Shown piece by piece: positions 1 through 32,463 of a stretch of 32,463 nucleotides of DNA. The DNA is taken from positions 1-32,463 of the forward strand of contig JACQHH010000084.1 of the NCBI GenBank assembly GCA_016199125.1, given 5' to 3'. The translations under genes were made by a program, and so were the position numbers. Positions within the stretch are counted from its first letter, which is position 1, and each line of letters begins with the position of its first letter. The notes under the pieces were generated by a model that made no database searches, was not told the DNA's origin, and saw nothing but the letters and a program-made list of their open reading frames with translations. Source of the stretch: Candidatus Lambdaproteobacteria bacterium (GTDB taxonomy: Bacteria; SAR324; JACQKK01).

Positions 1-373
1 CCTGGGGATTGACCAGCGCCGGCGGCACGCCGGGGTAGTAGCGGATGGGGCGCACGCCCGCGTACAGCTCGAAGTGGAAGCGCAGCTCCACCTGGGGACG
101 GATTTCCGTGCCGTCCGGGTAGCGGACCTCCGGCCAGCCGCAGGCCCCCAGCAGGATGGCGTCGGCCGCCTCGGCCCGCTCCAGCGACGCCCGCGGCAGC
201 GACTCCCCCGTGTCGCGATAGCACAGGGCCCCGGCGGGCAGCTCCTCGTAATCGCAGCGGAAGCCGCCCACGCGGCGCTGCACCTCGCGCAGCACCGTCA
301 GGGCCGAGGCCATCACCTCCGGGCCGATGCCGTCGCCGGCGAACACGGCGATGTTCAGGTGGGGATCGGGCAC
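1..373 (-). CDS. Isocitrate/isopropylmalate dehydrogenase family protein (partial, C-terminus lies outside the window)
   Basis: Reverse-strand translation from GTG at 373: VPDPHLNIAVFAGDGIGPEVMASALTVLREV...ILLGACGWPEVRYPDG...; GDGIGPEV is the N-terminal IDH/IMDH signature. Confidence 0.75.
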   Translation of the reverse strand, partial: MPDPHLNIAVFAGDGIGPEVMASALTVLREVQRRVGGFRCDYEELPAGALCYRDTGESLPRASLERAEAADAILLGACGWPEVRYPDGTEIRPQVELRFHFELYAGVRPIRYYPGVPPALVNPQ

Positions 374-503
374 GCGGCGCTTCCGTTCTCGAAAAGGCTG
401 TGGGGCCACCGGGCGCGGGCCGCCCCAGGGTGGGCGCAACGGGGTGAAGGCGTCAGCCCGCCGGGGAGTCGGCGCCGTACGGGCCTGGCGGCCGGGCAGG
501 CGC

Positions 504-1550
504 TCAGGAGGCGGCGGCCAGACCCTCGGCCCAGCTTCCCTGGCGCACGATGTCCCGCGCCAGGGCGATGGCCGCCAGCATGCTCTTTTCCGTGGCGATG
601 CCGCGCCCGGCGATGTCGAAGGCCGTGCCGTGGTCCACCGAGGTGCGGATCACCGGAATGCCCAGGCTCACCGTGATGCTTTCCTCGAAGCCGTGCACCT
701 TGACGGCGATGTGCCCCTGGTCGTGGTACAGGGCCACCACCGCGTCGAACTCGCCGCCGATGGCCTTGAAGAAGATCGAATCGGCGGGAATGGGTCCGCT
801 CACGTTGAGCCCCGCCTCGCGCAGGCGCACCACCACCGGGGCCACCACGTCCAGCTCCTCGCGGCCCATCAGCCCGTGCTCGCCGTTGTGGGGATTGAGC
901 CCCGCCACGCCGATGCGCGCCGCGGACAGCCCCAGCGAGACCATGCCGGCGGCGGTGAGCCGGATGGTGCGCTCCAGCGCCTCCGGCGTGAGCCGCGAGA
1001 CGATGTCCTTGAACGGCACGTGCCGGGTGACGTGGGCCACGCGCAGGGACTTGGTGATGAGCATGGTCATGCAGCGCCCGCGATAGTCCTGGCCCGTGTG
1101 GCGCGAGCAGATGTCCTCGAATATTTCCGTGTTACCGATGTACTGGGTGTAGCCCGCGGCCTGCACGGCCTCCTTGTGGATGGGCCCGGTGACCACGGCG
1201 TCCACGCCCCCGCCCAGGGCCAGCTCCGCGGAGCGGATCACGTAGTCCACCGCGGCGCGTCCGGCCTGGGCGTGCACGTGGCCCTGGGGCAGGCGCGTGA
1301 GGTCGCTGTAGCCCAGCTCCAGCACGTCCAGCACGTCCGGCTCGTAGCGCACGTCGGCCAGGTCGGCCGCGGCGCGGAAGGTCAGTTCCACCCCGGTTTG
1401 CCGGGCCGCCCGGCGCAGCACGTCCAGCCCGCCCAGCACGATCATGCGCACGTCGCGGCGCGCGGCCTCGTGCCGCAGGGCCTTGCAGAACACTTCCGGG
1501 CCGACGCCCAGGGGATCGCCCGTGGCGACGGCAAGGGTGGCGGGGGTCAT
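504..1550 (-). CDS. PdxA family 4-hydroxythreonine-4-phosphate dehydrogenase (possibly a PdxA2-type sugar-acid enzyme)
   Basis: MTPATLAVATGDPLGVGPEVFCKAL...GLNPHNGEHGLMGREE...YHDQGHIAVKV...SVDHGTAFDIAGRG; PdxA family motifs. Start at internal Met of ORF 504..1595. Confidence 0.85.
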   Translation of the reverse strand: MTPATLAVATGDPLGVGPEVFCKALRHEAARRDVRMIVLGGLDVLRRAARQTGVELTFRAAADLADVRYEPDVLDVLELGYSDLTRLPQGHVHAQAGRAAVDYVIRSAELALGGGVDAVVTGPIHKEAVQAAGYTQYIGNTEIFEDICSRHTGQDYRGRCMTMLITKSLRVAHVTRHVPFKDIVSRLTPEALERTIRLTAAGMVSLGLSAARIGVAGLNPHNGEHGLMGREELDVVAPVVVRLREAGLNVSGPIPADSIFFKAIGGEFDAVVALYHDQGHIAVKVHGFEESITVSLGIPVIRTSVDHGTAFDIAGRGIATEKSMLAAIALARDIVRQGSWAEGLAAAS

Positions 1551-1655
1551 GGGGCACCTCTGCAGCGCAACGCGCGGCGGCGGCCGGCGGAACACGCGGC
1601 GCCAGGGGCCGGGCGCGGCGGGCGCGCGGCGCGTGCAGGTCGCGCGGGCCTCGCG

Positions 1656-1684
1656 TTGACGGGATGCGGGGCCTCGGCTAGCAT
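1656..1684 (+). promoter_or_regulatory. Putative sigma70 promoter upstream of argE
   Basis: TTGACG (1656-1661), 17-nt spacer, TAGCAT (1679-1684). Confidence 0.45.
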
Positions 1685-1872
1685 GGATGGCCGCTGTCCC
1701 GGAATCCTCACGGATACTGGATCAAGACAGCACAATCCCCCGTTCATGGCAACTTGCCCCGCGCGCGACGGGCGCGCCGAGGCGTTGCGCACGGCCGCCG
1801 CGGCACCGCGTCCGGCGCGGCCAGGACCTGGCGCTCGACCGGCCGGCGTGCCGGCCACCACATGGAACCGCC

Positions 1873-3024
1873 ATGGAGCTTCTGGAACTGGAACGCCGGC
1901 TGATCGGCTTCGACACCGTCAGCGCCCATTCCAACCTGGCCCTGATCGAGTTCCTGGAGGGACGGCTCAAGGCCCTGGGGCTGCGCGTGGAGCTGTTCCC
2001 CAACGCCGACGGCAACAAGGCCAACCTGCTGGCCACCCTGGGCGCGCCGGACACGCCGGGGCTGATGCTCTCCGGGCACACGGACGTGGTGCCGGTGGAG
2101 GGCCAGGCCTGGAGCTCCGACCCCTTCACGCTGACCCCCGGCGACGGGCGCTTCTATGGCCGGGGCACGGCGGACATGAAGAGCTTCCTGGCCCAGGTGC
2201 TGCTGGCGGTGCAGGCGGTGCGCCACCGCCGCCTGCGCCTGCCCCTGCACGTGGCCGCCACCTACGACGAGGAGGTGGGCTGCCTGGGCGCCGGCGACAT
2301 GCTGCGCCAACTCGCCGCTGCGGGGCGCATGCTGCCGCGCTGCGCGGTGATCGGCGAGCCCACGGGCTTCCAGGTGTTCAGCATGCACAAGGGCATGTGC
2401 CGCGTGCGCGTGGGCATCAAGGGGGTGGAAGGACACAGCAGCAAGCCCAACATGGGCGCCAATGCGCTCTACCCCGCCGCGCGCATCATCCAGCAACTGG
2501 CCGAGCTGGAAGCCGAGCGCCGCGCGCGGCGCTCCTACGAGGACGCCTTCGAGCTGCCCTACACCACGGTCAACGCGGCGGTCGTGCACGGCGGCACCGC
2601 GTTCAACATCATCCCCAACCGCTGCGACCTGGAGTTCGAGTTCCGCACCATGCCCGGCGAGGACCCGGACTACGTGCTGCGCCAGGTGCAGGGCTTCGTG
2701 GACGAGGTGGTATTGCCGGACCTGCGCCGGCAGCACGGGGACACGGACATCCGCGTGGAGAAGGTGATGCAGGGCGCGCCCATGCTCACCCCGCCGGGCA
2801 CGGAGATCGAGGCCCTGGCACTGGAGCTGACCGGGCGCTCGCGCTCGGGCGCCGCGCCCTACTACACGGAGGGCGCGCTGTACAACGCCGCGGGCATTCC
2901 CACGGTGATCTGCGGGCCGGGGGACATCGACCAGGCCCACCGCGCCAACGAGTTCATCACCGCCGAGCAGCTCCAGGCCGGGCTGCCCTTCCTGGGGCGG
3001 CTCATCGAGCGGGTCTGCCTGTGA
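1873..3024 (+). CDS. argE: Acetylornithine deacetylase (M20 family)
   Basis: MELLELERRLIGFDTVSAHSN...LMLSGHTDVVPVEGQAW...FYGRGTADMKSFLA...TYDEEVGCLGA; M20 metallopeptidase/ArgE motifs. Confidence 0.85.
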   Translation: MELLELERRLIGFDTVSAHSNLALIEFLEGRLKALGLRVELFPNADGNKANLLATLGAPDTPGLMLSGHTDVVPVEGQAWSSDPFTLTPGDGRFYGRGTADMKSFLAQVLLAVQAVRHRRLRLPLHVAATYDEEVGCLGAGDMLRQLAAAGRMLPRCAVIGEPTGFQVFSMHKGMCRVRVGIKGVEGHSSKPNMGANALYPAARIIQQLAELEAERRARRSYEDAFELPYTTVNAAVVHGGTAFNIIPNRCDLEFEFRTMPGEDPDYVLRQVQGFVDEVVLPDLRRQHGDTDIRVEKVMQGAPMLTPPGTEIEALALELTGRSRSGAAPYYTEGALYNAAGIPTVICGPGDIDQAHRANEFITAEQLQAGLPFLGRLIERVCL

Positions 3025-3653
3025 CGGCGCGCACGGACGCAGCTTGGATCTTCGGCTACGGCTCGCTCATGTGGCGCCCCGGCTTTGCCTTTGCACAGCG
3101 GCGATCCGCGCTGCTCACGGGCTACCACCGCGCCTTCTGCCGCATTTCGTGGCGCCACCGGGGCACCCCGGAGCGGCCGGGCATGGTGCTGGGGCTGCTG
3201 CCCGGCGGCACCTGCCGGGGCGTGGCCTTTCTCCCCGCGCCCGATCGCGGCGCGGCGGTGCTGGCCTACCTGGACGAGCGCGAGGGCGCCGGCTACCGGC
3301 GCGTGCTGTTGCCGCTGCGGCTGGATGGCGCGCCGGGGCCCCAGCCCGCACAGGCCTGGATCTACCTGCCCGATGCGGATCACCCCACCTACCGTGCCGA
3401 CCTGCCGCGGGAGCGCATGGTGCAGCTTCTGGCCACCGGCGTGGGCGAGAGCGGGGCGGCGCGCGACTACCTGGCCGAGCTGATCGGGCACCTGCAGGCC
3501 CTGCACGCGGGCGACCGGGCGCTGGAGGAGCTGCTGCGGGCGGTGGATGCCCACCGCGCCAAGCACGGCGGGAACGGCGCCCCGGATGAATCGGCGCCCG
3601 ACGCCCTGAACCATGTGGCGACCGCCGCCGGCGCCAGCGCCGATACGCCATAA
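3021..3653 (+). CDS. ChaC-like gamma-glutamylcyclotransferase
   Basis: GTG start overlapping the argE stop; WIFGYGSLMWRPGF...GYHRAFCRISWRHRGTPERPGMVLGLLPGG...REGAGYRR; ChaC family signature. Confidence 0.85.
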   Translation: MTARTDAAWIFGYGSLMWRPGFAFAQRRSALLTGYHRAFCRISWRHRGTPERPGMVLGLLPGGTCRGVAFLPAPDRGAAVLAYLDEREGAGYRRVLLPLRLDGAPGPQPAQAWIYLPDADHPTYRADLPRERMVQLLATGVGESGAARDYLAELIGHLQALHAGDRALEELLRAVDAHRAKHGGNGAPDESAPDALNHVATAAGASADTP

Positions 3654-3690
3654 GTCTGGGAATTTGCCGGGACGCCTTGGCGCGCGGCAC

Positions 3691-4983
3691 TCAACCGCGC
3701 AGCAGGCGCCAGCCCCAATGCAGCCCGGAGAGCAGCCATACGGCGGCGCCGGCCTGCACCAGCGCCGGCATGCGCGTGGCCACGGCCGCCACCAGCAGGC
3801 TGGCGCCCAGCAACTGTGCGGCATAGTGCAGCCCCACGTGGGGCGGGATGGCCTCGGGCTCCGCCGGAGTGGGCGGCGTGGCGGGCACTTCGCCGCTCAG
3901 GCGCAGCAGGCCGAGGCGCGCCAGCAGGTCGGGCAGCACCACCACGAACAGCAGCAGCACCGCGCTGAAGCGCGCCACCGCCACCAGCTCCGCTCCCTCG
4001 GCCCCGCGCCACCAGCGCAGGGCGGCAAAGAGCACCAGCATGCCCACCGCGGCCCAGGGCGTGCGCCGCACGGCGTTGAAGCTCAGGGCCTGCCAGTGAC
4101 CCCGGCCCGGCAGCCCCACCCACAGGCACACGGCGCCCAGCACCGCCAGTCCGGCGGGCATGGCCCAGGGCCAGTCGGCACGGGTCTGCCCCACGGCCAC
4201 CAGCAGCACTCCCGCGGCAGGCAGCGGCACCAGGCGCTGCAGGGTCAGCCCCTCGCCCGCGATGGCGCGGGCGGGCGCATCGTCCGGGCCGTCCGGCGCG
4301 GCGGCGGGCGGCAGCGCGCCCAGGTCGATGGCCCGCGGCCCCCACAGGCTCATGGGCAGCACGAACAGGAAGGCGCCCGCCAGCAGATGCACCAGGATGG
4401 TCCCCGGCAGGTAGATGCCGTAGCCGCCCTGGTATGCGTCGAGCACCAGCATGGCCCCCAGCGCAACCGCCAGCATCAGCCCCAGCACGGGCAGATGGGC
4501 CGCCAGATGCCGCGGGGCCCCGCGCGGACGCCGCCGCATGGCCAGCAGGCCCATGACGAATTGCAGCGCCACGGCCGTGGGCACCAGGTAGTGCCCTCCC
4601 AGGTGGGCCAGCCCGGGCCGTTGCGCCAGGAAGCCCCAGGCCAGCAGCACGATGCCCAGCGCCTGCAACCCCAGCGCCAGCGGCCCCAGCAGGCCCCTGG
4701 CCGGCGGCGCCCCGGGGACGCCGTAGAGCCGCCGCCATTGACGCGCCTGCAGCAGGGTGAATCCGCCCAGCAGCACGCCCAGCGTGAACAGGTGCACCAG
4801 GGCCGGCGTGCCGGCCGGTCCCGGGCCGAGCAGCAGCGCGTCCGGCCGCGCGATGGCCAGGGCCATCCCGGCCAGCAGGGCCAGCCACACCAGGGCCAGG
4901 GCAACGCCTTCCAGGGGCGGCGGCGTGCCGGGCGGAGGCGCAGGAGGCTGATCGGGCGGCGGGCTGGACATCGGGCTGGGCAT
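3691..4983 (-). CDS. Multi-pass membrane protein (possibly NnrS/heme-copper-oxidase-like; family uncertain)
   Basis: 430 aa with many Leu/Ala-rich transmembrane stretches and scattered His within them. Confidence 0.6.
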   Translation of the reverse strand: MPSPMSSPPPDQPPAPPPGTPPPLEGVALALVWLALLAGMALAIARPDALLLGPGPAGTPALVHLFTLGVLLGGFTLLQARQWRRLYGVPGAPPARGLLGPLALGLQALGIVLLAWGFLAQRPGLAHLGGHYLVPTAVALQFVMGLLAMRRRPRGAPRHLAAHLPVLGLMLAVALGAMLVLDAYQGGYGIYLPGTILVHLLAGAFLFVLPMSLWGPRAIDLGALPPAAAPDGPDDAPARAIAGEGLTLQRLVPLPAAGVLLVAVGQTRADWPWAMPAGLAVLGAVCLWVGLPGRGHWQALSFNAVRRTPWAAVGMLVLFAALRWWRGAEGAELVAVARFSAVLLLFVVVLPDLLARLGLLRLSGEVPATPPTPAEPEAIPPHVGLHYAAQLLGASLLVAAVATRMPALVQAGAAVWLLSGLHWGWRLLRG

Positions 4984-5347
4984 CGCGGACAGGGCGGCTT
5001 GAGGTTGACGGTGCTGCTTCGCCGCCCATGCTGCCCAACGCGCCGGGCCAGGTCAAATGCCGCGTGGCGGAGGTCTCCAGAGACGCTCGGCGCGACGCCA
5101 ACCGCCGGACGCGGCGCGTGCAAGACCGGGCCACGCCGGCGGTCGACGCGCCGGAACGCTGATCCATCGCCGCACCTGCCGCGCGGGCTTGTTAAATTCG
5201 TGGGCCGGATGTACTAGGCTGGGGCTTTGCACTCAATTGTCGGCCCATCGCCGCCCGGGTCGCGACTGCGCCCGGCTCCGCCACCGCGGCGCAGCCCGAC
5301 GGCCCCGCCGGCGCCCTGCGGTGCGCGACCATCATCACGGAGACACC

Positions 5348-6217
5348 ATGCCCGATCTGCTGCCAGGCGCCGAGGGATTTCCCAGGACCGCCGTGCTCAG
5401 CCCCAGCGTACACCGCGTGCTGGGCCTCAATCCGTCGGCCTTCACCGGTCCCGGCACCAACACCTACCTGGTGGGCATGCACGGCCCCGGCCCGCTGCTG
5501 ATCGACACCGGCTCCGGGCTGGACGCCTACACCGCGCTGCTGCGGGGCTACCTGCGCGAGACCCAGGCGCCGCCGCTGACGCGCATCCTGCTGACCCACG
5601 TGCACCCCGACCACATTGGCGGGGCCGGCGACGTGCGCGGCATCTTTCCCAACCTGCCCGTGCACAAGTTCCCCTGGCCCGGCAAGGACGAGCGCTACAA
5701 CGTGCCCCTGCAGGCGGTGCGCGACGGCGAACGCTTCCAGGGCCCCGGCTACACGCTGCGGGCCGTACACACGCCCGGGCACGCCCGCGATCACATCTGC
5801 TACTACTACGAGGAGGAGCGCGCGCTGTTCACCGGGGACGTGATCCTGGGCGTGGGCACCACGGTCATTCCCCGCGACGGCGGCGACCTGGGCGACTACC
5901 TGGCCACGCTGGAGCGGCTGCTGGCGCTGGACCTCAAGCGCATCTATCCGGGCCACGGTCCCGTGATCGAGGATGGCCCGGCCAAGGTGCGCGAATACCT
6001 GGCGCATCGCCTGGAGCGGGAGCGGCAGATTCTGCACGAGCTGCGGCACGGCCCCCGCACCATCATGGAAATGGTGGCTGAAATCTACCGCGAATACCCC
6101 AAGCACCTGCACAACGCGGCCGGCGAATCGGTGCTCTCGCACCTGGACAAGCTGGTCAAGGAAGGCCGCGTGCTCAACCAGGGCGGCGCGCCGGCGCGCT
6201 ACACGCTGGCCGCCTGA
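5348..6217 (+). CDS. MBL-fold metallo-hydrolase (LACTB2-like)
   Basis: NPSAFTGPGTNTYLVG...LIDTGSG...ILLTHVHPDHIGGAGD...HTPGHARDHICYY...ALFTGDVILG...IYPGHGPVI. Confidence 0.9.
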   Translation: MPDLLPGAEGFPRTAVLSPSVHRVLGLNPSAFTGPGTNTYLVGMHGPGPLLIDTGSGLDAYTALLRGYLRETQAPPLTRILLTHVHPDHIGGAGDVRGIFPNLPVHKFPWPGKDERYNVPLQAVRDGERFQGPGYTLRAVHTPGHARDHICYYYEEERALFTGDVILGVGTTVIPRDGGDLGDYLATLERLLALDLKRIYPGHGPVIEDGPAKVREYLAHRLERERQILHELRHGPRTIMEMVAEIYREYPKHLHNAAGESVLSHLDKLVKEGRVLNQGGAPARYTLAA

Positions 6218-6232
6218 GCCGCCGGAGACGAC

Positions 6233-8086
6233 ATGAGCTCATCCGCCGCCGGCCCGGCCGGCGCCAAGGGCGCCACGGTGGCCGACACGGACGCCGCGCC
6301 GACCGCCACGAGCGCCCAGGACGTGACCTGGGACCTGGGGGATCTGTATGGCGGCCCGGACGACCCGGCCATCAAGGCCGACCAGGCCGCCGCGCTGGAG
6401 GACGCCCGCGCCTTCGGCCAGGCCTTCCGCGGCCGCGTCGCCGGGCTGGCACCCGAGGCGCTGGCCGCCGCCGTGGCGCGCCTGGAGCAGATCACCGCGC
6501 GCATTGCGCGCAGCATGGCCTATGCGCAACTGCTCTTCGCCGCCGACACGGCCACGCCGCGCCACGGCGCCCTGCTCCAGGCCGCCCAGCAGCAGTTCTC
6601 CGCCGTGCGCGAGCACCTGCTGTTCTTCGAGCTGGAATGGGTGGCCCTGCCCGCGGCGGAGACGGCGCAACGGCTGGCGCATCCGGCGCTGGCGCAGCAC
6701 CGCCATTTCCTGGAGGTGACGCGCCTGCAAGGGCCCCACGTGCTCTCCGAGCCGGAGGAGAAGATTCTCAACCTCAAGGACAACACGGGCCGCACGGCCT
6801 TTCAGCGCCTGTTCGACGAGGTGGTCAACGCCTTGCGCTGCCCCCTGGACGGCCGCCCGGTGACGTTGCAGGAGGCGCTGGCGGCGCTGCACGATCCCGA
6901 CCGCGACCGCCGCCGCCGCGCGGCCGAAAGCATCACCGCCGCCCTGGCCGGCCAGCGGCGCGTGCTGACCTTTGTCTTCAACACGCTGGTGCAGGACCAC
7001 GCGGACAACGACCGGCTGCGCAAGCGCCCGCACCCCATGCTGGCGCGCAACCTGGAGAACGAGATCGACCAGGCCAGCGTGGACGCGCTGCTGGCGACCT
7101 GCGATGCGCACATGCCCCTGGTGGCGCGCTACTACCGCCTCAAGCGGCGCCTGCTGGGCGTCGACGCGCTCCACGACTACGACCGCTATGCGCCCCTGCG
7201 CGACGGCATGCCCGCCTGCACCTACGACGAGGCGCGGGAGATCGTGCTGGACGCCTATGGCGCGTTCTCGCCGCGCATGGCCGAAGTGGCGGGCGAATTC
7301 TTCCGCAGGCGCTGGATCGACGCGGCCCTGCGCCCGGGCAAGGCGGGTGGAGCCTTCAGCGCCGGCACCCTGCCCGACGTGCATCCCTACATCCTGCTCA
7401 ACTACACCGACACCCTGCGCGACGTGATGGTGCTGGCCCACGAGCTGGGGCACGGGGTGCACCAGTACCTGGCGCGGCCCCAGGGGCTGTTCCAGTTCCA
7501 CACCCCGCTGACCACGGCCGAGACGGCCAGCGTGTTCGGCGAGATGCTGGTCTTCCGCCGGCTGCTGGCGCGCGACGACGATCCCCAGGTGCGGCTGGCG
7601 CTGGTGTGCGGCAAGCTGGAGGACATCTTCGCCACGGTGCACCGCCAGGCGGCCATGACCCGCTTCGAGCAGGCCCTGCACGCGGCCCGGCGCCAGCAGG
7701 GCGAGCTGGACGCCCCGGCCATCGGCGAACTGTGGCTGGCCGCCAACACGGCCATGTTCGGCGACTCGGTGCGGCTCGGCGCAGGCTACCGCGACTGGTG
7801 GAGCTATATTCCCCACTTCGTGCACACCCCCTTCTACTGCTACGCCTACTGCTTCGGGGAGCTGCTGGTGCTGGCGCTGTACCGGCAATACGAGGAGCAG
7901 GGGGAGCCGTTCAAGGCGCGCTACCTGGCGCTGCTCTCCGCGGGCGGGTCGGCCTCGCCCACCGAGCTGCTGCGGCGCATGGAGCTGGACATCGCCGACC
8001 CGGCGTTCTGGAACCAGGGCATGCGGCTGATCGCCGACATGGTGCAGCAGGCCGAGGCCCTGGCGGCGCAGGTGCATCCGGATTGA
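6233..8086 (+). CDS. M3 family oligoendopeptidase (PepF-like)
   Basis: 617 aa with HELGHGVHQYL zinc motif and TTAETASVFGEMLVF downstream motif; 2-nt-scale spacing to the next ORF. Confidence 0.9.
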   Translation: MSSSAAGPAGAKGATVADTDAAPTATSAQDVTWDLGDLYGGPDDPAIKADQAAALEDARAFGQAFRGRVAGLAPEALAAAVARLEQITARIARSMAYAQLLFAADTATPRHGALLQAAQQQFSAVREHLLFFELEWVALPAAETAQRLAHPALAQHRHFLEVTRLQGPHVLSEPEEKILNLKDNTGRTAFQRLFDEVVNALRCPLDGRPVTLQEALAALHDPDRDRRRRAAESITAALAGQRRVLTFVFNTLVQDHADNDRLRKRPHPMLARNLENEIDQASVDALLATCDAHMPLVARYYRLKRRLLGVDALHDYDRYAPLRDGMPACTYDEAREIVLDAYGAFSPRMAEVAGEFFRRRWIDAALRPGKAGGAFSAGTLPDVHPYILLNYTDTLRDVMVLAHELGHGVHQYLARPQGLFQFHTPLTTAETASVFGEMLVFRRLLARDDDPQVRLALVCGKLEDIFATVHRQAAMTRFEQALHAARRQQGELDAPAIGELWLAANTAMFGDSVRLGAGYRDWWSYIPHFVHTPFYCYAYCFGELLVLALYRQYEEQGEPFKARYLALLSAGGSASPTELLRRMELDIADPAFWNQGMRLIADMVQQAEALAAQVHPD

Positions 8087-8090
8087 AGCC

Positions 8091-8987
8091 ATGAGCGATG
8101 CACACGCGCCGCGGCGGCCCTCCGCGGACCCCGCGGACACTGGCGATTCCCTGCTGCCCGCGCCGCCCTGGATGCTGGGGCCCCACCGCTGGGACTTCCG
8201 CGTCCCGCTGATCATGGGCGTGCTCAACGCCACCCCCGACTCCTTTTCCGACGGCGGCGAGTTCCTGCGCCTGCCGCAGGCCCTGGACCGGGCGCTGACG
8301 CTGGCGCAGGAGGGGGCCGACGTGATCGACCTGGGGGGCGCCTCGTCCCATCCCCGCGCGGCTCCGGTGAGCGCGGCGCAGGAGCTGGAGCGCATCGCCC
8401 CCGTCGTGGAGCGCCTGGTGCGCGAGGTCGCCCTGCCGCTGTCCATCGACACCCAGCGCGCCGAGGTGGCCCAGGCCTGCCTGGCGCTGGGAGCGCACCT
8501 GATCAACGATGTCAGCGGCCGGGCCGATGCCAGGATGATCGCCGTGGCCGCGCGTCAAGGCGCGCCGCTGGTGATCACCTACAACAACTACACCGTGCCG
8601 CCCCCGGCCAACGCGGCGGAGCTGGTGCCGCACATGCGCGCCTTCTTCGCCGAGCGCATCGCGGCCGCCGAAGCCGGCGGGGCCCTGCGCCTGCTGCTCG
8701 ATCCGGGCTACGGCTTCGGCAAGACCGTGCAGGGCAGCCTGGGCGTGCTGCGCGAACTGCCGGCGCTGCGCCCCCTGCGGCGGCCGCTGCTGGTGTGCAC
8801 CTCGCGCAAGGGCTCCCTGGGCCGCATCACGGGCGAGGCCGACCCCAAGCGGCGCCTGGGCGCCAGCATCGCCACCAGCCTGTTCGCGGTCACGCGCGGC
8901 GCGGCGTTGGTGCGGGTGCACGACGTGGGGCAGTTCCGCCAGGCGCTGCGGGCGTGGCGCGCCGCAACGGGCGAGGACGAGGTGTAG
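8091..8987 (+). CDS. folP: Dihydropteroate synthase
   Basis: IMGVLNATPDSFSDGGEF...IDLGGASSHPRA...LINDVSG...LLLDPGYGFGKT...LVCTSRKGSLGRITG. Confidence 0.85.
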   Translation: MSDAHAPRRPSADPADTGDSLLPAPPWMLGPHRWDFRVPLIMGVLNATPDSFSDGGEFLRLPQALDRALTLAQEGADVIDLGGASSHPRAAPVSAAQELERIAPVVERLVREVALPLSIDTQRAEVAQACLALGAHLINDVSGRADARMIAVAARQGAPLVITYNNYTVPPPANAAELVPHMRAFFAERIAAAEAGGALRLLLDPGYGFGKTVQGSLGVLRELPALRPLRRPLLVCTSRKGSLGRITGEADPKRRLGASIATSLFAVTRGAALVRVHDVGQFRQALRAWRAATGEDEV

Positions 8988-9141
8988 CCGGACGCGGCGC
9001 CCTGAAAGGCCGGGGGTCCGTCCTTGGCCGGCATCTTGCTAGACTGGAGTGGAATGCACGCACCCGCGCGGCCCGCTTCCGCGGCATCCCCGCTGCCGGC
9101 GAGCGGCGCGCCCAACGACCGGCCCAGCCACCCGACGCGCC

Positions 9142-10113
9142 ATGTTCAGCCATCCCCGCAGTCCACGCATCCCGCATCGGCCACGCCGCCCCGGCGCGTG
9201 GACGCGGGGCGGTGCGCGCGGGCGCGTTCGGCTGCGCGGCGCGGGCCTGGCCCTGGCCCTGGTCCTGCTGGCGGGGTGGGGCGCGACGGCGCGGGCCGAC
9301 CTGCGCGAGAACCGCTACCCCGACGGCGCCCTGATGACCCAATGGGAAGTGCGCTACGAGGCGGGCGAGGTGTTCCGCGACGGGGAGTTCCGCCGCTACC
9401 ATCCTGGCGGCGCGCTGGCGCTGCAAGCCTATTATCGGCACAACGAGCCGGTGGGGGTGTGGACCTGGTTCGATGCGGAGGGCAACGTGATGCGCCGCGT
9501 GCGCCACGAGCAGGGGCGGCGCGTGCTCCTGGACAACGGCGAGTTCCTGCAGCCCGAGCACGTGTTCCGCGACCCGGCCGGGCGCATCAAGGCCGAGGGC
9601 ATCATGAAGTTCGACAAGCCCCATGGCCCGTGGCGCTTCTACTTCCCGGACGGCAGCTTGCAGGTCAAGGGCGCGTATGTGACCGGCGTGGCGGACGGCC
9701 TGTGGATCACGTACCAGCGCAACGGCCAGATGATCCGCCGCGAAACCTATCGCCTGGGCATCCTGCACGGGGAGTTCCGGCGCGCCTTCGACAACGGCCT
9801 GGAAGCCGAGCGCGGCAGCTATGACGAGGGATTGCGCAGCGGCCTGTGGCGCACGTGGTACGCGAACGGCCAGCTCGAAACGGAAGGCTACTTCCGCGAG
9901 GACCTGCGCGAGGGGGAGTGGCGCTTCTATGCCCAGGACGGCACGCTGCTGCGGCGCACGGTGTATCGCGTGGACACGCCCATCAACGACCTGCCGCTGC
10001 CCAAGCCGGCCGAAACGCTGGCCCCCATCATCCCCGATCCGCACGCGCTGCCTTTTGCCCCGCGGCTCTACGACGAGAACGGCCGGCGCATCCCGCTGCA
10101 CGTGCCCAAATGA
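9142..10113 (+). CDS. Secreted MORN/YwqK-type repeat protein
   Basis: N-terminal hydrophobic signal, then repeated [Y/W]xxG..xxG..W..[Y/F].. units (NRYPDGALMTQWEVRYEAGEVFRDGEFRRYHPGG..., FYFPDGSLQVKGAY..., WYANGQLETEGYF...). Confidence 0.75.
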   Translation: MFSHPRSPRIPHRPRRPGAWTRGGARGRVRLRGAGLALALVLLAGWGATARADLRENRYPDGALMTQWEVRYEAGEVFRDGEFRRYHPGGALALQAYYRHNEPVGVWTWFDAEGNVMRRVRHEQGRRVLLDNGEFLQPEHVFRDPAGRIKAEGIMKFDKPHGPWRFYFPDGSLQVKGAYVTGVADGLWITYQRNGQMIRRETYRLGILHGEFRRAFDNGLEAERGSYDEGLRSGLWRTWYANGQLETEGYFREDLREGEWRFYAQDGTLLRRTVYRVDTPINDLPLPKPAETLAPIIPDPHALPFAPRLYDENGRRIPLHVPK

Positions 10114-10178
10114 TCCCCGCCGGGCGGCTGAGCCTTAATCCTATGTCCATTTCATCTATGGATGAAAACCCCGCAGCT

Positions 10179-10262
10179 CTGAGGAGCGTGAAGCGCGTCT
10201 CGAAGAGCGCGGGGTTCACGGCCGCGGGCTTCGAGACGTCCCCCTTGTGCGGGACTCCTCAG
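10179..10262. repeat. Structured BIME/REP-like nested inverted repeat
   Basis: Outer arms CTGAGGAG (10179-10186)/CTCCTCAG (10255-10262); inner arms CGTCTCGAAG (10196-10205)/CTTCGAGACG (10229-10238). Confidence 0.65.
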
Positions 10263-10330
10263 CCGCGCGGGAATTAGAGCATTGTTGAAAGGGAAATGGT
10301 ATTACGCCTGACGTTTACGCCGGCGGCGCC

Positions 10331-10894
10331 TCAGGTGCTGCCCACCTGCCGGCGACCCTCTTCCAGCAGTTGTGCCAGCTCCGCTTCCAGGGCCGGATGG
10401 ACGCCGCGGATCTGGCGCACCACGTTTTCCGCCCAGTCGAAGTAGCGGTGCTTGCGCCCGGCGTTCCAGTTGGGCGGCTGGTGGATCACGTCGCGGATGT
10501 TGGCGATGAGGTCGGAGAGCTTGAGCAGTTGCGCGCGGCCGCTCTTGGCCGCGATGGTGCTCACGGCCATCAGCTTGCGCTCCTGCTCGGGCAGGCTCTT
10601 GTCGTCGCTGACCTCCATCACCACGCCCGCCACGGCCTCGCCGAACTTGCGGGCCAGCTCCGCGCGCGTGGTTTCCGTGTCCTCGATCACGTCGTGCAGC
10701 ACGGCGGCCATCAGCAGCTCCTCGTCATCGCCGAAGCCGGCGCGGGCGAGCTGGGTGGCCACCAGGATGGGATGGTTGATGTAGGGCGCGGCGGTCTGAC
10801 CCTTGCGGCGGTGGTCGCGGTGCTGCTCGGCGGCAAAGTAGATGGCCTCCAGCAAACGGGCCGTGGGCGGGCCGGACAACGGCGTCAGGGTCAT
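10331..10894 (-). CDS. HD domain (p)ppGpp hydrolase-like protein (SpoT/MESH1-like)
   Basis: AAEQHRDHRRKGQTAAPYINHPILVATQLARAG...LLMAAVLHDVIEDTETT...LLKLSDLIANIRDV. Confidence 0.8.
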   Translation of the reverse strand: MTLTPLSGPPTARLLEAIYFAAEQHRDHRRKGQTAAPYINHPILVATQLARAGFGDDEELLMAAVLHDVIEDTETTRAELARKFGEAVAGVVMEVSDDKSLPEQERKLMAVSTIAAKSGRAQLLKLSDLIANIRDVIHQPPNWNAGRKHRYFDWAENVVRQIRGVHPALEAELAQLLEEGRRQVGST

Positions 10895-11694
10895 GGCGCG
10901 GCCTGCTCGCGGCCGGGGTCGGGGCAGTCCTGGGGATGGGTCGCCCAGTACCAGAACTTGACGAAACGGAAGGGGAAGTCGATGCAGTCGATCACGGCCA
11001 CCAGCAGCCCGGGCCAGCCATCCAGGAAGCCTCCCTTGAATCCATAGCGGCGCACGAAGCGGCTGCACGGCTTCCAGAACAGGTAGCTGAACGCCATGCC
11101 GGGCGTGGGGCGCCGGCCGCGCCGGGCCATGTGCATGGCATTGAACGAGGAGTTGAAGTCCATCTTGCGGATGGCCGTCAGCGCCGAGTCCACCGTGTAG
11201 TGCTCCATGGGATGGCGCAGATGCCCCACGCGGCCGTCCACCTGCAGTTTCTCGTGCACGTGCGCCAGGGCGAAGCGCGCCCGCCCCCGGCGGAACAGCC
11301 GCAACTGCGGGTCGGGATAGTGGCCCCCGTGGCGCACCCAGGTCCCGAAGAAATGGTTGCGGCGGGGCATGTCAAACGCGGCCTCGGGGGGATCGGCGGC
11401 CAGGGTCGCGCGGATCTCCTGTGCCAGCTCGGGCCCGATCACCTCGTCGGCGTCCAGGTAGAACACCCAGTCCGTGTCGGCCTGCTCGATGCCGAAAGCC
11501 TTGTTGACGTTCAGGTTGGAGACGTTGGGCCGCGTGAAGACGTGCGGCGTGTAGCGCCGCGCCACCTCGGCTGAGCCGTCGCTGCTGGCGCAGTCCACGT
11601 AGATGAGCTGGTCCGCCCACTGCGCGCTGCCCAGCGAGCGCGGCAGGTTGTGGGCCTCGTTGTGCCCGATCATGGTAAAGGCGATGGTGGGCAT
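10891..11694 (-). CDS. Glycosyltransferase family 2 protein
   Basis: MPTIAFTMIGHNEAHNLPRSLGSAQWADQLIYVDCASSDGSAEVA...WVFYLDADEVI; WaaE/KdtX-like GT2. Stop overlaps the start of the HD gene (ATGA). Confidence 0.85.
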   Translation of the reverse strand: MPTIAFTMIGHNEAHNLPRSLGSAQWADQLIYVDCASSDGSAEVARRYTPHVFTRPNVSNLNVNKAFGIEQADTDWVFYLDADEVIGPELAQEIRATLAADPPEAAFDMPRRNHFFGTWVRHGGHYPDPQLRLFRRGRARFALAHVHEKLQVDGRVGHLRHPMEHYTVDSALTAIRKMDFNSSFNAMHMARRGRRPTPGMAFSYLFWKPCSRFVRRYGFKGGFLDGWPGLLVAVIDCIDFPFRFVKFWYWATHPQDCPDPGREQAAP

Positions 11695-11829
11695 CCGGCG
11701 GAAAATGCTCCGGCTCTGGCGTTGGGCTGGATGGGCCGGCGTTGCCACAAGACCGCGGCACGCCGCGTGGACCGGCGCCGCCATGCCCGCCGCGATTCAG
11801 GCGGCCGGGGCGTGCGCGGCGCCCCGCGC

Positions 11830-12702
11830 TCAGCCCAGCCGCGTGCGCAGCCAGCCGATCACGTCCTGCAGGACGTCACGCCATTGGGCTTCCTGGAACA
11901 GTTCATGGCGCAGGCCGGGGTAGGGCCGCAGCGCCTTGTCGGGCGATTCCACCCGCTCGAACCAGCGCAGCGCGGAGGGCAGATCCACCACATGGTCCTG
12001 GTCGCCAAACGCTAACAGAAGGGGCAGACCCTGACAAGTGGGCGCCTGCCAGGCCTGCGCCAGCGCGCTCATCATGGCCCGCACGAAGCGCACGCTGAGA
12101 CCGCGGAAGCGCAGCGGGTCGCGCGCGTAGTCGGGCCAGATGCTGCGGTCGGCCGTGCGCAACTGGGGCAGGCCATTGACCGGCAGCCGGTAGCGCGGGA
12201 TCACGCGCGCCAGCAGGTGCACCAGGGGCAGCATGGTGCGCTGCAGCCCGGGCGGAAAGCCCAGGAACGGCGAGCACAGCACCAGGGCGTCGAAGGTGCC
12301 CCGAGGCAGCGCCGCCACGCTCAGCACGGAGACCAGGCCGCCATTGCTGTGTCCCAGCAGGGCCAGGGGCGCGCCCGGCTGGCGCTGGGGCTCTACGCCC
12401 TGGTGCAGCACCAGCCGCAGCCCGTCGACCAGCTTGGCATAGTCCGGCACGTCGGCCGGCCGGCCGCTGGAACGCCCATGGTGGTAATGGTCGAAGAGGT
12501 AGGCCGAAACCCCCTGGGCCTGCAGCGTGCGGGCCACATGGTCGTACCAGCCCATGTGCTCGCCGTACCCGTGGGAAATCAGCAGGTGCAGCCAGGGCCG
12601 CGGGGCAGGATAGGCGGCAAAGGCCACGCGCCCGCCGCGGCCATCCTCCAACCAGACCGCCGCGGGCAGCGGATCAGCCAACCCGGCCTTATAAGAGCTC
12701 AT
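11830..12702 (-). CDS. Alpha/beta hydrolase (monoacylglycerol lipase/lysophospholipase-like)
   Basis: HLLISHGYGEHMGWYDHVARTLQAQGVSAYLFDHYHHGRSSG...LALLGHSNGGLVSV...FGDQDHVVD. Confidence 0.85.
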   Translation of the reverse strand: MSSYKAGLADPLPAAVWLEDGRGGRVAFAAYPAPRPWLHLLISHGYGEHMGWYDHVARTLQAQGVSAYLFDHYHHGRSSGRPADVPDYAKLVDGLRLVLHQGVEPQRQPGAPLALLGHSNGGLVSVLSVAALPRGTFDALVLCSPFLGFPPGLQRTMLPLVHLLARVIPRYRLPVNGLPQLRTADRSIWPDYARDPLRFRGLSVRFVRAMMSALAQAWQAPTCQGLPLLLAFGDQDHVVDLPSALRWFERVESPDKALRPYPGLRHELFQEAQWRDVLQDVIGWLRTRLG

Positions 12703-13066
12703 AGGGCGAGAAGGTCGGCTCTTTCTGCGCCTGCTCGTCCAGCGCCGATTCGCCCGGCTCGTGCAGCAGCAGCTCGGCGAAGGGCACGCTGATGGGCATG
12801 GAAAGGGTCACCTCGCCCGACTGGGGGTGATAAGCGATCATGTGCACGGCCAGGGTCTCCGCGTGGAAGCACAGGGTCACTTCCACGTCCACGCCGGCGG
12901 GAATCAGCTCGCATTCCTGGTAGTGGGCGCTGCACGCGTCCAGGTGCTCCACGCCTTTGCAGATGCCTTGCACGCGCAGCGCACTGCTGCGCTGGCGCAA
13001 CACGATTTCCCGGTTGGCGTGGCCTTCGATCCAACGCAGGGCCGATTCGCGCGTCCATGGGGTCAT
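12689..13066 (-). CDS. Conserved hypothetical protein
   Basis: 125 aa from MTPWTRESALRWIEGHANREIVLRQ...; 14-bp overlap with the start of the downstream hydrolase ORF. Confidence 0.65.
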   Translation of the reverse strand: MTPWTRESALRWIEGHANREIVLRQRSSALRVQGICKGVEHLDACSAHYQECELIPAGVDVEVTLCFHAETLAVHMIAYHPQSGEVTLSMPISVPFAELLLHEPGESALDEQAQKEPTFSPYELL

Positions 13067-13199
13067 GGCGGGGTTCCCGTTGGGGTGGGTGCGCTGCGGG
13101 AGGGACGCCACCGGGCGACATGCTCCGGCCGCCGCCCGCTGCACGTCCATCCTCTCACGACCGCCTTGACTTTGCCAGCGCGCGCCGGTAGCTGTGGGG

Positions 13200-13408
13200 A
13201 CGTTGGGTGCCCCCTTGAAGAGGGGTTAAAAGGGAATGCGGTGCAATGCCGCAGCTACCCCCGTAACTGTGAGCGCCATTCGGACCTGCCGCATCGGCCA
13301 CTGGGACTGACAAGCCTGGGAAGGCCGGCGGGTCGCGCGCAAGCCAGGAAACCTGCCCGACATTCGACTTCGGTAATCCTTCGGAGGGAAGGAAGAAGCA
13401 CCCACCGG
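13200..13408 (+). ncRNA. Cobalamin (AdoCbl/B12) riboswitch
   Basis: Core 'aaaagggaatgcggtgcaatgccgcagctacccccgtaactgtgagc' plus the B12-box 'agccaggaaacctgcc' (13342-13357); closing P1-like stem TGGGTGC (13204-13210)/GCACCCA (13398-13404). Confidence 0.93.
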
Positions 13409-13595
13409 TGTTGTCAGCGCCGGTTGCCCAGCAGATTCGCGGTTCCCTCGGTCCGATTACCCTGTAGGCGGCGCGCTCCGTGCGCGACCCCGGCCGCATC
13501 CGGTCCCGGTCGTGCCTCCGCGGGCGCCGCCCGACGCGCCGCCGTGCGGCGGGTGGGCATCGAGCCCCTCGCCGGCGGCTAAGCGCAGGCGCGGG

Positions 13596-14912
13596 ATGGA
13601 TGCGATGCAGGGCCGCGGCAGCACGGGATTCGGGTCGGGGCGCGCCGGGCGATGGGCCGCGGCGCCGCTGCTGGCGCTTGTGCTGGCGGCGCTGGCGCTG
13701 TCCGCCTGCGACCAGGTGGAAAGTTGGCTGGAGCAGGCGGCCGGCGAGCCCGCGCGCAGCGACCCCACGGGCCAGGTGTCGCAACCGCCGGCCGCGGTGC
13801 CCTCCGGCCCGCAGCTTTACTGCATCGCCAACATCGGGCGCACCATCGTGGTCTACAGCCTGGCCGAGCGGCGGGTGCTGGGCGACACGCGGCGGGTGCT
13901 GCATTCCGACCCCGTGGGGCCCTGGTTCGCCGGCGGCCAGGGCTATTACCTGTCGCGGGTGGCCGGAGACGGCTCGGGTCAGAACGCCCTGCTCCGCTTC
14001 GATCCGGTGACCCTGGCCCAGACGGGGCGGCTGAGTTTTGCCCCCAACTCCAATCCCGTAACGCTGCTGGTGCATCCGCAGGGCGGGCTGGCCTACGTGG
14101 CCCTGGCCGGCTCGTCCTTCGACAATTTCGCCACCAACGGGCTGGCCGTGGTGTCTTTGCCGGGGCTGAGCCTGTTGAGCTTTCTGGACCTGAACGCCGC
14201 GACAGTGTATCCCCCGGGCCACACGGGCGCCCGCTGGACGTCACTGGACGGGCTGGCCTGGGACGACGCCTGCGCGCTGGGGCCGTGCCTGTACGCCGTG
14301 GCCAACAACTGGAACGGGGTGCTGCGCGCGGGACGGCTGCTGGTGCTGGCGCTGGATGGCGTGGGCCTGCCTTCCATTGCCGATGCGATTGCCCTGGGCA
14401 TGAGCCCGCAGGGCGCGCCGTTGCTGGATGATCCGGACGATGGCTCCCGGCCGCGCAGCCTGTGGGTGGTCAACAACGGCGGCTACCTGGACTTCGGCGG
14501 GGAGCCCGGCACCCTGCAACGGCTCGACCCGGCGCTGTTCGCCGACGACACGCCGGACAACGAGACCCTGGCCCTGCTCACCTCGGCCAATACCTCGCAG
14601 CTTCCCGCGGACCCCACCGGCATCTTCCGCTTCAATGGGGAGCGCGCCTGGATCACCAGCTATCCCGACGACGTGGTGGCCACGCTGGAGCTGGACACGG
14701 CGACGCTGGCGCCGCTGGACGCCACCCTGCCGCGCATCACGGGACCGCTGTTTTCCACCACCGACCCGGCTCCGGCGCTCTTTGCCGGCATGGGCGGCTA
14801 TGGGCCGGCGGCCCTGGGCGAGCTGGATACGGCCGGCGGCGCGCTGCTGGCCACGCACAACCTGGGCGCCGGCAACGGCGGCCTGACCTGCGCCGAATAC
14901 GTCGTGCCCTGA
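13596..14912 (+). CDS. Lipoprotein with predicted beta-propeller (YncE/BtuG-like architecture) under the B12 riboswitch
   Basis: Lipobox LALSAC after a hydrophobic signal; repeats such as LYCIANIGRTIVVYSLAERRVLG, ALLRFDPVTLAQTGRLSF, VTLLVHPQGGLAYVALAG, GLAVVSLPGLSLLSFLDL, VVATLELDTATLAPL. Confidence 0.75.
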   Translation: MDAMQGRGSTGFGSGRAGRWAAAPLLALVLAALALSACDQVESWLEQAAGEPARSDPTGQVSQPPAAVPSGPQLYCIANIGRTIVVYSLAERRVLGDTRRVLHSDPVGPWFAGGQGYYLSRVAGDGSGQNALLRFDPVTLAQTGRLSFAPNSNPVTLLVHPQGGLAYVALAGSSFDNFATNGLAVVSLPGLSLLSFLDLNAATVYPPGHTGARWTSLDGLAWDDACALGPCLYAVANNWNGVLRAGRLLVLALDGVGLPSIADAIALGMSPQGAPLLDDPDDGSRPRSLWVVNNGGYLDFGGEPGTLQRLDPALFADDTPDNETLALLTSANTSQLPADPTGIFRFNGERAWITSYPDDVVATLELDTATLAPLDATLPRITGPLFSTTDPAPALFAGMGGYGPAALGELDTAGGALLATHNLGAGNGGLTCAEYVVP

Positions 14913-15011
14913 GACACAGCGGCGCGGTGCCGCCGGGCAGCCTCGGCCTGGCACAGCCGCCGCCACGGGCCGCTTGCACCGTGAGCAGTTGATTTCAAAG
15001 GAAGGGACACC

Positions 15012-16151
15012 ATGAACCAGACTGCAAGGCATTCGACCGGCACCCCGAGAAGCGTTCCGAGGCGCCCGCGTTTCCCCCGGTATGCAGTGATCGCGCTGGC
15101 CGTGCTGCTCCTGGCCGCCTGCGCCGGGGAAGACAAAAAGAAGGAGGAGGCGACCACGCCGGCGACCACGCGCATCTTTGCCAACCGCGTGATCGATTAT
15201 GCGCCGGGGACGCTCGTGATCAACAGCGGCTTCAACGGCCAGACCCCGGGGAGCTACAGCGATGATTTCGGAGGTACACACGTCATTTCATTAACCGCGT
15301 GGATCACGGACTATCCGGGTTTTGGTGCGAGCTCGACCGAGATCGTCAGCTACGACAATGCTCAGCGCGTTCTGATCGGCTTGGCGAGTGAAGGCAACTA
15401 CTCCCGCTTCGATTGGACACTGTTTCAGGACAACCTCTACTATTGCCAGAGCTACCCCTACGTTGCGAGTGCCGACGAAGCCTCCGCGCTGCCGCGGGCA
15501 GATAATACCGACCCTACGGCGAGCGGCTGCGGCGGCTTCTCCTGGACAGGGCTGGGGCCGCCTGCGTGGTCGTACTTCTTTTCCCCCGACCGCGCCCTGG
15601 GCGCACCCGGCGACTACACTAGCGTCGTTTCCCTGGGCTATGTCCCGGCAGGAACGGATGCGCCGGGCGGTGCGCTGGTATTGGGCTTGGGCGCGGCCGG
15701 CGACCCCGCGCAGCGGGGCTGCGCAATTGACGGCGTAGGCGACGATGTGGCCGTCTACGAGAATCCGTTCGTCACGAGCGATGCCGACAGCATCAGCGGC
15801 ACCAACAACGAAGTGGCGACCGTGGAGTTTTCCACCGACAATGCCACTTGGTACGAATATCCCCATGACGCGACGCTCGATCCCGCCAAACCCCTGATCG
15901 ACCGCACGCGTTATGTAGGATTCGCCGGGGTGACGCCGACGAGCGAAGGAGGCGACCGCTTCGACTTGGCGCTGCTGATTGCCGAGCACGCGCTGTCGGC
16001 CGACTTCAATGCCTGTTACGTGCGCATCACCGATGGCGGCACACGCTGGGTCGACTACGGCAACACCCAGAGCGACCTGTTTGCCTCCGGCGCGGACATC
16101 GACGCCGTGGAGGCGCTACACTACGAGGCCGACGCGACCCTGGCGCCATGA
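15012..16151 (+). CDS. Surface lipoprotein with 'ALG.P....VSLG...GALVLGLG...VYENPF' module and inserted domain
   Basis: Lipobox VLLLAAC; C-terminal half homologous by eye to ORF 17281..18474 (shared VSLG/LVLGxG/VxEN/GFAG/GGDxFDLA/ACYVKI/GADIDAV). Confidence 0.75.
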   Translation: MNQTARHSTGTPRSVPRRPRFPRYAVIALAVLLLAACAGEDKKKEEATTPATTRIFANRVIDYAPGTLVINSGFNGQTPGSYSDDFGGTHVISLTAWITDYPGFGASSTEIVSYDNAQRVLIGLASEGNYSRFDWTLFQDNLYYCQSYPYVASADEASALPRADNTDPTASGCGGFSWTGLGPPAWSYFFSPDRALGAPGDYTSVVSLGYVPAGTDAPGGALVLGLGAAGDPAQRGCAIDGVGDDVAVYENPFVTSDADSISGTNNEVATVEFSTDNATWYEYPHDATLDPAKPLIDRTRYVGFAGVTPTSEGGDRFDLALLIAEHALSADFNACYVRITDGGTRWVDYGNTQSDLFASGADIDAVEALHYEADATLAP

Positions 16152-16194
16152 GCGCCGGGGCGGCGGCACACGAGGCACCAGCCGGGGGATCGGC

Positions 16195-16890
16195 ATGAGC
16201 GCACGGCGCAAGATCGTGCTCTCTTGGAGCGGGGGCAAGGACAGCGCGCTGGCGCTGCACGCCCTGCGCCAGGCGGGCACCTGGGAGGTGGTGGCGCTGC
16301 TGACCACCGTGGCCGAGCCCTACGGACGCATCAGCCACCATGGCGTGCGGGCCGAGCTGCTGCGGGCCCAGGCCGAGGCCCTGGGCGAAGCCCTGCACGT
16401 GATCTCGCTGCCCGACCCGTGCAGCAATGTTTTGTACGAGGAGGCCATGGGCCGGGCCATGCGGGCCTATCGCGAGGCGGGCGTGGAGGCCGTGGCCTTC
16501 GGCGATATCTTCCTGCAGGACCTGCGCGACTATCGCGAGCGCAACCTGGCGCCGGTGGGGCTGGGGGCGGAGTTTCCGCTGTGGGGCCAGCCCACCGGGC
16601 CGCTGCTGCAACGCTTCCTGGCGCTGGGCTTTCGTGGCGTGCTGGCCTGCGTGGATGGCGCCAAGCTGACCCGCGACTTCGCCGGGCGGGCCATCGACAC
16701 GGCGCTGCTGGCCGACCTGCCGCGCGGCGTGGACCCCTGCGGCGAGAACGGCGAATATCATTCCTTCGTGTGGGACGGCCCCATCTTCAAGCGGCCAGTG
16801 CCGGTGCGCGTGGGCGAGATCGTACAGCGGGACACGCGCTTCTTTGCCGACCTGCTGCCCGCGGCTGGGCCAGGCGCGTCCGATGCCTGA
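16195..16890 (+). CDS. DUF71/COG2102 (Dph6-like) ATP-pyrophosphatase, bacterial B12-linked subgroup candidate
   Basis: KIVLSWSGGKDSALALHAL (PP-loop), LLTTVAEPYGRISHHGVR, AFGDIFLQDLRDYRE, FPLWGQPT, DLPRGVDPCGENGEYHSFVWDGPIF. Confidence 0.9.
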   Translation: MSARRKIVLSWSGGKDSALALHALRQAGTWEVVALLTTVAEPYGRISHHGVRAELLRAQAEALGEALHVISLPDPCSNVLYEEAMGRAMRAYREAGVEAVAFGDIFLQDLRDYRERNLAPVGLGAEFPLWGQPTGPLLQRFLALGFRGVLACVDGAKLTRDFAGRAIDTALLADLPRGVDPCGENGEYHSFVWDGPIFKRPVPVRVGEIVQRDTRFFADLLPAAGPGASDA

Positions 16891-16935
16891 CCCGGTGGGC
16901 TGACGCCCGCCGCGGCGCGTGCCGGGAGCGTTCTA

Positions 16936-17078
16936 CAGGGCAACCGCATTCTAGCCGCTGCCCTGCCATCGATGTCACCCTGAGCAGAGCGAAGGGTCTC
17001 GTTCTGCTGAAATCATTGAGATTCTGAGCGCCGTAGTGCGGCGCTCAGAATGACGTGCGTTAGCATGCGGTTGCCCTG
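16936..17078. repeat. MITE/interspersed-repeat-like element: 14-bp terminal inverted repeats around an internal hairpin
   Basis: CAGGGCAACCGCAT (16936-16949)/ATGCGGTTGCCCTG (17065-17078); internal ATTCTGAGCGCCG-TAGTG-CGGCGCTCAGAAT (17021-17051); contains 'GTCACCCTGAGCAGAGCGAAGGGTCTC', a motif resembling widely dispersed bacterial repeats. Confidence 0.65.
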
Positions 17079-17280
17079 GGGCGTTCCGCCGGCGCCGTTT
17101 TTTCCCCAGGCCGCCCCGTGCTATGATGAATTCCCATGGAAACAGTTGCTTAGGGCCACGGCGGCACGACCTTTGCCATGCGCGGCAACGCGCGGGGTCG
17201 CCTTGTGCCGCGTGATGCAAGTGTCACGGATCGTGCGGCGGGCCGCCGCGCGCGAGCCCAAACCGGCAGCGGGAGCCGCC

Positions 17281-18474
17281 ATGCCAGAGACCGATCGAAC
17301 CCGGCGGCCGGGTCGCGCGGGTGCTGCGCCTCCCGCCATGCCGCGGGACCGCAGCGCCCACCATTGGCGCCGCCTGGCGCTGGCGGGGCTCGCAGCGCTG
17401 CTGCTGGGCGGCTGCGTGGTGGGGACGCAGGAGGATGCCGCCACATCGAGCGACGAGGCCTTCGGCGTGGCCGGGAGCACGCCGGCCAATGGCACCGCGC
17501 TGGTTGACGTCTCCACCGCCCGCGTCGAGGTGGAATTCACCACCGACCTGGCCACGTCCTACAGCGCATTCACGGCCGTCTCGGAGCAGGTGGCCGCGCT
17601 GCTGACCCTGGAGGACGTCACGGACGAGGACGCACCGCTGCCCGTGCGCTACCGCATGGAATACATCGTCTCGCTGCAAACCTTGCGGCTGACTCTGGAG
17701 CAGCCCCTGGTGTGGGCGCACGTCTACCGGCTGACCCTGGATGCCATGTTCAGCGCGTACACCGGTGCGACCCTGGGCAGCGACGTGCTCGTCACGTTCA
17801 CCGCGGAGCCCATGGCCTTTGACGGCGAGGTGTTCGCGGACCGCGTGGTGGTCTACGCGCCGGTGCTGCCCACGGGGGAAGCCGACGGCGCCGGGTATTT
17901 CATCCCCCAGGCGGCGCTGGGTCCGCCCCGCGGCGCAAAGCACGTGGCGTCCCTGGGCTTCGACAAGATCTCCCTCACGGAAGGCGGCTTCCTGGTGCTG
18001 GGCTTCGGCGACGGCACGGAGCGGCGGTGCATCGTGAACGATGACGGCACGGATTTCACCGTGGTGGAGAATGCCGCGCCGTTCCAGGGCTCGTCCAATG
18101 TGTTCACCGAGGCGGCCTACGTGGAGGTCTCGGAGAATGGCACCGACTTCCACCGCTTTCCCGCCACGCCGCCGGTGGACCCGGCCGACGTCGGCCTGCC
18201 CGCCGCCTGGAGCGGCTTCGCCGGCATCCACGTCTACGACCCGGAGACGAGCACGGGCGGCGACGAGTTCGACCTGGCCGACGTCATCGTCGCGGCCGGC
18301 CTGCCCGCGGATTTTCAGGCCTGTTACGTGAAGATCGTCGACGCCGGCGCAGGGGTGCCGGACGCGGCGTTCCCCGTGCTGCTCATCAGCCCGGACAAGG
18401 GCACCGGCGCAGACATTGACGCCGTGCTCGTGCCGGCCGGGCACAGTGTCGCCGCGCCCGGCCTGACGGATTAG
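17281..18474 (+). CDS. Surface lipoprotein, paralog of 15012..16151, with an N-terminal Ig-like (Big_5-like) domain
   Basis: Lipobox LLLGGC; STPANGTALVDVSTARVEVEFTTDL... Ig-like; C-terminal ALGPPRGAKHVASLGFDK...GGFLVLGFGDG...FTVVEN...GFAGIHVYDPETSTGGDEFDLADVI...ACYVKIVDAG...GADIDAV. Confidence 0.75.
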   Translation: MPETDRTRRPGRAGAAPPAMPRDRSAHHWRRLALAGLAALLLGGCVVGTQEDAATSSDEAFGVAGSTPANGTALVDVSTARVEVEFTTDLATSYSAFTAVSEQVAALLTLEDVTDEDAPLPVRYRMEYIVSLQTLRLTLEQPLVWAHVYRLTLDAMFSAYTGATLGSDVLVTFTAEPMAFDGEVFADRVVVYAPVLPTGEADGAGYFIPQAALGPPRGAKHVASLGFDKISLTEGGFLVLGFGDGTERRCIVNDDGTDFTVVENAAPFQGSSNVFTEAAYVEVSENGTDFHRFPATPPVDPADVGLPAAWSGFAGIHVYDPETSTGGDEFDLADVIVAAGLPADFQACYVKIVDAGAGVPDAAFPVLLISPDKGTGADIDAVLVPAGHSVAAPGLTD

Positions 18475-18618
18475 CCCCGGCGCGCGGGAATTCCGCTGTG
18501 GGTCCCGGTGTGCTAGCGTTGAGGCGATGCGCCTCCGCAGGAGCTCGGCGCCCGAGCCGGGCATCGCCGACGCGGCGCAGCGCGTCGCACCGTCGCGGGT
18601 ACAGCCGCCGCGGCCCCC

Positions 18619-19104
18619 TTGCAGCAGGAGCAGACCGTGAACCGAGCAGCTCACCGCCTTGTGAACATGACCCGCAATGCGCCGGGAGCGGGGCTTCCCC
18701 TGGGTGCGCTGCTGCTGGCTGCGCTGCTGCTGATGGGGCTGGGCAATGGCGGCGACGCGACGCGCAGCAACATCCCCGTCCCCGAACGCAACTACACGGT
18801 CACCATTGCCGACCGCCAGGGCCGCAGCCTGGAAGCCGAGCGCTTCACCTGGGAAGGCAAGGTGTTCTTCAAGGCCAACTTCGGCGCCGCGGCCGTGACG
18901 CTGCCCTTCGAGAAGCTCTCCGAGCTGACCTTGCAGCACCAAGCCGATGCGGGCAGCCCGGAGCTGATCGCCGCCAGCGCCCTGCTCAAGACCGGCGAGA
19001 CGGTGCAGGTGACCCTGGAACGCACCTCCAAGTGCTTCGGCACCACCCGCTTCGGCGACTACGAGATCTTCATCAAGGACGTGGGCAGCATCAAGTTCAA
19101 GTAG
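18619..19104 (+). CDS. Small exported hypothetical protein
   Basis: 161-aa ORF with internal hydrophobic segment LPLGALLLAALLLMGLG and a beta-rich C-terminus; start codon uncertain (GTG/ATG alternatives). Confidence 0.6.
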   Translation: MQQEQTVNRAAHRLVNMTRNAPGAGLPLGALLLAALLLMGLGNGGDATRSNIPVPERNYTVTIADRQGRSLEAERFTWEGKVFFKANFGAAAVTLPFEKLSELTLQHQADAGSPELIAASALLKTGETVQVTLERTSKCFGTTRFGDYEIFIKDVGSIKFK

Positions 19105-19336
19105 CCGCCCGCAGGACCCGGCCAGGGTGTGGCGCCCCGAGGGGTCGCCCGGCGGGCCCTTGCGCCACCGGCCCGTGCGTCCACCGAGCTTGCGGCCAAC
19201 ACCCCTGCGCCGCAGGCGCAACGCCGGCTTGCCCAACGCGGGGCCCTTTGCCATAGTGAAAGGCTGACGTCGCCCCGCCTCGCGGCCCGCGCCATGCGGC
19301 TCGTGGGATCATGCGGCGCGTCCCGGCAGCAGCCCC

Positions 19337-19425
<89 letters not shown>

Positions 19426-19455
19426 AACACATTTGTTGACCGATCAGCTTGCCAT

Positions 19456-19678
19456 GTCGCCCCCGCGCGGGGGCGTAGATTGAAACTTCGACTACCCCGG
19501 CGGGGCTACCGCGCCCGTTCCGGTCGCCTCCCGCGCGGGGGCGTGGATTGAAACGCCGATACCAGCTCGCGCATCCGTTCCGGCCGCTGGCTCCCCCGCA
19601 TGCGCGGGAGTAGACCCACCTCCTTGGCGACCAGCAGGCTTTCGCGGCCGGCTCCCCCGCATGCGCGGGTATCGACTC
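19456..19678 (+). CRISPR. Degenerate CRISPR relic with two I-C-like repeats followed by two I-E-like repeats (3 spacers), no cas genes in the window
   Basis: R1 19456-19486 GTCGCCCCCGCGCGGGGGCGTAGATTGAAAC; R2 19523-19554 GTCGCCTCCCGCGCGGGGGCGTGGATTGAAAC; R3 19589-19617 GGCTCCCCCGCATGCGCGGGAGTAGACCC; R4 19650-19678 GGCTCCCCCGCATGCGCGGGTATCGACTC; spacers of 36, 34 and 32 nt. Confidence 0.85.
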
Positions 19679-19879
19679 GGTGGCGAATTGAACAGGGGCC
19701 TTCCGCTTGGCGCGCCCCCGGCCGTGCTGGCCGCGGAAAGCGTCGACCACCTGGGAGCCGCGCTCTGAGAATTCCGGGGCACCAAGGAAGCGCATGGGGT
19801 GGAGTGAACGGGAAAGAATTGAGGAAGACATTTGTTGAAGAAATGATCTTCGAATTCGTAGAAGCTGGGGAATGCTTAG

Positions 19880-19966
19880 GGTTTGTCGGACGAGGAACTG
19901 GACTTCATCGTGGACCATGAGATCAAGTACCGGATGGGCTTGGACAAGGTCGAGGCTGGCGAATGA
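19880..19966 (+). pseudogene. C-terminal remnant resembling Eco57I/PglX-type adenine-specific DNA methyltransferase tail
   Basis: Open frame after TAG (19877-19879): GLSDEELDFIVDHEIKYRMGLDKVEAGE*, similar to the '...EELDFIINYDIKYRMG' C-terminus recalled from such methyltransferases. Confidence 0.5.
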
Positions 19967-20223
19967 GGTTCCGGTTGTCGAAACACGTGGAGGAGGAACT
20001 GCGCAGGCGGCGCATTCCGCGGGAGGCGCTGGAGCTGGTGCTGGAAGTGCCGCAGCAGATCATCGAGGAACGGATCGGCCGCAAGGCATACCAGTCGCAA
20101 GTGGAATTTGAAGGGGGTAAACTGTACCTGCTGCGGGCCATCGTATTCGACGGCGTGGACCCGGCGCTGGTGGTGACCGCGTATCGCACGAGCCGCATCC
20201 GCAAGTATTGGAGGGAGCCATGA
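19963..20223 (+). CDS. DUF4258 domain protein (putative toxin-like component)
   Basis: MRFRLSKHVEEELRRRRIPREALELVLEVPQQIIEERIGRKAYQSQVEFEGGKLYLLRAIVFDGVDPALVVTAYRTSRIRKYWREP. Confidence 0.75.
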   Translation: MRFRLSKHVEEELRRRRIPREALELVLEVPQQIIEERIGRKAYQSQVEFEGGKLYLLRAIVFDGVDPALVVTAYRTSRIRKYWREP

Positions 20224-20426
20224 GAGTGACCTACGATCCGGAAGTGGACGTGCTGCGCATCCTGTTCAGCAACGCCGCCATCGAGGAGAGCGACGAGGAC
20301 AAGCCGGGCGTGATCCTGGACTACGACAAGGACGGGAACGTGGTCGGGCTGGAAATCCTCGACGCCTCCACGCGGGTGGACAACCCGACAGCCGTGGAGT
20401 TTGTCAACGCCGCCACGCAGCGGTAA
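20220..20426 (+). CDS. DUF2283 domain protein (putative antitoxin-like partner)
   Basis: MRVTYDPEVDVLRILFSNAAIEESDEDKPGVILDYDKDGNVVGLEILDASTRV; ATGA overlap with the DUF4258 ORF. Confidence 0.8.
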   Translation: MRVTYDPEVDVLRILFSNAAIEESDEDKPGVILDYDKDGNVVGLEILDASTRVDNPTAVEFVNAATQR

Positions 20427-20518
20427 AGCCGCCCATGGCGGCGGGCGCACCAGCCCGTGTCGGGGCGCTGCCGACCCACGAACCCGCCTACCCTGCTGCC
20501 TTGCGCCGGGCGCACCAT

Positions 20519-20792
20519 GCGCAAGCCCCTTCCCCTCCAGCACACGCTGAGTAATACCTGCTGGGTGCAGCAGCCCCTGCTGTCGTTGTTCAGCTCCATC
20601 CGCGCGCCGGGGGACGCGATTCTCATCACCTATGACCTGGCCCGTGCCCTCCGGGATTCCGGCGTGGCGGTGGTCGGCGGCTTTCACTCGCCCATGGAGC
20701 AGGAGTGCCTGCGCCTGCTGCTGCGGGGCACGCAGCCGGTGGTCGTGTGCGTCATCAACCTGCGCCACGCCCGGCGCACCGATAATGGCTGA
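20519..20792 (+). pseudogene. Truncated DprA/Smf-like DNA-processing protein
   Basis: FSSIRAPGDAILITYDLARALRDSGVAVVGGFHSPMEQECLRLLLRGTQPVVVC resembles the DprA-like Rossmann core; ends abruptly after VVVC with unrelated residues. Confidence 0.6.
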
Positions 20793-20920
20793 CGGTCGAT
20801 CCGCGGCAACCGCTTGCTCCCCACGCTACGAGCCTGCGCGTGGTTCTTGCGCGGATTGTTGCTCCCAGGACCAGCTTGTCGTTTCAATCGCGGCTTGGCT
20901 TGCAACAAACGGTGCGATTC

Positions 20921-20955
20921 TTGACTTGAACTTGATTTGGGAATATTTTCCCAAA
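20921..20955 (+). promoter_or_regulatory. Promoter and palindromic operator for the DUF6502 gene, likely leaderless
   Basis: TTGACT (20921-20926), 17-nt spacer, TATTTT (20944-20949); palindrome TTTGGGAA-TATT-TTCCCAAA (20936-20955) ending 1 nt before the ATG at 20957. Confidence 0.65.
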
Positions 20956-20956
20956 C

Positions 20957-21796
20957 ATGAATGCCGGCATCACGGAAACCCTCCAGGTCGCGGTCACCAG
21001 GCTGCTGCGTCCACTGGTGCGCATCCTGTTGCGCTATGGCATTCCATACGGGGTGTTCGCAGACATCGCGAAGCGTACCTACGTGGATGTGTCCATGAAG
21101 CATTTTGCGGTTCCCGGGCGCAAACAATCCGTATCCAGGACGGCGATCATCACCGGGCTGTCGCGCAAGGAAGTGGCCCGCGTGCTGCAGTTGCCCAAGC
21201 TCTCCGACGCGCCGATTCAGGACCGCTACAATAGAGCCGTGCGGGTCGTCTCCGGGTGGGCGCGCGATCCGGCGTTTACCACGGTGGATGGCGCGCCGCG
21301 GCCGCTGCTCCCTGACGGTCCCCAGGGCAGCTTTGCCCAGCTCGTGGCCAAGTACAGTGGCGATGTCCCCGTGCGGGCCATGCTGGACGAGTTGCAGCGG
21401 GTGGACGCCGTGACGCGGTCCGCGGACGGCATGCTGCACCTGAAGACGCCCGCCTACGTGCCGGAAACCGGCTTGGAGGACAAGCTCGCCATTCTGGGGA
21501 CGGACGTTCGCGACCTGATCGGCACCATCGAGCATAACCTGACGCGCACGGGAGACGAGACGCGCTTGCAGCTCAAGGTCGCCTACGACAACTTGCCGCA
21601 GGAGCGGGTGCCGCAGTTCCGCGCACTCTCCTCCGAGCAGACCTTGCGCCTGCTGCGGCAGCTCGACGAGGAGCTCTCGGAGCTGGATCGTGACGTCAAT
21701 TCCGCTTCTACCGGCACCGGCCGGATTCGCGCGGGGATTGCGATCTACTACTTCGAGCAGGAGCACGCCGAACTCGACGAGGAGGCAAGCCGATGA
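20957..21796 (+). CDS. DUF6502 family protein
   Basis: RLLRPLVRILLRYGIPYGVFADIAKRTYVDVSMKHFAVPGRKQSVSRTAIITGLSRKEVARV...RYNRAVRVVSGWARDPAF. Confidence 0.8.
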   Translation: MNAGITETLQVAVTRLLRPLVRILLRYGIPYGVFADIAKRTYVDVSMKHFAVPGRKQSVSRTAIITGLSRKEVARVLQLPKLSDAPIQDRYNRAVRVVSGWARDPAFTTVDGAPRPLLPDGPQGSFAQLVAKYSGDVPVRAMLDELQRVDAVTRSADGMLHLKTPAYVPETGLEDKLAILGTDVRDLIGTIEHNLTRTGDETRLQLKVAYDNLPQERVPQFRALSSEQTLRLLRQLDEELSELDRDVNSASTGTGRIRAGIAIYYFEQEHAELDEEASR

Positions 21797-23250
21797 GAGT
21801 GCCCATTGGGTTCCTCCCCATGCTGGTGGGCGGCCTGCTGCTGCTGTCGGCCTGCGAGTCCGACGTCAAGCTCGACGAGCCGGTGGCGGGGGGCGGCATC
21901 GGCGGCACGGGCAAGGGCACCGTCACGGGATTCGCCAGCGGGAGCATCGTTGTCGATGACCATCGCCGGTTCACCATCGCCCCCGACTCCCGCATCACGC
22001 TGGACGATGCGCCATCCACCGCGGCCGCCCTGGAAGAGGTCGGCCCCGGCCTGGTGGCCCGCCTGGTCGTCGCCCCGGACGTCGGCGCCGACTTTTCCAG
22101 CGGCACGGTGCTGACCCTGGACGTCGATCAGCTTGTGATCGGACCCGTGACGCAAACGGAACTCACGCTGGAGGTGCTGGGTCAGAAAGTCTCGACGGAC
22201 GAGGCCACGGTGCTGGAGGGAATCGGCGCCATCGGCGACCTGGCCGCGGGCGACGTGGTCGCAGTGAACGGATATGCCGATGGGCTCCACGCCATCGCCG
22301 CCACCCGCGTGGAGCGCCTGGCGGCGGGCGCGCCGGTCTGGAAGCTGACTGGCGACGTCAGCAGCCTGACGCCCGGCACCTCGCTGGCCATCGGCCCCCA
22401 GCCGGTGGACATCGTCGGCGTAACGCCCGCGCAGTGCGGTGCCGGCCTCGGCGTGGGAAATACCGTGGAGCTTTACGCAGCGGCAAACCCCGGCTTCACG
22501 GCCGGCGCCACGCTCGCCAACGTGCGCTCCCTGGCGTGCATCAGCGACGCGCTGCAATTGCCGGCGGCGGCCGGCTCGTCGCAGATCGTCGCGGAGATGG
22601 AGGGCTTCGTGCTCAGCGCCGCCCTGCCCGACTTCGAGCTCAACGACCAGCGCGTTACCGTGACCAGCCAGACCGCCTATATCGACGGCGGCTACGGCGA
22701 CATCACCCCTGGCTCGCAGCTCCTGGTCGACGGCACGTTGAATACCGGCACGGGCATCCTGACCGCCGGGAGCATGCGCTTCAGGAAACCCCGCGTGCAG
22801 ATGGAGGCGCCGGTGCCCACGGGCGACATCGTGCCGGGACAGTCCCTGCGCATTCTGGGGCTCACGGTCTACACGACCGTCCATACGGTGGATACCAGCG
22901 GCATCGTGTCCGCGGGCAACGGCAACGTGCAGGTCAGCGTGCACGCGTACATCGGCGCCGGCGGGCTGCTCTACGCCACGACAATCAGGCAGACGGGCGC
23001 CATGGATTACAACGACGTGAAGCTCAAAGGGCCGGTGTCCGGCCTGCCGGGACAGCCCCATCTGACCGTGTTCGGGATCGACGCGGATACCACCGGCGCG
23101 GAGTTCCGCAATGCAGACCATGTCGTCATCACGGAGGAGGAATTCTTCGCCGCGCTCGCCATCGGCAGGAAGGTGAAGCTGACCGGCGGAACGTACGACG
23201 ACGCCCTGAACGCCATCACGTCGGTTGCCACGATCACGCTCAGCAACTGA
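21793..23250 (+). CDS. DUF5666 domain lipoprotein
   Basis: Lipobox LLLLSAC; GGGIGGTGKGTVTGFASGSIVVDDHRRFTIAPDSRITLDD...; multiple OB-like repeats; start overlaps the DUF6502 stop (ATGA). Confidence 0.8.
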   Translation: MRVPIGFLPMLVGGLLLLSACESDVKLDEPVAGGGIGGTGKGTVTGFASGSIVVDDHRRFTIAPDSRITLDDAPSTAAALEEVGPGLVARLVVAPDVGADFSSGTVLTLDVDQLVIGPVTQTELTLEVLGQKVSTDEATVLEGIGAIGDLAAGDVVAVNGYADGLHAIAATRVERLAAGAPVWKLTGDVSSLTPGTSLAIGPQPVDIVGVTPAQCGAGLGVGNTVELYAAANPGFTAGATLANVRSLACISDALQLPAAAGSSQIVAEMEGFVLSAALPDFELNDQRVTVTSQTAYIDGGYGDITPGSQLLVDGTLNTGTGILTAGSMRFRKPRVQMEAPVPTGDIVPGQSLRILGLTVYTTVHTVDTSGIVSAGNGNVQVSVHAYIGAGGLLYATTIRQTGAMDYNDVKLKGPVSGLPGQPHLTVFGIDADTTGAEFRNADHVVITEEEFFAALAIGRKVKLTGGTYDDALNAITSVATITLSN

Positions 23251-23490
23251 CGGGCTGGACGGAGCGCAGGCATGCACGCGGGCGCGTGCCGCACGCCTTT
23301 GAAGGACCGACGGCGCCTGCAACCGGTCTCAAGAACGGCGGGAAACGACGTTTGAGACCGCTTGAAGTCGCCAGGAAGCGCAGGCCAACGCGGGGTGGAG
23401 AACCCGTGGCGCTTGCAGCAAGCGATTGTCAACAGTGGAAGAGGGCGCGGAGCTTCACGTCCCTCACACTTCGAGATGCGGAGTTTTGCC

Positions 23491-24744
23491 ATGGCCAGTC
23501 ATGCTGCGGTTGCACCACCGAAAGACGGCTCGGCACGGCCTTCCGGAGTCGGCACGGACGAGCCTGGCGCCTGTTCCATGCGCCAGGCCGCGCACGCGGG
23601 CGCGCCGGTGGCCGATCAGGACCGGCAGGGCCAGGCCCGGAACAGACGCCGGAACGACGACAAGTTCCTGTTGCTGGAGGACGGCTCCGCGCAGGGCATT
23701 CTCGTGTACCGCCACGGCAAGCCGCTCTATGCCAACAGGATGTTTGCCAGGATGTTCGGCTTCCAGCAGGTGGACGAAGTGTTGCGGCTGAATGAAATCC
23801 GCGGCCTGGTCAGTCCGGACCGGCTGGGCGACCGCCTGCATCACCAGGAGACCGTGCAGCCTGAATCCGGGGCGCTCTATCGCTACGTCCTGCGGACCCG
23901 GAAACAGGACGGCTCCAACCTCTGCATCGAAGTCCTCTCGCGCATCGTCCGCTGGGAGGGCGAGCGCGCGATTCAGGCCACGGTGGTCGACGTCACCGAC
24001 CGCGTTCAATTGGAGGAGAAGCTGCGCCTGTCCCACAAGCTGCAGCTCGTCGGCCAGATGGCAAGCGGTCTGGCGCACGAGTTCAGCAACGTGCAGCAAA
24101 TCACCTCCGGCTACATCTCCCTGGCCAAGGAACACCGCGCCGACCTGGCCCAACTCACTGAATACCTGAACAAGATCGAGGAGAATTCCCTGCGCTGCAC
24201 CGACCTGATCAGGAGGCTGTTGGCCATCGGCGGCGGCCATGAATTCAGGTCGGCGCAGAACGGGAACGTCAATCGCTCCATCACGGACGTGCTGGACGTG
24301 ATCCGGCCGATTTTCGGCAAGAAATTCGAGCTGGTCTTCAATCCGGGAGCGCAACTCGGATCCGTGACCGCGGATGCCACGTGCATTGAACAGATGCTGA
24401 TCAACCTGTGCCTCAATTCACGGGATGCCATGCCGAACGGGGGACGAATCGAGGTGCGGACGAAGAACGGCACCCTTGACGAGCAAGCGTGCAATGGGCT
24501 GTCCAAAGGCCATGCGGGTGAATTCGTGGAAATCGACGTCGCGGACAACGGCGTCGGGATGTCCCCGGAGGTCATGCAACGCGTGTTCGAGCCCTTCTTC
24601 TCCACGAAGGGCTTCAAGCAGGGTTCCGGGCTGGGCATGGTGCTGGTGCGGGACATGGTGCAGCAGCACCATGGCTTCATGCACCTGGAGAGCAGTCCGG
24701 GGGCGGGCACCGTCGTCAAGCTGTTTCTGCCCGCCGGTGCATGA
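23491..24744 (+). CDS. PAS-domain sensor histidine kinase (orphan)
   Basis: PAS-like GILVYRHGKPLYANRMFARMFGF; H-box LVGQMASGLAHEFSNVQQITSG; N-box INLCLNSRDAMPNGG; DNGVGM...VFEPFFSTKGFKQGSGLGMVLVRDMV. Confidence 0.85.
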   Translation: MASHAAVAPPKDGSARPSGVGTDEPGACSMRQAAHAGAPVADQDRQGQARNRRRNDDKFLLLEDGSAQGILVYRHGKPLYANRMFARMFGFQQVDEVLRLNEIRGLVSPDRLGDRLHHQETVQPESGALYRYVLRTRKQDGSNLCIEVLSRIVRWEGERAIQATVVDVTDRVQLEEKLRLSHKLQLVGQMASGLAHEFSNVQQITSGYISLAKEHRADLAQLTEYLNKIEENSLRCTDLIRRLLAIGGGHEFRSAQNGNVNRSITDVLDVIRPIFGKKFELVFNPGAQLGSVTADATCIEQMLINLCLNSRDAMPNGGRIEVRTKNGTLDEQACNGLSKGHAGEFVEIDVADNGVGMSPEVMQRVFEPFFSTKGFKQGSGLGMVLVRDMVQQHHGFMHLESSPGAGTVVKLFLPAGA

Positions 24745-24768
24745 CAGGGCCAACACCCCGGTCCGGGA

Positions 24769-25896
24769 TCAGAGGAACCGCAGCACCTGACGCACCGATG
24801 CGCCATCGTCCAGCCGGTCGAACGCGGCGTTGAGCCCCGCGAAATCGACCTGGTGCGAGAGCAGGCGCTCCACCGGCAGCCGCTGCTGCAGGGCCAGCTC
24901 CACGTAGCGCGGAATGTCGCGCGTGGGCACGCTGCCTCCCATGTAGCTGCCCTGGATGACGCGCTCATCCGAAACGAGCGCCGAGACCGGCACGGCAAAG
25001 GTGGCCGTGGCGGGCGGCAGCCCCACGCAGATCAATGCGCTGCCGCGCCGGCCCAACTTGTAGGCCAGGCCCATGGCGGCGATGCTGCCGGCCATCTCGA
25101 AGGTCACCTCCACGCCCCCGCCGGAAACCTCGCGCACGCGGGCCACGCAGTCCGGGTCGTCGGCCGCGAAGGCGTGGGTGGCGCCGAGCTCGCGCGCCAG
25201 CGCCAGCTTGGCGGGGTTCATGTCCACGGCGATGAGGGGCTGGGCCTGTTGCTGCACGGCGCCCAGCAGCCCGGCCAGCCCCACCCCGCCCAGCCCCACC
25301 ACGGCCACGGCCTTGCCGGCCACCCCGCCCGCCGTGTTCATCACGGCCCCCACGCCCGTGATCACCGCGCAGCCGAAGATGGCGGCGCTGTGCAGCGGCA
25401 ACTGCTTGGTGATGCGCACCAGGGAGTTTTCGGCCACCACGGCGTATTCGGCGAAGGCCGAAATGCCGCTGTAGTGGTTCAGCGGCCGGCCGTGGATGCT
25501 CAGGCGCCGCGCGCCGGTTTGCAGGGTGCCCTGGGCGCGGGCCTGCCAGGACGACTCGCACAGATTGGGCCGGCCGGAGCGGCAGTAGCCGCACGCGCCG
25601 CAACTGGCCACGAACACCATCGCCACGTGATCGTCGGGGGCGACGCTGCGCACCCCGCGCCCCACCTCGCGCACGATGCCGGCCGCCTCGTGGCCGGCCA
25701 CGGCGGGCAGGGCCCGGGCCCGCAGGCCCTGAATGGTGGACAGATCGGAATGGCACAGTCCCGCGCCGGCGATCTGCACCAGCACCTCGCCGGGGCCGGG
25801 CCCCTCCAGATCCACCGTCTCCACTTGCAGCGGCAAGGAATCGGCGAAGGGGCGGGGCTTGCCCTGTTCGTACAGCACGGCTGCCGTCATTTTCAT
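24769..25896 (-). CDS. Zinc-dependent alcohol dehydrogenase (class III-like MDR family)
   Basis: GAGLCHSDLSTI...LPAVAGHEAAGIVREVG...CGACGYCRSGRPNLCE...AVVGLGGVGLAGLLGA. Confidence 0.85.
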   Translation of the reverse strand: MKMTAAVLYEQGKPRPFADSLPLQVETVDLEGPGPGEVLVQIAGAGLCHSDLSTIQGLRARALPAVAGHEAAGIVREVGRGVRSVAPDDHVAMVFVASCGACGYCRSGRPNLCESSWQARAQGTLQTGARRLSIHGRPLNHYSGISAFAEYAVVAENSLVRITKQLPLHSAAIFGCAVITGVGAVMNTAGGVAGKAVAVVGLGGVGLAGLLGAVQQQAQPLIAVDMNPAKLALARELGATHAFAADDPDCVARVREVSGGGVEVTFEMAGSIAAMGLAYKLGRRGSALICVGLPPATATFAVPVSALVSDERVIQGSYMGGSVPTRDIPRYVELALQQRLPVERLLSHQVDFAGLNAAFDRLDDGASVRQVLRFL

Positions 25897-26051
25897 GCTT
25901 GCACTCCTTTGCGCCGACTGGCCCGGCGGGTTCGGCGTGGGGTCCTGCGCGCCGTCGAGGCGGGGATGCGTTGACGGCGCGGCGGCGCCTGCCCGTCCAC
26001 CGCGGCGCAAGGTCGCACGCCGCAGGCGGCCTCACGCCGCGTGTCCATATC

Positions 26052-27749
26052 CTACGCGCCGGGCGGGCCCTGCTGATCCTGCAGCCTGGCCCAGGTGTCG
26101 CGCAGGGTGACGATGCGGTTGAACACGGGCTTGCCGGGCGCGGCATCCAGCGGGTCCACAAAATAGAAGCCCTTGCGCTCGAACTGGTAGCGCTCGCCCG
26201 GCCGGGCCGCGGCCAGGGAAGGTTCCGCCATGGCCCCGGCCAGCACCTGCAGCGCGTCGGGGTTGAGGTGCCGCTTGAAGTCGCCTTCCTTGTCCCCGGT
26301 GGGATTGGGCACCGCGAACAGGCGGTCGTAGAGCCGCACCTGGGCCGGCAGGGCATGCCGCGCCGACACCCAGTGGATGATGCCGCGCACCTTGCGGCCC
26401 ACGGGCGCGGCGTTGAGCGTCTCCAGATCGACGCTGCAGCGCAACTCCACCGGCGTGCCCGCCGCGTCCTTGAGCACCTCGTCGCAGCGGATCACATAGG
26501 CCCGGCGCAGGCGCACCTCGCCGCCGGGGGAGAGGCGGAAGAAGCCCTTGGGCGGGTCTTCCATGAAGTCCTCGCGTTCGATGAACAGCTCCCGCGAGAG
26601 CGGTACGAGGCGCGTCCCCTGCCGGCCGGATTCGTCCGGGAAATAGGGCGCCTCCAACTCAAGCACCCGGTCCTGGGGCCAATTGGTGAGCACCACGCGC
26701 AGGGGATCGTGCACGCACATCACGCGCGGCGTGGCGGGCTCCAGGTCCTTGCGGATGCAGCTTTCCAGAAAGCCCATGTCCACCAGGCTGTCGGCCTTGG
26801 CCACGCCGATGCCGGCGCAGAACTGCCGGATGGCCTCGGGGGTCACGCCGCGGCGGCGCAGCCCGGAGAGCGTGGGCATGCGCGGGTCGTCCCAGCCGCT
26901 GACGACGCGCTCGCGCACGAGCTGCTGCAACAGGCGCTTGCTCATCACCGCGTAGGCCAGGTTCAACCGGGCGAATTCGATCTGGCGGGGCCGCGGCTGC
27001 GCATCGAGCTGCTCCAGGAACCACTCGTAGAGCGGGCGGTGATCCTGGAACTCCAGCGTGCAGATGGAGTGTGTCACGCCCTCGATGTAGTCCGACTGGC
27101 CGTGGGCCCAGTCGTAGGAAGGGTAGATGCACCAGGCATCGCCGGTGCGGTAGTGGGGCGCGCGGCGGATGCGGTAGATCACCGGATCGCGCAGGTTCAG
27201 GTTGGGCGAGGCCATGTCGATGCGGGCGCGCAAGGTGCGCGAGCCGTCGGGGAAGTCGCCCGCGCGCATGCGCGCGAACAGCGCCAGGTTCTCCTGCACC
27301 GGGCGGTCGCGGTAGGGGCTGGGCCGGCCGGGCCGGGTCAGTGTGCCGCGGGCGTCGCGCACCTCGTCGTGCGACAGGTCGCACACGAAGGCGCTGCCCT
27401 TCCCGATCAGGCGCACGGCGAATTCGTAGAGCCGCTCGAAATAGTCGGAGGCGTGGAAGCGCCGCTCGCCCCAGTCGAAGCCCAGCCAGCGCACGTCCTG
27501 TTCGATGGAGGCGACGTACTCGTGCTCCTCGGTGAGCGGATTGGTGTCGTCGAAGCGCAGATTGCACACACCGCCGTAGTCCTGCGCCAGCCCGAAGTTG
27601 AGGCAGATCGACTTGGCGTGCCCGATGTGCAGATAGCCGTTGGGCTCGGGCGGAAACCGCGTGACGACGCGTCCGGCCGTGCGCCCGGCCGCCAGATCCT
27701 CGTCGATGATCGTGCGGATGAAGTTGCCGGGACCGCTGGACTCGCTCAT
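26052..27749 (-). CDS. glnS: Glutaminyl-tRNA synthetase
   Basis: [66 protein letters not shown] motif and GlnRS-specific context. Confidence 0.96.
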
Positions 27750-27840
27750 CGGCTTGAACCGCTCGCGCCGCTCCGCGCCGGGAAGACCGCATCCCGGGCG
27801 CGGGCGGGCTGGCAAAGGGGAAAGGTGGGAACCATCGCAA

Positions 27841-27912
27841 CTGGGGTGGGAGGATTCGAACCCCCGGATGGCGGAATCAGAATCCGCTGCCTTACCGCTT
27901 GGCGACACCCCA
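27841..27912 (-). tRNA. tRNA-Gln(CTG)
   Basis: Reverse strand TGGGGTGTCGCCAAGCGGTAAGGCAGCGGATTCTGATTCCGCCATCCGGGGGTTCGAATCCTCCCACCCCAG; anticodon CTG; 7-bp acceptor; CCA not encoded. Confidence 0.94.
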
Positions 27913-28240
27913 TCGGGTTGTGCGGCGAGCCGCCGACGCCGGCCCGCTGTGCAGTCGATACCATCGACCTGCCGCGGGATCAAACGCTCTGGCGGCGCGG
28001 ACGCCGGGCCCGCACGCGAATGGCCGTTGGCGGGCGATGCCCGCGACAACGCCCGGCGTGGCGGGAACGGAAGACGGTTGGCCAAACGGCGGCCACCCAC
28101 CCGGAGCCCCGGCTCGCATCAGTTGCATTCTCGCATTGCGGGCGTCGGCTGCACAATATGGATTTCGCGGGATTTGGCCGCGCCCCGCCGCGGCGGGGGA
28201 CCGTGCTCCGCGCCAAGTTGGAAGCCGGGTGGCGGACAAG

Positions 28241-29197
28241 CTAGAAGGCCCAGGCCACGGAGACGGCCTGGTACTCGTTGTTCAGCGGGTCGCTGCCGGC
28301 GCCCTGGGTGGATGTGCCGCGGTGACCGTGCAGCAGGATGGCCAGGCCCGACTGGCTGACCCAGCCCACGCTGGCCGTGGCGCCCACGAATTTCTTGTTG
28401 ACGCCGGCCTCGTCGCGATCGCGGTCGAACAGGCGATAGCCCAGCACGAAGCTGCCCCAGCCCAGCTCCAGCACGCCGGTGCCGGAGTGCTCCTCGGAAT
28501 CCGGCCCATTGCCGAAGTCGAGGGGATCCTTGTCGTTCTTGTAGTATTCCAGGTGCATGCGCAGCTCGCCCTCGTTGCGGAAAGCGACGCCGTAGGATTT
28601 TACAGGGCGCACCGCCTCTTCCGGCGCGTGCAGGAATTCCTCGCCCGAGGCGGCGCCCACGTAAAAGTATTCGCCGATGCGCAAGGACGTGCCGACCGTA
28701 TTGATGACCGAGTCGAATTTGCCCAGCGTCACGCCGCCGGAGGTGAATCGTGCAGTGATATTGCTCTGGCTGGCACCCAGGGCGATCCAGTCCCAGGCCT
28801 GTCCGGCCAGGGCCACATTGACCGTATCCATAGTGATTCTGGCCGCGGATTTGCCGCTCTCGAAGTTGACGCCCTCGGCGGCCAGCGAGAGATATTCCCA
28901 GACTCCACGGACCCCATAGAAACTGCCCGTGGAGTTCTGATCGATGGGGTCGGCACCCTCGCGTTTCTCGGAGCCCTCCAGCCCCCCGGCGCCGATCAGG
29001 CTGTAGCCGCTCCACTGCATGGCGGCGGGGTTGAGCGTGACGAAGCCCGCGCCGATTTCCGGGCCATCGGTGTCGACGTCGTTGTTGACGGCCAGCATGG
29101 GATTCAGCGGAAGCAGCGAGGGTGCGGCAACCTGGGCCAGCAGCGCCTGGGCGGCCAGCAGCAGAAACAGGCAGAGCAGGGAACCGACGCGCAACAT
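28241..29197 (-). CDS. Putative outer-membrane beta-barrel protein
   Basis: Signal peptide MLRVGSLLCLFLLLAAQALLAQ; alternating beta-strand pattern; C-terminal YQAVSVAWAF with terminal Phe. Confidence 0.65.
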   Translation of the reverse strand: MLRVGSLLCLFLLLAAQALLAQVAAPSLLPLNPMLAVNNDVDTDGPEIGAGFVTLNPAAMQWSGYSLIGAGGLEGSEKREGADPIDQNSTGSFYGVRGVWEYLSLAAEGVNFESGKSAARITMDTVNVALAGQAWDWIALGASQSNITARFTSGGVTLGKFDSVINTVGTSLRIGEYFYVGAASGEEFLHAPEEAVRPVKSYGVAFRNEGELRMHLEYYKNDKDPLDFGNGPDSEEHSGTGVLELGWGSFVLGYRLFDRDRDEAGVNKKFVGATASVGWVSQSGLAILLHGHRGTSTQGAGSDPLNNEYQAVSVAWAF

Positions 29198-29394
29198 GTC
29201 GTGACCTCAAGGCAATGGTGTCCGTGAGCCGACCCTGTGGGGCCGGGTGGTTGTCCCTGTATCGGCAAAATTCGGCGGAGATTGAGCCGGAAGGGCCCCA
29301 GCGTGCGGCCCGGCGGCATGCGGAGCGGAACTGAGGGTGGCCGGCGGCGTTGCATCGCGGGTGCCCGGCGCTGCGCGGCACCGCGGACGGGGCT

Positions 29395-30681
29395 TCAGAA
29401 GAACAGGACGAGCTGGATGTTGCCGCCGTCCCACTGCTTCTTGTCGATGATGTCGATGTCCCAGGTGGTGTTGAACAGCACGGTGTAGGACGCGGGCTCC
29501 ACCAGGGCGATGCCCACGCCGACCTTGGCCTGCAACTCGTCGGCAAGCTCCTCGTCGTTGCGGACGCCGCCTGTGGATTCGAAGAGGTGTACGTGACCGA
29601 CCTGCAGGGTGTAGCGCCAGCGCAGCCAGTCGCTCTGGGTATGCTCCCACTCGCCGTAACCCTGGGTGGTGAAGAGCCGGAAGCGATAGCTGTCGGCGGG
29701 CGTCGCACTGTCGATGGTGTTGGTGAAACGGCTGTCCAGCCAGCCCACGCTGGCCACGTCAACGGGGGAGAGCCGTTGGCGCCAGAACACGTCCAGCCAG
29801 CTCAGGCGCAGCGTCTGGGCGGCGGCGGCGCCGGCAGTGCCCGGCCCGGGGGCGTAACCGCGTTGCTCCTGGTCGGCGAAGACCTCGAAGCCCGCCGTCC
29901 AGCCGCCCGGGGATTGCCACAGCACCAGCAGCTCGCCCTCCTTGCCGCTGTAGGTGCGCGAGGCGGCCGGCAGGGCCTCCTTGAGCCGGGACGGGGGCTC
30001 GCTACGGAGATCGCCCTGCACGTGCAACCCATCCGCGGCGAACCAGCGGAACTGCACCCGTTCCACGGTGGGAATGGGCGAAAACACGTCGTCGCCCTCG
30101 CTGCGCTGGTTGAACAGGGCGTACTGATCCAGGTGGCTCAGGCGCAGGAACACCGGGGCGTCGGGCGTGCGGTACGAGACGGCCGCGCCCAGGCTGCCGT
30201 CGGACTTGACGTGCTGCGTCCAGCCGAAGATGGACGCATTGAACGCCTCGCCCACGCGCAACTCCACCTCCTGCAGCAGCGGCTCCGGGCGGAAGAAGGA
30301 CACCTGGCGCTGGGCATAGCCAATGGCCGCGTAGCGCCCCAACGGCTTGGCCAGCTTGAGCTCCACGCCCTGGTAGAAGCGCTCCTCGGAAAGGCTGCCC
30401 ACCGACGCGCGCATGGCGTTGCGCGCCAGCTCCCATTCCAGGCGCCAGTCCAGCGGAAGCTGGTAGGCCTTCCAGTCCAGAAAATTCTCGTCGGCCAGGC
30501 GGTGGCGCTGGATGCGGAAATCGCCGTTGAACTGGCCACGCGCGGGCGTGGGCGAAAGGCTGCCCAGCAGCAGCGTTATCAGCACCGGCAGCACGGTGAG
30601 GACCCGGGCCCGCGCGTGCCGCACAGCCGCTGCGCCCGGGGATGCCGTGCCGCATGGGATGGCTTGACGATGAGCGGTCAC
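29395..30681 (-). CDS. Putative outer-membrane beta-barrel protein (second)
   Basis: Signal-like VLTVLPVLITLLLGSLSPTPARGQ; alternating amphipathic strands; ends NIQLVLFF (C-terminal Phe). Start codon uncertain (GTG 30681 assumed). Confidence 0.6.
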   Translation of the reverse strand: MTAHRQAIPCGTASPGAAAVRHARARVLTVLPVLITLLLGSLSPTPARGQFNGDFRIQRHRLADENFLDWKAYQLPLDWRLEWELARNAMRASVGSLSEERFYQGVELKLAKPLGRYAAIGYAQRQVSFFRPEPLLQEVELRVGEAFNASIFGWTQHVKSDGSLGAAVSYRTPDAPVFLRLSHLDQYALFNQRSEGDDVFSPIPTVERVQFRWFAADGLHVQGDLRSEPPSRLKEALPAASRTYSGKEGELLVLWQSPGGWTAGFEVFADQEQRGYAPGPGTAGAAAAQTLRLSWLDVFWRQRLSPVDVASVGWLDSRFTNTIDSATPADSYRFRLFTTQGYGEWEHTQSDWLRWRYTLQVGHVHLFESTGGVRNDEELADELQAKVGVGIALVEPASYTVLFNTTWDIDIIDKKQWDGGNIQLVLFF

Positions 30682-30817
30682 AGGCGCCTCTCCCGCGGAT
30701 GCGCCTGGGCCGCGCGGCGGCGCGGCGCTCGCCGGAACCCAGGGCGACCGCTCCAGCCGTCGCGGGCGCACGGGCGCCGGTCGGCGCGCTGCGCGCAGCT
30801 TGCGGTGGCCGGCGGCT

Positions 30818-31447
30818 TCAGCGCACGATGCCCGACTGCCGGCCCTGGTCGGTGATGCGGCCCTTGTTGGCGTCCAGGATGGCGGGGCGCATGAGATAGC
30901 CGTTGCCGGGCTTGGCCGTCATGGCCTGCGGCGGCGTGGGGCGGGTCACCTCGGGCCAATGCCCCGGCTGCGGTGCGGAGCCCTCCTCGGCCACGGGCAG
31001 CGGCGCCACCTCGTACATGGCGGGCGTGTCGCTCAGCTCGAAGAAGTTCCACGAGCATTCCAGCGGCAGATTGCTCACCGGATCGAAGAAATAGATGGAC
31101 CAGAACAGGCCGTGATCCACCGCCCCGTGTACGCGGATGCCGGCGGCATCCAGCTTGTCCTTCATGGCGAACAGTTCCTCCTTGCTGTCCACCGTGAAGG
31201 CCAGGTGGTCGAAGCCGATGGGGCGGTCGGTGGGTTCGCCATGGAACTTGTCATACTGCATGGGGCGGGCGATGTCGTACTCGAAGAAGGCCAGCAGCGC
31301 CTCGCCCACCTGGAAGAAATAGTGACGGAAGCCCTCGTGGCCCACCCCCGAGACCAGCGGAAAGCCCAACAGGTCCCGGTAGAAGCGAATGGTCGCCTGC
31401 ATGTCCGGCGTGATGAACGCCAGGTGGTCGAATTTCTTGATCAGCAT
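30818..31447 (-). CDS. VOC (glyoxalase/dioxygenase) family protein
   Basis: KFDHLAFITPDMQATIRFYRDLLGFPLVSG...FDHLAFTVDSKEELFAMKDKLDAAGIRVHGAVDHGLFWSIYFFDPVSNLPLECSW. Confidence 0.88.
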   Translation of the reverse strand: MLIKKFDHLAFITPDMQATIRFYRDLLGFPLVSGVGHEGFRHYFFQVGEALLAFFEYDIARPMQYDKFHGEPTDRPIGFDHLAFTVDSKEELFAMKDKLDAAGIRVHGAVDHGLFWSIYFFDPVSNLPLECSWNFFELSDTPAMYEVAPLPVAEEGSAPQPGHWPEVTRPTPPQAMTAKPGNGYLMRPAILDANKGRITDQGRQSGIVR

Positions 31448-31498
31448 GTGCTCCCCCCTGTGGTGCGCGCGCTGGAGGCATGCGAGGCCGCGCTGCGA

Positions 31499-32176
31499 TC
31501 ACTTGATGGTCACGAACTGCTTTGCCTTGAGCGACTCGGCAAAGCCGTTGTGCACGTCGTTGACCGCGCCCCACGAAGGCAGTGCCTGCATCCTGCTCAG
31601 CCAGCGGCTGGTATTGGGATAATGTTTGTAGTTTACTCCGATCAGGTCGCCACAGGTCAACAGGCCCGCCCCGAAAAAGTCGGCGATGGTCATTTTGTCG
31701 CCGGCCACGAAGTTGCGCCGGGGGCCCAGCCAGTGCTTGTCCAGCACGTCCAGCAGAAACCCGGCCTGACCCTTGCCCCAGTCCACCGTGACCGTGTTGG
31801 CCGTCTCCGGCTGGCGCACGTGGTGCGGATACACCTGCGGATACACCATGTGATAGCCGTACTCGCGATAGAAGGTGGTGTTGAACCAGTCCATCACTTC
31901 GTTGACCTTGGCCCGCTGCTTGAGGTCCTTGGGATAGGCCGGCGAGCCGAACTTCTCCGCCAGGTATTTCAGGATCGTGGAGGATTCGGTGAGGATGAAA
32001 TCGCCGTCTTCCAGCACCGGCACCAGCTTGTTCGGATTGAGCCTGGTGAACGGCTCCTTGAGATGCTCGCCGGTCATCAGGTCAACGACCACCATCTCCA
32101 CGTCCAGCTTGTTCTCGGCGACGAATTGCAGAATCGGCCGACAGGTCGTCGACACCTTGTGCATGTGCAGCTTCAT
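31499..32176 (-). CDS. Glutathione S-transferase family protein
   Basis: MKLHMHKVSTTCRPILQFVAENKLDVEMVVVDLMTGEHLKEPFTRLNPNKLVPVLEDGDFILTESSTILKYLAEKF; GST N-domain with VPVLEDGDFILTES. Confidence 0.9.
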   Translation of the reverse strand: MKLHMHKVSTTCRPILQFVAENKLDVEMVVVDLMTGEHLKEPFTRLNPNKLVPVLEDGDFILTESSTILKYLAEKFGSPAYPKDLKQRAKVNEVMDWFNTTFYREYGYHMVYPQVYPHHVRQPETANTVTVDWGKGQAGFLLDVLDKHWLGPRRNFVAGDKMTIADFFGAGLLTCGDLIGVNYKHYPNTSRWLSRMQALPSWGAVNDVHNGFAESLKAKQFVTIK

Positions 32177-32463
32177 GGCTCCCCCCATGGCACGGCATTG
32201 ATCGGGTTGTAACGGGATGATTGCAGCAGGCACGACACCACGCCCCCCGGCGGTTGTCAACGGCGCACCCTGCGTCGGCGGCCGCGCCAGCCCCCCGCGC
32301 GCCGGCACGTGGCCGCGGACCCCGTGCGTTTGCCGTCGCGGGGTGAGGGCGCTTTGCCGGGTGGCGCGCCGCCCGCGGAGCGACGCCGGCCCGCCGCGGA
32401 ACAGCATGCGCCGCCGCCGTGTCGCGATCCGTAAGGCGGCCTACCGCCGCGGGCGCCCCTCCC

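Follow-up and report, generated by a model that had tools for sequence, protein, structure and literature searches.

A cobalamin riboswitch ahead of acidic lipoproteins and a DUF71 enzyme suggests a locus for B12 capture and salvage in a SAR324 bacterium

What does a cobalamin riboswitch govern when the DNA around it holds no recognisable btu or cob gene? The question is raised by contig JACQHH010000084.1 of a Candidatus Lambdaproteobacteria bacterium (GCA_016199125.1), of which positions 1-32,463 of the forward strand were analysed (the window; 32,463 nucleotides). An earlier note on this DNA had stated that such genes are missing from the window and had described four co-directional genes behind the riboswitch; both statements stand, with two start positions corrected (those of the propeller and of lipoprotein 3). 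It is mainly in gut Bacteroidota that lipoproteins are known to capture B12 at the cell surface. The most likely answer is that the lipoproteins and the enzyme of this locus catch and salvage scarce B12 by means of protein families not previously linked to B12, and our search of the literature found no study of B12 lipoproteins or cobalamin riboswitches in SAR324.

The source is a metagenome-assembled genome (G000; 2.98 Mb, 238 contigs, 73.5% completeness), and comparisons were made across 52 SAR324 genomes, the class set and the phylum set being identical. Its lineage, SAR324, is treated in GTDB as a phylum of its own, and we take the host to be a SAR324 bacterium and not a classical proteobacterium. 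The features of the locus are as follows.

13188..13374, forward strand: cobalamin riboswitch aptamer RF00174 (cmscan, 112.8 bits, E 9.3e-28)
13596..14912, forward strand: acidic lipoprotein, predicted YncE/BtuG-type beta-propeller (AlphaFold2 model, Foldseek against the PDB, orthologues)
15012..16151, forward strand: acidic two-domain lipoprotein 2, lipobox LAAC, its start preceded by AAGGAAGGGACACC
15240..15554, forward strand: N-domain (LIC13354-like), inside the C-domain of lipoprotein 2 (NCBIfam NF047669, profile search)
15570..16127, forward strand: C-domain (LIC13355-like) of lipoprotein 2 (profile search)
16195..16890, forward strand: DUF71 PP-loop ATPase with a CGENGEYH signature (PF01902, E 1.6e-29; motif)
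16936..17078, no strand assigned: MITE-like element bounded by inverted ends of 18 nt, with a perfect hairpin of 13 bp at 17021-17051
17080..17096, forward strand: terminator-like GC hairpin with a T-run, a possible operon end after DUF71
17338..18474, forward strand: acidic lipoprotein 3, a weak Big_5 Ig-like domain followed by a C-domain, lipobox LGGC (lipobox, homology)
18619..19104, forward strand: conserved protein of 161 aa whose N-terminal stretch is hydrophobic (orthologue at 48% over 123 aa)
19337..19424, forward strand: tRNA-Ser(GGA), a downstream landmark conserved in G003 and G007

The identity of the riboswitch is secure. The RF00174 scan proposed in the earlier note was run and covered the full model (1-189), far above the gathering cut-off of 31.5 bits, and a search of the whole genome found no other copy in the assembly. 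The propeller reading frame opens at 13512, and its start is likely at 13596, where the lipobox LSAC fits, leaving 221 nt behind the end of the riboswitch; the RNA downstream of the aptamer folds with a stability no better than that of shuffled sequences (z -0.45), which singles out neither a terminator nor masking of the start site as the mechanism. Lipoprotein 2 follows the propeller after 100 nt and DUF71 follows lipoprotein 2 after 44 nt. A possible terminator stands ahead of lipoprotein 3 and counts against the arrangement as it had been proposed. Since that hairpin, its T-run and the MITE-like element, diverged copies of which lie on three other contigs, all fall between DUF71 and lipoprotein 3, the latter may be transcribed separately from the riboswitch transcript; the region has 5 terminator-like sites, where chance alone would give 3.2.

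The first gene product matched no Pfam or NCBIfam family. Its model (AlphaFold2 from 5 sequences; pLDDT 69, pTM 0.75) resembles propellers of the YVTN/YncE type in Foldseek, and among the PDB matches listed the chains of BtuG reach the top TM when it is scaled to target length (0.63-0.69), with E. coli YncE nearly as close (0.64-0.65); ranked by E-value, BtuG stands fifth and eighth among those matches. A profile of the propeller searched against PDB sequences returned BtuG-type chains in six of the seven best matches, including 3DSM (apo-BtuG2), at a non-significant E of about 1, and thus no significant sequence similarity to BtuG. Taken together, the predicted structure and its PDB matches support the fold and hint at kinship to BtuG rather than proving it. 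Like BtuG of Bacteroides, the protein is acidic, bears a predicted propeller on a lipoprotein and stands under a cobalamin riboswitch, but it is longer (about 400 against about 330 residues) and is not encoded beside btuB. Membership of the classical BtuG family was rejected for want of significant homology and of an adjoining BtuB in the window. The residue at position +2 of this lipoprotein is Asp. In E. coli, Asp at +2 is the rule for retention of a lipoprotein in the inner membrane, and if that rule applies here the residue would count against display on the outer surface.

The lipoproteins named in the earlier note are indeed present, though it had missed that two of them are related: lipoprotein 3 is homologous in its C-terminal half to lipoprotein 2 (39% identity across 187 aa, E 2e-21). 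The reading frame of lipoprotein 3 opens at 17050, a start near 17338 suits its lipobox LGGC, and its Big_5 match (Pfam, E 0.0045) is below the cut-off. In lipoprotein 2 the N-domain occupies residues 77-181 and splits the C-domain, whose first conserved segment (ANRVIDYAPG) lies ahead of it and the remainder behind it. All three lipoproteins of the locus carry a lipobox, with net charges of -21, -31 and -37. The model of lipoprotein 2 (pLDDT 74, pTM 0.67) has a single PDB chain below E 0.001, namely 8blw_B, BtuG1, itself a BtuG-BtuH fusion (E 1.5e-4), at a low TM of 0.31/0.18; BtuH2 alone is absent among the PDB matches listed, and discoidin/CBM32-like proteins match the C-domain in the second tier of the fold search. 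This match to BtuG1 lends support to the fold and may hint at kinship, short of proof. The layout of lipoprotein 3, with its weakly matched Ig-like domain ahead of a C-terminal one, recalls that of BtuH, in which Ig-like domains are joined to a C-terminal B12-binding domain, whereas the lipoproteins have no sequence match to it and in lipoprotein 2 the second domain is inserted into the C-domain. None of the three domain profiles had a significant match among PDB sequences, and no significant sequence match joins the lipoproteins to BtuG, BtuH or BtuJ. The B12-binding jelly-roll proteins of the BtuJ/DUF4465 type are likewise beta-rich lipoproteins of B12 operons; assignment of lipoproteins 2 and 3 to DUF4465 was rejected, as no Pfam match to it was obtained.

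These domains also resemble two protein families of Leptospira. The LIC_13354 and LIC_13355 families (NF047669 and NF033170) match the N- and C-domain weakly, separately and below the family cut-offs (29.8 against 130 bits and 29.9 against 120 bits, respectively), with significant E-values; NF047669 covers residues 33-189 of lipoprotein 2 (NCBIfam, E 6e-7). The two Leptospira genes are consecutively numbered loci whose expression rises together about 3.7-fold in host-adapted cells (PMC3953431), and their products have been studied as a laminin- and plasminogen-binding protein (PMC11891782). No link of either to B12 is reported, and the btuB riboswitch of Leptospira lies elsewhere.

The B12 subgroup of the DUF71 family is marked by ENGE(F/Y)H in place of EGGE/DxE (de Crecy-Lagard 2012, COG2102; PMC3541065), and the assignment to it implied in the earlier note is borne out by the PF01902 match together with ENGEYH, which reads CGENGEYHSF in full. 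Variants of the motif occur in all seven SAR324 DUF71 homologues examined. Clustering of DUF71-B12 with B12 transport genes, the other mark of the subgroup besides a position near cbiB, was seen outside the window, in two relatives: in G004, RF00174 is followed by DUF71 and DUF6580, with TonB and a receptor on the same contig, and in G050 by BtuB and then DUF71, beside ORFs that were read as CobT, CobU and CobA-like. On the DUF71 stretches examined in G003, G007 and G009, and for the second copy in G004, no cobalamin riboswitch was detected. DUF6580, sought as an inner-membrane partner, is present in G003, G004 and G008 and was not found in the host genome. The enzyme resembles its subgroup in the PP-loop ATPase domain, the motif and the linkage of relatives to B12 uptake genes, but known members sit beside btuCDF or cbiB and this one sits among putative capture lipoproteins behind a riboswitch.

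The context of the locus recurs consistently. Of the 52 genomes, 4 have the propeller gene; they represent four genera of one family, with none elsewhere in the set, and in all four the gene lies directly behind RF00174 (G000 contig C42, G001 C89, G003 C169, G007 C203) at gaps of about 180-550 nt; in G007 the gene spans two contigs, which share 33 nt with a single mismatch, the riboswitch being on one of them. Profile searches found the C-domain in seven genes of six genomes, five of which also have N-domains, and every one of the seven has a cobalamin riboswitch upstream: RF00174 in G000, G001, G003 and G007, RF01482 in G045, and in G047 an RF01482 match at 47.9 bits, just under the gathering value of 50 (E 2e-7). 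The C-domain gene of G003 is on a second contig, its join to the riboswitch contig being drawn from gene order and the tRNA and not from overlap. A collection scan with five closer C-domain sequences returned 3 loci, each in a genome already compared. The locus context is kept across the four genera at 42-53% protein identity, a divergence that marks the arrangement as old. In G045 and G047, which belong to a different family within the class, the order is riboswitch, lipoprotein with four tandem N-domains, BtuB-like TonB-dependent receptor and C-domain protein, and BtuF-like or ABC-transporter genes are close by. The same domains are here arranged independently with genes for B12 uptake, and the chance of finding them so placed in both families is roughly 10^-5.8. 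The proposed link to B12 is strongly supported for every gene type by this conservation across genera, and for the lipoprotein domains and DUF71 also by independent arrangements with BtuB; both the suggested survey of neighbourhoods for btuB, which found BtuB in G050 and BtuB-like receptors in G045 and G047, and the co-occurrence of the lipoproteins with B12 elements turned out in its favour.

The remainder of the pathway can be traced in part. The host genome encodes a full B12-dependent methionine synthase (MetH) and a second B12-binding protein. A search for CobS found it in G005 and G006 and not in G000-G004 or G007-G009, the host assembly being 74% complete. Across the phylum the propeller is confined to genomes without a CobS match (4 of 16, compared with 0 of 36 for the others; Fisher p 0.007), a comparison confounded by kinship. 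The earlier idea that the lipoproteins feed a distant BtuB of a proteobacterial host was mistaken as to the host, but it has gained a candidate receptor: contig C48 carries a TonB gene and then a TonB-dependent receptor with plug and barrel, which scores 79 bits against the cut-off of 600 for the BtuB equivalog TIGR01779. Its orthologues in G003, G004 and G007 (42-47%) share contigs with RF00174, which points to a BtuB-like role, and since C48 starts just upstream of the TonB and receptor genes, the assembly may have lost a riboswitch at that place.

We consider it highly probable that the locus is a B12-repressed module for corrinoid capture and salvage, following a strategy like that of BtuG and BtuH, in which the binding of corrinoid, its transfer to the receptor, the exposure of the lipoproteins at the surface and the action of DUF71 are inferred. 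The host would depend on B12 while apparently not producing it. At low cellular cobalamin the riboswitch would leave the downstream transcript on, and the propeller and C-domain lipoproteins would be made, anchored in the envelope and presumably bind scarce corrinoid. From a putative surface position they would hand it to the BtuB-like receptor encoded on C48, and inside the cell DUF71-B12 would act on the corrinoid so salvaged, its probable target being the nucleotide loop of non-native cobamides.

Three other readings were weighed. The strongest of them, though an unlikely one, accepts that the riboswitch controls B12-related envelope genes and holds that the lipoproteins bind no corrinoid, serving instead to stabilise or gate the receptor, to release vesicles or to bind cobalt or another ligand. 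It has a precedent in BtuL and BtuK2 of B. thetaiotaomicron, products of B12 operons that did not bind cobalamin, with a role in vesicle release proposed for BtuL (PMC12751083), and the discoidin/CBM32-like fold matches of the C-domain fit it as well. A single locus with three distinct lipoproteins, among them a BtuG-like propeller and a BtuH-like Ig/C-terminal layout, fits capture better, as does the strongly acidic character of all three. The capture face of BtuG2 is acidic too.

It is much less probable still that the riboswitch governs the first gene or genes only, DUF71 and lipoprotein 3 being unrelated neighbours. The hairpin and repeat ahead of lipoprotein 3 speak for such a split, and gene content after the propeller does differ among relatives; yet DUF71, so close behind lipoprotein 2, has the B12 motif and is riboswitch-linked elsewhere in the phylum, and in G007 the orthologue of lipoprotein 3 comes directly after the propeller. 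Chance, that is, a riboswitch that lost its own gene and ordinary lipoproteins downstream of it, would accord with the fact that apart from DUF71 no B12 gene is recognised in the window, but is very improbable and contradicted by a context that has persisted through such divergence and recurs in another family.

The locus suggests a SAR324 solution to B12 capture built from families that lack a Pfam entry and B12 annotation, proposes a first testable function for the N- and C-domain families, and sets a predicted DUF71-B12 enzyme in the midst of putative genes for capture at the envelope that a riboswitch would control directly; it may also serve as a marker of B12 scavenging in environmental genomes. 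A bolder extension, possible but somewhat more doubtful than probable, is that the propeller and the N/C-domain lipoproteins are unrecognised corrinoid-binding families, performing BtuG/BtuH-like capture outside Bacteroidota through deep divergence or independent recruitment. LIC_13354 and LIC_13355 of Leptospira would then also serve in cofactor capture rather than being primarily adhesins.

The flanks of the locus are partly shared. The 161-aa protein, which has no Pfam match, has an orthologue directly behind lipoprotein 2 in G001. Upstream, a hydrolase, a glycosyltransferase, an HD-domain gene and DHPS are neighbours common to the host genome, G003 and G004, and the riboswitch of G004 lies at a contig end in this same setting.

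The N-domain and C-domain of lipoprotein 2 weakly match two Leptospira families, LIC_13354 and LIC_13355, loci that carry consecutive numbers in Leptospira, were co-induced approximately 3.7-fold in host-adapted cells (PMC3953431), and of which one has been investigated as an adhesin (PMC11891782). Both domains are also found in riboswitch operons of another SAR324 family, each encoding a four-fold N-domain lipoprotein, a BtuB-like receptor and a choice-of-anchor U protein bearing the C-domain:

L020, 5961-11380, riboswitch operon
L021, 3433-8755, riboswitch operon

A candidate B12 transporter is the DUF6580 membrane protein, encoded in other SAR324 genomes on contigs bearing a cobalamin riboswitch together with TonB, ExbBD and receptor genes:

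L056, 12314-12922, DUF6580 membrane protein
L057, 2677-3165, DUF6580 membrane protein
L063, 5104-5787, DUF6580 membrane protein

Two further features of the window are:

16936-17078, MITE-like element between the DUF71 and lipoprotein 3 genes, with 18-nt inverted ends enclosing a perfect 13-bp hairpin
18619-19104, 161-aa protein with an N-terminal hydrophobic stretch

The 161-aa protein, for which a Pfam search returned no family, may belong to the locus; its orthologue in the SAR324 relative G001 is encoded directly 3' of the lipoprotein 2 orthologue. The window's own genome carries diverged copies of the MITE-like element (68-84%) on three other contigs, C119, C200 and C60. Adjoining tRNA-Ser, palindromic repeats of approximately 28-33 nt, spaced 60-68 nt, occupy 19462-19676 and resemble a short degenerate CRISPR array.

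Follow-up and report, generated by a model that had tools for sequence, protein, structure and literature searches.

Orphan or degenerate type I-C arrays (repeat ...GTGGATTGAAAC) are composed of I-C repeats and spacers of I-C length, with no cas genes nearby. Orphan or degenerate type I-E arrays (GGCTCCCCCGC...GGATRGACCC, as in Bosea and Pontibrevibacter) have 29-nt repeats, a period of 61 nt and a degenerate last repeat. In phages, solitary repeat units can serve as RNA anti-CRISPRs (Racr), which inhibit CRISPR-Cas systems, types I-C and I-E included (PMC10651486). In the published Racr screen, repeats no more than 100 bp apart were counted as arrays and excluded (PMC10651486).

The locus described here lies at positions 19456-19678 of the window, which is the whole 32,463-nt stretch of DNA that was analysed. 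Four CRISPR repeats were found there in the same orientation, two of type I-C followed by two of type I-E. The I-C part resembles orphan I-C arrays in its repeats, its spacer length and the absence of cas genes nearby, whereas it runs directly into repeats of another subtype. The I-E part has the repeat length, period and degenerate last repeat of orphan I-E arrays; unlike them, it has no I-E leader or cas genes, and an I-C repeat stands upstream in place of the leader.

Repeats and spacers of the mosaic locus

The first type I-C repeat, R1 (19456..19486, + strand; GTCGCCCCCGCGCGGGGGCGTAGATTGAAAC), is 31 nt long and has 29-30/32 identity to I-C references. Compared to the 32-nt I-C consensus, one base is deleted, as the earlier note had reported, and one G>A change is present. 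A 36-nt spacer, S1 (19487..19522, +), separates R1 from the second I-C repeat, R2 (19523..19554, +; GTCGCCTCCCGCGCGGGGGCGTGGATTGAAAC), which is 32 nt long and has 30-31/32 identity to I-C references. Both repeats end in GATTGAAAC. The Rfam model CRISPR-DR9 matched R1 (weakly) and R2, in both cases below the gathering score. The 34-nt stretch S2 (19555..19588, +) forms the junction between the I-C and I-E parts and is the presumed place of fusion.

The first type I-E repeat, R3 (19589..19617, +; GGCTCCCCCGCATGCGCGGGAGTAGACCC), is 29 nt long and has 25/29 identity to the I-E repeats of Bosea and Pontibrevibacter. After it come the spacer S3 (19618..19649, +), whose 32 nt are the canonical I-E length, and R4 (19650..19678, +; GGCTCCCCCGCATGCGCGGGTATCGACTC), also 29 nt long, with 24-25/29 identity to I-E references. 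Both start with GGCTCCCCCGCATGCGCGGG, and the 29-nt repeats, 32-nt spacer and 61-nt period were all measured as first described. The 3' end of R4, which had also been noticed before, was seen to be degenerate in the comparison with the I-E references, as is found in leader-distal last repeats. None of 500 Markov simulations of the region produced exact direct repeats of 18 or 20 nt. Since no simulation contained exact direct repeats of at least 18 nt, the four-repeat pattern is not a product of chance.

The two halves of the locus were separated by subtype. While R1 and R2 were 29-31/32 identical to the I-C references (from the genomes G004 and L032), their identity to I-E references was at most 21; R3 and R4 were 24-25/29 identical to the I-E repeats of Bosea and Pontibrevibacter, versus at most 21/32 for I-C. 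R1 and R2 hence have the features of I-C repeats (about 32 nt, ending in GTGGATTGAAAC, like those of I-C loci), and R3 and R4 those of I-E repeats (29 nt, 61-nt period, like those of I-E loci). The references are themselves linked to cas genes: one I-C reference repeat comes from the Cas8c/Cas1 locus of G004, a member of the same family, and the Bosea and Pontibrevibacter arrays directly adjoin cas1e/cas2e. R3 differs from these cas-associated I-E references at 4 of 29 positions. Because of the repeat identities and the position of the references beside cas genes, the mosaic reading is sound. The proposal of I-C-like followed by I-E-like repeats in one short relic was therefore supported by repeat identity, spacer lengths and cas-linked references alike. 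A match on a Bosea plasmid spanning R2 to R4 (H1) turned out on inspection to be an ordinary I-E array.

A comparison of the spacers with phage databases, as suggested in the earlier note, gave no convincing protospacer in phages for S1, S2 or S3, and nothing convincing was found in IMG/VR for the cores of S2 and S3. A 19/19 match of S2 to a Bordetella phage helicase gene was at chance level (E = 0.4). The likeness of S1 and S2 at their 3' ends was not convincing either (letter shuffles, p ~0.03, best of three pairs).

Genomic context and relatives in the family

The relic begins 31 bp past a tRNA-Ser gene with the anticodon GGA (19337..19424, +), which was identified by ARAGORN and Rfam. A functional array has one repeat type, a leader and intact repeats, whereas two types are present here, R1 and R4 are damaged, and only these 31 bp lie between the tRNA and R1. 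The gene that precedes the tRNA is syntenic in two relatives, G003 and G004. In both, the tRNA is followed by an SRP RNA-like sequence (recognised by eye, not by a model) and then by dnaX. In the window, the relic comes first after the tRNA, and past it lie a DUF4258/DUF2283 pair, genes for DUF6502 and DUF5666 proteins, a histidine kinase gene and one for a glutaminyl/glutamyl-tRNA synthetase. Since G003 and G004 carry the SRP RNA-like sequence and dnaX at this place, the gene order breaks at or just after the 3' end of the tRNA.

The first gene with a Pfam match past the relic encodes a DUF4258 protein (19963..20223, +). It overlaps the gene of a DUF2283 protein (20220..20426, +; Pfam), of which a 79% identical homologue was found by tblastn at a different place in G001; the two genes are a possible toxin-antitoxin-like pair. 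An integrated element at the tRNA end is possible. A search for a second copy of the tRNA end gave none with telling neighbours, no phage genes were found among the window ORFs scanned with Pfam, and no promoter- or terminator-like site was matched at the relic. Elsewhere in the window, positions 13188-13374 gave a strong match to the cobalamin riboswitch (112.8 bits).

The absence of cas genes nearby, claimed earlier, held for the window ORFs scanned with Pfam. No I-C or I-E repeats were found elsewhere in the assembly (73.5% complete, 238 contigs), and searches of the same assembly with models of Cas1, Cas8c and Cas7e gave no match. In a genome that is 73.5% complete, this absence is supportive of a relic and not proof of one. 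The intact I-C and I-E loci that the earlier note had recommended looking for were thus not found in the assembled part, whereas relatives in the same family carry an I-C locus (G004) and I-E-type repeats (G005), so that matching repeats do exist in the family.

The genome G004 has a full I-C locus with Cas8c (Csd1) and Cas1, followed by a long array that ends without an I-E repeat. This array, on contig C4 at ~519900-540700, is very long (~20 kb, with at least 245 matches to the query). The locus is located ~170 kb away from the tRNA-Ser, and the array site is therefore not ancestral in G004. In G005, an I-E-type array is interrupted by the contig end, and Cas1 and Cas7e were not found in that genome. 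A search of the relatives for an intact ancestor, also proposed earlier, yielded none with both arrays whole.

Recurrence of the junction in other genomes

In our scan of 85,462 genomes, a junction was defined as an I-C repeat end with an I-E palindrome 24-52 nt past it, in this one order. Seven places were found, four of which are plausible I-C to I-E junctions: L030 in an FCPU426 genome, L032 and L033 in deltaproteobacterial MAGs, and L036 in a member of Desulfobulbaceae. The other three (L031, L034 and L035) were not I-C/I-E array junctions when inspected.

In L032, L033 and L036, an I-C array carries a single I-E repeat at its distal end, and that one repeat is the sole exact I-E-type palindrome in each genome. 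These arrays share with the window the order and orientation of the parts, a similar gap (28-46 nt) and the lack of any other I-E-type repeat in the genome. They differ in composition: their I-C repeats number 3 to 31 and the I-E repeat is single, compared to two and two in the window. In the FCPU426 MAG (L030, 5059-7090), I-E cas genes and their array are followed ~900 bp on by a lone I-C repeat, 31 nt and a lone I-E repeat, and related small helical-protein genes lie on both sides.

No further junctions were found in an order-level sample (41 genomes, searched with the I-E repeat), a class-level sample (52 genomes) or a 395-genome sample of the phylum around G061. Since these extra samples gave no more cases, the arrangement is rare, being present in a handful of other genomes. 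A search of the open literature for mixed, mosaic or chimeric CRISPR arrays returned no relevant paper, which is weak evidence of absence.

Fusion and decay as the probable origin of the relic

We consider it likely that the locus is what remains of two arrays, a piece of an I-C array that became joined to the leader-distal end of an I-E array and is now decaying as an orphan. The I-C and I-E parts would each have been made by normal spacer acquisition, as the canonical spacer lengths suggest. A deletion or rearrangement would have brought an I-C and an I-E spacer together at 19555-19588, and the same event may have removed the leaders, the cas genes and the remainder of both arrays. The leftover would now be mutating and is probably functionless in this genome.

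The distance between the two parts agrees with such an event. The I-C/I-E gap is 34 nt in the window, 31 nt in L030, 46 nt in L032, 33 nt in L033 and 28 nt in L036. A model of random spacer-to-spacer joins predicts a mean of 33.5 nt and an SD of 7.8 over the scanned range, and the observed values were 34.4 and 6.9. Random joins can explain the gap lengths without a special spacing rule, in a test that is weak because the scan itself bounded the gap range. Exactly one I-E repeat is left in four of the five known cases, a uniformity beyond what random deletion would predict; it could come about if arrays that are no longer used erode through recombination between their repeats.

Two origins had been put forward in the earlier note. 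Fusion of two arrays is favoured by the random-join gap, the same orientation of all repeats, the degenerate R4 and the synteny break. The I-C locus of G004, the I-E-type repeats of G005 and the four junctions in unrelated genomes also speak for it, whereas the uniform single I-E repeats, the distance of the G004 locus from its tRNA-Ser and the lack of an ancestor with both arrays whole count against it. The deletion or rearrangement event is inferred, since no intact ancestor was found, and so are the former nearness of the two arrays and the inertness of the relic. The second origin, insertion of units of one system into the array of the other, finds no support at this locus, where the I-C repeats have no I-E repeat on their upstream side.

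Viral repeat clusters and other explanations

An explanation that the earlier note had left out is that the locus comes from a viral RNA anti-CRISPR cassette, in which a mobile element inserted at the tRNA gene would have placed repeats of the two subtypes side by side, and whose transcribed decoys would tie up I-C and I-E Cas proteins. Three viral contigs (L047, L048 and L064) make this a real rival. They contain clustered solitary repeats in the same order as the window, I-C, then in some cases I-F, then I-E, and phage genes are present on two of the three (L047 and L048). No cluster with the reverse order, I-E then I-C, was found in viral contigs. Like these clusters, the relic consists of repeats without cas genes, and it adjoins a tRNA gene, a common integration site. 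A Racr, however, is a solitary repeat outside an array, whereas the window has two copies of each type, paired with canonical spacers at array spacing. In addition, the window repeats are decayed, phage genes among the ORFs scanned with Pfam, a promoter or terminator match and a second copy of the tRNA end were not found, and we regard a viral origin of this locus as unlikely. It is likewise doubtful that the I-C and I-E tandem, rather than being a random relic, is a recurring composite with RNAs that would act on two CRISPR systems at once, whether as a cassette derived from a viral anti-CRISPR or as a unit retained at the distal end of I-C arrays.

The viral clusters differ in their details. 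In L048 (IMGVR_UViG_3300047493_000028, 14085-14270), an I-C-like end, an I-F repeat (CACTGCCGTACAGGTAGCTTAGAA) and an I-E-like repeat lie within ~110 bp, and a strong terminator-like hairpin follows the I-E-like repeat. This cluster resembles an RNA anti-CRISPR cassette directed at three subtypes. L047 (IMGVR_UViG_3300008517_001012, 8905-8980, minus strand) has a solitary I-C repeat, a hairpin that is I-F-like or a terminator, and an I-E-like repeat, past which a further motif, GTCTGCTACGCGCGCGCAGGGCACTG, is repeated with a spacing of ~61 nt. On the small viral contig L064 (IMGVR_UViG_3300038312_000355, 2833-2935, minus strand), a solitary I-C repeat, 11 nt and a solitary I-E repeat are followed by another hairpin.

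The locus might instead be a maintained orphan mini-array, with its crRNAs used by Cas proteins encoded in the unsequenced part of the genome. Orphan arrays can make use of Cas proteins in trans, the assembly lacks a quarter of the genome, and transcription of the tRNA, 31 bp upstream, could continue into the repeats. The mutations in R1 and R4, the absence of a leader, and the lack of other repeats and of Cas1, Cas8c and Cas7e in the assembled 73.5% make this quite improbable. An assembly error, with reads from two arrays or two organisms wrongly joined, is also quite improbable: the draft is fragmented (238 contigs), CRISPR arrays assemble badly, and L032 and L033 likewise begin inside their arrays, but the 32-kb contig holds the relic in its middle part, the I-C and I-E repeats share no long word able to mislead an assembler, only two mutated copies of each repeat type are present, and like junctions recur in unrelated assemblies.

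Implications

Fusion followed by decay hence remains our preferred origin for the relic, and the multi-subtype viral clusters are a more novel lead than the relic itself and merit a study of their own. They suggest that some phages carry adjacent decoys directed at two or three subtypes, a kind of cluster that may have escaped notice, since the published screen set aside repeats lying this close together. Whether the single I-E repeats that end I-C arrays are chance leftovers or were kept for a reason is testable by a census of gaps and order. Each CRISPR subtype normally keeps its own arrays, and junctions of two subtypes record the loss or replacement of a system.
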